Assembly (NCBI RefSeq): GCF_021401245.1
Contig: NZ_JACBFY010000002.1
Coordinates: forward strand, 248,001-312,000
Direction of reading: 5' to 3'
Origin: Pseudacidovorax sp. NFM-22
GTDB taxonomy: Bacteria > Pseudomonadota > Gammaproteobacteria > Burkholderiales > Burkholderiaceae_C
DNA length: 64,000 bases
Part shown: piece after piece, positions 1 to 64,000 of the stretch
Position numbering within the stretch: position 1 is the stretch's first letter
Layout of the letters: every line of letters begins with the position of its first letter
Notes under the pieces: model-generated
The model's input: only the letters and a program-made list of their open reading frames with translations
Database searches by the model: none
Told to the model about the DNA's origin: nothing
Made by a program: the position numbers and the translations under genes

Positions 1-37
1 ACGGCACGGAAAAAGATGCGCCTTGGCGCGGTCAGAC

Positions 38-149
38 GGCCGCGGAGCAGGCCACGCCAGCGGCCGCCGCGGAACTGGCTTCGCCAGGCCGCCGGCGGCG
101 CCCCCTCGCAGGGGGTTGGCGGAGCGCGAAGCGCGCAGCCTGGGGGTGG
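38..149 (-). repeat. dispersed intergenic repeat, copy A (after hslV)
   Basis: This non-coding stretch starts directly after the hslV stop codon. Read on the minus strand it contains a run of C, a block like gcttcgcg, a gagggggcgc block, the 20-nt core ggcctggcgaagccagttcc (plus-strand positions 71-90) and then gctccgcggcc (38-48). The same blocks in the same order occur at 30697-30840. The core has a small dyad, CTGGC-gaa-GCCAG. No ORF in it looks real, and hslU is expected just beyond the window edge. Confidence 0.7.
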
Positions 150-695
150 TCAAAGTGTTTCTATCGTGTGGTGCATGTTGGTGTAGATGCACAGCTGGCC
201 GGAGATCTCCAGCGACTTGCGCACCACATCCTCGGCCGACAGATCGGTGTTCTCGACCAGCGCCTTGGCCGCCGAGTGGGCATAGGCGCCGCCCGATCCG
301 ATGGCCACGATGCCCTGCTCGGGCTCCAGCACATCGCCATTGCCGGTGATGATGAGCGAGGTGGTGCGGTCGGCCACCGCCAGCATCGCCTCCAGGCGCC
401 GCAGCACGCGGTCGGTGCGCCAGTCCTTGGTCAGCTCGATGGCGGCGCGGGAGAGTTGGCCCTGGTGCTTCTCCAACTTGGCCTCGAAGCGCTCGAACAG
501 CGTGAAGGCATCGGCCGTGGCACCCGCGAACCCGGCGATCACCTTGCCCTGGTAGAGCCGGCGTACCTTGCGCGCCGAACCCTTGAAGACGATGTTGCCC
601 AGCGTCACCTGGCCGTCGCCGCCGATGGCGACCTGCTCGCCCTGCGGCGTGCTGCGGCGCACGCTGACGATGGTGGTTCCATGAAATTGTTCCAT
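150..695 (-). CDS. hslV: ATP-dependent protease subunit HslV
   Basis: HslV is the peptidase half of the HslUV (ClpYQ) cytosolic protease, an N-terminal threonine hydrolase that degrades proteins unfolded by HslU. The sequence is recognisable along its whole length: [14 protein letters not shown] start, [25 protein letters not shown] and [14 protein letters not shown]. The active Thr is expected after removal of the short pro-sequence ending in HG (Thr7). The start at 695 is chosen over the in-frame Met three codons upstream because it matches the usual beta-proteobacterial N-terminus. The product is 181 residues, normal for the family. hslU should follow on the minus strand outside the window. 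Confidence 0.96.
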
Positions 696-789
696 CGCAG
701 CCACCTGGGGGCGTTCCGGGGCTGCACAAGGGCGGCGCGGGATTTTTTCTGTCGGCGCAGCCCTGGCCGCCGCTCCCAGGCCCAGGCCG

Positions 790-2379
790 TCAGCCCGCGC
801 GGGGCACGACCACGGCGCAGCGATCCACGCCGGTCAGCCGCAGGAACTCGGCCAGCACCCCATGCACCGCCAGCAGCCGCAGGCCCGGCCGGGCACCCAG
901 CCGGGCACGCAGGGCCTCGGCGGCCGCCAGGTCCATGCGCACGAGCGCGGCGCAGTCGATCTCGGGGCCGGCACCGGCCCGGTCGAGCGCCTCCTCGATA
1001 CTGGACCAGGGCAGGCTGTCGGCCCCCGCGAGCTCGCCGGCCAGGAAGGCGCCCCGCGCCGCCGCCGGATCCAGCGCGGCACGGGTGCTGGACAGCCCCG
1101 CGTCGCCCATCTCCGCCACGGTGCCGCGCGGCGCCTGCCACGAGGGCGGCGTGATCTCGTAGGTGATGCAGTAGTTGAGGGCCACCAGCTCGAAGTCGTC
1201 CAGGCGATTGAGCAGGCGAAGGACGGCCAGGTGCAGGCTCCACCAGCCCGCGTCGACGCCGCGCTCACCCAACGGGGTGGCGGCAGCCAGCACCGCCAGC
1301 AAGTCATCGGTGCCCAGGAAACCCATCTGCACTGGCGAGAGCGCCCAGTGCGTGACCAGCGTCGTGAGCGGCTGCACGGCATCTGCCTCGATCTGGCCCA
1401 GGCCGCGCCAGTCCAGGCGCCAGACGCTGCCCTTCGCCCGCGACAGGGCCTGCGTGAGCGCCAGCAGCGCCGGGCGGTCCAATCGGGCGGGCGCCTGCCA
1501 GTCGGTCTCCGTGCGCGCATCCAGGCGTTGCGCCACCTCGCCCGTGCGCGCATCCCGCGCCAGCGTCCGCAGCGACACCCAGGCCGGTACCGGCAGGCCG
1601 AAGCGCTCGGCATAGGGGGCAGCCGCCTCGGCAAAGCGCTCCGCGTCGCCCGTGGCGCGGTAGAAGTCGAGCAGGGCGCGCCAGGTCTGGAGTTGGTCGG
1701 CAAAGGCGCTGCCGGGCACCAGGGCCTGCCGCAGCGCGCTTTCGGCGCCGGGGTCATCGCCCTGAGCGAAGCGGACGGCCGCTTCTTCGAGGGGCGTGTC
1801 GAAGGCCAGGCGCGGCGCCGCGGTGTACGCCGGCCGGTGCGTGGAGAAGGACGGCAGCAGCACTTCGGGCGCCGCAGGCGCCATGGCCTCACGCGGCGGC
1901 TGCAGATCGGTCGGCACGACCGGCGCGGTATCGGCATAGGCGCGCGCGTGGTGCTCGGCCAAAGAGGCATCCCCCGCAGGGGTGCCGGCCGGCACCGTGT
2001 CGGCGCCATCGGGGACGGTGGCGGCGGATTCGGAGGTCCACCACTGCTGAGACATCTGCGCCTCGATCTCGTCGATCTTGCGCAGCGTGAGCGCACGCCG
2101 GTCGGTCATGCGGTCGCTGGAGGGCAGCGACGAGGAGATGTTGCCGGGGTCTTCAGTGCCGCCGCGCTGACGCAGCTTGCGCAGCATGTCGAACTCGCGC
2201 CGGCGCACGAAGTCGTTGCGCTGCCGGCGCTCCATGAGCTCCTTGAGCGCCTCCCGGCTGTAGCCGAAGTCGGAGGCACCCGCGCCGGGCGTGCCTTCGA
2301 GCTCGGACCAGTCCTTGAGCGGGTTGCGCACGAACTTGGCGACCTTGGAGAACAGGCCTCCCGCGTCGTCCTTGGACAT
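790..2379 (-). CDS. STAS-like domain hypothetical protein between dksA and hslV
   Basis: A 529-residue protein without signal peptide or membrane segments. The N-terminus is charged ([18 protein letters not shown] around residues 53-70). A low-complexity Pro/Ala linker follows, and the last ~80 residues resemble a STAS fold, with [20 protein letters not shown] and a terminal hydrophobic strand. I know this as a conserved protein of Burkholderiales located next to hslV; its function is not established. It lies 94 nt upstream of hslV and 83 nt downstream of dksA on the same strand, so co-transcription with either is possible. The STAS assignment is from pattern recognition only. Confidence 0.7.
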
Positions 2380-2462
2380 GCCCCGTGCTGCGAGAAAGTG
2401 GGTGAAGGCTGGCGTCGTTGCGGGCTGCGCAGGCCGGACCCGGCCCGGCCTGCCGTGCGAAC

Positions 2463-3143
2463 TCAGTCGCCGAACATCTTCTGCTTGAGCTCGCGGCGCT
2501 GCTGCGCCTCGAGCGAGAGCGTGGCCGTCGGGCGGGCCAGCAGGCGGCCGACCCCGATGGGCTCGCCCGTCTCGTCGCAGTAGCCATAGTCGCCGGCGTC
2601 GATGCGGGCGATGGACTGCTCGATCTTCTTGAGCAGCTTGCGCTCACGGTCGCGGGTGCGCAGCTCCAGGGCGTGCTCTTCCTCGATGGTGGCGCGGTCG
2701 GCCGGATCGGGCACGACCACGGTGTCCTCGCGCAGGTGCTCGGTCGTCTCGCCGGCGTTGTCGAGGATGCCCTGCTTGAGCTGCTGCAGCTTGAGCTTGA
2801 AGAAGGCCAGCTGCGTGTCGTTCATGTACTCGCTGTCGGGCATCGCGATGACTTCGGCATCGGTCAGCTCCTCGACCGGCTTGGTCTTCCAGTTGTTCGC
2901 GAGCTTGGGGTCCTTCTTGACGGACAGGAGGGGCGGGGGAACGAGGGCCGTGGACATGGTCGTTGAGAAACTGGCCTTGGGTGCGGTGGAGGCCACCGCC
3001 TGAGGCATGGACGGAACGGTCAATTGCGACAACCGGGCCGAAGGACGCGCCCGCGGAGGCAGCGCATCGGGGGACGGCACTGCATCGACGGCGACCGGCG
3101 TCTTGGCATCGAGGCCGGCGCTGGCCGGGGCGGTTTTCTTCAC
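2463..3143 (-). CDS. dksA: RNA polymerase-binding transcription factor DksA, cysteine-poor type
   Basis: DksA enters the RNA polymerase secondary channel and, with ppGpp, controls rRNA and amino-acid operons. The C-terminal ~145 residues are typical: PDSEYMNDTQLAFFKLKL, the coiled-coil with DPADRAT, and GDYGYCDETGEPIGVGRL. Only the first of the four zinc-finger Cys remains; the others are Thr, Ser and Ala, as in zinc-independent DksA proteins. An N-terminal Pro/Ala-rich extension of about 80 residues precedes the core. I chose the GTG at 3143 (VKKTAPASAG) because an aaggag sequence sits just upstream; an in-frame ATG-type start at 3212 is less supported. The length of 226 residues exceeds the 151 of E. 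coli because of the extension. Confidence 0.9.
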   Translation of the reverse strand: MKKTAPASAGLDAKTPVAVDAVPSPDALPPRARPSARLSQLTVPSMPQAVASTAPKASFSTTMSTALVPPPLLSVKKDPKLANNWKTKPVEELTDAEVIAMPDSEYMNDTQLAFFKLKLQQLKQGILDNAGETTEHLREDTVVVPDPADRATIEEEHALELRTRDRERKLLKKIEQSIARIDAGDYGYCDETGEPIGVGRLLARPTATLSLEAQQRRELKQKMFGD

Positions 3144-3232
3144 GTGGCGGGCTCCTTCACTGGCTGCGGTCTTCCCTGCCTGACGGGCAGCGCCGAGGGT
3201 GGCGGACCGCAACAGGCGCGCGATTGTATAGA

Positions 3233-3240
3233 GAAAGCAC
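3233..3240 (-). promoter_or_regulatory. candidate -10 element of dksA
   Basis: On the minus strand the sequence TATACAAT lies 90 nt upstream of the chosen GTG start of dksA, with a loose CACCTT about 18 nt further upstream as a possible -35. The surrounding 3144-3280 stretch is otherwise non-coding. The assignment is by similarity to a sigma-70 consensus only. Confidence 0.4.
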
Positions 3241-3280
3241 CCTGCAAAAAGGTGACGGCGATCGGCCTAGCGCGAACGTC

Positions 3281-4348
3281 CTACACCAGGCATTGATCCA
3301 GACCCTGCTCCAGGATGTCGCGGGGCAGATCGATGCCGATGAACACCATCCGGCTCTCCCGCGCTTCGCCCTCGCCCCATTCGGGGCCGAGGTCGCTGCC
3401 CATGAGCTGGTGCACGCCCTGGAAGATCACCTTGCGCTGCGTGCCGTTCATGTCGAGCACGCCCTTGTAGCGCAGCATGCGCGGGCCGTAGATGTTGACG
3501 ATGGCCCCCAGGAAGTCCTCCAGCCGCGCCGGGTCGAAGGGCCGCGTGGCGCGGTAGACGAAGCTCTTGACGTCGTCGTCCACGTGATGGTGGTGGCCGT
3601 GACCATGGTCGTGCTGGTGCGAGGGATGGTCGCAGTGCTCGCCATGCTCGTGGTCATGGTCGTGATGGTCATGCGCGTGGTCGTGGTCGTCCGCCTTCAG
3701 GAAGTCGGGATCGATGTCGAGCTTGGCATTGAGGTTGAAGCCGCGCAGGTCCAGCACCTTGGCGATGGCCACCTCGCCGAAGTGCGCTTTCTCGATGGGC
3801 GCGCGCGGGTTCATGTGCTTGAGGCGGTGGATCAGCGCCTCGGTGTCTTCCTCACTCACCAGGTCGGTCTTGGACAGGAAGATCTGGTCGGCGAAGCCCA
3901 CCTGGCGGCGCGCCTCCTGGCGGTCGTTGAGCTGCTGCGCGGCATGCTTGGCGTCCACCAGCGTGACGATGGAGTCGAGCAGGTAGCTCTCGGCGATCTC
4001 GTCGTCCATGAAGAAGGTCTGGGCGACGGGGCCGGGGTCGGCCAGGCCGGTGGTCTCGATGATCACGCGGTCGAAGTCCAGCAGGCCCTTGCGACGCTTG
4101 GCGGCCAGCAGCTGCAGCGCCTCGCGCAGATCCTCGCGGATGGTGCAGCAGACGCAGCCGTTGCTCATCTGCACGATCTGCTCCTTCGACTCGGTGACCA
4201 GGATGTCGGAGTCGATGTTCTCCTCGCCGAACTCGTTCTCGATGACGGCGATCTTGTGGCCGTGCGACTCGGTCAGCACGCGCTTGAGCAGGGTGGTCTT
4301 GCCGGAGCCGAGGAAGCCGGTGAGGATGGTGGCGGGAATGAGGGCCAT
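3281..4348 (-). CDS. CobW/COG0523-family GTPase, putative metallochaperone
   Basis: A 355-residue G3E-family GTPase. Walker A is GFLGSGKT at 11-18, the metal-binding CxCC motif (NGCVCC) is at 65-68, and ETTGLADP and the guanine-recognition SKTD follow. A strongly His/Asp-rich loop (DHDHAHDHHDHDHEHGEH and further His runs, about residues 240-275) precedes the CobW C-terminal domain. COG0523 proteins deliver metals, often zinc, to client enzymes; the His-rich loop fits zinc or a similar metal but the client is unknown. No zinc-limitation (Zur) operator was recognised upstream. The start at 4348 gives the canonical MALIPATILTGFLG beginning; the long ORF extension upstream is the antisense of the next gene's region. 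Confidence 0.9.
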   Translation of the reverse strand: MALIPATILTGFLGSGKTTLLKRVLTESHGHKIAVIENEFGEENIDSDILVTESKEQIVQMSNGCVCCTIREDLREALQLLAAKRRKGLLDFDRVIIETTGLADPGPVAQTFFMDDEIAESYLLDSIVTLVDAKHAAQQLNDRQEARRQVGFADQIFLSKTDLVSEEDTEALIHRLKHMNPRAPIEKAHFGEVAIAKVLDLRGFNLNAKLDIDPDFLKADDHDHAHDHHDHDHEHGEHCDHPSHQHDHGHGHHHHVDDDVKSFVYRATRPFDPARLEDFLGAIVNIYGPRMLRYKGVLDMNGTQRKVIFQGVHQLMGSDLGPEWGEGEARESRMVFIGIDLPRDILEQGLDQCLV

Positions 4349-4452
4349 GGAAACGCTCCGGGAATGTCGGGGACGACGGTGGAAACGGGGAAGGGGCGAA
4401 AGTTTAGGCCGGCCGCAAAAACTCGGCCGGCCGGCGCTCTTTGCGGATGCGG

Positions 4453-5655
4453 CTACTTGCGCACCACCACCAGGCCCTTGAGGTACTCGCCCTCCGGGAA
4501 TTGGATGGTCATGGGATGGTCGGGCGCCGCGCCCAGGCGCTCGGCGATGTAGCCGTCCACGCCGGCGTCGATGCCGGCCGAGGCCACGATCTTGTGGAAC
4601 AGGTCGGCGCCGATACCGCCCGAGCACGAGAAGGTCAGCAGCACGCCGCCCGGCGGCAGCAACTTGAGGGCCAGCCGGTTGATGTCCTTGTAGGCGCGGG
4701 CGGCGCGGTCCGCATGCGCCACGGTGGGCGCAAACTTGGGCGGGTCGAGCACGATGGCGTCGAACTGCCGGCCCTCGTCGATGAAGCGGCGCAGCGTCTG
4801 GTTGACGTCGGCATCCAGGAACTGGGCGTTGGCCGCCTCGAAGCCGTTCAGCGCCAGGTGCGCCCGTGCCCGGTCCAGCGCCGGCTGCGAGGAATCGACC
4901 GACACCAGCTCGGCGCCCTGCAGCGCCCCGGCCGCCGCCAGCCCCTGCGCCGCGGCGACGGTGAACCCGCCGGTGTAGCAATAGCAGTTCAGCACGCGGG
5001 CGAAGCGCCGGTGCCGCGCCAGCTCCGAAAAACGCCGGCGACTGTCACGCTGGTCGAGGTAGAAGCCGGTCTTGTGGCCGGTGGCCACGTCCAGGCTCAG
5101 GCGCCAGCCGTGTTCCTGGATGGTGATCTCGGTCGGGCCTTCGCCGCGCAGCCAGCCGGTGACCGCAGGCAGCCCCTCGCGCTCGCGGCCGCTGGCGTCC
5201 GAGCGTTCGTAGAGCTTCGTCAGGCCGGTGGCGGCCAGCAGCGCATCGGCCAGCACCGCCTTCCAGCGCTCGACGCCGGCCGACAGGAACTGCGCCACCA
5301 GCGTGTCGCCGTAGCGGTCCACGATCAGCCCGGGCAGGCCGTCGGCCTCGCCATGCACCAGGCGCTGACCGTCGCTTGCAATGTCGAACAGCCCGCGCGC
5401 CTGCACGGCGGCCTGGCAGCGGGCGGCGAAGAAGGCGGCGTCGATGCGCTGGCCCTCGTCGAAGCTCCAGGCGCGGGCGCGGATCTTGGACGCCGGGCTG
5501 CAGGCTGCCCAGGCCAGGAAGCGGCCGTCGTGCGATTCGATGCGCACCGTCTCGCCCGCATCGCCGCCGCCCTTGGCGATGGCGGCGTCGAAGATCCAGG
5601 GATGGCGGCGCTGGAGCGAGCGCTCCTTGCCGGGCTTGAGGCGCAGGACTTTCAT
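4453..5655 (-). CDS. class I SAM-dependent rRNA methyltransferase (RlmI-like, PUA domain)
   Basis: A 400-residue protein of the YccW/RlmI group, which methylates cytosine C5 in 23S rRNA. The N-terminal PUA-type domain begins MKVLRLKPGKERSLQRRHPW. The SAM-binding region is VLNCYCYTGGFTVAAA (about 230-245), followed by VSVDSSQPALDRA. The methyltransferase motif IVLDPPKFAP and the catalytic-Cys region LLTFSCSGG are both visible. The ATG overlaps the xerC stop codon in an ATGA, so it is translationally coupled to xerC. Target position in rRNA cannot be read from sequence. Confidence 0.9.
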   Translation of the reverse strand: MKVLRLKPGKERSLQRRHPWIFDAAIAKGGGDAGETVRIESHDGRFLAWAACSPASKIRARAWSFDEGQRIDAAFFAARCQAAVQARGLFDIASDGQRLVHGEADGLPGLIVDRYGDTLVAQFLSAGVERWKAVLADALLAATGLTKLYERSDASGREREGLPAVTGWLRGEGPTEITIQEHGWRLSLDVATGHKTGFYLDQRDSRRRFSELARHRRFARVLNCYCYTGGFTVAAAQGLAAAGALQGAELVSVDSSQPALDRARAHLALNGFEAANAQFLDADVNQTLRRFIDEGRQFDAIVLDPPKFAPTVAHADRAARAYKDINRLALKLLPPGGVLLTFSCSGGIGADLFHKIVASAGIDAGVDGYIAERLGAAPDHPMTIQFPEGEYLKGLVVVRK

Positions 5656-6644
5656 GGGGTGTCGGGTTTCTTGTCGTCGTCGCGGCCGGTGCGCGCATGC
5701 GCCCGCGGGTGCGCGGCGTCGTAGATCTTGGCCAGGTGCTGGAAATCCAGCCGCGTGTAGATCTGGGTGGTGGAAATGCTCGCGTGGCCCAGCAGCTCCT
5801 GCACAGCGCGCAGGTCGCCGCTGGATTGCAGCAGGTGGCTGGCGAAGGAATGGCGCAGCATGTGCGGATGCACGGGCGCTGCCACCCCGGCCTGGATGCC
5901 GCGCGCTCGCAGCATCTGCCAGACGGCCTGCGGGCCGAAGCGGCCGCCGCGCAGGCCGACGAAGAGCGCGGGCGAATCGACCGGCCGCAGCGCACGCTGC
6001 TCCAGCCAGGCGCCCACGGCCTGCACGGCCGGGCCGCCCATCGGCACACTGCGCCGCTTGCCGCCCTTGCCGAGCACATGCACCTCGGCCGAGGGCAGGT
6101 CGAGCCAGCCGCGCGCCTCGGCGGAAGGGTCGCGGTCCAGGCCAGTGAGCTCGCTCACGCGCAGGCCGCAGCCGTAGAGCAGTTCGACGATGGCGCGGTC
6201 GCGCGCCTCGGTCCAGGCATCGGCCTCGGGCTGCTGGTGCTCGGCCAGGCGCACGGCATCGTCCACGCCCAGCGCCTTCGGCAGCGGCCGCGGCGCCTTG
6301 GGCGCATGCACGTCCTGCACCGGGTTGCCCGGCACCAGGCCCTCGCGGCCCAGCCAGCGGTAGAAGCTGCGCCAGCACGACAGCACCAGCGCGATGCCGC
6401 GCGGCGCCCGTCCGGCGCCATGCAACTGGGCCATCCAGCGGCGGATGTGGGCGGTGGCCACGCGCTGCAGCGGCAGGCCGGCATCGGCCGCGCGCTGCAG
6501 CAGCTCGGCCAGGTGCAGCGCATACAGCTCGACGGTGCGCTCGGCGAGGCGCCGCTCCACCCGCACATGGGCGAGGTAGCGGTCGACCAGGGCGCGGTCG
6601 GCATCCGCGGTGGACGAAGGATCAGTAGTCACCACGGAGGGCAT
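5652..6644 (-). CDS. xerC: tyrosine recombinase XerC
   Basis: XerC with XerD resolves chromosome dimers at dif. The protein (330 residues) has the N-terminal SAM-like core-binding domain and a C-terminal catalytic domain with all signature residues: Arg in YGCGLRVSELTGL, Lys in VLGKGGKRRSVPM, HPHMLRHSFASHLL, and the nucleophile Tyr in LGHASISTTQIYTRL. I chose the ATG at 6644 (MPSVVTTDP), which overlaps the end of the preceding gene; the upstream in-frame extension to 6755 has no family match. It sits in the usual chromosomal context downstream of dapF and DUF484, which argues against a mobile-element integrase. Confidence 0.94.
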   Translation of the reverse strand: MPSVVTTDPSSTADADRALVDRYLAHVRVERRLAERTVELYALHLAELLQRAADAGLPLQRVATAHIRRWMAQLHGAGRAPRGIALVLSCWRSFYRWLGREGLVPGNPVQDVHAPKAPRPLPKALGVDDAVRLAEHQQPEADAWTEARDRAIVELLYGCGLRVSELTGLDRDPSAEARGWLDLPSAEVHVLGKGGKRRSVPMGGPAVQAVGAWLEQRALRPVDSPALFVGLRGGRFGPQAVWQMLRARGIQAGVAAPVHPHMLRHSFASHLLQSSGDLRAVQELLGHASISTTQIYTRLDFQHLAKIYDAAHPRAHARTGRDDDKKPDTP

Positions 6645-7248
6645 TGTTGACGACCGCCGCCACCTCGCGCAGCGACGCACGCGCGGCGCGGTCCCAGCGC
6701 CGGCAGGGCGCGGGGGCGGCGGCGTACTGCACGTCGAAGGCAGATTCGAAGCCACTGCCGCGCGCCAATTGGCGGGTACGCCAGAGGTGCGAGGGCTCGG
6801 TAACGACGATCACGCGCCGCACGCCGGCGGCTTCGAGCACAGGCCGCGAAAGCCGCAGGTTCTCGCGCGTCGACTGCGAGGCGGATTCGCGCAGCACCGG
6901 GCCGGTGTAGCCCGCCGCGCGGGCCAGGCCCTCCATGGCCTCGGCCTCGATGCGGCCGTCTTCATGGTCCACGCCGCCGCTCATGACCAGCCGCTTGACG
7001 CGGCCCGCCTGGGCCAGCGCCACCGCCGCATCGACGCGCGAGGCCAGGCAGGGGTTGGGCGCGCCGTCGATGAAGGCCCGGTTGCCCAGCACCAGCGCCG
7101 CGTCGGCATCGCGCGACGGCGGGTTGGCCAGCACGTGCGCGCCGTGCCGCGTCACCACGATGTGGATCGCCATGCCCGCCACCAGGCCCAGGACGGCAAG
7201 GACGAGCCCCACGCGTCGCCCTCCCCCGGCGCGAGCCGTGCGCCTCAA
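6622..7248 (-). CDS. DUF218 (SanA/YdcF/ElyC-type) membrane-anchored protein
   Basis: A 208-residue protein with a single N-terminal membrane segment (VGLVLAVLGLVAGMAIHIVV) followed by a periplasmic DUF218 domain. Family motifs seen are AALVLGNRAFIDG, MSGGVDHEDGRIEAEAM, ESASQSTRENLRLSRPVL and VIVVTEPSHLWRTRQLA. DUF218 proteins are linked to envelope integrity and peptidoglycan/enterobacterial-antigen metabolism in enterics; the reaction is unknown. The annotated TTG overlaps the DUF484 stop as TTGA; a GTG about 12 codons downstream, just before the membrane segment, is an alternative start. Confidence 0.8.
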   Translation of the reverse strand: MRRTARAGGGRRVGLVLAVLGLVAGMAIHIVVTRHGAHVLANPPSRDADAALVLGNRAFIDGAPNPCLASRVDAAVALAQAGRVKRLVMSGGVDHEDGRIEAEAMEGLARAAGYTGPVLRESASQSTRENLRLSRPVLEAAGVRRVIVVTEPSHLWRTRQLARGSGFESAFDVQYAAAPAPCRRWDRAARASLREVAAVVNNALRGDY

Positions 7249-7910
7249 GGACGCAGGCGCGACAACGCGGCCGAAGCCAACTGGGCGATGCGCTCCAGGA
7301 AGTCGGTGCCCATCTCGGCGTTGTAGCGCTGCGGATCGGGCGAGGCCAGCACCAGCAGGCCGAAGGCCGGCGCGTCGGCGGCGGTGCGTAGCGGGATCAG
7401 CGCCAGCGACTGGGCCTGCTGCGGCTCGTTGAGCCAGGCCGTGGCCTCGAAGCCCGCGTTGAGGCCGATGTAGGGCGTGGTCAGCGAGGTGGCCAGGGCT
7501 TTCACGTCGTCGCTCACGCCCTGGCTGTAGCCCTCTGCGGCGTAGGCCGGGTCCAGGTCCCAGAGCTTGATGGCCGTCTGCGGCACCATGAACTGCTGGT
7601 GCAGACCCTTGATGATTTCCCAGGGCAGGCCGCGCAGGTCGCGCCAGGTGAGCAGCGACAGCGTCCAGCGCTGCAGCCGGTCGGCCGTGACCACGTTCTC
7701 GGTGCCGTGGCGCACCATGTCCATGATGCGGTGCTCCAGCGCCTTGATCTTCTCGCGCAGCATCTCGGCCTGGCGCTCCTGCAGGCTTACGGCACGCTGG
7801 CCGTGCGGGCTGGTCAGCTGCACCTCGGCCAGCAACTGGGCATGGCGCTCGAAGAAGTCGGGCGTGTTGGCCAGGTAGTTGGCGATGTCGTCTTCGGTGA
7901 TGGGATTCAT
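7245..7910 (-). CDS. DUF484 family protein
   Basis: A 221-residue protein of the DUF484 family, which has a GAF-like fold and is commonly encoded between dapF and xerC. It begins MNPITEDDIANYLANTPDFFERH, has a coiled-coil stretch (LQERQAEMLREKIKALEHRIMD) and a C-terminal GAF-like part (FGLLVLASPDPQRYNAEMG). Its molecular function is not known. It starts 62 nt after dapF; the spacer is very T-rich on the coding strand. Its stop overlaps the TTG of the next gene. Confidence 0.9.
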   Translation of the reverse strand: MNPITEDDIANYLANTPDFFERHAQLLAEVQLTSPHGQRAVSLQERQAEMLREKIKALEHRIMDMVRHGTENVVTADRLQRWTLSLLTWRDLRGLPWEIIKGLHQQFMVPQTAIKLWDLDPAYAAEGYSQGVSDDVKALATSLTTPYIGLNAGFEATAWLNEPQQAQSLALIPLRTAADAPAFGLLVLASPDPQRYNAEMGTDFLERIAQLASAALSRLRP

Positions 7911-7972
7911 GGCGGCAGGCGGTCGGTGGATGCGGGCCGTCGGCGCCGCACCAAAAAAAGAAGAAAAAAGCG

Positions 7973-8851
7973 TCAGAGTTCGTCGGGCACGTCGATCTCG
8001 CCCGCGAAGACGGTGACGGCGGGGCCGGTCATGAGCACGGAGTCGGCCTCGCCGCCGGCCCATTCGATGGTGAGGATGCCGCCGCGGGTCTCGACGTCAA
8101 CGCGGCGGTCCAACCGCCCGAGGCGGATGCCGGCCACCACCGCCGCGCAGGCGCCGGTGCCGCAGGCCAGCGTCTCGCCCGCGCCGCGCTCGAACACGCG
8201 CAGGCGCACGTGCGTGCGGTCCACCACCTGCAGGAAGCCGGCGTTGACCCGCTGCGGAAAGCGCGGATGGTGCTCGATGCGCGGGCCCTGCTCGGCCACC
8301 GGCGCGGTCTCGACGTCGTCGACCAGTTGCACGGCATGCGGGTTGCCCATGGAGAGCACGGCCACCGGCACGATGGGCCCGTCCGCCTCGGCGGAGAGCG
8401 CCAGGTGCCAGGTGTGCCAGCCGCCGTCGGGCTGCGGGTCGAGGCCCGCGGTGTCGAAGGGCACGCGCGCGGGCTCGAAGACCGGCGGGCCCATGTCGAC
8501 GGTGACGCGGCCGTCGGCTGTCATGCGCGGCGCGATCACGCCCGACAGCGTCTGCACGCGCACCACGTCCTTGTCGGTCAGACCGCGCTCGCGCACGAAA
8601 CGCATGAAGCAGCGCGCGCCGTTGCCGCATTGCTCGACTTCGCCGCCATCGGCGTTGTGGATGACGTACTGGAAGTCCACGCCCGCGGCGGGCGAGGGCC
8701 GCACGCTGAGGATCTGGTCGGCGCCGACGCCGAAATGGCGGTCGGCCAGGAATCGGTACTGGCCGGGCGTCAGGCCGAGGGGGCCGGCGGTCTCGTCGAG
8801 CACGACGAAGTCGTTGCCCGCGCCCTGCATCTTGGTGAAGCGGATTCGCAT
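7973..8851 (-). CDS. dapF: diaminopimelate epimerase
   Basis: DapF converts LL- to meso-diaminopimelate in the lysine and peptidoglycan pathways, in the cytosol. The protein is 292 residues. It begins [19 protein letters not shown]. The two catalytic Cys sit in [16 protein letters not shown] and [12 protein letters not shown]. The ATG at 8851 lies next to a GATAATCC stretch on the coding strand that may be the promoter -10, implying a very short leader. It is the first gene of the dapF-DUF484-DUF218-xerC-methyltransferase run. Confidence 0.96.
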
Positions 8852-8933
8852 CGGCGGATTATCGGCGGCGGCCCGAGGCGGGCACGGCCCGCGCAGCGCG
8901 CAGGGACATCGACAGCGACGCCAGCGATCGGCC

Positions 8934-10157
8934 TCAGCCGCCGGGAAGTCCGGCCAGCACTTCGCCGTCACGCGCGACGATCTGCCCGCCCGCCACCACC
9001 AGCCGGCGCGGCGGCTGGGCCACGACCGCCTCGGCCGCCGTCTCGGCCTCGACGAGCACCAGGTCGGCCCGGGAGCCTGGTGCCAACCCGTAGGCCGCGA
9101 AGCCGCAGGCCCGCGCGCCGGCAGTGGTGACGCACGCCAGCGCCTCATCGATCTCGTCGTCGCGGCGCAGGTTGTAGCGCAGGCCGATCTGCATGGCGCG
9201 CGCCAGCATGTCGGGGCGGCCGTAGGGCGTCCAGGTGTCGCGGATGCCGTCGTTGCCGCCGGCCACCGTCACGCCGGCGGCGCGGGCGGCCAGCAGCGGC
9301 GGCACGGACCGCGAGGGCGGCGCGCTGGTGATGAGGGCCACGTCCAGTTCGGCCAGGCGCGCCAGCAGGGCCTGCACGTCGGCCGCGGGCAGATCGCCCA
9401 GGCAGAAGGCATGGCTCACCGCGACGCGGCCCTGCATGCCCAGCGCGGCGGTGCGCTCCAGGATCAGCCCGAGCGAGAAGGCGCCCATGGCGCCCGGCTC
9501 GTGCAGGTGGATGTCCAGCGGCTTGCCATGGCGCTCGGCCAGGCCGAAGAGCACATCGAGCGAACGCACCGGGTCGCCGTCGATGGCGCAGGGGTCCAGG
9601 CCGCCCAGCACATCGGCGCCCTCGGCCAGTGCGGCGCCCAGCAGCTCGGCGGTGCCGGGTCGCCCGAGCAGGCCGGACTGCGGAAAGGCCACGGTCTGGA
9701 TCTGCAGCCAGGGCGCGAGCGCCGCGGCGGTGCGCTGCACGCCCGCCAGGTGGCGCAGGCCGGCCTGGGTGTCGATGTCCACATGGCTGCGCAGCCGCGT
9801 GGTGCCGGCGGCCAGGAAGGCGCGCGCCAACCGCATCGACTGCGTGGCGGCGTCGTGGCCGCTGGCGGCGCGGAATTCGCGCTCGTTTTCGATGCGGTCG
9901 ATCAGCCGGTGGCCCACCGCGTTGCGGTACCAGGGCAGGCCCCAGAGCGTCTTGTCGAGGTGGGTGTGCGACTCCACCAGGCCCGGCAGCAGCAGGGCGT
10001 TGCCGCCCTCTTCTTCCGGCGTGCCGGCGGGTGGGGCGAGTTCAGGGCCGATCGCGGCGATCCGTCCCGCCTGCACCAGCACATCGATTGCAGCGCCCCC
10101 CATCGGCCGCACGCAGCGCAGCAACCAGGGCGCGTCCGTGGCGCGGGTCAGATCCAT
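8934..10157 (-). CDS. amidohydrolase family protein (cytosine-deaminase-like)
   Basis: A 407-residue metal-dependent hydrolase of the amidohydrolase superfamily. Metal-ligand motifs are [37 protein letters not shown] and [10 protein letters not shown], the pattern of the cytosine deaminase/isopropylammelide hydrolase group. No signal peptide. The start at 10157 has a gaggag ribosome-binding site in front. The substrate is unknown; related enzymes deaminate or hydrolyse cyclic nitrogen compounds. It is divergent from the Nudix-MBL gene across a 147-nt gap. The very long upstream ORF in this frame (to 12068) is antisense to the next genes and is not part of it. Confidence 0.85.
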
Positions 10158-10304
10158 CCGGCTCTCCTCGGGGCCCGTCGGCCGGGGCCGGCGGCAGCCG
10201 GGCGCGCCGCCCGGCTTCGGGGCAAAGCGGCCATCATGCCATCGCGCCGACAAGGCCGCGACGACGGGCATGCGCGCATCGACCGCGCTGCTGATAATGC
10301 GGCG

Positions 10305-12005
10305 ATGCCCCGGCTCTCCCAGCAACTCCATCCCCCACGCGAACCGGCCCCTGCACGGGCGGCCGCCACCGTGCTGCTGTTGCGCGACACCGAGCTGGGC
10401 ATGGAGGTGCTGATGACCCGGCGCTCCGCCACGGCCAGCTTCGCCCCTGGCGCCTACGTCTTCCCCGGCGGTCGCGTGGACGAGGAGGACACCGACACCC
10501 GCCGCATCGCCCTGCGCCGCCGCACCCAGCCCCGGGTGCAACTCACCCACGCCATCGCCGCGGTGCGCGAGGCCTTCGAGGAACTGGGCGTGCTGCTGGC
10601 CGAGCATGCCGATGGCCGCCCCGTGAGCGCCGCCGAGGTCGCCGCTATGGACCGCAGCACGCCGCCGGCGGTGCCCTTCGCGCAGCAGTGCGCGCAGCGC
10701 GGCCTGCGGCTGGCCACCGACCGCGTGTTCGCCTTCGCGCACTGGATCACCGACCGCGACCTGCCCAAGCGCTTCGACGTGCTCTTCCTGGTGGCCCGCA
10801 TGCCGCCCGGCCAGACGCCGCAGGCCGACGAGTCCGAGCAATTCGAGCCCAGCTGGGTTCGCCCGGCCGACGCGCTGGAGCGCCATGCCGCCGGCCGCTT
10901 CGACATCATCTTTCCCACCATCCGCACGCTGCAGCGGCTGGCCACCTTTCCCAACGTGCATGCGGTGCTCGAAGCCTGCGCTGGCGAGCGTCCGCTGTGG
11001 AGCAGCTGCCCGCGCGCCGGCCTGCTCAAGGGCGAGGAAGCGCGCTACATGGAGCACGAGTCGCCGTACGGCGAGTTGGCCCTGGTCTGCCCCGACGGCC
11101 AGATCGGCCATGCGCTCGACTGGCAGCACGAGGCCCCCGTGCCGCTGCTGCACAACGTGCAGCGCCTCACAGCGCCCAACGGCAGCGTGATGACCGGCCC
11201 CGGCACCAACAGCTACCTCGTGGGCAACCGGGACAGCGGCTACATCGTGATCGACCCGGGCCCGAACGACTTCGACCACATCGGCCGGCTCTGGCGCGCC
11301 ACCCAGGGCGACATCCGCGCCATCGTCTGCACTCACTCGCACGCGGACCATTCGCCTGGCGCGCTGCCGCTGCAGGCGCTGTGCGAGAAGCGCCCGCCCA
11401 TCCTGGGCCTGCCCTCGGCGCCCACCGCCCGGCCCACCGCGCGCTTCACGCCCGACCGCGCCCTGGCGGACGGCGAGAGCCTCAAGCTCGAAGGCGGCCC
11501 GGCCGACGACGGCAGCGGCCAGCGCATTGCACACACGCTGCGCGTCCTGCACACGCCCGGGCATGCGGCCAACCACCTCTGCGTGGTGCTGGAGGAGGAC
11601 GGCCTGCTCTTCTCGGGCGACCACATCCTCAACGGCAGCACCACCGTCATCGATCCGCCGGACGGCAACATGAGCGACTACCTCGAGTCGCTGGACCGGC
11701 TGGACGAAGCCTGCGCGGCCTTCCACGTCGAGCACATCCTGCCGGCCCACGGCTACGTGCTGGGCGCGGCCCGCACCGCCATCGCCCGGCTCAAGGCCCA
11801 CCGGCTGCAGCGCGAGGCGAAGATCGCCGCCGCCATGCGCAAGAAGCCCAGCGGCACGCCGCAGGACTGGCTGGAGATGGCCTACGCCGACACGCCGCGC
11901 CACCTGTGGCCGGTGGCCGCGCGCTCGCTGGAGGCGCACATCGAGCGCATCCTGGTGCGCGCCTCCGAGCCGGCGCCGCAGCCCTCCAGCTTCGCACCCG
12001 AATGA
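10305..12005 (+). CDS. Nudix hydrolase / metallo-beta-lactamase-fold fusion protein
   Basis: A 566-residue two-domain protein. The first ~270 residues are Nudix-like, with TVLLLRDTELGMEVLMTRR, FVFPGG-type FPGGRVDEED and a REAFEELGVLL core; the box is interrupted between the glycine and REUxEE part, as in NUDT19-type CoA/nucleotide pyrophosphatases. The rest is a metallo-beta-lactamase domain with PGTNSYLVG, the zinc motif THSHADHSPG, HTPGHAANH, FSGDHILNGS and LPAHG, close to LACTB2-like hydrolases. Substrates are unknown. The start at 10305 begins right at the first residues resembling the family; TGATAAT lies just upstream. The stop overlaps the next ATG as ATGA. Confidence 0.82.
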   Translation: MPRLSQQLHPPREPAPARAAATVLLLRDTELGMEVLMTRRSATASFAPGAYVFPGGRVDEEDTDTRRIALRRRTQPRVQLTHAIAAVREAFEELGVLLAEHADGRPVSAAEVAAMDRSTPPAVPFAQQCAQRGLRLATDRVFAFAHWITDRDLPKRFDVLFLVARMPPGQTPQADESEQFEPSWVRPADALERHAAGRFDIIFPTIRTLQRLATFPNVHAVLEACAGERPLWSSCPRAGLLKGEEARYMEHESPYGELALVCPDGQIGHALDWQHEAPVPLLHNVQRLTAPNGSVMTGPGTNSYLVGNRDSGYIVIDPGPNDFDHIGRLWRATQGDIRAIVCTHSHADHSPGALPLQALCEKRPPILGLPSAPTARPTARFTPDRALADGESLKLEGGPADDGSGQRIAHTLRVLHTPGHAANHLCVVLEEDGLLFSGDHILNGSTTVIDPPDGNMSDYLESLDRLDEACAAFHVEHILPAHGYVLGAARTAIARLKAHRLQREAKIAAAMRKKPSGTPQDWLEMAYADTPRHLWPVAARSLEAHIERILVRASEPAPQPSSFAPE

Positions 12006-12796
12006 ACAACCCGCCCGATCGCCCACCGCGCGTGCGCGCCGCGCGCCGGCCGGACGATGCGCCGCCACGCAGGGACGCAGCCCGCAGCGCGGCCGCTTCC
12101 GCCCCCCCGGCCCCCGAAGACGGCGAGCGCCTGGCCAAGCGCGTGGCGGCCCTGCGCGGCTGCTCGCGGCGCGATGCCGAAATGCTGATCGCCCAGGGCG
12201 CCGTGCGCGTGGATGGCCAGCCGGCCGTGGCGCCGCAGCAGCGCGTCACGCCGGGCCAGCAGGTGGAGGTCGACGAGCGCGCGCAGCCGCGTGCCCTGCC
12301 TCCCGCCACTTTGCTGTGGCACAAGCCCGCGGGCGTGCCGGCCGATGCCCAGGACTGGGCCGTCGACCAACGCGTCGATGCCCATCCGCAGGCGCCCACG
12401 GCGCCGGGCCTCTTCATGCAGCAGCACTGCGCCGCCGCGCTGGGCGATGCGGCCAGCGGCCTGGTCGTCCACACGCAGGTGCGCGGCGTCTGGCGCCGGC
12501 TGGTGGACGAGGCGGGGTTGGTGGAGCACGAGTTCCTGGCCGAGGTGCAGGGCGAGCCGCAGCCAGCGCAACTGGCGGCGCTGCGCCCCGCCGCCGCCAG
12601 CCTTGCGCGCCAGGGTGGCGGCACCACAGGACTGCGGCTGGTGATCGCCGGTGCCGATGCCCACCGCGTCGCCGAGTTGTGCGACCGCGCGGGGCTGCGG
12701 CTGGTCGGCCTGCGCCGGCTGCGCATCGGCCGCGTGCCGCTGGCAGGACTGGCACCGGGACAGTGGCGGCTGCTGCGGGCCAGCGAGCGCTTCTAG
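12002..12796 (+). CDS. S4-domain / RsuA-type pseudouridine-synthase-like protein, catalytic Asp apparently lost
   Basis: 264 residues. After a disordered Arg/Pro/Ala N-terminus, an S4 RNA-binding domain is visible (ERLAKRVAALRGCSRRDAEMLIAQGAVRVDG, about 42-72). The remainder follows the RsuA/RluF layout: LLWHKPAGVP, HPQAPTAPGLF, ASGLVVHTQ, EHEFLAEVQ and a C-terminal GLRRLRIGRVPLAGLAPGQWR. In active enzymes the motif is GRLDxdTxGL; here it reads AALGDAASGL, so Gly stands where the catalytic Asp should be. It may bind RNA without modifying it. Translationally coupled to the Nudix-MBL gene through an ATGA overlap. Confidence 0.78.
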   Translation: MNNPPDRPPRVRAARRPDDAPPRRDAARSAAASAPPAPEDGERLAKRVAALRGCSRRDAEMLIAQGAVRVDGQPAVAPQQRVTPGQQVEVDERAQPRALPPATLLWHKPAGVPADAQDWAVDQRVDAHPQAPTAPGLFMQQHCAAALGDAASGLVVHTQVRGVWRRLVDEAGLVEHEFLAEVQGEPQPAQLAALRPAAASLARQGGGTTGLRLVIAGADAHRVAELCDRAGLRLVGLRRLRIGRVPLAGLAPGQWRLLRASERF

Positions 12797-12819
12797 CGCG
12801 CCCCACGGCCGCCACAAAG

Positions 12820-12847
12820 ACGAAACGCCAGCAAGCTGGCGTTTCGT
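12820..12847. terminator. bidirectional hairpin between the S4-protein gene and rnpB
   Basis: Perfect inverted repeat ACGAAACGCCAGC (12820-12832) and GCTGGCGTTTCGT (12835-12847). It lies 24 nt after the S4-gene stop on the plus strand and 14 nt after the rnpB 3' end on the minus strand, where it is followed by ctttgt. Best read as the terminator of both converging transcripts. Confidence 0.75.
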
Positions 12848-12860
12848 GGGGGTGTAAGTT

Positions 12861-13178
12861 GTGAAGCGCGCCGATACGCCGGATTCTGTGCACCGCGGTT
12901 GCCCGCGGTGTGACCGCCATCTGTCTGGGCCGCCGGTCACCCGGACGGCTCGATGCTACCTACCCGTGAACTCAGCGGGCCGCCTCGACGTTCACCTACT
13001 TGGTATTGCTGCGCGCAGAGATTGCCCGTTTCACCCGAACTGAATCGGCTCGTCTCTGTTGCTCTGATCCTCACCTCGCGATGGGGAGCCGTTAGCTCCT
13101 GCGCTGCCCTGTGCAGTCCGGACGTTCCTCCAGTGCCGCCTTTCGGCGATTGCACCAGCGGCGGTCTGGCGTGCTTCA
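12861..13178 (-). ncRNA. rnpB: RNase P RNA (class A)
   Basis: The catalytic RNA that processes the 5' ends of tRNAs. On the minus strand the 5' part reads gaagcacgccagaccgccgc; the conserved P4/CR-I region is ggaggaacgtccgga-like (around 13115-13135) with gcacagggcag following, and the 3' part carries cacagaatccggcgtatcgg before the terminal stem. These are hallmark class A elements, including the tRNA-CCA-binding loop region. Ends are set by eye from the P1 stem and may be off by a few nt. No protein gene is supported in this stretch. Confidence 0.93.
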
Positions 13179-13243
13179 CGGGCGCGATTATCCGTGATCG
13201 CCGCCGCGGGAAAGCCGCCGACACAGGCGCGCGGCCGAATCTC

Positions 13244-13254
13244 GCCACAATGGC
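13244..13254 (+). promoter_or_regulatory. GCCA-CAA-TGGC dyad, likely -10 region of the cysteine synthase gene
   Basis: An 11-nt dyad with 4-nt arms around CAA lies 47 nt upstream of the ATG at 13302. The embedded CACAAT resembles a -10 hexamer. The same 4-3-4 layout with a CAA centre appears before the gene at 17502 and before pyrC. Confidence 0.4.
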
Positions 13255-13301
13255 CGGTTCCATTCCTGTCCGCCCGAACCTTCCAAGGAGATGACGACGC
13301 C

Positions 13302-14222
13302 ATGAAAGCCAGCAGCATCCTCGACACCATCGGCCGCACGCCGCACGTGCGCATCAACAAGCTCTTCGGCAATGCCACGCAGCAGGTGTGGATCAAGTCC
13401 GAGCGCGGCAATCCGGGCGGCTCCATCAAGGACCGCATCGCCCTGGCCATGATCGAAGACGCCGAGAAGTCCGGCGCCCTCAAGCCCGGCGCCACCATCA
13501 TCGAGCCCACCTCCGGCAACACCGGCGTCGGCCTGGCCATGGTGGCGGCCGTCAAGGGCTACAAGCTGGTGCTGGTGATGCCCGAGAGCATGTCCATCGA
13601 GCGCCGCCGCCTGATGCTGGCCTACGGCGCCAGCTTCGACCTGACGCCCAAGGAAAAGGGCATGAAGGGCGCCATCGCCCGCGCCGAGGAACTGGTGGCC
13701 AGCACGCCCGGCGCCTGGATGCCGCAGCAGTTCAACAACCCGGCCAACGTCGACGTGCACGTGCGCACCACGGCCGAGGAGATCGCGGCCGACTTCCCCG
13801 ACGGCATCGACGCGATCATCACCGGCGTGGGCACCGGCGGCCACATCACCGGCTGCGCGCAGGTGCTCAAGAAGAAGTGGCCCAAGCTCAAGGTCTTCGC
13901 CGTCGAGCCGGTGGCCTCGCCGGTGCTGTCCGGCGGCAGCCCGGCACCGCACCCGATCCAGGGCATCGGCGCCGGCTTCGTGCCGCAGATCATGAAGACC
14001 GACCTGCTCGACGGCATCATCCAGGTCGACGCCGAGCCGGCGCGCGAGATGGCCCGCCGCTGCGCCCGCGAGGAAGGCATGCTGGTCGGCATCTCCTCCG
14101 GCGCCACGCTGGCGGCCATCGCCCAGAAGCTGCCCGAGTTGCCGGCCGACGCGGTGGTGCTGGGCTTCAACTACGACACCGGCGAGCGCTACCTGTCGGT
14201 GGAAGGCTTCCTGCCGGCCTGA
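13302..14222 (+). CDS. cysK: cysteine synthase (O-acetylserine sulfhydrylase), CysK-type
   Basis: A PLP enzyme that makes L-cysteine from O-acetylserine and sulfide. 306 residues, beginning [20 protein letters not shown]. The PLP Lys is Lys43 in [12 protein letters not shown]; the substrate loop [10 protein letters not shown], the phosphate-binding [10 protein letters not shown] and [12 protein letters not shown] are all present. A good caaggag ribosome-binding site lies 11 nt upstream. It could be called cysM in some annotations; the N-terminus is closer to the CysK type. A hairpin follows the stop. Confidence 0.9.
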
Positions 14223-14232
14223 GCAGGTGCGT

Positions 14233-14258
14233 GCGCAGCGCCGCTGGGTGCGCTGCGC
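14233..14258. terminator. hairpin between converging genes
   Basis: Inverted repeat GCGCAGCGC (14233-14241) and GCGCTGCGC (14250-14258) with an 8-nt loop, 10 nt after the cysteine synthase stop and before the end of the converging hydrolase gene. There is no T-tract, so termination by this structure alone is uncertain. Confidence 0.45.
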
Positions 14259-14279
14259 GGCCCCCAGCCTCCGCAGGCG

Positions 14280-15251
14280 TCAGTCCAGCGGTTCGCGACG
14301 GGCGAAACGCACCACGGTCACGCCGGCCCGCGCCTGCCGGGTGGAAGGCATGACCAGCACGCAGTCGTCGTAGGGCGTGGTCACCGGTTCGCCGTCGTTG
14401 TCCCCGATCACCGTGCCGGTGCGCGGAACCAGCGGCAGGCCGGCAAAGTCCTCGGAGAAGCGAAAGCGCTCGCTGCGGGCCACCACCGCACCGGTGACAT
14501 GCAAGGCCCACTGCCTCGGGGCATCGGGCTGGCGCCAACCGGCCAACAGGCCATCGGCTGCCGCGCGCGGCAGCGTGCCGGCCACGTCCAGGAAGCGCAC
14601 GCACTGGTCGCGCGCCACCCTCAGGCTCGCCGGATCGACATGGAACCCGCATTCGACGAGCAGCGAGCGGGTGCCGGGCTGCTGCGCATCGGAGGCGCCG
14701 AATCGGCCGAAGTCGCGCATGCGCACGCCGTCCTGGTGTCCCGCGTCCACCACCACGTGCGCCGGGGCACGCATCTGCCGGACCAGGGCGAGATTGCGCG
14801 GCTGCAGGCCGACCAGGGCCAGCGCCGGCCCCGGCTCGTGCATGGAATGCAGATCGAGCAGCCAGTCCGCGGCTTCGACGAACGGCCGCAACGCCGCGGC
14901 CCGCCGGCGCTCCCGGGAGCGCCCGTCGGCTAGGCGCTCCACCGTCCACTGGCGGTTCATGTCCTCGTCGACGAAGCGGGAGGCGTCATGCCGGTGCGCG
15001 TCGAACAGGTCGAAGGCCTCCAGGTTGCACCAGGCCAGCGTGAGCCCGCCGCGCACCGGTCGCACGCCCGCCTGGAGCAGACCCAGCACGGCCCAGGCGC
15101 CGCACAGTTCGTTGCCATGCACCAGGGCACTGACCATGACGCGCGGCCCTGGCAGCCCGGATTCGAAGTGCCAGACGCCCTCGACGCCGGTATTGCCGGC
15201 ACGCCAGGCAGCGATGTCGGGCGGAGACAGTGGGGTTGAAGCGGGGCTCAT
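14280..15251 (-). CDS. succinylglutamate desuccinylase/aspartoacylase family hydrolase
   Basis: A 323-residue M14-like zinc hydrolase that removes acyl groups from N-acyl amino acids. Zinc-site motifs are SALVHGNELCG near residue 43 and DLHSMHEPG; the general-base region is LLVECGFHVD. No signal peptide, so cytosolic. Its ATG overlaps the stop of the solute receptor gene (ATGA), which suggests that the receptor's ligand or its derivative is the substrate. Exact substrate is unknown. Confidence 0.85.
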   Translation of the reverse strand: MSPASTPLSPPDIAAWRAGNTGVEGVWHFESGLPGPRVMVSALVHGNELCGAWAVLGLLQAGVRPVRGGLTLAWCNLEAFDLFDAHRHDASRFVDEDMNRQWTVERLADGRSRERRRAAALRPFVEAADWLLDLHSMHEPGPALALVGLQPRNLALVRQMRAPAHVVVDAGHQDGVRMRDFGRFGASDAQQPGTRSLLVECGFHVDPASLRVARDQCVRFLDVAGTLPRAAADGLLAGWRQPDAPRQWALHVTGAVVARSERFRFSEDFAGLPLVPRTGTVIGDNDGEPVTTPYDDCVLVMPSTRQARAGVTVVRFARREPLD

Positions 15252-16228
15252 TCGCGGATCTTCGCGAAGTCGACGATCCGCTGGTATTTGGCGGTTTCGG
15301 CGTCCAGGAAGGTGGGCATGTCCACGGCCACCGGCGTGATCGAGGAGCCGCTGTCCTCCAGCTTCTTGCGCAGTTCCGGCGCCTTCAGGGCCTCGGCCAG
15401 GGCCGACCGCAGGCGCGCGGCGACGGGTGCGGGCAGCTGCGGCGGCGCCATCAACGCGAACCAGACGCCGATGTCGATGTTCTTAAGGGCCGCATGGTCG
15501 GCCAGCGGGGCAATGTCGGGGGCGACGGCAGACCGGTCTTTCTGCGTCAGGCCCAGGGCCACGACCTTGCCGCTGCGGATCTGCGGCAGGCCGCTGGACA
15601 GCACGAAGACGCCGAGATCGAGCGAACCGCCGATCAGGTCGGTGGTCAGGGGCCCCACCCCGCGATAGGGAATGTGCGTCATGAACAGCCCGGCCTGCTG
15701 CTTGAGCATCTCGCCGGCCAGATGGAGCGCCGTGCCGACGCCCGAGCTGCCATAGCTGTAATGGCCGGGGCGTGCCCGGACGGCCTGCAGCAACTGGTCG
15801 ACGCTGCGGATGCCGCTGGCGGTCGAAGCCACCAGCACCATCGGCTGCGACGCCACCAGGCCGATCGGCGTGAAGTCCCGCGGCGTGTATTTGACTGCGG
15901 GCGAGACGAGCCGGGCGATCGCGATCTCGTTGTTCGCGCCCAGCAGCAGCGTGTAGCCATCGGGCGCGGCCCGGACGACCTTCTGCGCACCGATGGTGCC
16001 CCCGGCACCGCCCAGGTTCTCGACGACGACGGGGACGCCGAGCACCTTGCCCAGCTGGTCCGCGACCGCCCGGCCGGTCAGGTCCGTGCTGCCGCCGGGC
16101 GGATACCCGACCACCAGGGTGATGGGCCGGCTGGGATAGGGATCCGTCTGCGCCCGTGCGGCCGGCAGCAGGAGCGCGGCGAGAAGGGCGGGCAGCATGA
16201 GCGCCCGAAGTCGGCGAAGGGGTGGCAT
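15248..16228 (-). CDS. tripartite tricarboxylate transporter substrate-binding protein (Bug family)
   Basis: A 326-residue periplasmic receptor. Residues 1-26 form a signal peptide ending in PAARA. The mature part shows the Bug pattern: YPSRPITLVVGYPPGGSTD, GAGGTIGAQKVVRAAPDGYTLLLG, YGSSGVGTALHLAGEM, and YRGVGPLTTDLIGG. No TctA/TctB membrane genes are nearby, so it is an orphan receptor as is common in Burkholderiales. It sits between a LysR gene upstream and an aspartoacylase-like enzyme with which it overlaps. Confidence 0.92.
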   Translation of the reverse strand: MPPLRRLRALMLPALLAALLLPAARAQTDPYPSRPITLVVGYPPGGSTDLTGRAVADQLGKVLGVPVVVENLGGAGGTIGAQKVVRAAPDGYTLLLGANNEIAIARLVSPAVKYTPRDFTPIGLVASQPMVLVASTASGIRSVDQLLQAVRARPGHYSYGSSGVGTALHLAGEMLKQQAGLFMTHIPYRGVGPLTTDLIGGSLDLGVFVLSSGLPQIRSGKVVALGLTQKDRSAVAPDIAPLADHAALKNIDIGVWFALMAPPQLPAPVAARLRSALAEALKAPELRKKLEDSGSSITPVAVDMPTFLDAETAKYQRIVDFAKIRE

Positions 16229-16345
16229 GGTGTCTCCTGTCTTGTTTCCGAGAACCCGGATTCTTCTGCCGGCCCGCCCGTCGGCCGTGCCCGATCGGCA
16301 CGACCTCGTGCCTTCTGCGCGCTCGATGCAGCGAAGGCAGGCCGC

Positions 16346-17239
16346 TCAGACAGGCACGACGGCCTCCCAAAGCCGCTCCGCCACGGGCGACAGGCGGCGC
16401 TTGTCGCGGACCATGCGCACCTCGAACCCGATTTCCATCGCCTTGCCCCCCAGCGGCACGATCTTCTTCTCCTGGCAGGCCCCCACCGCGAGCGACCAGG
16501 GCAGCCATGCCACGCCCAGGCCCTTGCGCACGTACTCCAGCAAGGCATCGGCCGAGTCGGCCTCGAGGATCTGCCTCAGCCGGGGTGCCTGCGCATGATT
16601 GGCCAAGTGGTCGGACACGAGGTGGCCCAGCGCCAGCGTGCCGGCATATGCCAGAAAGGGCGCCGGTCGACTGCCGTCCAGGCGAAACAGGGGCTGGCCG
16701 CTGGCCTGTGCGCGCGACACCGCCACCAGCCGGTCGTGCGCCACCGTGTGCTGGAGGTGCTGGGCGGGCCGCAGGCGCAAGGCGATCAGCGGATGGTGGT
16801 AGCTCAGCATGAAGTCGATCTCGCCCTGCTCCAACCGATGCAGCGCATCGGCCATCGAACCGGTGCGCACATGGACCATCGCCTCGGCCGTCAGCCCCCG
16901 CACCCGCCACAGCCAGTCGGCAGCGATGGTGCGCGCCAGCGTGCGTCCGGTTCCCAGCGTGAACACCGGCTGCCCGTGGCTCGTGCCGCTGCGCAGCTCG
17001 CGTTGTGCCGCGGCCAGGCCGTCCACCGTCTGCCTGGCATGATGCAGAAGCCGCTCCCCGGCCGCCGTCAGCGTCACCGGCGAACCTCCACGCGCCACGA
17101 GCGGTGCGCCCGCCCACCGCTCCAGTTCACGGATCCGGCGTCCGAAGGCCGGGTGCGTGACATGCCGCAACTCGGCCGCACGCGTGAAGCTGCGTGTCTG
17201 CGCCAACGCGACCAGATCCTCCAGCCATTTGATCTGCAT
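16346..17239 (-). CDS. LysR-family transcriptional regulator
   Basis: 297 residues with an N-terminal winged helix-turn-helix (MQIKWLEDLVALAQTRSF, RAAELRHVTHPAFGRRIRELERWAG) and a C-terminal substrate-binding domain. The METKW/QIKW-type start and AFxRRI recognition helix resemble the HypT-like LysR group, as does the second LysR at 43720. An aaggag site precedes the ATG at 17239. It is 117 nt upstream of the Bug receptor in the same direction and may control the receptor-hydrolase pair; the inducer is unknown. Confidence 0.9.
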   Translation of the reverse strand: MQIKWLEDLVALAQTRSFTRAAELRHVTHPAFGRRIRELERWAGAPLVARGGSPVTLTAAGERLLHHARQTVDGLAAAQRELRSGTSHGQPVFTLGTGRTLARTIAADWLWRVRGLTAEAMVHVRTGSMADALHRLEQGEIDFMLSYHHPLIALRLRPAQHLQHTVAHDRLVAVSRAQASGQPLFRLDGSRPAPFLAYAGTLALGHLVSDHLANHAQAPRLRQILEADSADALLEYVRKGLGVAWLPWSLAVGACQEKKIVPLGGKAMEIGFEVRMVRDKRRLSPVAERLWEAVVPV

Positions 17240-17447
17240 CCTTTGCTCCTTGCCGCTCCAGGCGTCGATGAAGTGGACGGGGCCGCCATCATCCCTTGAT
17301 CGACGACCGGAGCGCACGCCGCTCAACGTCGCGAGCGGAGCCCCGCGCGCTGCCTTGCGTACGATGTGCGCCCCCGCTGTCGCGGCGGGACGGTCGCCGG
17401 CGCATCGACCCGTTCGAGCGGCTGCACGACACAGCCCTCGCACCTCG

Positions 17448-17458
17448 GCGACAATCGC
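17448..17458 (+). promoter_or_regulatory. GCGA-CAA-TCGC dyad upstream of FAD dehydrogenase gene
   Basis: An 11-nt dyad with perfect 4-nt arms and a CAA centre, 43 nt upstream of the ATG at 17502. The embedded GACAAT is a plausible -10 hexamer. It lies in the 262-nt divergent region with the LysR gene at 17239. Confidence 0.4.
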
Positions 17459-17501
17459 GCCCTTCACCGCCCTCTGCCCGATCACCACGGGCCCCGCGCC
17501 G

Positions 17502-19205
17502 ATGATCCGTCTTTCCGAACTCAAGCTTCCCCTCGACCCCGCGCCCGAGGCGCTGCCGGCCCTGATCGCCGCCACGCTGGGCGTCGCGCCTGCCGACATC
17601 TCCACGCACTCGGTGCACAAGCGCAGCTTCGATGCGCGCAAGGCCGAGCTGCTCACCGTCTACATCGTGGACGTGGCGCTGGCCGATCCGGCCGGCGAAG
17701 CCGCGCTGCTTCAGCGCCACGCCAAGAACCCCCACATCCAGCGCGCGCCCGACATGCGCTACGTGGCGCCAGTGCGCGCGCCCGAGGGCCGGCTGCGGCC
17801 CATCGTGGTGGGCTTCGGGCCCTGCGGCATCTTCGCGGCGCTGCTGCTGGCGCAGATGGGCTTCCGGCCCATCGTGCTGGAGCGCGGCAAGGCCGTGCGC
17901 GAGCGCACGCAGGACACCTGGGACCTGTGGCGGCGCAAGAACCTGCATCCGGAGTCGAACGTGCAGTTCGGCGAGGGCGGCGCCGGCACCTTCTCCGACG
18001 GCAAGCTCTACAGCCAGATCAAGGACCCGCGCCACCTGGGCCGCAAGGTGCTCAACGAGTTCGTCAAGGCCGGGGCGCCCGAGGACATCCTGTGGGAGGC
18101 GCATCCGCACATCGGCACCTTCCGCCTGGTGAAGATGGTCGAGACCATGCGCGCCGAGATCATTGCCCTGGGCGGCGAGATCCGCTTCCAGCACCGCGTG
18201 ACCGACCTGCAGGTCGAGGGCGGCCGGGTGCGCGGCGTCACCGCCATCGACCAGGCCAGCGGCCAGGTGCACGAACTGCGCGCCGACCATGTGGTGATCG
18301 CCCTGGGCCACAGCGCCCGCGACACCTTCGGCATGCTGCACACCCGTGGCGCGCCCATCGAGGCCAAGCCTTTTTCCATCGGCTTCCGCGCCGAGCATCC
18401 GCAGGGCCTGATCGACCGCGCCCGCTGGGGCCGGCATGCGGGCCATCCGGCGCTGGGCGCGGCCGAATACCGGCTGGTGCACCACGCCAACAATGGCCGC
18501 GCCGTCTACAGCTTCTGCATGTGCCCCGGTGGCACGGTGGTGGCCGCCACCAGCGAACCCGGCCGCGTGGTGACCAACGGCATGAGCCAGTATTCGCGCG
18601 CCGAACGCAATGCCAACTCGGGCATCGTGGTGGGCATCGAGCCGCGCGATTACCCGACCGACTACCAGCACTTGCCGCTGTCGCCCGAGCTGCAGGAGGC
18701 CGCACGCGGCAAGCCGCATCCGCTGGCCGGCATCGAGCTGCAGCGGCGGCTGGAGTCGCAGGCCTTCGTGCTCGGCGGCAGAGACTATTGCGCGCCGGCC
18801 CAGCTGCTGGGCGACTTCGTGGCGGGCCGGCCCTCCACCGCGCTCGGCGAGGTGGTGCCCAGCTACAAGCCGGGCGTGCTGCCCGGCGACCTGCATGCCG
18901 CCCTGCCCGGCTATGCCATCGAGGCGATGCGCGAGGCCTTCCCGGCCTTCGCGCGCAAGCTGCCCGGCTACGACCTGCACGATGCGGTGCTGACCGGCGT
19001 GGAGACGCGCACGTCCTCGCCCATCCGCATCGCCCGCGACGGCGAGACGCTGCAGTGCCCCGGCCTGGCCGGCCTGTATCCGGCCGGCGAAGGCGCGGGC
19101 TATGCGGGCGGCATCCTGTCGGCCGGCGTGGACGGCATCAAGGTGGCCGAGGCCGTGGCCCGCGCCGTCGCGGCCGAGGCCGAAGCACAGCGGGTGCCGG
19201 CATGA
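17502..19205 (+). CDS. NAD(P)/FAD-dependent oxidoreductase (COG2509 type)
   Basis: 567 residues. A ferredoxin-like N-terminal part (MIRLSELKLPLDPAPEALPA) precedes a Rossmann FAD-binding motif, IVVGFGPCGIFAALLLAQMG with VLERG at the end of the second strand (about 100-128). NVQFGEGGAGTFSDGKL, MCPGGTVVAATSEPG and the C-terminal LYPAGEGAGYAGGILSAGVDG are typical of the uncharacterised FAD-dependent dehydrogenase family COG2509. Substrate unknown. Its stop overlaps the next gene by ATGA, linking it to a queuosine-precursor-type transporter. Confidence 0.85.
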   Translation: MIRLSELKLPLDPAPEALPALIAATLGVAPADISTHSVHKRSFDARKAELLTVYIVDVALADPAGEAALLQRHAKNPHIQRAPDMRYVAPVRAPEGRLRPIVVGFGPCGIFAALLLAQMGFRPIVLERGKAVRERTQDTWDLWRRKNLHPESNVQFGEGGAGTFSDGKLYSQIKDPRHLGRKVLNEFVKAGAPEDILWEAHPHIGTFRLVKMVETMRAEIIALGGEIRFQHRVTDLQVEGGRVRGVTAIDQASGQVHELRADHVVIALGHSARDTFGMLHTRGAPIEAKPFSIGFRAEHPQGLIDRARWGRHAGHPALGAAEYRLVHHANNGRAVYSFCMCPGGTVVAATSEPGRVVTNGMSQYSRAERNANSGIVVGIEPRDYPTDYQHLPLSPELQEAARGKPHPLAGIELQRRLESQAFVLGGRDYCAPAQLLGDFVAGRPSTALGEVVPSYKPGVLPGDLHAALPGYAIEAMREAFPAFARKLPGYDLHDAVLTGVETRTSSPIRIARDGETLQCPGLAGLYPAGEGAGYAGGILSAGVDGIKVAEAVARAVAAEAEAQRVPA

Positions 19206-19756
19206 ATGTGCGCACCGCCTTCACCCCGTGGCGCTCGCTCGCGCCGGCCATCGCCGCCATGGCGGCCGTGGTGCTGGCCTCCAACGTCCTGGTGCAGTTC
19301 CCGATCAACGACTGGCTGACCTGGGGCGCCTTCACCTACCCGGCCGCCTTCCTGGTGAGCGAGGTGGTCAACCGGCTGCATGGCCCGACCCTGGCCCGGC
19401 GCGTGGCCTGGGTCGGCTTCGCGGTGGCGGTGGCCATGTCGGCGCTGCTCGCGCCGCCGCGCATCGCCGCGGCCTCGGGGCTGGCCTTCATCGCTTCGCA
19501 GCTGCTGGACATCGGCGTCTTCCACCGCCTGCGGCGCGGACGCTGGTGGCGCGCGCCGCTGGCCGCCACGCTGCTGGCCGCCGTGCTCGACACGGCCATC
19601 TTCTGGGGCGTGGCCTTCGCGGGCACGTCCGATCCGTGGCTCAGCTGGGCCGTCGGCGATCTGGCGGTCAAGCTGGCCGTCGGCGCCGGCATGCTGCTGC
19701 CCTTCCGGCTGCTGATCGCCCGCCAGCTGGCGGGGGGCCTGCGCGCCTCCGCCTGA
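19202..19756 (+). CDS. VUT family membrane protein, putative queuosine precursor transporter
   Basis: 184 residues with about five to six hydrophobic segments (for example AIAAMAAVVLASNVLVQF, VGFAVAVAMSALL, LAATLLAAVLDTAIFWGVAF). TYPAAFLVSEVVNRLHG and the ASQLLDIGVF region match the VUT/YhhQ family, which imports preQ0 or preQ1 for queuosine tRNA modification. It is slightly shorter than E. coli YhhQ. Translationally coupled to the FAD dehydrogenase. Transport substrate is inferred from family only. Confidence 0.78.
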   Translation: MNVRTAFTPWRSLAPAIAAMAAVVLASNVLVQFPINDWLTWGAFTYPAAFLVSEVVNRLHGPTLARRVAWVGFAVAVAMSALLAPPRIAAASGLAFIASQLLDIGVFHRLRRGRWWRAPLAATLLAAVLDTAIFWGVAFAGTSDPWLSWAVGDLAVKLAVGAGMLLPFRLLIARQLAGGLRASA

Positions 19757-19777
19757 GTCTTTTCATCCTCTTTTTCA

Positions 19778-19797
19778 CGCCTGCCCTGGCGCAGGCG
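19778..19797 (+). other. hairpin in the leader of the ProQ-family gene
   Basis: Inverted repeat CGCCTG/CAGGCG followed by cttt, 14 nt before the ATG at 19811. It follows a pyrimidine-rich tract (tcttttcatcctctttttc) that begins right after the stop of the transporter gene. It may be a weak terminator or a translation-control stem for the RNA chaperone. Confidence 0.35.
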
Positions 19798-19810
19798 CTT
19801 TGCGACCGAT

Positions 19811-20863
19811 ATGAGCGACCACAACGACACGCCGTTCCACGACACGCCCGCGCATGCCGCGCCTTCGAGCGCCGACGCCACGCCCACCGCCGCAGCGTCG
19901 GCCCCGGCAGCCGCTTCGAGCGCGTCCACGCCGGACAGCGGCGCTGCATCGGCATCCGCCGGCCATGCCCCTGCCGGCAACACCGACGCCGCGCCGACCG
20001 CGGACGGCACAGCAGCTGCGGGGCCGGCCCCGACCCCGGAAGCCGGCCTCACGCGCGGTGAACGCAGCGAACGCGGCGAAGAACGCGGTGAACGTGGCCA
20101 ACGGCGCCGCCGCGGCGGCCGTGGCCAGGGCAACGGTGGTGCGGGCCGACCCGCCGCCGACGGCACCCAGCCCGAGCGCCAGCCGCAGGCCCAGCGCCAG
20201 AACCCGGCCAAGGGCCAGAACGCGGCTCAGCGCAACGCCGGCCGCAAGGTGCATCCGCTGCTGGAGACGCTGGCTGGCCTGTATCCCCACCTGTTCGGCG
20301 CGCGCTTCCTGCCGCTCAAGCGCGGCATCTACGAGGACCTGCTGGCCCGCCATGCCGAAGTGCTGCCGGGCGACGAGCTGAAGGTGGCGCTGGGCCAGCA
20401 TGCGCGCTCCACCCGCTACCTGGACGCCATCGCCAACCGCGTCCCGCGCCACGACCTGGACGGCCAGCCGGTGGAGGAGCTGGCGCCCGACCACGTGCAC
20501 CATGCCATCGTCGAACTCTTCAAGCGCCGGCAGGGCCGCACGCAGGAGGACCTGCGCCCGCAACTGGTGGCCCGCCTGGCCGACGCCATCGGCGCCAGCG
20601 GCCTGGAACGCATGGACTATGTGCAGCAGGTGCGCGTGGCGCAGCCGGATGCCCTGGCCCTGATCGACGAAGCCTTCACCGAACACGGCCGCCGACTGGC
20701 CCGGCGCGAGGCGCTGCAGCGCGCCTTCGAGGCCAGCGGCCAGCCCACGGTCGAGGCCTTCGCCGCCATGTACGGCATGGACCTGGGCGAAGCGCGGCGG
20801 GTGCTGGGCAAGCAGCCCGGCAAGGGCGCGGCCGCTGCGGCTCCCGCGGCAAGCGAGGCCTGA
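19811..20863 (+). CDS. proQ: ProQ/FinO-domain RNA chaperone
   Basis: 350 residues. The first ~140 are low-complexity Ala/Pro/Thr/Ser, ending in a basic Arg/Gly-rich stretch (RGERGQRRRRGGRGQ). The ProQ/FinO domain follows at about 147-260: HPLLETLAGLYPHLFGARFLPLK, GIYEDLL, ALGQHARSTRYLDAIA and RHDLDG. The C-terminal part has a helical segment and a short basic tail. Family members bind structured sRNAs and mRNA 3' ends. Homologues in Burkholderiales often carry such disordered N-terminal arms. The long Thr/Ala-rich arm is unlike E. coli ProQ. Confidence 0.88.
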   Translation: MSDHNDTPFHDTPAHAAPSSADATPTAAASAPAAASSASTPDSGAASASAGHAPAGNTDAAPTADGTAAAGPAPTPEAGLTRGERSERGEERGERGQRRRRGGRGQGNGGAGRPAADGTQPERQPQAQRQNPAKGQNAAQRNAGRKVHPLLETLAGLYPHLFGARFLPLKRGIYEDLLARHAEVLPGDELKVALGQHARSTRYLDAIANRVPRHDLDGQPVEELAPDHVHHAIVELFKRRQGRTQEDLRPQLVARLADAIGASGLERMDYVQQVRVAQPDALALIDEAFTEHGRRLARREALQRAFEASGQPTVEAFAAMYGMDLGEARRVLGKQPGKGAAAAAPAASEA

Positions 20864-20917
20864 ACCCAGGGCGCGGGGCGCCCGATCAAAGACATCGCAG
20901 ACCGCACGCAACCCGGA

Positions 20918-20940
20918 ATGCGTGGTAACTTACCACGCAT
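20918..20940 (+). promoter_or_regulatory. perfect 23-nt palindrome over the antitoxin start codon
   Basis: Arms ATGCGTGGTAA (20918-20928) and TTACCACGCAT (20930-20940) are exact reverse complements around a single C. The last two bases are the first two of the ParD-like ATG start (20939-20941). This position and symmetry fit an operator for a ribbon-helix-helix antitoxin; as RNA it would also form a hairpin over the start codon. Confidence 0.7.
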
Positions 20941-21271
20941 GCCATCCAACTCCATCCGCGTCGAGGCGAATCTGTACGAGGCCGCGCGCGCCGAGGGCGC
21001 GGTGCAGTCGCGCTCGACCGCTCAACAGATAGAGCATTGGGCCAAGCTCGGCGCCTCGCTCGAGTCATGCGGACTCACCGTCGGTCAAGTCACCTCGCTC
21101 TTGAGAGCGTCCGGCCAGGGTACTGGGGATGCCAATCTCTGGGCCTTCAAGCGCCAGCGGCAGCAGCAAGACATTGTGGCCGCAACCGACGGCAGGGTGA
21201 CGCAGGCGCAACTCAGCTGGTTCTCGGGTGGCAAGGCTCAGAGCCTCAAGCTGATCGACTCGCCCTACTGA
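20939..21271 (+). CDS. ParD-like antitoxin (TA_antitoxin ParD family) with C-terminal extension
   Basis: 110 residues. The N-terminal 45 residues look like a ribbon-helix-helix protein of the ParD-like family: SIRVEANLYEAARAEGA and RSTAQQIEHWAKLGASLE. The remaining ~65 residues (LWAFKRQRQQQDIVAATDG and a terminal GGKAQSLKLIDSPY) are not part of the usual short family members and could hold the toxin-neutralising region. The start at 20939 was chosen because it lies at the edge of the palindrome and begins the family match; an upstream in-frame Met at 20918 lies inside the palindrome. The partner gene follows after 5 nt. Confidence 0.72.
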   Translation: MPSNSIRVEANLYEAARAEGAVQSRSTAQQIEHWAKLGASLESCGLTVGQVTSLLRASGQGTGDANLWAFKRQRQQQDIVAATDGRVTQAQLSWFSGGKAQSLKLIDSPY

Positions 21272-21276
21272 CGCCC

Positions 21277-22077
21277 ATGGCGACCGAACCCGTTCTGCCA
21301 ACCGACGAAGCGCCGCTGGACGAAGCCTCGGTCGACCTGCTCCTCTCGAACATGGGGACAGACATGATCCTGGTCGGCGGCCAGGCGCTCGGCTTCTGGA
21401 TGAGCCGCTTCGGCATCGAGACCGACGGGGGCGTGGCCATCTCCAACGACGGCGACGCGCTAGGGAAAGTGACCCGCGCAAAAGAACTGGCCGATGCCAT
21501 CCATGCCCGCGTCGAAATGCCCCACTCGACAAGCCGAACCGCGATCGTCGCCCAACTCCGGTTGCCGGCGCCGAATGGCAAGGAACGCAATATCGATGTG
21601 CTGCACAAGCTGTACACCGTGGAGGGTCTGAAGAAGTCGACCATCTTCACGGAGCGCGTCATCCGGAACAGCGTCGAAGTCGAGTGGCGGGCTGGCCGGC
21701 GGATTCGGGTAATGGACCCATTCGACGTCCTCGAATCAAGAGCCCAGAACGCCGTCGGCCTCATCGAGGCGAAGGGGCCACATGTCCTGACCCAGGCCCT
21801 TTGGGCAATCCAGGTGGCATCCGCCGCCTTGGTACGGCTTGCCGACGACCCGGCTTCGAAGGACCGTATCGGCCGCAGGCTTCAGGACATCTACACGTTG
21901 GCGCATAGCCAAGTGGGGCGCAGGCTCCTCAAGGAGCATCGGATCGAACTCCTCGATGCCGTCGACACGAACTTGCTGAGGCAGCGGGCACCGCAGGTTG
22001 GCCAGCAACTCGACGCGATTGATGAGGCTCGTATCAATCGCCGCAGCAAGCGGGCGTCTGTGCTCGATCCGCGCTGA
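21277..22077 (+). CDS. nucleotidyltransferase-like protein, candidate toxin partner of the ParD-like antitoxin
   Basis: 266 residues, no signal peptide. ILVGGQALGFWMSRFG (31-46) followed by SNDGDALG (56-63) resembles the Gly-Gly motif and paired Asp of nucleotidyltransferase-fold proteins such as AbiEii/MenA-type toxins; a third acidic residue could be Asp107 in RNIDVLHKL. The C-terminal half is helical. Identity to a named family was not certain. It has no clear ribosome-binding site and follows the antitoxin stop by 5 nt, so coupling is likely. Codon use is less GC-biased than in proQ and htpX on either side, suggesting acquisition. Confidence 0.6.
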   Translation: MATEPVLPTDEAPLDEASVDLLLSNMGTDMILVGGQALGFWMSRFGIETDGGVAISNDGDALGKVTRAKELADAIHARVEMPHSTSRTAIVAQLRLPAPNGKERNIDVLHKLYTVEGLKKSTIFTERVIRNSVEVEWRAGRRIRVMDPFDVLESRAQNAVGLIEAKGPHVLTQALWAIQVASAALVRLADDPASKDRIGRRLQDIYTLAHSQVGRRLLKEHRIELLDAVDTNLLRQRAPQVGQQLDAIDEARINRRSKRASVLDPR

Positions 22078-22133
22078 AAACGGCAGTCCATCGGACCCTT
22101 GGGCGCCGCCACTGAACGACGCCCGCCCACGAA

Positions 22134-22159
22134 AAAGGCGCCTCGATGGAGGCGCCTTT
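22134..22159. terminator. bidirectional intrinsic terminator between the TA pair and htpX
   Basis: Stem AAAGGCGCCTC (22134-22144) and GAGGCGCCTTT (22149-22159) with a GATG loop. On the minus strand it is followed by TT and then C after the stem (TTTTTC in all), which suits termination of the htpX operon; on the plus strand ctctt follows, serving the converging toxin gene. Confidence 0.85.
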
Positions 22160-22206
22160 CTCTTGGTCAGCGGCCCAGGGGCGCTCGCGCCCCGGCCCCC
22201 GCTGCA

Positions 22207-23088
22207 TCAGCCCTGCTGCGCAGCCTGCAGCGCAGCGATGCGCTCTTCGATGGGCGGGTGCGTGGCGAACAGCTTGCCGATGCTGCCGGTGATGCCCATG
22301 GCCTCGACGGCCTTGGGCAGTTCGCCGGCGGGCAGGCCGCCCAGGCGGGCCAGGGCGTTGATCATGGGCTGCTTGCGGCCCATCAGCTTGGCGGCGCCAG
22401 CGTCGGCGCGGAACTCGCGCTGGCGCGAGAACCAGGCCACCACCATGGCGGCGGCGAAGCCCAGCACGATGTCCAGCACGATGGTCGTGACCATGTAGCC
22501 GATGCCGGGGCCGCTGTTCTCGCGGTCGTCGCCGCGGCGCAGGAAGCTGTCGACGAAGTAGCCGATCACGCGCGACAGGAACACGACGAAGGTGTTCATC
22601 ACGCCCTGGATCAGCGTCATCGTCACCATGTCGCCGTTGGCCACGTGCGCCACCTCGTGGCCGATGACGGCCTCGACCTCGTCGCGCGTCATGTTCTGCA
22701 GCAGGCCAGTGGAGACGGCCACCAGCGACGAGTTCTTGAAGGCTCCGGTGGCGAAGGCATTGGGCTCGCCTTCGAAGATGCCGACCTCGGGCATGCCGAT
22801 GCCGGCCTGGTCGGCGAACTTGCGCACGGTGGCGACGATCCAGGCCTCGTCGGGCGATTGGGGCTCGTTGATGATGCGCACGCCGGCGCTCATCTTGGCC
22901 ATGGGCTTGGAGATCAGCAGCGAGATGATCGCGCCGCCGAAGCCCATGATGAGCGCGAAGCCGAGCAGCGCGCCGAGGTTGAGGCCGTTGGACGTCAGGT
23001 AGCGGTTGACGCCGAGCAGACTGGCGACAACGCCGAGGACGGCGACCACCAGGACGTTCGTGAGCACGAACAGGAAGATGCGTTTCAA
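22207..23088 (-). CDS. htpX: membrane zinc metalloprotease HtpX
   Basis: HtpX is an inner-membrane M48 protease for quality control of membrane proteins. 293 residues, with two N-terminal membrane segments ([23 protein letters not shown] and [21 protein letters not shown]), the zinc motif [12 protein letters not shown], two further hydrophobic segments and the third ligand in [14 protein letters not shown]. The start is TTG (MKRIFLF) overlapping the DUF3025 stop as TTGA. Last gene of the pyrC operon; a terminator follows. Confidence 0.95.
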
Positions 23089-23927
23089 GTCGGTTTCTCC
23101 GTGGGAGGAAGGGACGCCGTGAAGTTGGGGGCCCCCCGGCCCGCTTCAAGCATCACGGCATGCCGCACCGTTGTAAGTTGTTCTGGGTCTGCAGCGCGGC
23201 GAGGTCGGAAGACCTCCGAGTCATCATAAAAGCAAAAGTTCGTGTTCCCCGGGTGCCAGCCGGGGACGCCGGCCACGGGCAGCGGGGTGAAGGGCTTGCG
23301 CACGAGCCAGTCGGCGGCCAGCGCATCGGACAGGCGCCCGTCGTCGGCCGGCAGCGAGGGATCGTGCGGGTCCGGGCCCAGCAGCAGATGCGCCGTGGCG
23401 GACTTCTGGCCGGCGATCAGCTTCTCCATCAGCGCATGGCCGAAGACCGTGAGGCGCGCTTCAGCCCACAGGGGCCGCAGATCGACAAAGGCCCGGCGCC
23501 AGTCGCGCGCCTGCAGGGCGGCCCAAAGGGCGGGCGGTGCCTGCAGCACCGCGCCGTGCTCGTCGAACAGCGTGATGGCATCGCGCAGCCGGCCGCGCAC
23601 CGGACCGATGCCGCGCGTCGCGATCTCCGCCGCCTGCAGCCGGTTCAGTTGGCGCTTGGCCTGCGGAAAGGCCAGCCAGACCAGGCCGTTGAAGAAGTCG
23701 TGCAGGTTGTCGCGCGTCGGCACGCGGCCGGTGCGGTGGATGAAGGCTTCGTAGGGCTCGTCCGGCGGCAGCGCCGACTGCGGCACGAAGGTGGGCTGCG
23801 GCGGGGCCGACACCGCCTGCAGCCCCTCGTGCACCGCCCGCATGGCGCCGGCATGCGCCGGCTCGCCCCAGCGGCGCCAGAAGGCCAGCCCGGGGTGGGC
23901 CCAGTCGATGGCCGGCAGCGGGCTCAA
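23085..23927 (-). CDS. DUF3025 domain protein
   Basis: 280 residues, cytosolic by sequence. The DUF3025 pattern is visible: [37 protein letters not shown] split by no gaps, [23 protein letters not shown] and [16 protein letters not shown]. Function unknown. The start is a TTG overlapping the NYN-gene stop (TTGA); no better start was seen nearby. It is third in the operon pyrC-NYN-DUF3025-htpX. Confidence 0.85.
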
Positions 23928-24925
23928 CGGCCGGCCGCGCCCTTCCAGCGGATGCGGTCGGGCTGATGCAGCACCTGGAAGTCCGCCGGCAGCTTGTCGA
24001 AGAGCTTGATCGAACTGGCGTTCTTGCCCAGCACCCGCGCAGCGCGCAGGGCCTGGGCCACGTCGTTGAGGGCCACTTCGGCGCCGCCGCGCAGGGCGGG
24101 CACGGCACCGAGGATGGCGTCGGCATCCACCAAGGCGTCCTGGCGGCCCGAAGCCGTCTTGCGTGCGACGGCCGGCGCCTCGGCCGGTGGCGCCGCTTCG
24201 ATCACGCGCTCGCCGCGGGTGCCGGCGCTGCGCGTCTTCCTGGCGGCAGGGGACGCACTCGCCTTCTTCCTGGCGGGCGCCGCCGCTGGCGCAGGGGCCA
24301 GTGCCGGTGCCGGTAACGGCTGCATTGCCGGCGCCGGTGCGGGCGCTGGCTCGGCCGCAGGCACGGCAGCGGCGCGGCGCGACGTCTTCCTGGCCGCGGG
24401 CGCCTTCTTCGCCGCCACCTTGCGTGCGGCAGGCGGACGCGCCAGCGTCGCCGCCGGGCCGGGTGCGGCCACCGCGACCGCCTCGCCCCCCTTGTGGACC
24501 AGGTCGATGAAATGGTCGTAGGCGGCCCGCGTCTCGTCGCCCGTCTTGCCTCGCTGGCCGATGCCGCAGACACGGCAGCCCTTCTCGCGCAGGCGCAGCA
24601 CCAGCGGGGCGAAGTCGGAGTCGGAGGACACCAGGTACACCACCTGCGGCCGCTCGGCGATGGCGAGATCCAGCGCATCCACCGCCAGCGCGATGTCGGT
24701 GCTGTTCTTACCCGCCGCCAGGTTGACAATGGGCCGCATGCCCAGGCGCTTGAACAGGCCCTGTTGCCGCAGCGCCACCTCGGGCGTGCAGTAGGCACGC
24801 CGGACATGCAGGTGCCCATGCTCGGCCAGCACGCCACGCACCGCCTGCTCCATCACGTCGGCCGACACGTTGTCGGCGTCGACCAGCAGCATCACCTTGC
24901 CGCCGGACAGCGGCGCCGTGCTCAT
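23924..24925 (-). CDS. NYN-domain (PIN-like) protein with C-terminal OST-HTH/LOTUS-like domain
   Basis: 333 residues. The N-terminal ~150 form an NYN nuclease-like domain with conserved acids: [23 protein letters not shown] and [12 protein letters not shown] ~110-residue Ala/Pro/Lys-rich linker follows. The last ~75 residues ([27 protein letters not shown] to [17 protein letters not shown]) look like an OST-HTH/LOTUS RNA-binding domain. The combination suggests an RNA-directed nuclease or RNA-binding protein; activity is not proven. ATG overlaps the pyrC stop. Confidence 0.85.
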
Positions 24926-25956
24926 GCCAGCCTCCAGCCGACCGTCTCGCCACCGCGCAGCGGCTTGAGCGTGGCCTCGCCGAAGGGCACCGTCTCGGGC
25001 AGCGTCCAGGCTTCGCGGCGCAGGGTGATGGTGTCGGTGTTGCGCGGCATGCCGTAGAAGTCGGGGCCGTGGAAGCTGGCGAAGCCTTCCAGCTTGTCGA
25101 GCGCCCCGGCCTGGTCGAAGGCCTCGGCGTACAGCTCGATGGCCGACAGGGCCGTGTAGCAGCCGGCGCAGCCGGTGGCGTGCTCCTTCAGGTGCGCCGG
25201 ATGCGGTGCGCTGTCGGTGCCCAGGAAGAAGCGCGGACTGCCGCTGGTGGCGGCCTGCACCAGCGCCTGGCGGTGCTCCTCGCGCTTGAGCACCGGCAGG
25301 CAGTAGTAGTGCGGCCGGATGCCGCCGGTGAAGATGGCGTTGCGGTTGTAGAGCAGGTGGTGCGCCGTGATGGTGGCGGCCGTGTGGTCGCCACCCTCGT
25401 CGCGCACATAGTGCGCGCCCTCGCGCGTGGTCAGGTGCTCGAACACGATGCGCAGCTCGGGGAAGTCGGCGCGCAGCGGGCGCAGCACGCGGTCGATGAA
25501 GACGGCCTCGCGGTCGAACAGGTCGATGGCCGGGTCGGTCACCTCCCCGTGCACCAGCAGCAGCAGGCCGTGCTTCTGCATGGCCTCGAGCGTGGCGTAG
25601 GTCTTGCGGATGTCGGTGACGCCGGCATCGCTGTTGGTGGTGGCGCCGGCCGGGTAGAGCTTGAGGGCCCGCACGCCCGCGGCGGCGGCGCGGGCGATCT
25701 CTTCGGGCGGCAGCTTGTCGGTGAGGTAGAGCGACATCACCGGCTCGAACTGCTCGCCTTCGGGCACGGCGGCCAGGATGCGGTCGCGGTAGGCCAGAGC
25801 CTGCTCGGCGGTGGTCACCGGCGGGCGCAGGTTGGGCATGATCAGCGCGCGGCCCATCTGGCGCGCGGTGTGCGGCACCACGTCGCGCAGGGCGGCGCCG
25901 TCGCGCACGTGCAGGTGCCAGTCATCGGGTCGGGTGATCGTGAGGGTGTCGGTCAT
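24922..25956 (-). CDS. pyrC: dihydroorotase
   Basis: PyrC cyclises carbamoyl-aspartate in pyrimidine synthesis. 344 residues, E. coli PyrC type. Zinc ligands are seen in [10 protein letters not shown], the carbamylated Lys in [16 protein letters not shown], and in [18 protein letters not shown] and [10 protein letters not shown]. The ATG at 25956 is preceded by a GGGACAATCCC dyad whose -10-like core lies only about 9 nt away, so the leader may be absent or very short. First gene of a four-gene operon. Confidence 0.96.
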
Positions 25957-25961
25957 GGCGC

Positions 25962-25972
25962 GGGATTGTCCC
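25962..25972 (-). promoter_or_regulatory. GGGA-CAA-TCCC dyad, likely -10 region of pyrC
   Basis: On the minus strand an 11-nt dyad with 4-nt arms and a CAA centre ends 5 nt before the pyrC ATG. If GACAAT is the -10 hexamer, transcription would start at or within a few nt of the start codon. Confidence 0.45.
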
Positions 25973-26033
25973 ATCGGGCCCGGCACGGGCCTTGCCTCGC
26001 GCAGAATCGATGGTTCCTTTCCGCCTCGCCCCG

Positions 26034-26858
26034 ATGGCCCCGCCCGCCCGACGCCCCCGCACCGTCCCCGCCGCTGCCGCACCGGCTGCCGATGCGGCCG
26101 ACCCGCTCTACAACCAGTCGCTGGAGAAGGGCCTGGCGGTGCTGCGCAGCTTCGACGCCGCGCACCGCACCATGACGCTGGCCGAGATTGCCGAGCGCAC
26201 CGGCATGACCCGCGCCTCGGCCCAGCGCACGGTGCACACGCTGCAGGTGCTGGGCTACGTGGGCAAGGACGGCCAGACGCGGCGCTTCCGCCTGCTGGCG
26301 CGCAGCATGGACATCGGCTTCAACTACGTGGCCAGCCATCCACTGGTGCAGGCGGCCAACCCTTACCTCGCGCAATTGGCCAGCGCCAGCGGCGAGACGG
26401 CCAGCCTCACCGAACCGCTGGACTTCGACATGCTCTATGTGGCGCAGCGCATGACCACGCAGTTCATCCCGGTGCTGACGCCGGTGGGCATGCGCATTCC
26501 CATGTACTGCACCAGCAGCGGCCGCGCCTGGATGAGCTGCCTGCCCGACGATCAGGTGCGCGCGCTGCTGCAGGGCTCCACGCGCGTGGCACGCACGCCC
26601 GCCACGCTGACCGGCATCGCCGCCATCCAGGCGCGCATCGCGGCCTGCCGCAAGCTGGGCTATGCGACCAACGACGAGGAACTGTTCCTCGGCGACATGG
26701 GCATCGCCGCACCCATCGTGGACCGGCGCGGCCGGCCGCATGGCGCCGTACACGTCTCACCGCCCACCAGCCGCTGGACGCTGGAGGCGGCGCAGAAGAA
26801 GCTGGCGCCGATGGTGATCGAGTGCGCGCGCGCCATTGCGAGCGCGCTGCCGCATTGA
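26034..26858 (+). CDS. IclR-family transcriptional regulator
   Basis: 274 residues. After a Pro/Ala-rich arm, [17 protein letters not shown] begins the IclR N-terminal domain with the helix-turn-helix [29 protein letters not shown] (in two halves around 45-75). The effector domain includes [16 protein letters not shown] and [21 protein letters not shown]. Two Met codons are possible (26010 and 26034); the second is used. It is divergent from pyrC and precedes a Dpp-type ABC operon in the same direction, which it probably regulates. Confidence 0.9.
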
Positions 26859-26884
26859 GGGGCTGAGGGCGAGCCGCGCCAGGG

Positions 26885-26908
26885 CTTCGACAGGCTCAGC
26901 CCGAACGG
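26885..26908 (+). repeat. REP-like 24-nt element, single copy
   Basis: The sequence cttcgacaggctcagcccga plus acgg lies 26 nt after the IclR stop. Its exact reverse complement occurs at 58171-58194, and a copy with two changes at 58214-58237. It belongs to an abundant short intergenic repeat seen in many proteobacteria. Confidence 0.7.
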
Positions 26909-27033
26909 GTGGGGGCGATGGGGCGCGCACCGGGGCTGCGTCGCCTCGCTGCCGCTCTTCTTTCACCCGCTTCGCACCACGTCCGCCCACCACGCACCCG
27001 CCGCGGTGCGGCCATGCACCGCGACGACGAAAC

Positions 27034-27063
27034 GTATCGACTATCGATACAAAAATAGCTATT
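27034..27063 (+). promoter_or_regulatory. candidate IclR operator / promoter of the ABC operon
   Basis: An AT-rich patch in a GC-rich region, 68-97 nt upstream of the substrate-binding protein gene. It contains the dyad GTATCG-actat-CGATAC (27034-27050) and the perfect palindrome AATAGCTATT (27054-27063). IclR proteins bind short dyads at this kind of position. The rest of 26909-27130 shows nothing else. Confidence 0.5.
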
Positions 27064-27130
27064 ACCGATTCACGCGGGCAGGCACGCGCTTTGCAATGCA
27101 GAGGCATCTCTCAACCTTCGAGGCCGCTCC

Positions 27131-28801
27131 ATGCCCTGCCCCGCCCGTCCGTCCTTCCGTGTCTCCGCCCTGCGCGCCAGCGCGCTGGCTGCTGCCCTCG
27201 CCCTCGGTCTGGGCGCTGCCCATGCGCAGGAGAAGGTGCTGCGCATCGCCATGACGGCCGCCGACATCCCGCGCACCTCGGGCCAGCCCGACCAGGGCTA
27301 CGAAGGCAACCGCTTCACCGGCATCCCCATGTACGACAGCCTCACGCAGTGGGACCTGAGCTCGGCTACCAAGCCCAGCGTGGTGATCCCCGACCTGGCG
27401 GTGTCGTGGGCGGTGGATGCCAAGGACAAGACCAAGTGGCTCTTCAAGCTGCGCCCCGGCGTCAAGTTCCATGACGGCACGCCCTTCAACGCCGACGCCG
27501 TCGTCTGGAACGTGGGCAAGGTGCTCGACAAGGCCGCCCCGCAGTACGACCCCGCCCAGATCGGCGTCACGGCCTCGCGCATGCCCACGCTGCGCACCGC
27601 CCGCAAGGTCGACGACCTGACGGTGGAGCTGACCACCAGCGAGCCCGATTCCTTCCTGCCGATCAACCTCACCAACCTGTTCATGGCCTCGCCGGCCCAT
27701 TGGCAGAAGAAGTTCGACGCCGTGCCGGCCAGCGTGACCGACAAGGCCGAGCGCGCCAAGCAGGCCTGGACCGCGTTTGCTGCCGATCCGTCTGGCACCG
27801 GCCCGTTCAAGGCCTCCAAGTTCGTGCCGCGCGAACGTCTGGAGATGGTGAAGAACCCCGATTACTGGGACGCCGCCCGCCGCCCGCAGATCGACCGCGT
27901 GGTGCTGCTGCCGCTGCCCGAGGCCAACTCGCGCACCGCCGCCCTGCTGTCGGGCCAGGTGGACTGGATCGAGGCGCCCGCGCCCGATGCGCTGGCCACC
28001 ATCAAGCAGCGCGGCTTCAAGGTGTATTCCAACCTGCAGCCGCACCTGTGGCCCTGGCAGTTCTCGCTGCTGCCCGATTCGCCCTTCAAGGACCTCAAGG
28101 TGCGCCAGGCCGCCAACCTGTGCCTCAACCGCGCGGCCCTCAAGGAGCTGCTGGGCGGCATGATGGTCGAGGCCACCGGCATCGCCGAGCCGGGCGACCC
28201 GTGGCGCGGCCACCCCACCTTCCAGATCAAGTACGACGTGGCCGCCGGCCAGAAGCTGATGCAGCAGGCCGGCTACTCGGCCGCCAAGCCGGCGAAGGTG
28301 AAGGTGCAGACCTCGGCCTCCGGCTCGGGCCAGATGCAGCCGCTGCCCATGAACGAGTTCATCCAGCAGAGCCTGAAGGACTGCTACTTCGACGTGGACT
28401 TCGACGTGGTGGAGTGGAACACCCTGTTCTCCGGCTGGCGCCTGGGCGCCAAGGATCCGGGCGCGCACGGCGCCCATGCCACCAACGTGAGCGCCGCCAC
28501 CATGGACCCCTTCTTCGCCATGGTGCGCTTCGTCAGCACCAAGGCCCAGCCGCCGGTGGCACAGAACTGGGGCTACTACAGCGACCCCAAGACCGACGCC
28601 CTGGTCGAGAAGGCCCGCACCAGCTTCGACGACAAGTCGCGCGACGCCGCCCTGGCCGAGCTGCATGCCCGCGTGGTGGACGAGGCGCCCTTCCTCTTCG
28701 TCGCGCACGACGTGGGCCCGCGTGCCCTCTCGCCCAAGGTGCAGAACGTGGTGCAACCCAAGAGCTGGTTCATCGACATCGCCACGATGAAGATGCAGTG
28801 A
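27131..28801 (+). CDS. ABC transporter substrate-binding protein (SBP family 5, peptide/opine type)
   Basis: 556 residues. The signal peptide spans 1-32 and ends GAAHA before QEKVLRIAM. Family-5 features are YDSLTQWD, PDLAVSWAVD, FKLRPGVKFHDGTPFNADAVVWN, GTGPFKASKFVPRERLEMVKNPDYW (in parts) and KVRQAANLCLNR. Such proteins bind oligopeptides, opines or related amides in the periplasm. The two permeases and two ATPases follow. The downstream amidase and carbamoylase suggest that an amide or N-carbamoyl compound is taken up. Confidence 0.92.
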   Translation: MPCPARPSFRVSALRASALAAALALGLGAAHAQEKVLRIAMTAADIPRTSGQPDQGYEGNRFTGIPMYDSLTQWDLSSATKPSVVIPDLAVSWAVDAKDKTKWLFKLRPGVKFHDGTPFNADAVVWNVGKVLDKAAPQYDPAQIGVTASRMPTLRTARKVDDLTVELTTSEPDSFLPINLTNLFMASPAHWQKKFDAVPASVTDKAERAKQAWTAFAADPSGTGPFKASKFVPRERLEMVKNPDYWDAARRPQIDRVVLLPLPEANSRTAALLSGQVDWIEAPAPDALATIKQRGFKVYSNLQPHLWPWQFSLLPDSPFKDLKVRQAANLCLNRAALKELLGGMMVEATGIAEPGDPWRGHPTFQIKYDVAAGQKLMQQAGYSAAKPAKVKVQTSASGSGQMQPLPMNEFIQQSLKDCYFDVDFDVVEWNTLFSGWRLGAKDPGAHGAHATNVSAATMDPFFAMVRFVSTKAQPPVAQNWGYYSDPKTDALVEKARTSFDDKSRDAALAELHARVVDEAPFLFVAHDVGPRALSPKVQNVVQPKSWFIDIATMKMQ

Positions 28802-28844
28802 CGGCCTGCCGCCGCTTCACCGAGACGGCCTGAACGACCCCGCC

Positions 28845-29798
28845 ATGCTCGCCTACCTGCTCCGACGCATCCTCTACACCGTGCCCATCATGCTGGGCGT
28901 GACGCTGGTGTGCTTTGCCCTGGTGCACATCGCGCCGGGCGATCCGCTGGTGTCAGTGCTGCCGGCCGATGCCTCGGCCGAGCTGCAGGCGCAGCTGCGC
29001 ACGGTCTATGGCTTCGACCGGCCGCTGCCGGAGCAGTTCGTGCGCTGGGTCTGGCGGGCGCTGCATGGCGACCTCGGCATGTCGATCGCCACCAGCCGGC
29101 CGGTGGCAGGCGAAGTGATGCGCGCCGTGGTCAACACGCTGCGGCTGGCGGTGCTGGCCACGGCGATCGGCTTCCTGCTCGGTTCGCTGTTCGGCTTCGT
29201 GGCGGGCTACTTCCGCAACTCCGTCATCGACCGCCTGGCCTCGCTGCTGTCGGTGCTGGGCGTGAGCACGCCGCACTACTGGCTGGGCATGGTGATGGTC
29301 ATCGTGTTCTCGTCGCAGCTGATGTGGCTGCCAGCCACCGGTGCCGGCCCGGGCGGCTCCGGCGAATGGGCCTGGGACTGGGCCCACGTGCAGTTCATGC
29401 TGCTGCCGGCACTGACCATGTCGGTCATTCCCATGGGCATCATCGCGCGCACGGTGCGGGCGCTGGTGGCCGAGCTGCTGGCGCAGGAATTCATCGTCGG
29501 CCTCAAGGCCAAGGGGCTGACGCAGTTCGGCGTCTTTCGCCACGTGGTCAAGAACGCGGCGCCCACGGCCCTGGCGGTGATGGGTCTGCAGCTGGGCTAC
29601 CTGCTGGGCGGCTCGATCCTGATCGAGACGGTGTTCTCCTGGCCCGGCACGGGCTTCCTGCTCAACACCGCCATCTTCCAGCGCGACCTGCCGCTGCTGC
29701 AGGGCACGATCCTGGTGCTGGCGCTGTTCTTCGTGCTGCTCAACCTGGCGGTGGACGTGCTGCAGACGCTGCTCGACCCGCGCATCGCCCGGAGCTGA
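28845..29798 (+). CDS. ABC transporter permease, DppB-type
   Basis: 317 residues with six predicted membrane helices, the first being MLAYLLRRILYTVPIMLGVT. The GDPL sequence after the first helix (HIAPGDPLVS) and the EAA-type loop (QEFIVGLKAKGLTQFGVFRHV) are typical of DppB. It pairs with the following DppC-type subunit to form the inner-membrane channel. It starts 43 nt after the receptor gene. Confidence 0.94.
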   Translation: MLAYLLRRILYTVPIMLGVTLVCFALVHIAPGDPLVSVLPADASAELQAQLRTVYGFDRPLPEQFVRWVWRALHGDLGMSIATSRPVAGEVMRAVVNTLRLAVLATAIGFLLGSLFGFVAGYFRNSVIDRLASLLSVLGVSTPHYWLGMVMVIVFSSQLMWLPATGAGPGGSGEWAWDWAHVQFMLLPALTMSVIPMGIIARTVRALVAELLAQEFIVGLKAKGLTQFGVFRHVVKNAAPTALAVMGLQLGYLLGGSILIETVFSWPGTGFLLNTAIFQRDLPLLQGTILVLALFFVLLNLAVDVLQTLLDPRIARS

Positions 29799-29802
29799 AC
29801 CG

Positions 29803-30696
29803 ATGTCTGCCGTTCTTTCATCTCCCGCCGATGTTCAGCCGCTGCCGGCGCAGCGCACGCGCGGCTACTGGGCCTCGGTGGGTGCGCGCTTCGTGCGCGA
29901 CCCGGTGGCCATGGCCGCCGCCCTCGTGGTGCTGCTGCTGGTGCTGATGGCCCTCCTCGGCCCCTGGCTCGCGCCAGCCGATCCGTACCAGTCCTCCATG
30001 TTCAAGCGCCTCAAGCCGGTAGGCACGCCCGGCCTGCCGCTGGGCAGCGACGAGCTGGGCCGCGACCTGCTGTCGCGCCTGATCGTGGGCGCGCGGCTGT
30101 CGCTGTTCATGGGCATCGCGCCGGTGCTGTGCGCCTTCGTGGTCGGCTCGGGCATCGGCATCCTGGCGGGCTATGCGGGCGGGCTGGTCAACACGGCCAT
30201 CATGCGCACCATCGACGTGTTCTATGCCTTCCCGTCGGTGCTGCTGGCCATCGCGCTGTCGGGCACGCTGGGCGCGGGCATCACCAATTCGCTGATCTCG
30301 CTGACCATCGTGTTCATCCCGCAGATCGCGCGCGTGGCCGAGGCCGTGACCACGCAGGTGCGCGGGCGCGACTACGTGGAGGCGGCGCGCGCCTCGGGTG
30401 CCAGCGGCTTCACCATCGTGCGGGTGCATGTGCTGGGCAATGTGCTCGGGCCCATCTTCGTGTACGCCACCAGCTTGGTGGCGGTGTCGATGATCCTGGC
30501 CTCGGGCCTCTCCTTCCTGGGCCTGGGCGTGAAGCCGCCGGAGCCGGAATGGGGCTTGATGCTCAACACGCTGCGCACCGCGATCTATACGCAACCGCTG
30601 GTGGCGGCGCTGCCGGGCGTGATGATCTTCATCACCTCCATCGCCTTCAACCTGCTCTCGGACGGTTTGCGTTCGGCGATGGACAACAAAACATGA
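29803..30696 (+). CDS. ABC transporter permease, DppC-type
   Basis: 297 residues. A short cytoplasmic N-terminus leads into the first helix ([23 protein letters not shown]). The DppC hallmark [19 protein letters not shown] and the EAA loop ([19 protein letters not shown]) are present. It begins 4 nt after the DppB-type gene. A dispersed repeat follows its stop and separates it from the ATPase genes. Confidence 0.94.
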
Positions 30697-30840
30697 GAGG
30701 GCTCCCCCCATGCCGCTTCGCGGCTCCCCCCTCTCTCGCGCCTTTGGCTTGGAGGGGGGCGCACCCAGAGGCCTGGCGAAGCCAGTTCCTCGGGTGCCCT
30801 GGCATGGCTCGCTCCGCGGCCTTTCGAACAGCGCAAGGAC
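30697..30840 (+). repeat. dispersed intergenic repeat, copy B (inside ABC operon)
   Basis: This element starts directly after the permease stop. It has a C-run, gcttcgcgg, a ggaggggggcgc block, the exact 20-nt core ggcctggcgaagccagttcc (30770-30789) and gctccgcggcc (30811-30821), matching copy A near hslV on the other strand. It lengthens the permease-ATPase gap to 192 nt in an otherwise tightly packed operon. Confidence 0.72.
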
Positions 30841-30888
30841 GCCGGCTTCGGACGAAGCGGGGCCGCTATAGCTCCGGTGAAAGCTGAT

Positions 30889-31926
30889 ATGACCACGATG
30901 GATATTGCCGACGTGGGTGGCCCGGCGCAGCCGCTGCTCACCATCCGCGGGCTGCAGAAGCACTTCCCGCTCAAGAAGGACCTCCTGGGCCGCGCCGGTG
31001 GCGTGGTGCGCGCGGTGGACGGCGTGGACTTCGAGGTGCTCAAGGGCGAGACGCTGGGCGTGGTGGGCGAATCCGGCTGCGGCAAGAGCACCACGGCCCG
31101 GCTGCTGATGCACCTGATCGCGCCGACGGCCGGCGAGGTGGTGTTCGACGGCCGCGTGGTCGGTTCGCGCGACCTGCCGCTCAAGCACTTCCGGCGCCAG
31201 GTGCAGATGGTGTTCCAGGACAGCTATGCCTCGCTCAACCCGCGGCTGACCATCGAGGACTCCATCGCCTTCGGCCCGCAGGTGCACGGCGTGCGTCGGC
31301 GCGAGGCGGTGGAACGCGCCCGCGACCTGCTCGCCCGCGTGGGGCTGGAGCCCTCGCGCTTCGCCGAGCGCTGGCCGCACGAGCTGTCGGGCGGGCAGCG
31401 CCAGCGGGTCAACATCGCCCGCGCGCTGGCGCTGCAGCCGCGGCTGGTGATCCTGGACGAGGCCGTCTCGGCGCTGGACAAGTCGGTGGAGGCGCAGGTC
31501 ATCAACCTGCTGCAGCAGCTCAAGGCCGAGTTCGGCCTGACCTATGTCTTCATCAGCCACGACCTGCACGTGGTGCGCTACATGAGCGACCGCGTGATGG
31601 TGATGTACCTGGGCCAGGTGGCCGAGGTCGGCCCGGCCGATGCGCTCTACGACGAGCCGGCGCACCCCTACACGCAGGCGCTGCTGTCGTCCATGCCGTC
31701 CATGGACCCGGACCGCCGCACCGAAGAGGCGCCGCTGGCCGGCGACCCGCCCAATCCCATCGATCCGCCCTCGGGCTGCCGCTTCCATCCGCGCTGCGCC
31801 CATGCCGCGCCCGTGTGCAGCCAGCGTGCGCCGGTGCTGCTGCCGGTGGCGCCGCTGCGCGTGGCGCGCTGCCTGGTGCACGAGGCCGGCAGCGGCCATC
31901 CGCAGGCGCCCGCTTTGGCCGCATGA
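30889..31926 (+). CDS. ABC transporter ATP-binding protein, DppF/OppF-type
   Basis: 345 residues. Walker A is [10 protein letters not shown], the signature is [15 protein letters not shown], Walker B is [12 protein letters not shown], and the switch His is in FISHDLHVV. The C-terminal oligopeptide-ATPase extension includes [21 protein letters not shown] with clustered Cys. The ATG at 30889 is used; an in-frame GTG four codons upstream is possible. DEAVSALD replaces the more common DEPTSALD. Confidence 0.92.
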
Positions 31927-31930
31927 CCCC

Positions 31931-32956
31931 ATGACATCCATGAACGACCTGCCCGATGCCCAGGCGCCGCTCGTGCGCGTGCACGACCTGACCGTCACCT
32001 TCACCGGCGGCCGCAAACCGGTGCAGGCCGTCAGCGGCGTGAGCCTGGAGGTGCGCCGCGGCGAGGTGGTGGCGCTGATCGGCGAATCGGGCTCGGGCAA
32101 GAGCGTCACGCTGCGCACGCTGCTGCGGCTGCATCCCGAGCGGCGCACGCACATCGGCGGGCAGGTGCAGGTGGCGGGGCGCGACGTGCTCGCCATGTCC
32201 GGCCGCGCGCTGTCGGCCTACCGCGGCAAGGTGGCGTCGATGATCTTCCAGGAGCCGCTGCTGGCGCTGGACCCGGTCTACCCCGTCGGCGCGCAGATCG
32301 TCGAGTCGCTGCGCCGCCATGAAGGCCTGGACAAGGCGGCCGCCCATGCCCGCGCGCTGGCCCTGTTCGAGCGGGTGCGCATTCCGAGCCCGGAGCGCCG
32401 TCTGGCGGCCTATCCGCACGAGATGTCCGGCGGCATGCGCCAGCGCGCCATGATCGCGCTGGCCCTGGCCTGCAACCCGCAACTGCTGCTGGCCGACGAG
32501 CCCACCACCGCGCTCGACGCCACGGTGCAGATCCAGATCCTGCTGCTGCTGCGCGAGCTGCAGCGCGACCTGGGCCTGGCCACCATCTTCGTCACGCACG
32601 ACATCGGCGCCGCGGTGGAGGTGGCCGACCGCATCGCCGTCATGTATGCCGGCCGCATCGTCGAGGAAGGCTCGGCGCGCGAGCTGATCCACCGGCCGCG
32701 TCACCCGTACACGATCGCCCTGCTGCGCAGCCGCGCGCACGGCGCCATGGACCGCGGCGTGCCGCTGGGCACCATCGCCGGCGCGCCGCCGGATCTGGCC
32801 GCGCTGCCGCCGGGCTGCGCCTTCGCGCCCCGCTGCACGCTGGCCGCCGAGGCCTGCCTGGAAGGGCAGCCGCGCGTCGTCCAGTTCGACCCCGGCCACC
32901 GCGCCCGCTGCAACCGCACCGACGAGACCGCCGGCCTGGCGCCCGCCCTTGCCTGA
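31931..32956 (+). CDS. ABC transporter ATP-binding protein, DppD/OppD-type
   Basis: 341 residues. Walker A is [10 protein letters not shown], the signature is [15 protein letters not shown], Walker B is [12 protein letters not shown] and the switch His is in [11 protein letters not shown]. The Cys-containing C-terminal extension ([17 protein letters not shown]) is typical of OppD/DppD. It starts 4 nt after the partner ATPase, with a second Met three codons later as an alternative. Confidence 0.92.
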
Positions 32957-32971
32957 CCACGCTCAAGACCC

Positions 32972-34153
32972 ATGCCCCTGCACGACCCCGCCCACGCCTT
33001 CGTCCCGTACCCCGACCCGCCGGTGGCGCATGCGGCCACCGGGCCGCTTTCGGGGCTGACCTTCGGCGTGAAGGACCTGTTCGACGTCGCGGGCTATCCC
33101 ACCGGCGGCGGCAGCCCCATCGTGCTGGCCATGTCGGGAATCAAGACCCGCACCGCGCCCACGGTGCAGAAACTGCTCGACGCCGGCGCCGTGTTCGCCG
33201 GCAAGACGGTGACCGACGAACTCGCCTTCTCGATGAACGGCGACAACGCCCACTTCGGCGCGCCGGTCAACGGCGCGGTGCCGGGACGCATCAGCGGCGG
33301 CTCGTCCTCGGGCTCGGCCTCGGCCGTGTCGGGCCGCCTGTGCGACTTCGCGCTGGGCACCGACACCGGCGGCTCGGTGCGCGCGCCCGCCAACCACTGC
33401 GGGCTCTACGGCTTGCGGCCCACCCATGGCCGCGTGAGCCTGGAAGGCGCACTGGATCTCGCCCCGAGCCTGGACACCTGCGGCTGGTTCGCCCGCGACA
33501 TCGGCACCTTCGCCCGGGTGGCCGACGTGCTGCTCGGTGCCGACCCGGCGCAGCTGCCCACGGCGCCCCGCCTGCTGCGGCCCACCGACCTGTGGGCGCT
33601 CGCCACGCCCGAAGCGGCCGACGCCCTGCAACCCGCGCTGGCGCAGGTGGAGGCCGCCTTCGGCACGGCCACACCCGTCGAAGCGGCACTGGAGGGCTTC
33701 GACGCGCTGTACTGGCACTTCCGCCACATCCAGGGCCGCGAGGCCTGGATGACCGACGGGCCGCTGATCGAGCGCTTCGCGCCGCCGCTGGGGCCGGGCG
33801 TGAAGGAGCGCTTCGCCTTCTCGCGCGGCGTGACCGATGCGCAGGTGGCCGAGGCGCAGGCCTTCCGCACCCGCTTCGGCGCCCACCTGGCCGCGCTCCT
33901 GGGCCACGACGGCGTGCTGGTGATGCCCACCATGCCCGACATCGCGCCGCTGCGCAGCGACCCGGAATCGGCGCTGGAGGACTACCGCAACCGGTCCATC
34001 CGCCTGCTGTGCCTGGCCGGACTCGCGGGCTTTCCGCAGCTGTCGCTGCCGCTCGCGCGCCGCGACGATGCACCGCTGGGCCTGTCGCTGCTGGGCCCCG
34101 CGGGCAGCGACCGCAGCCTCATCGCGCTGGCCGAACGGCTGGCGGCCCACTGA
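32972..34153 (+). CDS. amidase (amidase signature family)
   Basis: 393 residues, cytosolic. The Ser-Ser-Lys triad is visible: Lys in LTFGVKDLFDVAG (about 34), the cis-Ser in ISGGSSSGSASAV, and the nucleophile Ser in LGTDTGGSVRAPA. Family members hydrolyse amides; the shorter-than-usual C-terminal region resembles AtzE/indoleacetamide-type enzymes. It lies 15 nt downstream of the ABC importer genes and 19 nt upstream of the M20 hydrolase, so it likely acts on the imported compound. Confidence 0.88.
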   Translation: MPLHDPAHAFVPYPDPPVAHAATGPLSGLTFGVKDLFDVAGYPTGGGSPIVLAMSGIKTRTAPTVQKLLDAGAVFAGKTVTDELAFSMNGDNAHFGAPVNGAVPGRISGGSSSGSASAVSGRLCDFALGTDTGGSVRAPANHCGLYGLRPTHGRVSLEGALDLAPSLDTCGWFARDIGTFARVADVLLGADPAQLPTAPRLLRPTDLWALATPEAADALQPALAQVEAAFGTATPVEAALEGFDALYWHFRHIQGREAWMTDGPLIERFAPPLGPGVKERFAFSRGVTDAQVAEAQAFRTRFGAHLAALLGHDGVLVMPTMPDIAPLRSDPESALEDYRNRSIRLLCLAGLAGFPQLSLPLARRDDAPLGLSLLGPAGSDRSLIALAERLAAH

Positions 34154-34172
34154 ACCGACACCCCGCACGACC

Positions 34173-35522
34173 ATGACCACCGCCACCCCCCACCGCCCGC
34201 TCGCCATCGACGGCGAACGCCTCTGGCAATCGCTGATGACGCTGGCGCGCATCGGCGCCACCGACAAGGGCGGCGTCTGCCGCCTGGCCTTGACCGACCT
34301 GGACCGCCAGGGCCGGCAGCTCTTCCTGCGCTGGGCGCAGGAGCTGGGCTGCAGCGTGCGCGTCGATGCCATCGGCAACCTCTTCGTGCGCCGCGAAGGC
34401 AGCGATCCCACGCGCCCCGCCGTGGCCACCGGCAGCCACATCGACACGCAGCCCACCGGCGGCAAGTTCGACGGCAACTACGGCGTGCTGGCGGGCCTGG
34501 AGGTGCTGCGCACGCTCCAGGATGCCGGCATCCGCACCGTCGCGCCGCTGGAGGTCTGCGTCTGGACCAACGAGGAAGGCTCGCGCTTCGTGCCCGTGAT
34601 GATGGGCTCGGGCGTGTATGCCGATGCCTTCACGCTCGACCATGCGCTGGCCGCGCGGGACCGCGACGGCATCTCGGTGGCCGATGCGCTGGCCGCCACC
34701 GGCTTTGCCGGCAGCGAGCCCGCGGCCGTGAGTGCCGGCGCGCCGCGCTTCGGTGCCTACTTCGAGGCGCACATCGAGCAGGGCCCGGTGCTCGAAGACG
34801 CGGACCTGCCGCTGGGCGTGGTCACCGGCGCGCTGGGCCAGCGCTGGTACGACGTGATCGTGACCGGCCAGGAGGCCCATGCCGGCCCCACGCCCATGCG
34901 CCTGCGCCGCGACGCGCTGCAGGCCGCCACCGGCCTGATGCAGGAGGTGGTCGCCATCGCCATGGACGAGCAGCCGCACGGCCGCGGCACCGTGGGCTAT
35001 GTACAGGTGCATCCCAACTCGCGCAACGTCATCCCGGGCCGCGTCACCTTCACCGTGGACCTGCGCCATGGCGACGACGAGGGCCTCGCCCGCATGGACG
35101 CCCGCCTGCGCGCCGCCTGCGCCGCGCTGCAGGCCGAGGGGCGTGTCAGCGTGTCGGCGGAGCAGACCGTGTACTTCCCGCCGGTGCAGTTCACGGCCGA
35201 GCTGGTGGCCGCCGTGCGCGACGGCGCCGAACGCGCCGGCCTGCCGCACCAGGACATCGTCAGCGGCGCCGGCCACGACGCGGTCTATGTCGCGCGCGTG
35301 GCGCCGGCCGCGATGATCTTCGTCCCCTGCAAGGACGGCATTTCGCACAACGAGATCGAGGATGCGAACCCCGAGCACTTGGCGGCCGGCTGCAATGTGC
35401 TGCTGCATGCCATGCTGGCGCAGGCGGGCATAGAAGGCGTCACACCTCCAGCAGCATCTTCACCCGCGCCTGCACCCGCCCCTCGCGCACCTGCAGCTCG
35501 GCCGCCGACACCGGCAGCTTGA
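34173..35522 (+). CDS. M20-family Zn-dependent hydrolase (N-carbamoyl-L-amino-acid hydrolase / ureidoglycolate-type)
   Basis: 449 residues. Metal and catalytic motifs are ATGSHIDTQPTGGKFDGNYG, WTNEEGSRF, AHIEQGPVLE and SGAGHDAVYVA, characteristic of the HyuC/AllC group, which splits ureido or carbamoyl amino acids. The last ~28 residues are Pro/Ala-rich and unlike the family; they are encoded by the 83 nt that overlap the 3' end of the converging metallophosphoesterase gene. Last gene of the ABC-amidase operon. Confidence 0.88.
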   Translation: MTTATPHRPLAIDGERLWQSLMTLARIGATDKGGVCRLALTDLDRQGRQLFLRWAQELGCSVRVDAIGNLFVRREGSDPTRPAVATGSHIDTQPTGGKFDGNYGVLAGLEVLRTLQDAGIRTVAPLEVCVWTNEEGSRFVPVMMGSGVYADAFTLDHALAARDRDGISVADALAATGFAGSEPAAVSAGAPRFGAYFEAHIEQGPVLEDADLPLGVVTGALGQRWYDVIVTGQEAHAGPTPMRLRRDALQAATGLMQEVVAIAMDEQPHGRGTVGYVQVHPNSRNVIPGRVTFTVDLRHGDDEGLARMDARLRAACAALQAEGRVSVSAEQTVYFPPVQFTAELVAAVRDGAERAGLPHQDIVSGAGHDAVYVARVAPAAMIFVPCKDGISHNEIEDANPEHLAAGCNVLLHAMLAQAGIEGVTPPAASSPAPAPAPRAPAARPPTPAA

Positions 35523-35904
35523 AGCGCCGCGGCCCGGCGCTGCCCGGGTTCACGTAGAGCACGGAGCCACGCATCTCCACATGCGGCTTGTGCGAATGGC
35601 CCGTGACCACCACCTGCGTGCCGAGGGCCGGCGGCTCGGCCACCAGGTCGGCGATGTCGTGCACCACGCACAGCCGCACGCCGTGCAGCTCGCAGTCCAG
35701 CCGCTTGGGCAGCGCCTCGGCCCAGGGGCCGATGTCGTTGTTGCCGCGTACGGCCAGCGTGGGCGCGATGGCGTCCAGCGTCTGCAGCACCTCGGCGCCA
35801 CAGATGTCGCCGGCATGCACGATGGCGTCGCTGCCGTGCAGCCATTCGAGGGCCTCGGGGCGCAGCAGGTTGTGGGTGTCGGAGATGAGGGCGATGCGGG
35901 GCAT
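35440..35904 (-). CDS. YfcE/MJ0936-type metallophosphoesterase
   Basis: 154 residues. Metal-site motifs are LISDTHN, HAGDICG, VRGNND, CVVHDIAD and TGHSHKP, ending with VNPGSAGPRR. This is the compact phosphodiesterase family that includes E. coli YfcE; the natural substrate is unknown. ATG at 35904 begins MPRIALISDTHN. Its tail overlaps the converging M20 gene by 83 nt, and it is divergent from the TRAP genes. Confidence 0.92.
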   Translation of the reverse strand: MPRIALISDTHNLLRPEALEWLHGSDAIVHAGDICGAEVLQTLDAIAPTLAVRGNNDIGPWAEALPKRLDCELHGVRLCVVHDIADLVAEPPALGTQVVVTGHSHKPHVEMRGSVLYVNPGSAGPRRFKLPVSAAELQVREGRVQARVKMLLEV

Positions 35905-36045
35905 GGCCCGACTGTCGCCAATGTGCGTGTCGCCCGCGCCGTTCATGGAAAGCCCCCATGGGCCCCAGGGACGTCGCCCCCTACGATCCGACGTCGTTTT
36001 CCTCCCCGGTGCGGCGCGCGCAAGGCCCGGCCGCCCCCGCCTGCC

Positions 36046-36612
36046 ATGTCCTCCGCCCCCGAGCCCGGCGCCCAGCTGGACGCCGCCAGCCCCCTCCCCC
36101 CCGACATCGCCGCCGCCGACGAGCCCGTCAAGGTGCCGCTGGCCATCGAGGACTGGGCCACCGTGGTCATCATGGCCCTGCTGGCCTGCATCACCTTCGC
36201 CAATGTGCTGGTGCGCTACTTCACCGATTCCTCCTTCGCCTGGACGGAGGAGTTCTCGGTCTTCCTGATGATCCTGCTGGCCATGGTGGGCGGCTGCGCC
36301 GCCGTGGCGCGCGACCGGCACATCCGCATCGAGTACTTCAGCGAAGCGGGCTCCATGAACCGCCGCCGGCGCCTCGCGCAGTTCGGCGCGGCCATGGTGG
36401 CGCTGCTGTTCTTCCTGATCGCGGCGCTGTCGGTGCGCGTGGTATGGGACGACTGGCGCTTCGAGGAAACCTCGCCCGGCATCGGCGTGCCGCAGTGGTG
36501 GTACTCGATCTGGCTGCCCATCGTGTGCACCGGCATCGGCCTGCGTGCCGTGGGCCTATTCATCCGCCGCGGCCGGCGCCCCCCCGATGGCGGCGAAGGG
36601 AGCGACGCATGA
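36046..36612 (+). CDS. TRAP transporter small permease subunit (DctQ-type)
   Basis: 188 residues with four hydrophobic segments, starting at WATVVIMALLACITFANVLVRYF and followed by the DctQ motif FAWTEEFSVFLMILLAMVGG. DctQ links the large permease and is required for uptake driven by the sodium gradient. The stop overlaps the DctM start (ATGA). Confidence 0.9.
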   Translation: MSSAPEPGAQLDAASPLPPDIAAADEPVKVPLAIEDWATVVIMALLACITFANVLVRYFTDSSFAWTEEFSVFLMILLAMVGGCAAVARDRHIRIEYFSEAGSMNRRRRLAQFGAAMVALLFFLIAALSVRVVWDDWRFEETSPGIGVPQWWYSIWLPIVCTGIGLRAVGLFIRRGRRPPDGGEGSDA

Positions 36613-37907
36613 TCGCCACCCTGCTCTTCGTCGGCTTCGTGGCCATGATGCTGATCGGCGTGCCGATCGGCGCGGCGCTGGGCCTGGCCGGTGCGGCCTG
36701 CATCGCGCTGGCCAATGCCGATGCGCAGTGGTTCGGCCTGCTGGCCGTGCCGCAGAACTTCTATGCGGGCCTGGGCAAGTACCCGCTGCTGGCCATCCCG
36801 ATGTTCGTGCTGGTGGGCTCCATCTTCGACCGCTCGGGCGTGGCGCTGCGACTGGTGAACTTCGCCATCGCCATCGTGGGCCGCGGCCCCGGCATGCTGC
36901 CGCTGGTGGCCATCGTGGTGGCCATGTTCCTGGGCGGCATCTCGGGCTCCGGCCCGGCCAATGCCGCGGCCGTGGGCGCGGTGATGATCGCGGCCATGTC
37001 GCGCGCCGGCTACCCGGCGGCCTACTCGGCCAGCGTGGTCGGCGCGGCGGCGGCCACCGACATCCTGATCCCGCCCTCGGTGGCCTTTATCGTGTATTCG
37101 GTGCTGGTGCCGGGTGCGTCGGTGCCGGCGCTATTCGCGGCCGGCATGGTGCCGGGCATCCTGGCCGGGCTGGCGCTGATCATCCCCGCCGTGTGGATGG
37201 CCCGCCGCCACAAGATGGGCGCGCTGGAGGCCACGCTGCCCCGTCCGCCCTTCTGGCAGAGCCTGCGCGAGGCGGTGTGGGGCCTGGCAGCGCCGGTGCT
37301 CATCCTCGGCGGCATGCGGGCCGGCTGGTTCACACCCACCGAGGCGGCGGTGGTGGCGGTGTTCTACGGACTCTTCGTGGGCATGGCGATCCACCGCACC
37401 ATCAAGGTCCGCGACCTGTTCCCGATCCTGCGCGAATCGGGCGAGCTGTCGGCGGTGATCCTGATCGTGGTCTCGCTGGCGGGCATCTTTGCCTATTCGC
37501 TCTCCACGCTGGGCGTGATCGACCCGGTGGCCAAGGCCATCGTCAACTCGGGCCTGGGCGAATACGGCGTGCTGTCGCTGGTCATCCTCATGCTGATCAC
37601 GGTGGGCATGTTCCTGGACGGCGTGTCGATCTTCCTGATCTTCGTGCCGCTGCTGTGGCCCATCGTGCAGCACTACAACTGGGACCCGGTGTGGTTCGGC
37701 GTGCTGCTCACGCTCAAGGTGGCGCTGGGCCAGTTCACGCCGCCGCTGGCCGTGAACCTGATGGTGTCCTGCCGCATCGCCGGCGTGCGCATGGAGTCCA
37801 CCGTGCGCTGGGTGGGCTGGATGCTGTTCGCCATGTTCCTGGTGATGGTGGCCGTGATCATCTGGCCGCAGCTGGCGCTGTGGCTGCCGCAGCAACTGGG
37901 CTACTGA
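36609..37907 (+). CDS. TRAP transporter large permease subunit (DctM-type)
   Basis: 432 residues with about twelve hydrophobic segments, beginning MIATLLFVGFVAMMLIGVPIG. Conserved DctM blocks include GGISGSGPANAAAVGAVMI, AAAATDILIPPSVAFIVYS, WFTPTEAAVVAVFYG and TPPLAVNLMVSCRIAG. It forms the transport channel. Translationally coupled to DctQ. Confidence 0.95.
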   Translation: MIATLLFVGFVAMMLIGVPIGAALGLAGAACIALANADAQWFGLLAVPQNFYAGLGKYPLLAIPMFVLVGSIFDRSGVALRLVNFAIAIVGRGPGMLPLVAIVVAMFLGGISGSGPANAAAVGAVMIAAMSRAGYPAAYSASVVGAAAATDILIPPSVAFIVYSVLVPGASVPALFAAGMVPGILAGLALIIPAVWMARRHKMGALEATLPRPPFWQSLREAVWGLAAPVLILGGMRAGWFTPTEAAVVAVFYGLFVGMAIHRTIKVRDLFPILRESGELSAVILIVVSLAGIFAYSLSTLGVIDPVAKAIVNSGLGEYGVLSLVILMLITVGMFLDGVSIFLIFVPLLWPIVQHYNWDPVWFGVLLTLKVALGQFTPPLAVNLMVSCRIAGVRMESTVRWVGWMLFAMFLVMVAVIIWPQLALWLPQQLGY

Positions 37908-37945
37908 GCCCACGCCCCCGACAACACAACCCAAGGAGACGAAGC

Positions 37946-38992
37946 ATGACCCCATCCACCTTCCGCCGCAGCCTCATCGGCCTGGCCGCCGCCGCCGTGG
38001 CCCTGGCCACCTTCTCGACCGGCGCCGCCGCGCAGGCGGCCTACAAGGCCGAATACAAGATGTCGCTGGTGCTGGGCCCGCCCACGCCCTGGGGCATGGC
38101 CGGCAAGCTGTGGGCCGACATGGTCAAGGAGCGCACGCAGGGCCGCATCAACATCAAGCTCTATCCGGGCGTGTCGCTGATCCAGGGCGACCAGACGCGC
38201 GAGTTCAGCGCGCTGCGCCAGGGCGTGATCGACATGGCCGTGGGCTCGACCATCAACTGGTCGCCGCAGGTGAAGGAGCTCAACCTCTTCTCGATGCCCT
38301 TCCTGATGCCCGACTACGCGGCCATCGACGCGCTGACGCAGGGCGAGGTGGGGAAGGACATCTTCACCCGCCTGGACAAGGCCGGCGTGGTGCCGCTGGC
38401 CTGGGGCGAGAACGGCTTCCGCGAGGTGACCAACTCCAAGCGCCCCATCAAGACGCCCGAGGACTTGAAGGGCATGAAGCTGCGCGTGGTGGGCTCGCCC
38501 ATCTATTCCGACACCTTCAGCGCCCTGGGCGCCAACCCCACGCAGATGAGCTGGGCGGATGCGCAGCCGGCGCTGGCCAGCGGTGCGGTGGATGGGCAGG
38601 AGAACCCGCTCTTCCTCTTCACGGTGTTGAAGATGCACACGGTGGGCCAGAAGTACGTGACCACCTGGGGCTACGTGGCCGATCCGCTGATCTTCGTGGT
38701 CAACAAGGAGATCTGGTCCAGCTGGACGCCGGCCGACCAGGCCATCGTGCGGCAGGCCGCCATCGATGCCGGCAAGCAGGAGATCGCCCTGGCCCGCAAG
38801 GGCCTGACGGAGGCCGACAAGCCGCTGCTCAAGGAGATCGCCGGCATGGGCGTGACGGTGACCCAGCTCACGCCGGCCGAGCGCGAGGCCTTCGTCAAGG
38901 CGACGCGTCCGGTCTATGCCAAGTGGAAGGGCACCATCGGCGCCGGCCTCGTCGACAAGGCCGAGAAGGCCATCGCGGCGCGGCAGAAGTAA
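37946..38992 (+). CDS. TRAP transporter substrate-binding protein (DctP-type)
   Basis: 348 residues. Signal peptide about 1-30, ending TGAAAQAAY. DctP features are GPPTPWGMAGKLWADMVKE, INIKLYPGVSLIQGDQTREF, GVIDMAVGS, the ligand-carboxylate Arg in MKLRVVGSPIYSD, and WADAQPALASGAVDGQENP. An aaggag site precedes the ATG. The ligand is likely an organic acid but cannot be named. The gene converges with the HdeA-like gene, 6 nt away. Confidence 0.94.
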   Translation: MTPSTFRRSLIGLAAAAVALATFSTGAAAQAAYKAEYKMSLVLGPPTPWGMAGKLWADMVKERTQGRINIKLYPGVSLIQGDQTREFSALRQGVIDMAVGSTINWSPQVKELNLFSMPFLMPDYAAIDALTQGEVGKDIFTRLDKAGVVPLAWGENGFREVTNSKRPIKTPEDLKGMKLRVVGSPIYSDTFSALGANPTQMSWADAQPALASGAVDGQENPLFLFTVLKMHTVGQKYVTTWGYVADPLIFVVNKEIWSSWTPADQAIVRQAAIDAGKQEIALARKGLTEADKPLLKEIAGMGVTVTQLTPAEREAFVKATRPVYAKWKGTIGAGLVDKAEKAIAARQK

Positions 38993-39004
38993 GGCGGCTT
39001 ACTT
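38987..39004. repeat. dyad spanning both stop codons of converging genes
   Basis: Arms AAGTAAG (38987-38993) and CTTACTT (38998-39004) around GCGG contain the TAA of dctP on the plus strand and the TAA of the HdeA-like gene on the minus strand. It is short and without a T-tract, but symmetric. Confidence 0.5.
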
Positions 39005-39382
39005 GGCCTTGTGCATCCCGGCCCCGTGCACGGGGTCGGAGGCCATGCTGCTGGCCATCACCTGCTTGTAGGCCGACTTGGTGAGGTTGATCTTGCAGTA
39101 CTCGTCGAGCTGCGGCTTGATCTTCTCGACCGCCACCTCGTCGAACACCGCGTCCTTCTTGCCGTGCGTGCCGTGGCCCACGACGTAGTAGATGAACTTG
39201 GGCTTCACGGTCTCGTCGAGCGCCACGTAGTCGGAGCAGCGCATCTTGACGATGGGCTTGGCGGTGGCCGTGGCCTGCACCGGAGCGGGAGCAGCCGGTG
39301 CAGGTGGCGGCGTCTGTGCCATCGCGGCCGAGGCGGCCAGGGTCGACAGGGTCAGGACGGAGAGGGCTGCGAGAACTTTCAT
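38999..39382 (-). CDS. HdeA-like periplasmic protein
   Basis: 127 residues. A signal peptide (MKVLAALSVLTLSTLAASAAMA) is followed by a Pro/Ala linker and a small domain with two Cys, MRCSDYVALDE and LDEYCKINLTKSA, the spacing pattern of HdeA/HdeB acid-stress chaperones, which are held by one disulfide. KPKFIYYVVGHG in between is also HdeA-like. It may act against acid stress in the periplasm; the assignment rests on the Cys pattern and size. Confidence 0.72.
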   Translation of the reverse strand: MKVLAALSVLTLSTLAASAAMAQTPPPAPAAPAPVQATATAKPIVKMRCSDYVALDETVKPKFIYYVVGHGTHGKKDAVFDEVAVEKIKPQLDEYCKINLTKSAYKQVMASSMASDPVHGAGMHKAK

Positions 39383-39418
39383 GGGGACACTCCTGAGGCA
39401 AGAACTTGGGTGAGGGCA

Positions 39419-39488
39419 TGGCCGGTCACCACGGACCGGCCACGTCCACTGCCTTATCGCCCGGACACCGCAGGTGTCGGAGGGCGAT
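39419..39488 (-). promoter_or_regulatory. two tandem dyads upstream of the HdeA-like gene
   Basis: First dyad: TGGCCGGTC (39419-39427) and GACCGGCCA (39434-39442), 9-nt arms. Second: ATCGCCC/GGGCGAT enclosing GACACC/GGTGTC (39456-39488). They occupy most of the 159 nt between rnk and the HdeA-like start. The second could terminate rnk; the first, 37 nt before the start codon, could be an operator or leader stem. Confidence 0.45.
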
Positions 39489-39541
39489 GGGTTCATCCTA
39501 GGAATGGGCGCTTAGAAGGTTCTTAAACAGGCGCAGGCCGG

Positions 39542-39988
39542 TCAACGCAGCAACTCGCCGCTGGCCTCGGGCTGGAAGGTGATGGCCTCCACCTGCAGCA
39601 CGGCCGCGCGCCCGTCGGGAGCACGCCAGCGTGCCTCCTGACCCGCCCGCAGGCCCAGCAAGGCGATGCCCACGGGCGACAGCACGGAGATGCGGCCCTG
39701 GCCCGCATCGGCCTCGTCGGGATAGACCAGCGCGATCTCGCGGGCGGTGGAGGCGCCGGCCTCGGCCACACGCAGGCGAGAGCGCATCGTCACCACGTCT
39801 GGCGCGACCTGTGCGGAGGGCACCAGCTCGGCGTTGTCGAGCACGTCCTGCAGCGCATCGGCCGCTGCGGAGGGGACCTGCAGCCACTTGCCGAGGCGAA
39901 CATGGTCGAGCTCGGTCAGCACACGCACCGGCGCCGCGGTGGCGGACGAGGACGTGGTCGGGGAAGAAGAGAAAGAAGAAAAAGACAT
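39542..39988 (-). CDS. rnk: Rnk / GreA-C-domain nucleoside diphosphate kinase regulator
   Basis: 148 residues. A Ser-rich start (MSFSSFSSSPTTSSS) precedes a short helical part and the GreA/GreB-like C-terminal FKBP-type domain (VTMRSRLRVAEAG, EIALVYPDEADAGQGRISVLSPVGIALLGLRAGQ). Rnk binds RNA polymerase near the secondary channel, like DksA, which is also encoded in this window. An intrinsic terminator of the gltIJKL operon lies just upstream. Confidence 0.88.
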   Translation of the reverse strand: MSFSSFSSSPTTSSSATAAPVRVLTELDHVRLGKWLQVPSAAADALQDVLDNAELVPSAQVAPDVVTMRSRLRVAEAGASTAREIALVYPDEADAGQGRISVLSPVGIALLGLRAGQEARWRAPDGRAAVLQVEAITFQPEASGELLR

Positions 39989-40001
39989 CGCACGACTCCT
40001 G

Positions 40002-40032
40002 AAAAAACAATCGCCGGGTCAGAGCCCGGCGA
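40002..40032 (-). terminator. intrinsic terminator downstream of gltL
   Basis: On the minus strand the stem TCGCCGGG/CCCGGCGA (40011-40018 and 40025-40032) is followed by TTGTTTTTTC. It faces transcripts coming from gltIJKL and stands 14 nt before the rnk start codon, so it insulates rnk. The 40033-40210 stretch between it and gltL holds no recognisable gene. Confidence 0.85.
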
Positions 40033-40210
40033 TGCGATTGGCGAGGAGGACGGATGCGTGCTCGCCGGGCTCAGGAGGGTGCGGCCAGGCACTGGCCGCG
40101 CAGGCGCCGCTGGACGCCCGCGCTCTGGCACGCCCGCAAGGCGGGACGGTGCAGAGCGAAGGGACTGGAGCGGAACATGCAGGGCCGGTCGTTGTGATCG
40201 CAGCCTGGGC

Positions 40211-40960
<750 letters not shown>

Positions 40961-40972
40961 GGCTGGAACCCT

Positions 40973-41641
40973 TCATCGGATGATGGCGATTTTCTTGTGC
41001 AGTCGCTTGACCATGTAGGACAGCGAATAGCAGAGGATGAAATAGACGACGGCGGCCAGCAGGTAGGCCTCCTCGGGGCGGCCGAAGTTCTTGCCCGCCG
41101 TCTCGAAGCCCTTGAGCAGGTCGTAGGCGCCGATGGCATAGACCAGCGAGGTGTCCTGGAACAGGATGATGGTCTGCGTGAGCAGCACCGGCAGCATGTT
41201 GCGGAAGGCCTGCGGCAGGATCACCAGTGTCATGTTCTGCTTGTAGGTCATGCCTACCGCCATGCCCGCGAACACCTGGCCGCGCGGGATCGACTGGATG
41301 CCGGCGCGCATGATCTCCGAGAAGTAGGCGGCCTCGAAGCAGATGAAGGTGACGATGGCCGAGGTCTCGGCACCGATGGGCCGGCCGATGACGAAAGGCA
41401 CCAGCAGGAAGAAGCCCAGGATCACCATCACCAGCGGCACCGAACGCATGCCGTTGACGTACACCGCCGCCGGGAAGTCCAGCCACTTCTTGCCCGACAG
41501 CCGCATGAGCGCCAGCAGCGTGCCGAAGAAGATGCCGCCCAGCGTGGCCACCACGGTGAGCATCACGCTGAAGTACAGGCCCTTCAGCACATAGGTGCTG
41601 ATGAGGTTCCAGCTGTAGAAGGAAAAGTCGAGGCCCAGCAT
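40973..41641 (-). CDS. gltK: glutamate/aspartate ABC transporter permease
   Basis: 222 residues with about five membrane helices. YVLKGLYFSVMLTVVATLGG is the first segment, and the EAA loop appears as IMRAGIQSIPRGQVFAGMAVGMT. It pairs with GltJ. Begins 1 nt after the gltJ stop codon. Confidence 0.92.
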   Translation of the reverse strand: MLGLDFSFYSWNLISTYVLKGLYFSVMLTVVATLGGIFFGTLLALMRLSGKKWLDFPAAVYVNGMRSVPLVMVILGFFLLVPFVIGRPIGAETSAIVTFICFEAAYFSEIMRAGIQSIPRGQVFAGMAVGMTYKQNMTLVILPQAFRNMLPVLLTQTIILFQDTSLVYAIGAYDLLKGFETAGKNFGRPEEAYLLAAVVYFILCYSLSYMVKRLHKKIAIIR

Positions 41642-41642
41642 G

Positions 41643-42401
41643 TCAGTGGCCTCCCGTCCCGCCCGCGGCCACGAAGCCCGGCACGCGGATCCTGCGCTCG
41701 ATGAAGGTCATGATGCGGTTGATCAGCATGGCGCTGATGACATAGAGGATGACGACCCCGACGTAGATCGGGATCTGGGCTGAGGTCTCCTCGCCGGCCT
41801 GCAGGTAGAACTGCGTGAGCTCGGGGATCGACACCGCGAAGGCGACGGAGGAGTTCTTGAAGATGTTCATCGACTCGCTGGTCAGCGGCGGCATGATGAT
41901 CCGGTAGGCCATCGGCAGCAGCACGAAGCGGTAGTACTGGAAGGTGGTGAAGCCCACCGCCATGCCCGCGTAGCGCTGACCGCGCGGCAGCGCCTGGATG
42001 CCCGAGCGCAGTTGCTCGGCAATCCGCGCCGAGGTGAAGAAACCGAGCGCGCACACCACCAGCACCAGCGGCGGCAGGTCACGCATCGCCGGAATCATCT
42101 TGGGCAGCACGAAGTACCAGATGAACACCTGCACCAGCAGCGGGATGTTGCGGAACAGCTCCACCCACGCATTGCCGAAGCGCACCAGCCAGGGACTGTC
42201 CGGCAGGGTACGCAAGGTGCCGATGATCGAGCCGACCACCAGCGCCAGCAGCAGGGCCGCGAGCGCCACGCTCACGGTCCAGCCCCAGGCATTGAGCATC
42301 CACTGCAGATAGGTCTGGTCGCGCCCGTGTGCAAAACAGCTGGCGACCGCCTCATTGGTGAGCGTGTCCTGGCAGAAAACCGACATATCCAGGCTCAGCA
42401 T
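41643..42401 (-). CDS. gltJ: glutamate/aspartate ABC transporter permease
   Basis: 252 residues, about five membrane helices. The N-terminal loop (SVFCQDTLTNEAVASCFAHG) and WGWTVSVALAALLLALVVGS match GltJ; the EAA loop is QLRSGIQALPRGQRYAGMAVGFT. Its gene is separated from gltI by a 99-nt spacer that holds a strong hairpin. Confidence 0.93.
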   Translation of the reverse strand: MLSLDMSVFCQDTLTNEAVASCFAHGRDQTYLQWMLNAWGWTVSVALAALLLALVVGSIIGTLRTLPDSPWLVRFGNAWVELFRNIPLLVQVFIWYFVLPKMIPAMRDLPPLVLVVCALGFFTSARIAEQLRSGIQALPRGQRYAGMAVGFTTFQYYRFVLLPMAYRIIMPPLTSESMNIFKNSSVAFAVSIPELTQFYLQAGEETSAQIPIYVGVVILYVISAMLINRIMTFIERRIRVPGFVAAGGTGGH

Positions 42402-42444
42402 CCATCCTCCTCCGCGGGTCAGGCCCCGCGCTCATTCCATCGAA

Positions 42445-42477
42445 AAGCCCGCGTCGGCAGGCGCGCCGCGCGGGCTT
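42445..42477 (-). terminator. intra-operon hairpin between gltI and gltJ
   Basis: Arms AAGCCCGCG (42445-42453) and CGCGGGCTT (42469-42477). On the minus strand the stem is followed by TTCG directly after CTT, giving a short T-run. This position, after the receptor gene and before the permeases, is typical of partial terminators or mRNA-stabilising stems that raise receptor output. Confidence 0.65.
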
Positions 42478-42500
42478 GGCTATTGAGGTCGACAGAGACC

Positions 42501-43397
42501 TTACTTGTTGGCGTAGGCTTCCATCGGCTTGTCGTTCGGATGGGCCCAGGCGTCCTTGGTGCTCTCGGAAGCGGGCATGTTCAGGTTGACGTTGTTCGGC
42601 GGGATCGGCTGCATGAACCACTTGTCGTACAGCTTGGCCAGCGAGCCATCCTTGATCTGGCGGACGATGCTGTCATCGACCGCCTTCTTCAGCTTGGCAT
42701 CGCCCTTGGGCAGCATGCAGGCGATCGGCTCGACCGACAGCACTTCGCCGACGAGCTTGAAGTCCTTGGGGTTCTTCGACTTGGCGGCGTTGGCGGCCAG
42801 GATGGAGCCGTCCATCACGAAGGCATCGGCGCGGCCCGACTCGAGCAGCAGGAAGCTGTCGGCGTGGTCCTTGCCCATGACTTCCTTGAAGTCGATGCCT
42901 TCGGCGCGCTTGTTCTTGCGCAGCGTCTGGACCGAGGTGGTGCCCGTCGTCGTGGCAACGGTCTTGCCCTTCAGGTCGGCGATGCCATTGATGCCCGAAT
43001 TCGCCTTGGTCAGGATGCGGACTTCTTCCACGTAGGTCGTGTAGGCGAAGTCGACATCCTTCTGGCGTGCGGTGTTGTTGGTGGTGGAGCCGCACTCGAA
43101 GTCGATGGTGCCGTTCTGCACCAGCGGCACACGGTTCTGCGAGGTGATGACCTGGTAGTTGATGGTCAGGGGCTTGCCCATTTCCTTGCCGATGTCCTTG
43201 ATGATGTTCTCGGCCATTTCGGTGTGGAAGCCGACGTACTTGCCGCCGCCCAGCGTGAAGGCCAGGCCGGACGAATCGCGCACGCCGAGGTTGACCGCGC
43301 CGCGCTCCTTGATCTTGGCCAGGGTGTCGGTGGCCTGCGCGAACGCTGCGCTGGTGGCGAGCGCCGCGATGGCGATGAGCGTGAGTTGCTTCTTCAT
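42501..43397 (-). CDS. gltI: glutamate/aspartate ABC transporter substrate-binding protein
   Basis: 298 residues. Signal peptide 1-20 (MKKQLTLIAIAALATSAAFA) before QATDTLAKIKERGAVNLGVRD. The SBP family-3 core is clear: GFHTEMAENIIKDIGKEMG, the GTIDFECGSTTNN ligand region, and GKTVATTTGTTSVQTLR. It binds glutamate/aspartate in the periplasm. An aaggaa ribosome-binding site precedes the ATG. First gene of gltIJKL. Confidence 0.95.
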   Translation of the reverse strand: MKKQLTLIAIAALATSAAFAQATDTLAKIKERGAVNLGVRDSSGLAFTLGGGKYVGFHTEMAENIIKDIGKEMGKPLTINYQVITSQNRVPLVQNGTIDFECGSTTNNTARQKDVDFAYTTYVEEVRILTKANSGINGIADLKGKTVATTTGTTSVQTLRKNKRAEGIDFKEVMGKDHADSFLLLESGRADAFVMDGSILAANAAKSKNPKDFKLVGEVLSVEPIACMLPKGDAKLKKAVDDSIVRQIKDGSLAKLYDKWFMQPIPPNNVNLNMPASESTKDAWAHPNDKPMEAYANK

Positions 43398-43431
43398 GAA
43401 TGTTCCTTGGGAGGGGTCGGGGACGGGCGAA

Positions 43432-43466
43432 ATTCTAGACACACACCTTTTTCGGGATAACCCGAA
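43432..43466 (-). promoter_or_regulatory. promoter and dyad upstream of gltI
   Basis: On the minus strand TAGAAT (43432-43437) is a fair -10 hexamer 35 nt before the ATG, with TTATCC 17 nt upstream as a weak -35. The dyad TTCGGG-nnnn-CCCGAA (43451-43466) overlaps this -35 and could be an operator. Confidence 0.5.
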
Positions 43467-43719
43467 CCAAGAGGGTGCAGAACCCACCAACATTGGGCAT
43501 TAAAACAGCGCGCCGCGCACCACAAAGTGAGGCGTGCGCCCTCTGTGTCAGGGCTTTGCAAGGATTAGCAGTCTCCATGCCCAAGCTGTGGCAGGCCCAT
43601 GTGCATCAGGGATGGAGGCATGCATACACGGCATCGCGAATGCACGGCCCGCATCGGCCAACGCGCTGAAGGCGGGGGGCCGGTGCGCTGCGCAGCGCTG
43701 CGGGAGGGCACCCGGCCGG
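43467..43719. other. non-coding stretch between gltI promoter and LysR gene
   Basis: No gene is supported here. The only structure seen is the perfect 14-nt palindrome GCGCTGCGCAGCGC (43685-43698), 21 nt after the LysR stop on the minus strand, possibly part of its terminator. Confidence 0.5.
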
Positions 43720-44676
43720 TCAATCCGCGGCCGGCTGCGCGTTGGTGAGGTAGGCCCAGAGCAGGTCGGCCGCCCGCTTGGGCGTGGAGCCGCCGTCGCC
43801 GCCGCGGGCCGGTGCCGCCGGGCGCTCGCGGTAGGCGCGGATCTCCATCGTGGCCTCCAGCGGCGCCATGTCCGGCCCGTTGGCGCTGACCAGCTTGCGC
43901 GCCCGCACCTCGTTGCGCACCGCGCTCTGCGGCAGGAAGGCGATGCCGTGGCCTTCGAGGGCCATGACCTTCAGGCCCTCGGCCATGTCGGTCTCGTAGA
44001 CGCGGTCCAGGTGGATGGGCACGGAGGACGACTTGAGCAGTTGGTCGACCACACCGCCCAGGTAGGCGCCCGGCGCATAGCCCAGGTAGGGCAGCGGCCA
44101 GCCGGGCTGGCCGGGCAGGCGGTGGCGCGGCTGGCCTTCGGCATCGGGTCGCACCCACGGTGCGACCACCTCTTCGCCGAGGTGGACCATCTCGTAGCGG
44201 TGGGTGTCCAGCTGCAGCGGCTGCGACGGATGCTGGTAGGCGATCAGCAGGTCGCAGTTGCCTTCCACCAGCCGCATCATGGCGTCGTGCACGTTCAGGG
44301 CGATCAGCCGGCTCTTGAGCGGACCGAACTCCTGCCGCAGCCGCGTGACCCAGCTCGGGAAGAAGGTGAAGGCCAGCGTGTGCGGCACGGCGAACTCGAT
44401 CACGTCCTGCGCCACGGCCGAATGGCCGCGCAGCATGGCCCGGGTGCTCTGCAGCGACTGCAGGATCTCCAGCGCCTGGGTGTAGAGGGTCTGGCCGGCG
44501 GCCGTGAGCCGCGTGGGATAGCTGCTGCGGTCCACCAGGTCGGTGCCGGCCCAGCTCTCCAGGGCCTGGATGCGGCGCGAAAAGGCCGGCTGGGTCACGT
44601 GCCGCAACTGGGCCGAGCGGCTGAAGCTGCGGGTTTCGGCGAGGCTCACGAAGTCCTCGAGCCATTTGGTTTCCAT
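43720..44676 (-). CDS. LysR-family transcriptional regulator (HypT-like group)
   Basis: 318 residues. The N-terminal winged helix reads METKWLEDFVSLAETRSFSR and SAQLRHVTQPAFSRRIQALESWAG, strongly like the METKW start of HypT/YjiE proteins; the effector domain follows. It diverges from an amidase gene across 71 nt and CATAAT lies just upstream of its ATG. Likely targets are the amidase or gltI; the signal is not known. HypT senses hypochlorite in E. coli, but the effector residues were not checked. Confidence 0.88.
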   Translation of the reverse strand: METKWLEDFVSLAETRSFSRSAQLRHVTQPAFSRRIQALESWAGTDLVDRSSYPTRLTAAGQTLYTQALEILQSLQSTRAMLRGHSAVAQDVIEFAVPHTLAFTFFPSWVTRLRQEFGPLKSRLIALNVHDAMMRLVEGNCDLLIAYQHPSQPLQLDTHRYEMVHLGEEVVAPWVRPDAEGQPRHRLPGQPGWPLPYLGYAPGAYLGGVVDQLLKSSSVPIHLDRVYETDMAEGLKVMALEGHGIAFLPQSAVRNEVRARKLVSANGPDMAPLEATMEIRAYRERPAAPARGGDGGSTPKRAADLLWAYLTNAQPAAD

Positions 44677-44747
44677 GGCGCGCGATTATGGTCCTGGGTA
44701 CGCTCCAGGCCCGGCCTGCCCGTCCCGCCTTTCCTGTCCACCTGCTC

Positions 44748-46205
44748 ATGACCGCCTCCGACCTCCTCGACCTCGATGCCACCACCCTGTCGCGCCGCAT
44801 CGCCGACCGCAGCCTCTCGTGCCGCGAACTGATGCAGGCCACGCTGGCGCGCATCGACGCGCTCAACCCCCGCTTCAATGCCCTGGTCTCGCTGCGCGAT
44901 GCCGACACGCTGCTGGCCGAGGCCGATGCGCGCGACGCCCAGCTCGCCCGCGGCGAGCGCCTGGGCTGGATGCATGGCTTTCCGCTGGCCGTGAAGGACC
45001 TGAGCCATGCGGCCGGCCTGCCGACCTCGATGGGTTCGCCGCTGGCACCCAAGAGCCCCGCGCGGCAGGACAGCCTGCATGTGGCCCGCGCCCGGGCGGC
45101 TGGCACCATCGTGATCGGCAAGAGCAACACGCCCGAGTTCGGCCTGGGCTCGCACACCTACAACACCGTCTTCGGCACCACCCGCAATGCCTGGGACGAC
45201 CGCAAGTCCGCCGGAGGCAGCAGCGGCGGTGCCGCCGTGGCGCTGGCCCTGGGCATGCTGCCCGTGGCCGACGGCAGCGACATGATGGGCTCGCTGCGCA
45301 ACCCCGCCGCCTTCAACAACGTCATCGGCTTCCGGCCTTCGCGCGGGCGCGTGCCCGGCTCACCGGACGAGGACCTGTTCTTCCAGCAGCTGGGCACCGA
45401 AGGCCCCATGGCCCGCACCGTGGAGGACGCCGCCCGGCTGCTGTGCGTGCAGGCGGGCGTCGATGCGCGCGTGCCGCTCTCGCTGCCGCAGGCGTTGCCG
45501 GATGCCAATGCGCTCGACCTGCGCACCGAGGTGAAGGGCCGGCGCATCGGCTGGCTGGGCAGCCTCTGGCCCGAGCTGCCGGTGGACCCGGCCGTGATGG
45601 CCACCTGCGAGCAGGCACTGGACGTCTTCCGCACGCTGGGCTGCGAGGTCGAGGCCTGCCAGCTCGATGTGCCGCGCGAGCAGAACTGGCAGGCCTGGCT
45701 GCGCCTGCGCCAGCTGCTGGTGGGCGGCAAACTCGGCGCGCTGGCGGCCGATCCACGCAACCATGCGCGCATCAAGCCCGAGGCGCTGTGGGAGATCGAA
45801 CAGGCCCGCCACCTCGACGCCGCCTCGCTCTACCAGGCCTCGATCTGGCGCTCGAACGTCTACCGCGCCTTCGTGCGGCTCTTCGAGCGCTTCGACGCCG
45901 TGGTGGCGCCGACGGCGCAGGTCTTCCCCTTCGACGCCGACCTGCACTGGCCGGGCGAAGTGGCGGGCGTGAAGAGCCAGACCTACCACCACTGGATGGA
46001 GATCGTCACGCCCTTCACCCTGGCCGGGCTGCCCACGCTGAACGTGCGCGCGGGCTTCGGACCGCAAGGCTTGCCGATGGGCCTGCAGCTGGCCGGGCCG
46101 GCCAACGCCGACCTCGCGGTCCTGCAGCTGGGCCATGCGTACGACCAGGCCTGCCCGTGGTCGGCGCTGCAGCCGCCTGTGCTGGCGCCGCGCGAAGCGC
46201 GCTGA
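44748..46205 (+). CDS. amidase (amidase signature family)
   Basis: 485 residues. The triad is visible: Lys in GFPLAVKDLSHAAG, cis-Ser in SAGGSSGGAAVALALG, and the nucleophile Ser in ADGSDMMGSLRNPAA. SDMMGSLR replaces the common SDTGGSxR. LVSLRDADTLLAEAD and NTPEFGLGSHTYN are typical of the longer amidase subgroup. The start at 44748 begins MTASDLLDLDATTLSRRI; an upstream in-frame start would run into the divergent promoter. Substrate unknown. Second amidase in this window. Confidence 0.9.
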   Translation: MTASDLLDLDATTLSRRIADRSLSCRELMQATLARIDALNPRFNALVSLRDADTLLAEADARDAQLARGERLGWMHGFPLAVKDLSHAAGLPTSMGSPLAPKSPARQDSLHVARARAAGTIVIGKSNTPEFGLGSHTYNTVFGTTRNAWDDRKSAGGSSGGAAVALALGMLPVADGSDMMGSLRNPAAFNNVIGFRPSRGRVPGSPDEDLFFQQLGTEGPMARTVEDAARLLCVQAGVDARVPLSLPQALPDANALDLRTEVKGRRIGWLGSLWPELPVDPAVMATCEQALDVFRTLGCEVEACQLDVPREQNWQAWLRLRQLLVGGKLGALAADPRNHARIKPEALWEIEQARHLDAASLYQASIWRSNVYRAFVRLFERFDAVVAPTAQVFPFDADLHWPGEVAGVKSQTYHHWMEIVTPFTLAGLPTLNVRAGFGPQGLPMGLQLAGPANADLAVLQLGHAYDQACPWSALQPPVLAPREAR

Positions 46206-46247
46206 GGCGCCTGCAATGCCTGGGGACCGTGCGATGAAGCGGTGACG

Positions 46248-47750
46248 TCAGGGCCGCAGCGACATACCCGCCGGCAGCTTCGTCCATGGCAGGTCGGCCG
46301 GGTCGGCCGCCATGGGGCCCGGCGCCTTGGCCACCAGGATGTGGCTGGCGATGGGCGCGAAGTCGGCGCGGAAGTGCACCGAGCTCTTGTTGACCAGCAG
46401 CTTCATGGCCTCGGGCGCGATGCCGAGGAAGCGGTAGAGCTCGCGGTCCAGCATCTGCGTCTTGAGCGTGCAGACGCCGACCAGCACGCCGTCCACCTCC
46501 AGGCAGGCGCTGGGGCCGAGGCGGACCTCGCCCCCCATGCCCATCGGGCCCTTGAGCACCACATGGCCGTCCCGCAACGCACGCACGGTGGCCCGCGCGC
46601 GCACCGGCTCGTCGCTGAACTGGCCGCCCCAGGTGGGCACGCGCCGGCCGAGCTGCACCTCGATCTGCGCGCCCTCGCCGGCGGCATGGGCCGCGGCGGC
46701 GGCCTCCGGATCGGCCAGCAGGCCAAGCGCCACCTGCCCCGGAAAGCGCCGGCCGGCGCCCGCGGCCAGCAGTGCATGGAGCAGGCCGGTGGTGTTGCTG
46801 TCGCCGCCGGCGCCGGGGTTGTCCTGCGTATCGGCGATGACCACCGGGGCCGATGCGACAGCGGCCAGCGCCAGGGCCTCGGTGACCGCGGCCCCGGGGG
46901 CCTTCAGGTCCAGCTGCCACTGGCTGCGCGGCTGGTCCACGCGGGCGAAGAGCGCGGCCACGGCCGCCTCGGCCTGCTCGCCATGGGCCCAGATCACGGG
47001 CCCGCATTCGGCGATATCCGCCGCCGGAAAGCCCATGGCGAAGCTGAGGACCGTGCCATGCGCCGCGTCCAGGCGCAGCAGTTCGTCGTAGACGGCATCG
47101 GCCGGCGCGGTCATGGTGCTCTGCGCATTGAGCGGTAGCAGGAAGTCGAGCCGGCGTACGGCCAGCGGCTCGCGGCTACCGCGGCCCAGGCGACGTGCCA
47201 GCAGCGTGGCCGCCAGCGTGCCGGTGTCCTTCATGTCCACATGCGGATAGGTGCGGTAGGCCACCAGCGCATCGGCCACCGACAGCATGGCTGCGGTCAC
47301 GTTGGCATGGAGGTCCAGGCTGGCGACGATGGGCACCCGCGGACCGACCACGGCCCGGATGCGCGCCAGCAATTCGCCCTCGGGGTCGTCCAGGTGCTGG
47401 GTGACGGCGGCGCCGTGCAGGTCGAGGTAGACCGCATCGACGCCCGGACCGGCCAGCGCGGCGCGCAGGTCGGCATCGATGTCGCCGGCGATGCGCTCGA
47501 AGGCCTCGCGCGTGACATGGGCCGAGGGATTGGCGCCGGCCCAGCCCGAGGCGGTGAGCGTCCAGCCCTGGGCTTCGGCCGCCTCGATGAAGCCGCCGAT
47601 GGGAATGGCCTTGCCGCGATAGGCCTCGATGACCACCGGCCCGCGACGGTAGGCCGGAAAGCCCGAACCCGCCTCGAAGGCGGCCCAGTCGGCCAGGGTG
47701 GGCGCGAAGGTGTTGGTCTCGTGCTGGAAGCCGGCGATGAAGACGTTCAT
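46248..47750 (-). CDS. M81-family metallopeptidase-like protein (MlrC type)
   Basis: 500 residues. The N-terminus MNVFIAGFQHETNTFAPT carries the family QHETNTF motif; VYLDLHGAAVTQH, VASLDLHANVT, YRTYPHVDMKDTG and DTQDNPGAGGDSNTT are the other conserved metal-site blocks. MlrC was named for microcystin-degradation clusters, but most relatives have unknown substrates. It lies 67 nt downstream of the 2-hydroxyacid dehydrogenase gene in the same direction. Confidence 0.9.
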   Translation of the reverse strand: MNVFIAGFQHETNTFAPTLADWAAFEAGSGFPAYRRGPVVIEAYRGKAIPIGGFIEAAEAQGWTLTASGWAGANPSAHVTREAFERIAGDIDADLRAALAGPGVDAVYLDLHGAAVTQHLDDPEGELLARIRAVVGPRVPIVASLDLHANVTAAMLSVADALVAYRTYPHVDMKDTGTLAATLLARRLGRGSREPLAVRRLDFLLPLNAQSTMTAPADAVYDELLRLDAAHGTVLSFAMGFPAADIAECGPVIWAHGEQAEAAVAALFARVDQPRSQWQLDLKAPGAAVTEALALAAVASAPVVIADTQDNPGAGGDSNTTGLLHALLAAGAGRRFPGQVALGLLADPEAAAAAHAAGEGAQIEVQLGRRVPTWGGQFSDEPVRARATVRALRDGHVVLKGPMGMGGEVRLGPSACLEVDGVLVGVCTLKTQMLDRELYRFLGIAPEAMKLLVNKSSVHFRADFAPIASHILVAKAPGPMAADPADLPWTKLPAGMSLRP

Positions 47751-47817
47751 GGGACGATGCCGTGGGCGGCCTGGGAAAGGGATTCGGTGCTCGGTGGCGG
47801 GTTCGTTCCCGCCTTCT

Positions 47818-48756
47818 TCAGATCGGCGACACCACGCCACGGCCCGCGAAATGGCCTTCGGCATTGGCCATGAAGCGGTCCACGCTGCATTGCACGGCCT
47901 CGGGCGACCAGCCGGCCATGTGGGGCGAGAGCACGATGTTGGCGAGGCCCACCAGCGGCTCGGGCCGCTTGGGCTCGCTCTCGTACACATCGAGCGCGGC
48001 ACCGGCGATGGTCTCGCTGCGCAAGGCCTCGGCCAGCGCCTCGGTATCGACCAGGCTGCCGCGGCCCACGTTGACCAGGTAGCCCTGCGGGCCCAGCGCC
48101 TGCAGCACCTGCGCATTCACCTTGTGCCGCGTGGCCGCGCCGCCGGGCGCCGCGCACACCAGCACGTCGCACCAGCGCGCGAGCTCGACCAGGTCGTCGA
48201 AGTAGCGGTGCGGCGAGCCGTCGACCGGCTTGCGGTTGTGGTAGCCCACCGGCATGTCGAAGCCGGCGGCGCGGCGCGCCAGCTTGGCGCCGATGGCACC
48301 CATGCCGAAGATGCCCAGGCGCCGGCCTTCGAGCTGTGGCGGCATCGTGAGCACGTCGCGCCACACGCCCTCGCGGCACAGCCGGTCGCGCTCGGGAATG
48401 CGGCGCACGATGGCCAGGATCAGGCCGAAGGCATGGTCGGCCACCGTGCTGTCATTGGTGCCGGCACCGTTGGCCGTGACGATGCCGCGCGCCCGCAGCG
48501 CGTCCATGGGCAGGCCCTCGTAGCCCACGCCCATGCAGCACACCAGCTCCAGCGCCGGCATGGCCGCGATCTCGTCGGGCGTGAGACCGATGGTGCCGAT
48601 GGTGAGCACGGCGCGGAAGTCGCGGCCCCGTCTGGCGATGGCCGCTGCACGCTCCGCCGGCGTGGGCGCATAGACGAGGTCGTAGACGGCGCCGATCTGC
48701 TGCTGGTGTTCGGGCGTCTGCTGGTTGAGGACGAGAAGAGGGATCTTGGCGGACAT
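47818..48756 (-). CDS. D-isomer-specific 2-hydroxyacid dehydrogenase
   Basis: 312 residues. The NAD-binding motif is LGIFGMGAIGAKLARRA. Catalytic residues are Arg in VNVGRGSLVDTEAL, Glu in DVYESEPKRPEPL and His in VLSPHMAGWSPEAV. It reduces 2-oxoacids or oxidises D-2-hydroxyacids, perhaps of the glyoxylate/hydroxypyruvate type. It overlaps neither neighbour and follows the ABC exporter gene by 26 nt. Confidence 0.92.
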   Translation of the reverse strand: MSAKIPLLVLNQQTPEHQQQIGAVYDLVYAPTPAERAAAIARRGRDFRAVLTIGTIGLTPDEIAAMPALELVCCMGVGYEGLPMDALRARGIVTANGAGTNDSTVADHAFGLILAIVRRIPERDRLCREGVWRDVLTMPPQLEGRRLGIFGMGAIGAKLARRAAGFDMPVGYHNRKPVDGSPHRYFDDLVELARWCDVLVCAAPGGAATRHKVNAQVLQALGPQGYLVNVGRGSLVDTEALAEALRSETIAGAALDVYESEPKRPEPLVGLANIVLSPHMAGWSPEAVQCSVDRFMANAEGHFAGRGVVSPI

Positions 48757-48782
48757 GGGAACGAAGGGAAGCAAGAAACGGA

Positions 48783-50672
48783 TCAGGCGGGCTGCGCGGT
48801 GCCGTCGGGCAAGGCGACCACAGGGGCAGGTACGGCCTCGGGCGGACGCTCGTTCTGCTGCAGCGACCACATGCGCGCGTACACGCCACCGCGCGCCAGC
48901 AGTTCGGCATGGGTGCCGCGCTCGACCACCTGGCCGGCGTCGAGCACCAGGATCTCGTGCGCGTCCACGACCGTCGAGAGCCGGTGCGCGATCACCAGTG
49001 TGGTCTTGCCGCGCGCGGCAGTGGCCAGCTCGGCCTGGATGGCGCGCTCGTTGGCGGAATCGAGCGCCGACGTGGCCTCGTCGAAGATCAGGATCGGCGG
49101 GTTCTTGAGCAGCGTGCGGGCGATGGCCACGCGCTGCTTCTCGCCACCCGAGAGCTTGAGGCCACGCTCGCCCACCGTGGTCTCGTAGCCCTTGGGCGTG
49201 GCGGCGATAAAGGCATGGATGCGCGCCGCGCGGGCCGCGGCCTCCACCTCGGCCTGGCTGGCATCGGGCCGGCCGTAGGCGATGTTGTAGCCGATGGTGT
49301 CGTTGAAGAGCACCGTGTCCTGCGGCACGATGCCGATGGCCGCGCGCAGGCTGTGCTGCGTCACCTCGCGGATGTCCTGACCGCCGATGCGGATGGCGCC
49401 GCCGCCGGTCCCCGCCGAGGCCGGATCCACGTCGTAGAAGCGGTACAGCAGCCGCGCCAGCGTGGACTTGCCCGCGCCCGAGGGGCCGACTACCGCCACC
49501 GTTTTGCCAGCCGGGATGGTGAAGCTCAGGCCGCGCAGGATGGGCCGCGCCGGCTCGTAGGCGAAGTGCACATCGTCGAACTGCACATCGCCCTCCGGAT
49601 GGCGCAGCGGCCGGGCGCCGGGCGCATCGGCCACCTCGCGTTCGCGCTCCAGCAGGGCGAACATCTTCTCCAGGTCCACCAGGCTCTGCTTGATCTCGCG
49701 GTAGAGCACACCCAGGAAGTTGAGCGGGATGTACAGCTGGATCATGAAGGCGTTGACCATGACCAGGTCGCCCAGCGTCATGCGCCCGTCGACCACGCCC
49801 TGCGTGGCGCGCCACAGCATCGCCACCAGGCTGAGCGCGATCAGCATCTGCTGGCCGGTGTTGAGCAGCGACAGCGTGGTCTGGCTGCGCACGGCGGCGC
49901 GGCGGTAGCGCTCCAGCTGCTCGTCGTAGCGGCGGGCCTCGAAGCCCTCGTTGTTGAAGTACTTGACCGTCTCGTAGTTCAGCAGCGAATCCACGGCCCG
50001 GCTCTGCGCCTTGGCGCCCAGCTCGTTCATGCTGCGGCGGAACTGCGTGCGCCACTCGGTCACCCACACGGTGAAGCCGATGTACACCACCAGCGCGGAA
50101 CCCGTGATGGCCACGAACCACCAGTCGAAGCGCACGCCCAGGATGCCGAGCACCAGCACCAGCTCGATCAGCGTGGGCACGATGCTGTAGAGCGAATAGG
50201 AGATGAGCGAATGCACCGCCTGGCTGCCGCGCTCGATGTCGCGCGTCATGCCGCCGGTCTGCCGCTCCAGGTGGAAGCGCAGCGACAGCCCGTGCAGGTG
50301 GCGGAACACCTCCAGCGAGATGCGCCGCGCCGCGCCCTCGGTGGCGCGGGCGAACACCAGCTCACGCAGCTCGGTGAAGAGCGAGGTGGAAAAGCGCAGC
50401 AGCCCGTAGCCCACCAGCAGCGCCGCCGGCACCACCAGCAGTGCACGCGGATCGCCGGGCTGCAGCGTCATCGCATCGACCAGGTGCTTGAGCAGCACCG
50501 GCACGCTCACGTTGGCCAGCTTGGCGCCCACCATGAACAGCAGGGCCGCGAGCACCCGCCACTTGTAGGCCCACAGGTAGGGGAACAGGCGCCGCAGCGT
50601 GGCGGCATCGCTGCGCGCGGGCGCAGGCGCGCCCGGCTCGGCGACGGGCGGCAGGGAGTGGGCAGGTCTCAT
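48783..50672 (-). CDS. ABC exporter, Atm1/HMT1 type (fused membrane and ATPase domains)
   Basis: 629 residues. Six membrane helices begin at WRVLAALLFMVGAKLANVSVPVLL; NYETVKYFNNEGFEARRYDEQL is the Atm1-family sequence that lines the glutathione-binding site. The nucleotide-binding domain has Walker A GPSGAGKSTLARLLYRFYD, signature LSGGEKQRVAIARTL, Walker B ILIFDEATSALD and switch His VIAHRLST. Family members export glutathione conjugates or metal-glutathione complexes. The ATG at 50672 is chosen over the upstream one at 50750, which would overlap the divergent gene. Confidence 0.92.
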   Translation of the reverse strand: MRPAHSLPPVAEPGAPAPARSDAATLRRLFPYLWAYKWRVLAALLFMVGAKLANVSVPVLLKHLVDAMTLQPGDPRALLVVPAALLVGYGLLRFSTSLFTELRELVFARATEGAARRISLEVFRHLHGLSLRFHLERQTGGMTRDIERGSQAVHSLISYSLYSIVPTLIELVLVLGILGVRFDWWFVAITGSALVVYIGFTVWVTEWRTQFRRSMNELGAKAQSRAVDSLLNYETVKYFNNEGFEARRYDEQLERYRRAAVRSQTTLSLLNTGQQMLIALSLVAMLWRATQGVVDGRMTLGDLVMVNAFMIQLYIPLNFLGVLYREIKQSLVDLEKMFALLEREREVADAPGARPLRHPEGDVQFDDVHFAYEPARPILRGLSFTIPAGKTVAVVGPSGAGKSTLARLLYRFYDVDPASAGTGGGAIRIGGQDIREVTQHSLRAAIGIVPQDTVLFNDTIGYNIAYGRPDASQAEVEAAARAARIHAFIAATPKGYETTVGERGLKLSGGEKQRVAIARTLLKNPPILIFDEATSALDSANERAIQAELATAARGKTTLVIAHRLSTVVDAHEILVLDAGQVVERGTHAELLARGGVYARMWSLQQNERPPEAVPAPVVALPDGTAQPA

Positions 50673-50714
50673 GGGGGTTTGTGTCGCGACGGGCCGGCGG
50701 CCATGTCGCATGCG

Positions 50715-50748
50715 GGACAATCCGCGGCGTTGTTTTCCCGGATTGTCC
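50715..50748. promoter_or_regulatory. 10-nt inverted repeat in the divergent ABC exporter / thioesterase region
   Basis: Arms GGACAATCCG (50715-50724) and CGGATTGTCC (50739-50748) are perfect reverse complements separated by 14 nt. They fill the 77-nt gap and end 1 nt before the thioesterase ATG. Each arm contains ACAAT, so the repeat may bind a regulator, or be two back-to-back -10 elements. Confidence 0.55.
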
Positions 50749-50749
50749 A

Positions 50750-51172
50750 ATGACCGCCCCGACCGCCGCCCCCGCCGTCCTCAAAAGCCTGCCCGCCGAT
50801 ATGGAGCTCGTGCTCAAGGTGATCCCGATGCCGGCCGACACCAATGGCAACGGCGACATCTTCGGCGGCTGGGTGATGGCCCAGGTCGACCTGGCCGGCT
50901 CGGTGATCCCGGCCCGTTATGCGCAGGGCCGCATGGCCACGGTGGCGGTCAACGAATTCATCTTCAAGCAGCCAGTGCGCGTGGGCGACCTGCTGTCCTT
51001 CTATGCCGCCGTCACCCGCGTGGGCCGCACCTCGGTCACGGTGAAAGTCGAGGTCTTCGCCGAGCGCATCCGCCAGCAGGGTGAGTACGTGAAGGTGACC
51101 GAGGCCTCGCTCACCTACGTGGCCATCGACGAGAACGGCCGGCCGCGGCCGGTGGTGACGCCCAAGGGCTGA
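50750..51172 (+). CDS. acyl-CoA thioesterase (YciA-type hotdog)
   Basis: 140 residues with the YciA/BACH hotdog pattern: PMPADTNGNGDIFGGWVMAQVDLAGS, catalytic Asp in GDIFGGWVM, VAVNEFIFKQPVRVGDLLSFYA and EASLTYVAID. It hydrolyses acyl-CoA to free acid. Start at 50750 is directly after the inverted repeat. It borders the beta-oxidation cluster, converging with enoyl-CoA hydratase. Confidence 0.92.
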   Translation: MTAPTAAPAVLKSLPADMELVLKVIPMPADTNGNGDIFGGWVMAQVDLAGSVIPARYAQGRMATVAVNEFIFKQPVRVGDLLSFYAAVTRVGRTSVTVKVEVFAERIRQQGEYVKVTEASLTYVAIDENGRPRPVVTPKG

Positions 51173-51251
51173 GGGCCGTTGATCACGGCCCGGTCGCCAT
51201 ATGACAGACGGGCTCTGAGCACGCTGCGTCGCCGGCCAGGCCGGCGCGGCC

Positions 51252-52016
51252 TCAGACCTTGCTGAAATCCGGCCGACGCTTTTCCATGAAGGCCGTGAAG
51301 GCCTCGCGGGCGGCGGGCTCGCGCAGCATGCGGCCGAAGCTCGCGCCCTCCTCGTCCATGCGCTCGACCACGGCGGCGGACTGCGTCTTCTTGAGCAGGC
51401 GCTTGGTCTCGATCAGCGCCGACAGCGGCTTGGCAGCCAGCTTGCGGGCCTGCTGCTGGGCGTAGGCATTGCACTCCGTCGGCGGCAGCACGCGGTTGAC
51501 CAGGCCCACTTCGAGCGCGGCCTCGGCCATGAAGGGTTCGCCCAGCAGCAGTGCCTCGGCCGCGCGGTGATAGCCGAACATCTGCGGCACCAGCAGGCTG
51601 GACGCCGCCTCCGGGCACAGGCCCAGGTTGACGAAAGGCATCGAGAAGGCCGCGTTGTCACCGGCATAGACCAGGTCGCAGTGGAAGAGCAGCGTGGTGC
51701 CGATGCCCACTGCCGGCCCGCACACGGCGGCGACCACCGGCTTGGGGAAGGCGGCGATGCCGCGCAGGAAGCGGAACACCGGCGAATCCTGCGTCGACGG
51801 CGGCTTGTTGAGGAAGTCGCCGATGTCGTTGCCGGCCGAGAAGATGGTCGCATCGCCCTGGATCAGCACGCAGCGCACGGCCGCGTCGTCGCGCGCGGCG
51901 TCGAGCGCATCGGCCAGCTCGGCATACATGCTGCTGGTGATGGAGTTCTTCTTGTCGACGCGGTTGAAGGTCAGGGTGGTCACACCCGCTTCGGTGTGGA
52001 CGAGGATGTCGCTCAT
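51252..52016 (-). CDS. enoyl-CoA hydratase/isomerase family protein
   Basis: 254 residues of the crotonase fold. Oxyanion-hole motifs are FSAGNDIGDF and CGPAVGIGTTLLFHCDLVYA; FVNLGLCPEAASS covers the second conserved region. The first catalytic Glu of hydratases is not obvious (AVGIGTT, Thr/Leu), so isomerase or another crotonase activity is possible. Last gene of the minus-strand acyl-CoA run. Confidence 0.88.
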   Translation of the reverse strand: MSDILVHTEAGVTTLTFNRVDKKNSITSSMYAELADALDAARDDAAVRCVLIQGDATIFSAGNDIGDFLNKPPSTQDSPVFRFLRGIAAFPKPVVAAVCGPAVGIGTTLLFHCDLVYAGDNAAFSMPFVNLGLCPEAASSLLVPQMFGYHRAAEALLLGEPFMAEAALEVGLVNRVLPPTECNAYAQQQARKLAAKPLSALIETKRLLKKTQSAAVVERMDEEGASFGRMLREPAAREAFTAFMEKRRPDFSKV

Positions 52017-52041
52017 GGTGTTGGTGAGGTGAAGAGAAAAA

Positions 52042-52644
52042 TCAACGGGGGATGAGGGCGTCGCGCACGAAGTCGAGCCGGTCCTGGCCCCAGAACATCT
52101 GGTCGCCGACGAACATCGTCGGCGCACCGAACACGCCACGCTCGACGGCCTCCTGCGTGGTGGCCTTGAGCTGGTCCTTGACGTCCTGGCGGCCCAGCAG
52201 CGTCATGAACTCGGCGGCATTGAAGCCGGCCGCGGTGAGCACCGCCGTCAGTTCGCCCGCATCGCCCAGGTTGCGCGGCTGCGCCCACATGGCCTCGAAC
52301 ACGGCCTGGGCATAGCCCTGGAAGCGCTCGGGCCGGTGCATCTGCATCGCCGTGGCGCCGCGCATCAGCGTCAGCGTGTTGATCGGGAAGTGCGGATTGT
52401 GCGCAAAGGGCAGGCCGGCGCGGCGGGCGAAGCGCTGCAGGTCCTCGCGCATGTAGCGGCCCTTGGCCGGGACCTCGGCCGGCGAGCGGTTGCCGGTGGC
52501 CTGGAACACGCCGCCCAACAGCATGGGCCGCCACACCAGCTCGGCGCCGGTGTCGGCGCACACGTGGGGCAGCTGCATCCAGGCGAGGTAGGCAGCGGGG
52601 CTGCCGAAGTCGAAGAAGCATTCGACGCGGGCGGGAGCGGTCAT
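52042..52644 (-). CDS. 2-hydroxychromene-2-carboxylate isomerase-like (DsbA/GST-kappa family)
   Basis: 200 residues with a thioredoxin-like fold: VECFFDFGSPAAYLAWMQLP replaces the CxxC of DsbA by a Ser-containing loop as in HCCA isomerase/kappa GST, and GVFGAPTMFVGDQMFWGQDRLD is the conserved C-terminal block. It likely binds glutathione. The pathway in this cluster is not clear; naphthalene-type genes are absent, so the real substrate is probably different. Confidence 0.87.
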   Translation of the reverse strand: MTAPARVECFFDFGSPAAYLAWMQLPHVCADTGAELVWRPMLLGGVFQATGNRSPAEVPAKGRYMREDLQRFARRAGLPFAHNPHFPINTLTLMRGATAMQMHRPERFQGYAQAVFEAMWAQPRNLGDAGELTAVLTAAGFNAAEFMTLLGRQDVKDQLKATTQEAVERGVFGAPTMFVGDQMFWGQDRLDFVRDALIPR

Positions 52645-52717
52645 GGGAAGTCTCCAGTCGTTCTCGTGGGAAGGCCGCAATGATGCCGGGCCGGCCCGGA
52701 TGCTGCGCGCGGTGCGC

Positions 52718-53461
52718 TCAGAAATTCTCGATCCAGGGCCGCAGGTCCAGCTCGTGGGTCCAGGCATCGCGCGGCTGGCGGTGCAGCATGACGTAGGCCG
52801 CGGCGATGTGCTCGGGGTTGAGGATGCCGTCCTCGGCCTTGCGCGCGTAGCGCTCGGGAAAGTTGCTGCGGATGAATTCGGTGTCGATGGCGCCGTCGAT
52901 GATGGTGTGGGCGACATGGATGCCCTGCGGCCCCAGCTCGCGCGCCATGCTCTGGGCCAGCGCGCGCAACGCCATCTTGGCGCCCGAGAAGGCCGCGAAG
53001 TTGGCGCCCCCGCGCAACGAGGCCGTGGCGCCGGTGAACAGGATCGTGCCGCGCTGCCCGCCCGTCGGCAGCGGCCGGGCCACCATGCGCCTGGCCACTT
53101 CACGCGCATTGAGGAAGCCGGAGAAGCAGGCCATCTCCCAGACCTTGAAGTACTTGCGCGCCGTCTCGGTGAGGATGCTCTCGGGCACGTTGGCGCCGAT
53201 GTTGAAGACCATCACCTCGATGGGACCGATGGTGGCTTCGATCTGCTCGACCAGGGCGACGACCTCCTCTTCCTTGCGGGCATCGCTGCCGAAGGCATGG
53301 GCCGTGCCGCCATCGGCCTGGATCTGCGCCACCAGCGGCGCCAGCTTATCGGCACTGCGGCGGGTGACGCAGGCGGCATAGCCTTCGCGCGCGAAGGCAC
53401 GGGCGATGGCGCCGCCGGTGGCGTCACCGGCGCCGACGATCAGGGCTGCGGGTTGAGGCAT
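52718..53461 (-). CDS. short-chain dehydrogenase/reductase with Phe in place of the catalytic Tyr
   Basis: 247 residues. The Rossmann start is ALIVGAGDATGGAIARAFA, FNIGANVP follows and the Ser region is LFTGATASLRGG. The expected YxxxK reads FSGAK (ANFAAFSGAKMALRA), so the catalytic Tyr is missing while the Lys is kept. It may be a non-standard or inactive SDR; relatives with this change exist to my knowledge. It lies between the HCCA-type and thioesterase genes. Confidence 0.85.
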   Translation of the reverse strand: MPQPAALIVGAGDATGGAIARAFAREGYAACVTRRSADKLAPLVAQIQADGGTAHAFGSDARKEEEVVALVEQIEATIGPIEVMVFNIGANVPESILTETARKYFKVWEMACFSGFLNAREVARRMVARPLPTGGQRGTILFTGATASLRGGANFAAFSGAKMALRALAQSMARELGPQGIHVAHTIIDGAIDTEFIRSNFPERYARKAEDGILNPEHIAAAYVMLHRQPRDAWTHELDLRPWIENF

Positions 53462-53496
53462 GGGGGCTCCTGACGACGAAGGAACGCGCGGACGCG

Positions 53497-54327
53497 CTAT
53501 TCCTTGTAGTAGACGATCTGATGGCTGGTGGCGAGCAGCAGCCCGGCCTCGCTCCAGAGCTGCGCGGTCTGGTCGAAGAAGCCGTTGCGGAACTGCTGGC
53601 CCGTGGCGCGCCCGAGCAGGTGGCCGTGGCCCACCTGCGCCAGCTCGGCCGCACTGCCGTGGAAATAGGTGCTGATGGACACCGTGCCCGCCGGCACCGG
53701 CCGCGCGCGCCGCAGCCACGCGCGCGGGTAGAACACATCGCTCATCGCCGCCAGCGCCGGAAAGTCCAGCGTGCGCGGCACTGCGTCGCGCACCCACACC
53801 AGCGTCTCGCTGTGGTCGCCGGCATCGTTCCACTCGCGCGGAATGCCGCCGCTGATGGGCCGCATGTCGTACTGGCCGACCCAGGCCACGCCCTTGGGGC
53901 CGGTGCCCATGCCCGCCACGTCGGCCGGGGCCGGCACCTTGGGCATGGAGACATCGGTGGTGCTCCAGGTCTGGCGCCGCAGTGCGGTGACGACGGTGGC
54001 GGTGGTGTTGAGCTGGGGCTTGCCGTCCTCGCCGGCCTGGCTGAGCGTGAGCGTCCAGTGCTGCGTGGAGCGGTTGGTGCGCACCGGCACCGCCTGCACC
54101 TGCAGCGCGCCTTCGGTCACGGCCGCGGCATAGTTGACCGTGAGCGCGATCGGCTCGCCCAGCCGCTCAGGGTGCTGCATCACGGCCTGCAGCAGCAGTG
54201 CCGCGGTCGTGCCGCCGAAGGGCCCGACCATGTTCCAGTAGTCGGGGCTCGTGGCCCCGGTGAAGAGCCCGGACTGGATGTCGCTGTGCGACAGCGCGAG
54301 GGCACGATCGAGCGGGTGGTCGTTCAT
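53497..54327 (-). CDS. acyl-CoA thioesterase family protein (double hotdog)
   Basis: 276 residues. MNDHPLDRALAL leads to GATSPDYWNMVGPFGGTTAALLLQA, the first hotdog start of the 4HBT_3/TesB-like family; TVNYAAAV, QLNTTATVVTALRRQTW and the second domain near WVRDAVPRTLDFPALAAMSDVFYPR follow. The start at 54327 is used (MNDH) rather than the Met five codons upstream. Probable acyl-CoA hydrolysis; chain-length preference unknown. Confidence 0.85.
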   Translation of the reverse strand: MNDHPLDRALALSHSDIQSGLFTGATSPDYWNMVGPFGGTTAALLLQAVMQHPERLGEPIALTVNYAAAVTEGALQVQAVPVRTNRSTQHWTLTLSQAGEDGKPQLNTTATVVTALRRQTWSTTDVSMPKVPAPADVAGMGTGPKGVAWVGQYDMRPISGGIPREWNDAGDHSETLVWVRDAVPRTLDFPALAAMSDVFYPRAWLRRARPVPAGTVSISTYFHGSAAELAQVGHGHLLGRATGQQFRNGFFDQTAQLWSEAGLLLATSHQIVYYKE

Positions 54328-54411
54328 GGCGGCAGTGTGCATAAAGCGACTTGGCGCGCGAGTCGTGTGCGGGACGCGCGCGCCTCCGTAGGAACCCGCA
54401 GCCCGTGGCGG

Positions 54412-54438
54412 GCAGCCGGCCTGGCGCCGGCCGGCTGC
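54412..54438 (-). terminator. hairpin downstream of thiolase gene
   Basis: Arms GCAGCCGGC (54412-54420) and GCCGGCTGC (54430-54438) with a 9-nt loop, 10 nt after the thiolase stop on the minus strand. No T-run follows. It suggests that the thiolase transcript ends, or is attenuated, before the thioesterase gene. Confidence 0.5.
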
Positions 54439-54447
54439 GGTGCCGAT

Positions 54448-55647
54448 TCAGACGCGCTCGAAGATGCCTGCCGCGCCCTGCCCCATGCCCACGCACATGG
54501 TCACCATGCCGTACTTGAGCTGCTTGCGGCGCAGCGCATGCACGACGGTGGCCGCGCGGATGGCGCCGGTGGCGCCCAGCGGATGGCCCAGGGCGATGGC
54601 ACCGCCCATCGGGTTGACCTTGGCCGCATCCAGGCCCAGCGTGTTGATCACGGCCAGCGACTGGGCCGCGAAGGCCTCGTTCAGCTCGAACCAGTCGATG
54701 TCGTCCTGCTTCAGGCCGGCATAGCGCAGCGCGGCCGGAATCGCCTCGATGGGGCCGATGCCCATGATGGCCGGCGGCACGCCCTTGCTGGCGAAGCTGA
54801 CGAAGCGCGCCAGCGGCTGCAGGTCGTACTTCTGGCAGGCGGCTTCGCTGGCCAGGATCAGCGCGCCGGCGCCGTCGGAGGTCTGCGAGCTGTTGCCAGC
54901 GGTGACCGAGCCGCGGGCGGCGAACACGGTGCGCAGCTTGGCCAGGCCTTCCAGGCTGGTGTCGGGGCGCGGGCCCTCGTCCAGGCTGGCGGTGCGCGTC
55001 TTCGTGGTGGTCTCGCCAGTCACGGCGTCGAAGCCGCGGTCGGTCACCTCGATGGGCGTGATCTCGTCGGCGAACTCGCCGGCCTGCTGGGCGGCGACGG
55101 CGCGGCGGTGCGATTCGAGGGCGAAGGCATCCTGCGCCTCGCGGCTGACCTTCCACTGCTGCGCCACCTTCTCGGCCGTCAGGCCCATGCCGTAGGCGAT
55201 GCCCACGTCACCGTCGCGCTCGAAGATGGACGGCGACAGCGAGGGCGCATTGCCCATCATCGGCACCATGCTCATGCTCTCGACGCCGGCGGCGATCATG
55301 ACCTCGGCCTCGCCCACGCGGATGCGGTCGGCCGCCATCTGCACGGCCGACAGGCCGGAGGCGCAGAAGCGGTTGACGGTGATGCCGCCCACGCTGGTGG
55401 GCAGGCCCGCCAGCACGGCGCCGATGCGCGCCACGTTCAGGCCCTGCTGCGCCTCGGGAATGGCGCAGCCGCAGACGATGTCCTCGATGGTCTGCGGATC
55501 GAGGCGCGGCACCTGCGCCAGCGCTGCCTTGAGCGTGGTGGCCAGCAGGTCGTCCGGCCGGGTGTTGCGGAAGAAGCCGCGGTGCGACTTGCCGATGGGG
55601 GTGCGCGTGGCGGCGACGATGTAGGCGTCTTGAACTTGCTTGCTCAT
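54448..55647 (-). CDS. acetyl-CoA C-acyltransferase (FadA-type thiolase)
   Basis: 399 residues. The acyl-accepting Cys95 is in VNRFCASGLSAVQ, with ELNEAFAAQSLAV, GGAIALGHPLGATGA (His) and the C-terminal Cys in MVTMCVGMGQGAA. It performs the last thiolysis step of beta-oxidation. Begins 17 nt after the bifunctional HCDH/ECH gene, with which it forms the classic two-gene unit. Confidence 0.95.
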   Translation of the reverse strand: MSKQVQDAYIVAATRTPIGKSHRGFFRNTRPDDLLATTLKAALAQVPRLDPQTIEDIVCGCAIPEAQQGLNVARIGAVLAGLPTSVGGITVNRFCASGLSAVQMAADRIRVGEAEVMIAAGVESMSMVPMMGNAPSLSPSIFERDGDVGIAYGMGLTAEKVAQQWKVSREAQDAFALESHRRAVAAQQAGEFADEITPIEVTDRGFDAVTGETTTKTRTASLDEGPRPDTSLEGLAKLRTVFAARGSVTAGNSSQTSDGAGALILASEAACQKYDLQPLARFVSFASKGVPPAIMGIGPIEAIPAALRYAGLKQDDIDWFELNEAFAAQSLAVINTLGLDAAKVNPMGGAIALGHPLGATGAIRAATVVHALRRKQLKYGMVTMCVGMGQGAAGIFERV

Positions 55648-55664
55648 GGTCGTGGTCTCGTCGT

Positions 55665-58076
55665 TCAGTTGCGCACAGGCTTGCCAGTGGAGAGCATCCC
55701 CATGATCCGCTCCTGCGTCTTGGGATGCTGCACCAGCGCGCAGAAGGCTTCGCGCTCCAGGCGCATCAGGTATTCCTCGGTCACCAGGGTGCCGGGGTCC
55801 ACGTCGCCGCCGGTCACCACGTGGGCGATCAGGCTGGCGATGTGGAAGTCGTGGGCGCTGATGAAGCCGCCGTCGCGCATGTTGACCAGCTGGCCCTTGA
55901 TGGTGGCGGCGCCGCTGCGCCCGGCCACGCGGAAGGGCTTCTTCAGCGGCGGGCGCCAGCCGGCGTCGCTCATGGCCTTGACCTGGCCGACGGCCACGTG
56001 CAGCAGCTCGTCCTTGTGCGGAACGATCACGTCGCCCTCGACCAGGTAGCCCAGCTTCTTCGATTCCAGCGCGCTGGTGCCCACCTTGGCCATGGCCGCG
56101 GCGGTGAAGCCTTCGGTGAGGAAGGGCAGCAGGTCGGTGCCGGTGGAGGCGGCGGCGTTCTCGGCCGCGCGGCGGGCGATGTAGGTGAGGCCGCCAGCGC
56201 CGGGTACCAGGCCCACGCCGACTTCGACCAGGCCGATGTAGCTTTCCATCGCGGCCACGCGGCGGGCGCTGTGCACGGCCAGCTCGCAGCCGCCGCCCAG
56301 GGCCATGCCGCGCACGGCGGAGACCACCGGCACGTTGGCATAGCGGATGCGCAGCATCACGTCCTGCAGGGCCTGCTCGGCGCCCTCGATGGCGCCCACG
56401 CCGGCCACCACGAAGGCGGGCAGCATGGCCTGCAGGTCGGCACCGACGGAGAACTTGTCCGACGGCGACCAGATCACCAGGCCCTGGTACTCGCGCTCGG
56501 CCAGCGCCACGGCCTCGGCCAGCGCCTCGGCCACGTCGGGGCTGATGGCGTTCATCTTGGAATGGATGCTGGCGATCAGCACGCCTTCATAGCCCGGGCG
56601 GTCCAGCGTCCAGACGCGCACGTCGCCCTCGTCGCTGATCGTGGTGCCGGACTCTTCAGCGCGCTTGGCACCGCTGCCCAACACGCTCTCGGGGAAGAGC
56701 TGGCGCGCATGCACCGGCAGGCGGCGCTCGGGCACGAAGCGCTGCTCGGCGGCGCTCCAGGAGCCTTCGGACGTGTGCACGCCGCCGGCCGCGGCCACCG
56801 GACCGTCGAACACCCACTTCGGCAGCGGCGCCTTGGCCAGCGCCTTGCCGGCGTCGATGTCCTCCTGGATCCACTGCGCCACCTGCGACCAGCCGGCCTC
56901 CTGCCACAGCTCGAAGGGGCCCTGCTTCATGCCGAAGCCCCAGCGCATGGCCAGGTCCACATCGCGCGCGCTCTCGGCGATGTTGGCCAGGTGCAGCGCC
57001 GCGTAATGGAAGCCGTCGCGCAGGATGGCCCACAGGAACTGGCCCTGCGGCCCTTCGCTCTCGCGCAGCAGCTTGAGCCGCTGGCCGGCCGGCTTCTTGA
57101 GCATGCGGCCGTAGACCTCGTCGGCCTTCTGGCCGGCAGGCACGTAGTCGCCCGATTCGAGGTCGAAACGCAGGATGTCGCGGCCGGCCTTCTTGTAGAA
57201 GCCGCCCTTGGTCTTCTGGCCCAGGCGCCCCAGTTCGATCAGCCTGGCCAGCACCGGCGGTGTGGCGAAGTTGGGGTAGAACGGATCGGTGGCCTCGCTC
57301 AGGTTGTCCTGCAGCGTCTTGACGACGTGGGCCATGGTGTCCAAGCCCACCACGTCGGCGGTGCGGAAGGTGCCGGAGCTGGCACGGCCCAGGCGCTTGC
57401 CCGTGAGGTCGTCGACCACGTCGAAGGAGAGGCCGAACTTCTCGACCTCCTTCATCGTCGCCAGCATGCCGGCGATGCCGATGCGGTTGGCGATGAAGTT
57501 GGGCGTGTCCTTGGCGCGCACCACGCCTTTGCCGAGCGCGGTGACGGCGAAGGCTTCGAGGTCGTCCAGCACCTGCGCGTTGGTGGTGGGCGTGGGGATC
57601 AGCTCCACCAGCGTCATGTAGCGCGGCGGGTTGAAGAAGTGGATGCCGCAGAAGCGCGGACGGATGCTCTCGGGCACCGCCTCGGCCAGCTTGGTGATCG
57701 ACAGGCCCGAGGTGTTGGACGCCAGGATGGCATGCGGCGCGACGTGGGGCGCGATCTTCTTGTACAGATCGAGCTTCCAGTCCATGCGCTCGGCGATGGC
57801 CTCGATCACCAGGTCGCATTCGCCCAGCAGGCCGAGGTGCTCCTCGTAATTGGCTGCCTGGATCAGCGCCGCGTCCTCGGCCACACCCAGGGGGGCGGGC
57901 TTGAGCTTCTTGAGGTTGTCGATGGCCTTGAGCACGATGCCGCTCTTGGGCCCTTCTTTCGCGGGCAGGTCGAACAGGATGACCGGCACGCGCACGTTGA
58001 CGAGATGGGCCGCAATCTGCGCGCCCATCACGCCTGCGCCGAGGACGGCGACTTTCTTGACTTGGAATCTGGACAT
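55665..58076 (-). CDS. 3-hydroxyacyl-CoA dehydrogenase / enoyl-CoA hydratase bifunctional protein (FadN-type order)
   Basis: 803 residues. The dehydrogenase half comes first, NAD motif GAGVMG at 13-18 (VAVLGAGVMGAQIAAHLV), then SNTSGLSITKLAE and GIHFFNPPRYMTLVELI. The hydratase half follows from about 500: FSVGADLQAML, RGMALGGGCELAVHSARR and GLVPGAGG. Domain order is opposite to E. coli FadB and like B. subtilis FadN. Start at 58076 (MSRFQVKKVAVLG). Confidence 0.94.
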   Translation of the reverse strand: MSRFQVKKVAVLGAGVMGAQIAAHLVNVRVPVILFDLPAKEGPKSGIVLKAIDNLKKLKPAPLGVAEDAALIQAANYEEHLGLLGECDLVIEAIAERMDWKLDLYKKIAPHVAPHAILASNTSGLSITKLAEAVPESIRPRFCGIHFFNPPRYMTLVELIPTPTTNAQVLDDLEAFAVTALGKGVVRAKDTPNFIANRIGIAGMLATMKEVEKFGLSFDVVDDLTGKRLGRASSGTFRTADVVGLDTMAHVVKTLQDNLSEATDPFYPNFATPPVLARLIELGRLGQKTKGGFYKKAGRDILRFDLESGDYVPAGQKADEVYGRMLKKPAGQRLKLLRESEGPQGQFLWAILRDGFHYAALHLANIAESARDVDLAMRWGFGMKQGPFELWQEAGWSQVAQWIQEDIDAGKALAKAPLPKWVFDGPVAAAGGVHTSEGSWSAAEQRFVPERRLPVHARQLFPESVLGSGAKRAEESGTTISDEGDVRVWTLDRPGYEGVLIASIHSKMNAISPDVAEALAEAVALAEREYQGLVIWSPSDKFSVGADLQAMLPAFVVAGVGAIEGAEQALQDVMLRIRYANVPVVSAVRGMALGGGCELAVHSARRVAAMESYIGLVEVGVGLVPGAGGLTYIARRAAENAAASTGTDLLPFLTEGFTAAAMAKVGTSALESKKLGYLVEGDVIVPHKDELLHVAVGQVKAMSDAGWRPPLKKPFRVAGRSGAATIKGQLVNMRDGGFISAHDFHIASLIAHVVTGGDVDPGTLVTEEYLMRLEREAFCALVQHPKTQERIMGMLSTGKPVRN

Positions 58077-58170
58077 GGTGGTGGGTGTCTGGGACCGTTG
58101 GTGGATGTCTTGAACCGATGGCGCGCCGTGAACCGTCACGGGTGTCTTCAAACGTTGGATGCACCGCAAG

Positions 58171-58237
58171 CCGTTCGGGCTGAGCCTGTCGAAGCCGGGG
58201 CGCCGGGGCGGCCCTTCGACAGGCTCAGGGCGAACGG
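58171..58237. repeat. inverted pair of REP-like elements
   Basis: Two 24-nt arms face each other (58171-58194 and 58214-58237) with a GC-only 19-nt centre; they differ from perfect complementarity at two positions. The first arm is the exact reverse complement of 26885-26908. The pair lies in the 295-nt gap between the DUF2147 gene and the bifunctional FAO gene. No other feature is seen in 58077-58371. Confidence 0.75.
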
Positions 58238-58371
58238 TCTGGGCGGTTCAGCACAGCGAGCGGCCAGGTGGGTTCAGGACGACGAACGGTCGGGGTGGTT
58301 CAGGAAGGGCAACCCAAAGTCGGGACATGGAAAGCGCGACGAGCGGCCTGAAGGTGAAACGGCTTGCGCCC

Positions 58372-58803
58372 TCACTGGGCGCGCTGCCAGGTCTGCGTCC
58401 GCCAGAACGGCCCCAGGTAGCCGCGCACTTCCAGCTTCTTGCCGCCATCGACCGGCGTGTAGCTGGCGCGGTATTCCTTGCCGTTCTCGGGGTCGAGGAT
58501 CTTGCCGCCCTCCCACACCTCCTTGCCATCGGCCTTCTTGCCGCCGCGCACGATCTCCAGCCCCACGATGGGCTGGCCCTTGCGGTCGTCGGTGCACTGC
58601 TCGCAGGTGGAGGAACCGTCCTTCTTCAGCACCTTCTCGATGCGGCCCGAGAGCTGACCGCCGTTGTCGGTGATGCGGATCTCGGCCTTGGTCTCGCCCG
58701 TCTTGTCGTCGACGTTGCGCCACAGGCCCACGGGGCTTGTCTGCGCCAGCGCGGCGGCCGAGGCCAGCACCAGCGAGAGCGCGAGGGATGCACGAAGCAG
58801 CAT
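58372..58803 (-). CDS. DUF2147 secreted protein
   Basis: 143 residues. A signal peptide (MLLRASLALSLVLASAAALA) precedes the DUF2147 domain: SPVGLWRNVDDKTGETKAEI, GGQLSGRIEKVL, GLEIVRGGK, WEGGKILDPENGKEYRA and LEVRGYLGPFWRTQTW. It is a small periplasmic beta-barrel-like protein with unknown role; relatives often lie near fatty-acid genes. CEQC forms a CxxC pair around residues 68-71. Confidence 0.87.
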   Translation of the reverse strand: MLLRASLALSLVLASAAALAQTSPVGLWRNVDDKTGETKAEIRITDNGGQLSGRIEKVLKKDGSSTCEQCTDDRKGQPIVGLEIVRGGKKADGKEVWEGGKILDPENGKEYRASYTPVDGGKKLEVRGYLGPFWRTQTWQRAQ

Positions 58804-58847
58804 GGAGGTCTCCGGTCGTGGTGGATGGGAGGGAGCGGCAGCGGCGA

Positions 58848-60644
58848 TCAGGCCAGCGCGGCGTCGGTGTCCATCAGCGCCTTGCTGCCCGAACGCGCGG
58901 TGCGCATCAGCGTCGCGGTCTCGGGGAAGAGCTTGGCGAAGTAGAAGCGCGCGGTCTGCAGCTTGGCGGTGTAGAACGGGTCGGTGCTGCCCGCGGCGAT
59001 CTGGCGCAGCGCCACCTGGGCCATGCGGGCGAACATGTAGGCGAACACCAGGTGGCCGGCCACGCGCAGGTAGTCGACGGCGGCGGCGCCCACCTCGTCG
59101 GGGTTCTGGAAGCCCTTGAAGCCGATCTCGGTGGTGAACTTGGTCATCTGGTCGCCCAGGTAGGCCAGCGGGTTGATGAACTCGGCCATCTTCTCGTTGA
59201 CGCCTTCCTCTTCCACCAGCTGGCCGATCAGCTTGCCGAACTTCTTGAGCGTGGCGCCGTTGTTGCCCAGCACCTTGCGGCCCAGCAGGTCCAGCGACTG
59301 CACGGTGTTCGTGCCCTCGTAGATCATGTTGATGCGGTTGTCCCGCACGAACTGCTCCATGCCCCATTCCTTGATGAAGCCATGGCCGCCGAAGACCTGC
59401 ATGCAGGCATTGGTGCTGATGTGGCCGTTGTCGGTGATGAAGGCCTTGACGATGGGCGTGAGCAGCGCGACCAGCTCTTCGCTGTTCTTGCGCACCTTCT
59501 CGTCGGGATGGTGGTGCGCCTTGTCCAGCAGCAGCGTGCAGAAGATCTGCAGCGCGCGGCCGCCTTCGGCATAGGCCTTGGCCGTCAGCAGCATCTTGCG
59601 CACATCGGGGTGCACGACGATCGGATCGGCGTCCTTGTCCTTGGCCTTGACGCCCGACAGCGAGCGCATCTGGATGCGGTCCTTGGCATAGGCCAGCGCA
59701 TTCTGGAAGGCCACTTCGGTCAGGCCCAGCGACTGGTTGCCCACGCCCAGGCGGGCGGCGTTCATCATCACGAACATGGCGGCCAGGCCCTTGTTGGGCT
59801 CCCCGACCAGGCTGCCCACGGCGCCGTCGAGCGCGATCTGCGCGGTGGCGTTGCCGTGGATGCCCATCTTGTGTTCCAGGCCCGTGCAGAAGATCGGGTT
59901 GCGCTCGCCCAGACTGCCGTCGGCATTCACCTTGAACTTGGGCACCACGAACAGGCTGATGCCCTTGCTGCCCTTGGGCGCGTCGGGCAGGCGGGCCAGC
60001 ACCAGATGCACGATGTTCTCGGCCATGTCGTGCTCGCCGGCCGAGATGAAAATCTTGTTGCCGGTCAGCCGGTAGCTGCCATCGGCCTGCGGCTCGGCCT
60101 TGGTGCGCAGCAGGCCCAGGTCGGTGCCGCAGTGGGGCTCGGTCAGGCACATGGTGCCGGTCCATTCGCCGCTCACCAGCTTGGGCAGGTAGGTCTTCTT
60201 CTGCGCGTCGGTGCCGTGGGCCACCAGCGCCTCGTAGGCACCATGCGACAGGCCGGGATACATGGTCCAGGCCTGGTTGGCGCTGTTGAGCATCTCGTAC
60301 ACGCACTGGTTGACCGTGTGCGGCAGGCCTTGGCCGCCGAACTGCGGGTCGCACGACAGCGCGGGCCAGCCGCCTTCGACGTACTGCGCGTAGGCGTCCT
60401 TGAAACCCTTGGGCGTGGTCACGGCGTGGGTCTTCACGTCCAGCGTGCAGCCCTCGGTGTCGCCGCCGATGTTCAGCGGAAAGGCGACCTCCGCGGCGAA
60501 CTTGCCGGCTTCTTCCAGCACGGCATTGATGGTGTCCGCGTCGGTCTCGGCATGGGCCGGCATGGCCTTGAACTCGTCGGCGACGTTGAACACTTCATGC
60601 AGCACGAATTGCATGTCGCGCAGCGGGGGGGTGTAGGTGGGCAT
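58848..60644 (-). CDS. acyl-CoA dehydrogenase (DmdC/AcdC-type, C-terminally extended)
   Basis: 598 residues, larger than the standard ~380. MPTYTPPLRDMQFVLHEVFN is the hallmark start of the DmdC-like group. FAD and substrate motifs include TGTMCLTEPHCGTDLG and ISAGEHDM; the catalytic Glu is in NMIYEGTNTVQSLDL. The extra C-terminal ~150 residues are typical. It may oxidise fatty acyl-CoA or methylthioacyl-CoA. Second gene after tetR. Confidence 0.93.
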   Translation of the reverse strand: MPTYTPPLRDMQFVLHEVFNVADEFKAMPAHAETDADTINAVLEEAGKFAAEVAFPLNIGGDTEGCTLDVKTHAVTTPKGFKDAYAQYVEGGWPALSCDPQFGGQGLPHTVNQCVYEMLNSANQAWTMYPGLSHGAYEALVAHGTDAQKKTYLPKLVSGEWTGTMCLTEPHCGTDLGLLRTKAEPQADGSYRLTGNKIFISAGEHDMAENIVHLVLARLPDAPKGSKGISLFVVPKFKVNADGSLGERNPIFCTGLEHKMGIHGNATAQIALDGAVGSLVGEPNKGLAAMFVMMNAARLGVGNQSLGLTEVAFQNALAYAKDRIQMRSLSGVKAKDKDADPIVVHPDVRKMLLTAKAYAEGGRALQIFCTLLLDKAHHHPDEKVRKNSEELVALLTPIVKAFITDNGHISTNACMQVFGGHGFIKEWGMEQFVRDNRINMIYEGTNTVQSLDLLGRKVLGNNGATLKKFGKLIGQLVEEEGVNEKMAEFINPLAYLGDQMTKFTTEIGFKGFQNPDEVGAAAVDYLRVAGHLVFAYMFARMAQVALRQIAAGSTDPFYTAKLQTARFYFAKLFPETATLMRTARSGSKALMDTDAALA

Positions 60645-60711
60645 GCGAGGCGTCTCCTGCTCGGGAAGAAGGTTGAAGAAGAAGGAAGGGAAGAAAAGAA
60701 ACGGGTGCCGG

Positions 60712-61392
60712 TCAGCGCACGGTGCGCAGCTTGCGCGTCGGTGCGGGTGGCGCGGCCGGCGGCGCATCGGGCGTGGCGCTGCGGGCGAGGATGTTGTCGA
60801 AGCCGGTGTTGGCGCGGTCGACCGAGCCGTCGACGCGCAGGAAGCGCGCCTCGTAGTGCAGTGCCAGGATCAGGCCGTGGATCTCGAAGGCGATCTGCCG
60901 GGCGTCGGCCTCGGTCTGCAGATGGCCTTCTTCCTGCGACTGGCGCACGGCCCGCAGCACGGCGGCCTGCCAGATGCTGACCGACTCGACCAGCGCGTCG
61001 CGCACCGGGCCCGGGCGATCGTCGAATTCGGAAGCGCCGCTGATGTAGATGCAGCCCGAGTCGATCTCGGTCGTGGTGCGCTTCATCCAGTTGGCGAACA
61101 TGGCCCGCAGCCGCGGCAGGCCCCGCGGCTGGGTGAGCGCCGGATAGAACACTTCCTGCTCGAAGCGGTGGTGGTATTCACGGACCACCGAGATCTGCAG
61201 TTCCTCGCGCGAGCCGAAATGGGCGAAGACGCCCGACTTGCTCATCTGCGTGAGTTCGGCCACCGCGCCGATCGACAGGCCCTCCAGCCCCACCTGGGCG
61301 GCCAGGTTCAGGGCGGCATCGACGATGGCGGCCTTGGTCTGCTGGCCTTTGGGCGCAGCACGCGGAGACTTGGCGGGGGCGGTGGAGGACAT
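60712..61392 (-). CDS. TetR-family transcriptional regulator
   Basis: 226 residues. The N-terminal helix-turn-helix spans KAAIVDAALNLAAQVGLEGLSIGAVAELTQMSKSGVFAHFG in two parts (about 20-60), followed by a helical ligand domain. The C-terminal tail is Pro/Ala-rich. It is 67 nt upstream of the acyl-CoA dehydrogenase on the same strand and probably senses acyl-CoA to control the cluster. A candidate operator lies 20 nt upstream of its start. Confidence 0.9.
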   Translation of the reverse strand: MSSTAPAKSPRAAPKGQQTKAAIVDAALNLAAQVGLEGLSIGAVAELTQMSKSGVFAHFGSREELQISVVREYHHRFEQEVFYPALTQPRGLPRLRAMFANWMKRTTTEIDSGCIYISGASEFDDRPGPVRDALVESVSIWQAAVLRAVRQSQEEGHLQTEADARQIAFEIHGLILALHYEARFLRVDGSVDRANTGFDNILARSATPDAPPAAPPAPTRKLRTVR

Positions 61393-61411
61393 GGGACGGC
61401 CGGCGAATAAA

Positions 61412-61423
61412 ACGAACGGTCGT
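61412..61423. promoter_or_regulatory. candidate TetR operator
   Basis: The dyad ACGA-ACGG-TCGT lies between tetR and the next upstream gene in an AT-richer patch (aataaaacgaacggtcgtgc). ACGAACGnTCGT-like sites are common for TetR regulators of fatty-acid genes. Autoregulation of tetR-acd is the likely role. Confidence 0.5.
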
Positions 61424-61481
61424 GCATTTTTATGTCCAGTCGCCGATGCGTCAAGGGGAAGCGCCCTCGCCAGCGGGGTCG

Positions 61482-62732
61482 TCAGCGGATGCTTCGCAGT
61501 TCGAGCAACTCGTCGATCTGGAAGGCGTTTCCCGCGATGCCGCCATGGGTCTTGACATCGAGACGTACCACGCGGCCCAGATCAGGGGCGTACCAGACCT
61601 CCGCACGGTACGGTCCAAAGTAATTGCCAGGCACTGCGCCCCCGGTGGGGTAGCGCTCAGTGAATCCCCGGTACTGGATGCGCACCACGTTCATTTCGCG
61701 GCCGGCGACGGTCTGCCGGGACTCGCCCAGCACCGTGGCGTTCAGGTCCATGTTCACGCGGATGGCCGTGAGGGTCGAGCTGTAGCGCACCCGCCAGTTG
61801 GGTTGCTGCGCGTAGTCGGGCCGCACCCAGCCGCCCGGGGGCATCACCAGGTCGAACTCGCCGGCCACTGCGCTGCGCACCTCGATGCCGCCACCGTCCG
61901 GCTTCTCGACCCAGCCCCCGTTGTTGAAGCTCAGGCCGCCGTCGGCACCAGCGTCCGGGTCGAGGCGGTAGACGGCAGATCGCCGCAGCCCGGTGAGCCG
62001 GTCGAGCAACTGGTATTCGATGAGCGTCGGCGTGCCCATACGGGGACCGGCGCTCGCCAGCGTGGCCTGGCCGCGGGCGGGCAGCTCGGGGATCCAGGCC
62101 GCAGGAATGGCCAGCGGCGGTGCCGCCGCATCGGCGCTGGCGGCGCCCACCACACCCGCCAGCCGGCCTTGCGCATCGAAGAGGCCAGCGCCCACCAGCG
62201 CGGGCTCCAGCGCCGCGCCCAGTTGCAGGGCCTCCACCTCGCCGGCTGCACTGCGGCGGATGCCGGCCAGCATGCCGACGCCCAGCGTCAGTTCCCGGCC
62301 GCGCGGCGCGCCGATCACATACAGCGGCGCGCCCACGCCCATCGTCTCGACGGCGCGGATGGGCAGCACGGGCGATGGCAGCTGGGGCACGCGCAACTGG
62401 CACAGGCCGCGCTCCACGTCGGGGTACGCCAGGGTCGCGCCATAGCGGACATTGCCGCGCAGCAGATTCACGGTGCGCGCCTTGGCCAGCAATGCGCAAG
62501 GCGTCACGGCAGCGTCCGGGCCGATGGCGATCGCGTGGCCCTGAGCCAGCAACTGGCCCTGCGCGTCGCCGGTCTGCAGCACCCAGACCTGGGGCGAGCG
62601 CTGGGCGAACAGGGCTTCGAGCGACAGCACGGCGTCGGCCGGCACGGCCGGCTGCGCGTGGATGGCCGCCGCGCCCAGCAGGCCCAGGCCCGCGAGCGCG
62701 CGGCGCAGCAGAGGAAAGAGACGGGAGGTCAT
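61482..62732 (-). CDS. degenerate trypsin-like protein, secreted
   Basis: 416 residues. Signal peptide about 1-27 (GLGLLGAAAIHAQP). The N-terminal ~210 residues follow a chymotrypsin/HtrA layout (GHAIAIGPDAAVTPCALL, YPDVERGLCQLRV, APLYVIGAPRG, LVGAGLFDAQGRLAGVV), but the catalytic His (normally in TNAHV) is replaced in VTPCALL and the GNSGGP nucleophile block reads ALVGAGL. The C-terminal half (ATVLGE, MNVVRIQYRGF, VWYAPDLGRVVRLD) is a beta-rich domain of unknown role. Probably a non-catalytic periplasmic protein. Confidence 0.72.
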   Translation of the reverse strand: MTSRLFPLLRRALAGLGLLGAAAIHAQPAVPADAVLSLEALFAQRSPQVWVLQTGDAQGQLLAQGHAIAIGPDAAVTPCALLAKARTVNLLRGNVRYGATLAYPDVERGLCQLRVPQLPSPVLPIRAVETMGVGAPLYVIGAPRGRELTLGVGMLAGIRRSAAGEVEALQLGAALEPALVGAGLFDAQGRLAGVVGAASADAAAPPLAIPAAWIPELPARGQATLASAGPRMGTPTLIEYQLLDRLTGLRRSAVYRLDPDAGADGGLSFNNGGWVEKPDGGGIEVRSAVAGEFDLVMPPGGWVRPDYAQQPNWRVRYSSTLTAIRVNMDLNATVLGESRQTVAGREMNVVRIQYRGFTERYPTGGAVPGNYFGPYRAEVWYAPDLGRVVRLDVKTHGGIAGNAFQIDELLELRSIR

Positions 62733-63409
62733 CGGCCGGTGGGCAGCAGCTGCTTCAATTCGTCGAGCCGGGTACCGGCAAAGGGCGTGGCGCCGTCGTT
62801 GGCGGGCGCGCGCGGCGCGGCAGGCGGGCGCTCGGTGCGCGCGGGCGGGGCGGCAGGGGCCGGCGGCAATGCCACGATCATGGCCGGCGCGGGAACGGCC
62901 GGTGCATCGGTCGCCGAAGAAGCCTTGGCGAACTGCGTCTCGCCGATCTTCAGCCCGAGTTCGGGCTGGTCCGCCGTCTGGTTGCCCCGGTCGAAGGTGC
63001 GCACCTCGCCGAACACCAGGCGCACCCAGCTCGGATAGTTGAAGCCGGCGCCGGTGCTCGAATCGATGGCCACGCCAATCAGGCCGCCGATCATCACGTT
63101 GCCCACCATGCCCGCGTTGACGCGCGAAATGACCTGCCCCGACGCGGGAGGCTGGCCGTCGTGCTGGCACTGGATGGTGAGGTTGCCCGCCGACCGGCGC
63201 ACTTCGGCGGTCTGGCCGGAGCGCACGGCCGTCTCGCTCCTGTCGTTGGACAGGCGGCAGTCGGCGTCCTTGACCGCTTCGCCCGCGGCCGTGTGGGTGT
63301 CGATGCGCACCGACTGGTGGGCCCCATGGGTGACCGATGCACAACCCGTGGCGAGGCACAAGGCCCCGGCCGACGCCGCCATGGACGCGACGCGAACGAT
63401 GGTGTTCAA
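62729..63409 (-). CDS. hypothetical lipoprotein
   Basis: 226 residues from a TTG start at 63409 with a ggagcaggg ribosome-binding site. The N-terminus (NTIVRVASMAASAGALCLATGCASV) has a lipobox LATGC near residue 24-28. The body has one glycine-rich hydrophobic stretch (GMVGNVMIGGLIGVAID) as in small outer-membrane lipoproteins, then a Pro/Ala-rich tail. Four codon-level overlap (ATGA) with the trypsin-like gene indicates co-expression. Function not recognised. Confidence 0.72.
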   Translation of the reverse strand: MNTIVRVASMAASAGALCLATGCASVTHGAHQSVRIDTHTAAGEAVKDADCRLSNDRSETAVRSGQTAEVRRSAGNLTIQCQHDGQPPASGQVISRVNAGMVGNVMIGGLIGVAIDSSTGAGFNYPSWVRLVFGEVRTFDRGNQTADQPELGLKIGETQFAKASSATDAPAVPAPAMIVALPPAPAAPPARTERPPAAPRAPANDGATPFAGTRLDELKQLLPTGR

Positions 63410-63562
63410 ACCCTGCTCCTTGCACCCGCGGCCGGCCTTGCGCCCGTGGGGCGCCAAGCGGGCCGCGGCCCTCGTGCACTGCTCTCTTCTCGTTTCCGCT
63501 CCCACCCGGGGGCGGCCCTCGCGGCGCAGTTTAAAGGGGCGTTGCCGCCCCGCCAGCCTGGG

Positions 63563-64000
63563 TCAGCGCTTGAACGCGACCACGGGCTGCACCTGCTCGC
63601 CCAGGCCTTCGATGCCCAGCGTCATGGTGTCGCCCGCGCGCAGGAAGCGCTGCGGCTTCATGCCCATGCCCACGCCAGGCGGCGTGCCGGTGGCGATCAC
63701 GTCGCCGGGCATCAGCGTCATGAACTGGCTGACGTAGCTGATGATCTTGGCCACGCCGAAGACCATGGTGCGGGTGCTGCCGGTCTGCATGCGCTCGCCG
63801 TTCACGTCCAGCCACAGCGACAGGCGCTGCGGGTTGGGCACCTCGTCGCGCGTGACCAGCCAGGGGCCGATGGGGCCGAAGGTGTCGCAGCCCTTGCCCT
63901 TGTCCCAGGTGCCGCCGCGCTCGGTCTGGTACTCGCGCTCGCTGACGTCGTTGACCACGCAGTAGCCGGCCACATGGTCCAGCGCTTCCTTCTGCGACAC
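63563..64000 (-). CDS. fumarylacetoacetate hydrolase family protein, 5' part outside the window
   Basis: C-terminal 145 residues of an FAH-family enzyme; the true start lies beyond the window edge. Family motifs are GYCVVNDVSEREYQ, GKGCDTFGPIGPWLVT, ISYVSQFMTLMPGDVIATGTPPGVG and KPQRFLRAGD. Members cleave or decarboxylate 2-oxo acids in aromatic or sugar-acid pathways. A 153-nt gap after its stop separates it from the lipoprotein gene; nothing was seen there. Confidence 0.9.
   Translation of the reverse strand: MSQKEALDHVAGYCVVNDVSEREYQTERGGTWDKGKGCDTFGPIGPWLVTRDEVPNPQRLSLWLDVNGERMQTGSTRTMVFGVAKIISYVSQFMTLMPGDVIATGTPPGVGMGMKPQRFLRAGDTMTLGIEGLGEQVQPVVAFKR

Follow-up and report, generated by a model that had tools for sequence, protein, structure and literature searches.

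ORF1 and ORF2, two adjacent genes in the 64,000-nucleotide stretch of DNA analysed here (the window), probably constitute a two-gene toxin-antitoxin (TA) module of a type II-like kind, combining a nucleotidyltransferase (NTase) toxin of an undescribed family with modular antitoxins and working in a MenAT-like manner. This reading is based on conservation of the two-gene arrangement, the NTase fold, conserved acidic residues, similar antitoxin tails, class-specific palindromes and patchy presence among genomes, from which we infer toxicity, an RNA or tRNA target, direct binding between the two proteins and autorepression. A preliminary description had presented the pair as a candidate TA system of a ParD-like antitoxin and an NTase-like partner, and our results support it overall.

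20939..21271, + strand: ORF1, antitoxin gene, ParD_like ribbon-helix-helix (RHH) protein of 110 aa (PF11903 match; start set by relatives)
21277..22077, + strand: ORF2, toxin candidate of 266 aa with a predicted nucleotidyltransferase fold (AlphaFold2 model, structure searches)

Both genes were located as that description had them, separated by 5 nt (21272-21276), and are flanked by a ProQ-family gene (PF04352) on one side and an M48-peptidase gene (htpX-like) on the other. Its claim that the pair differs in composition from these neighbours is also borne out: G+C (0.646 in ORF1, 0.635 in ORF2) and GC3 (0.80 and 0.79) are below those of both the ProQ-family gene (0.747; GC3 0.86) and the htpX-like gene (0.673; GC3 0.95), with the G+C of the pair fairly close to that of the latter.

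Relatives of ORF2 were collected by a scan requiring VGGQALx[VF]W, which yielded 70 loci; given this requirement the number is a lower bound and the motif may look over-conserved. The alignment used below comprises 64 of these relatives and the window (65 sequences), with six loci left out for interrupted or oddly long frames (L031, L032, L041, L044, L048 and L081); in L048 (3884-5830) the ORF2-like domain belongs to an open frame of 648 residues that has no Pfam match and whose C-terminal part is long and charged. Motifs of the pol beta nucleotidyltransferase superfamily are hG[GS], DxD and a third acidic residue, and their counterparts in ORF2 are as follows.

21376..21399, + strand: motif I, GGQALGFW, ORF2 residues 34-41 (conservation in 65/65)
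21442..21456, + strand: S56-N57-D58-G59-D60, the DxD metal motif with S56 in the position of the MenT phospho-acceptor (T39 in MenT1, S78 in MenT3) (alignment)
21595..21597, + strand: D107, third acidic residue (65/65)

The single-chain AlphaFold2 model of ORF2 (pLDDT 95.1, pTM 0.92) is predicted to adopt the fold of the nucleotidyltransferase (pol beta) superfamily, with MenT1 as the top match in both Foldseek and VIA, so that the structural check proposed for the NTase-like partner came out in its favour. The features reported earlier for this protein (266 aa, VGGQALGFW, Asp58 and Asp60) are all present. GGQAL and W of motif I are invariant in all 65 sequences, this stretch having itself served as the search pattern; D58 and D60 and the third Asp, D107, which is placed on model strand 103-109, are likewise invariant, as is V33-G34-G35, which belonged to the search pattern. 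Position 56, two residues ahead of DxD, is occupied by S in 34 of the 65 sequences and by T in the other 31. In MenT an S/T at this distance from DxD is the phosphorylation site; its conservation here fits MenT-like auto-phosphorylation, but could just as well be due to a catalytic or structural requirement.

Sequence models gave ORF2 no name. No Pfam model matches it even at E 5, and the 65 family members have no AbiEii/DUF1814 match at E up to 0.1, with seven of them weakly matching NTP_transf_8 (best E 0.003); against PDB sequences no NTase match was obtained. Naming by sequence alone was therefore rejected, Pfam, NCBIfam, PADLOC and PDB sequences having given nothing. Since there is no Pfam model for the 65 members, and neither an NCBIfam nor a PADLOC model matched the window's ORF2, annotation and defence-finding tools may miss such loci.

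The pairing itself is conserved across genomes, a check that the preliminary description had proposed. A small gene lies directly upstream of ORF2 relatives in the 70 loci, and among the 64 intact relatives this coupled and conserved antitoxin-first arrangement, a feature of type II TA systems, lacks a recognisable partner only in L058 and L078 (2/64). Taking ORF2 starts by a rule that permits up to 40 nt of overlap, the start falls between -38 and +67 nt of the partner stop and overlaps the partner in 39/64, by 4 nt in 10 and by 11 nt in 10. In L058 the gene ahead of the ORF2 homologue (3365-3877) is an unusual neighbour, matching the toxin family TumE (E 7.7e-12). Because the pair recurs in other genera, and because dN/dS against the nearest homologue is 0.22 for ORF1 and 0.14 for ORF2, it represents more than chance.

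Presence of the family is patchy. ORF2 matches were found in 12 of 299 family genomes, including one decayed copy (G013), one 43-residue remnant (G182) and one probably spurious match (G171); the phylum survey scored few candidates per genome (at most 6 among the matches listed). Phages gave no ORF2 match at E 1e-5, and two ORF2 loci lie on viral contigs, both with short partners. We also observed homologues on plasmids of Mitsuaria (L101) and Bordetella pseudohinzii (L102), each annotated as hypothetical and directly following a small gene, the latter near conjugation genes. Within the genus ORF2 occurs in two of 15 genomes.

20860..22116, no strand: stretch missing at the same site in relatives, approximate extent (homology breaks in L086, L087, L088)

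Homology to three genomes of the same genus ends at 20856-20859 and restarts at 22117-22118, which implies a gain or a loss of the pair at this site. In the second carrier (L089) the pair occupies the same site as in the window, and the proteins of this carrier match by eye those of Pseudacidovorax intermedius NS331 (L015). Between these two nearest homologues dS is 0.085 in the htpX-like gene, 0.55 in ORF1 and 0.72 in ORF2, and this unequal divergence at a shared site hints either that one allele replaced another or that the pair arrived twice. One might suppose that a once-toxic pair has since fallen silent or been domesticated in this strain, as the pair is single-copy in its own genome and missing from 13/15 genomes of the genus, and as ORF2 is interrupted or incomplete, with the partner gene still recognisable, in 5/70 loci (L031, L032, L041, L044 and L081; as some of these come from metagenome assemblies, sequencing errors may be involved). 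We consider this quite improbable, given that the window's ORFs are intact, their motifs complete and dN/dS 0.14-0.22 against the nearest homologue.

ORF1 is identified as a ParD-like RHH protein, in agreement with the preliminary description, by a match to PF11903 ParD_like well over the gathering cut-off of 23 (117-aa form: E 5.7e-12, 45.9 bits; 110-aa form: E 4.7e-12); a fold search matched Arc/RHH proteins at non-significant E values only. Since the ATG at 20918 lies within a perfect palindrome and relatives align to the ATG at 20939, the latter is the more likely start, giving a protein of 110 rather than 117 aa. The C-terminal extension reported earlier exists, but is about 48 residues long rather than ~65, as the Pfam match stops at residue 69 of 117. 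Its tail showed nothing over noise in Pfam and, with MenA1 sought, no match to PDB sequences. The genome's second ParD_like gene (L133:1489-2478) is short and is followed by a methionine aminopeptidase-like sequence (by eye) across two frames.

20918..20940, no strand: perfect 23-nt palindrome ATGCGTGGTAA-C-TTACCACGCAT with 11-bp arms and a 1-nt centre, probable operator over the antitoxin start codon
21140..21268, + strand: ORF1 C-terminal tail of 43 residues, proposed toxin-binding part (ParD-class tail profile, alignments)

Palindromes recur at antitoxin starts among the relatives. Patterns for three classes were defined from the sequences and then tested, between -60 and +6 of the antitoxin start, against shuffles and the other classes: GTGG-N3-11-CCAC is present in 21/30 ParD-class loci (0.45 expected), the GGCTAAAATAGCC/TTAGCTAA type in 9/12 loci of one Phd class, PhdB (0.03 expected), and TGTAGCTACA in 5/6 RelB-class loci (0.00 expected). 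The sole match across classes was that of RelB-class L062 to the loose ParD pattern. Each of these three groups thus appears to carry its own palindrome at the antitoxin start, and these are candidate operators.

The partners belong to several DNA-binding families. Pfam models found in 70 partner proteins (window included, L041 left out) were ParD_like (29), Phd/YefM (15), RelB (6), winged-HTH models (3), HTH_3 (2) and TumE (1), which by difference leaves 14/70 with none of these; in L054 two ORF2 copies on one contig have different partners (winged-HTH and HTH_3). The C-termini can nevertheless be aligned, with roughly KRxxQxxD followed by G, a short run of the form (E/D)-S-(L/M) and hydrophobic residues at the end. 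We built a profile from the final 48 residues of the 29 ParD-group proteins and searched the 3678 ORFs of the 70 loci with it; its top 23 matches outside the ParD group were all partner ORFs (there are 41 such partners), the first of 3608 non-partner ORFs following only after these at E 0.45; as partner ORFs had been picked by eye from the ORF listing, this test was not fully blind. At E 0.01 the profile matched RelB 4/6, Xre 1/2, short 2/13, PhdA 1/3, PhdB 0/12 and wHTH 0/4, with the likeness in PhdB and wHTH being one of rank only. Profiles built from the small groups (RelB, wHTH, PhdB, PhdA) found fewer partners, and non-partner ORFs already appeared among their early matches. The tail seems well marked in the RelB partners, in one Xre partner and in two that are domain-less, but weak in Phd and winged-HTH partners, and would be a part of the antitoxins separate from the DNA-binding domain; that it binds the toxin is our proposal. 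The short partners of L031 and L032 consist of the tail only and, with no match of the tail to MenA1 in PDB sequences, resemble MenA1 in size and setting only. A divergent ORF2 branch (L073, L074, L076, L077, L079, L098, L099) is preceded by proteins of 68-95 aa, most of which end in a P...W-x-x-L motif, with no DNA-binding domain recognised in those scanned (L098 and L099 lay outside the scan); two of these loci are on viral contigs.

Placing the six DNA-binding classes on the toxin tree takes 6 changes, one over the unavoidable minimum of 5, so that class exchanges have been few. The clearest is the Xre-type L039, nested among ParD-type toxins with support 99/97; the winged-HTH and one Phd group lie in a mixed group with ParD types (group support 92/78). 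These observations bear on two other explanations. ORF1 could do no more than repress, with ORF2 being a non-toxic enzyme of the ANT/Lnu kind whose substrate is a drug or metabolite; we regard this regulator with a small-molecule NTase as unlikely, since a plain repressor leaves unexplained the likeness of tails across partners with different DNA-binding domains, the domain exchange at L039 and the tail-only partners. Alternatively, in a type IV system of the sort proposed for AbiE, ORF1 would repress the operon and counter the effect of the toxin without binding it. The MenT-like predicted fold of ORF2 and the description of AbiE as type IV (PMC3985639) fit this arrangement, but a tail common to antitoxins whose DNA-binding domains are otherwise unrelated points, if indirectly, to a protein interface, and we give a type IV mode little chance.

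The association between tail and toxin can also be viewed from the side of the antitoxin. ParD-type proteins were sought in the 299 family genomes, 105 of which had matches, and the best 30 loci were analysed. The tail profile divides these 30 into 10 that match at E 6.6e-6 or better and 20 that either go unreported or score no better than E 25. Among the 10 tail-bearing loci, six precede an intact ORF2 homologue, two a remnant and two (L106, L110), which keep the tail, none; this half of the comparison is partly circular because 5/10 had trained the profile. L109 and L041 are moreover one locus, and L111 had likewise been retrieved by the ORF2 search, while the three found independently of ORF2 (L106, L110, L112) include one remnant and no intact ORF2. 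Fisher tests, which take no account of this overlap, are given no weight here. None of the 20 tail-less RHH loci precedes an ORF2 homologue, and we can state firmly that in these best 30 loci an RHH domain lacking this tail was never seen with ORF2. In 14/20 tail-less loci (L116-L125, L127, L130-L132) a ParD_like protein with another tail lies directly before a kinase-like ORF (LLAGPNGAGKS type), and the two such ORFs scanned (L116, L118) match Pfam Zeta_toxin.

The persistence of ORF1-like genes without ORF2 in 2/10 tail-bearing loci of these best 30 also speaks against a reversal of roles, in which ORF2 would be an antitoxin that nucleotidylates and disarms ORF1. The NTase is indeed the antitoxin in HEPN-MNT systems, as stated in PMC7641770 and PMC11586414; no HEPN was found among the 70 partners, which match antitoxin and DNA-binding families, and we hold such a reversal to be highly improbable.

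Returning to the type II-like module, we propose that ORF2 most likely adds nucleotides to RNA such as tRNA and would thereby halt translation, by analogy with MenT, which adds nucleotides to the acceptor ends of tRNA. ORF1 would bind ORF2 by its C-terminal tail, and its RHH domain would repress the operon by occupying the palindrome that overlaps the ORF1 start codon; loss or degradation of ORF1 would free the ORF2 toxin. We also put forward, as a possible but doubtful extension, that the ~40-residue tail is a transferable switch, independent of the DNA-binding domain, which would silence the new NTase toxin family by covering the active site and inducing S56-type auto-phosphorylation. If true, the mechanism proposed for MenAT would also hold for NTases of another family, paired with antitoxins of another design. 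The module, if confirmed, would provide a natural series of similar tails attached to as many as five types of DNA-binding domain, three of them with matching operators, and would allow tests of antitoxin assembly, of neutralisation by one tail across scaffolds and of the generality of the S/T mechanism. tRNA-modifying NTase toxins are a growing class with diverse antitoxins, for which induced auto-phosphorylation has been proposed as a common theme (PMC11375011 and PMC10435456).

Two known types of TA system were rejected as a home for the pair: ParDE, because the partner model has an NTase rather than a ParE/RelE fold, and HEPN-MNT, because a scan of the 70 partners up to E 0.01 gave no HEPN match. 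Modular antitoxins and toxins of the NTase type have each been described before (PMC10440598, PMC10435456, PMC8406773). Neither this family of toxins, nor the tail common to the antitoxins, nor a pairing of such toxins with scaffolds of the ParD_like, Phd and RelB types appeared in a title or abstract within the scope of the search (subscription papers and preprints lay outside it).

ParD_like-Zeta pairs (e.g. Rv0367c-Rv0366c; PMC6504116) have an antitoxin of the same RHH family as ORF1, but differ in its tail (in the family loci) and in a toxin that is a P-loop kinase. Xress-MNTss, the Streptococcus suis Xre-MNT TA system, resembles ORF1-ORF2 in joining a DNA-binding antitoxin to a toxin with an NTase domain, the two being set side by side by published description and not by sequence; it is reported, in PMC8406773, as an autoregulated type II system whose toxin is active in E. 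coli only if directed to the periplasm and is likened to kanamycin NTase. Also among the closest known systems are MenAT1 and MenAT3 (DUF1814 nucleotidyltransferase TA; Rv0078A-B, Rv1045), in which, according to the model put forward for them, the antitoxin makes the toxin phosphorylate itself in the active site (MenT1 T39, MenT3 S78); no transcriptional autoregulation was seen for MenAT1 (PMC11375011). Unlike these, the ORF2 family carries GGQALxxW as its motif I, has a third Asp that never varies and lacks an AbiEii/DUF1814 Pfam match, and its antitoxins seem to carry similar tails on differing DNA-binding domains, with palindromes at their starts. AbiE (AbiEi-AbiEii) is likewise formed by a DNA-binding antitoxin gene and an NTase toxin gene, but ORF2 has no AbiEii Pfam match, and AbiEi belongs to another antitoxin family than ORF1. 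Autoregulation at inverted repeats and a two-domain AbiEi antitoxin are described for AbiE in PMC7319586. The module described here would work like a type II TA system with a MenT-like toxin, yet one lying outside AbiEii/DUF1814 by Pfam.
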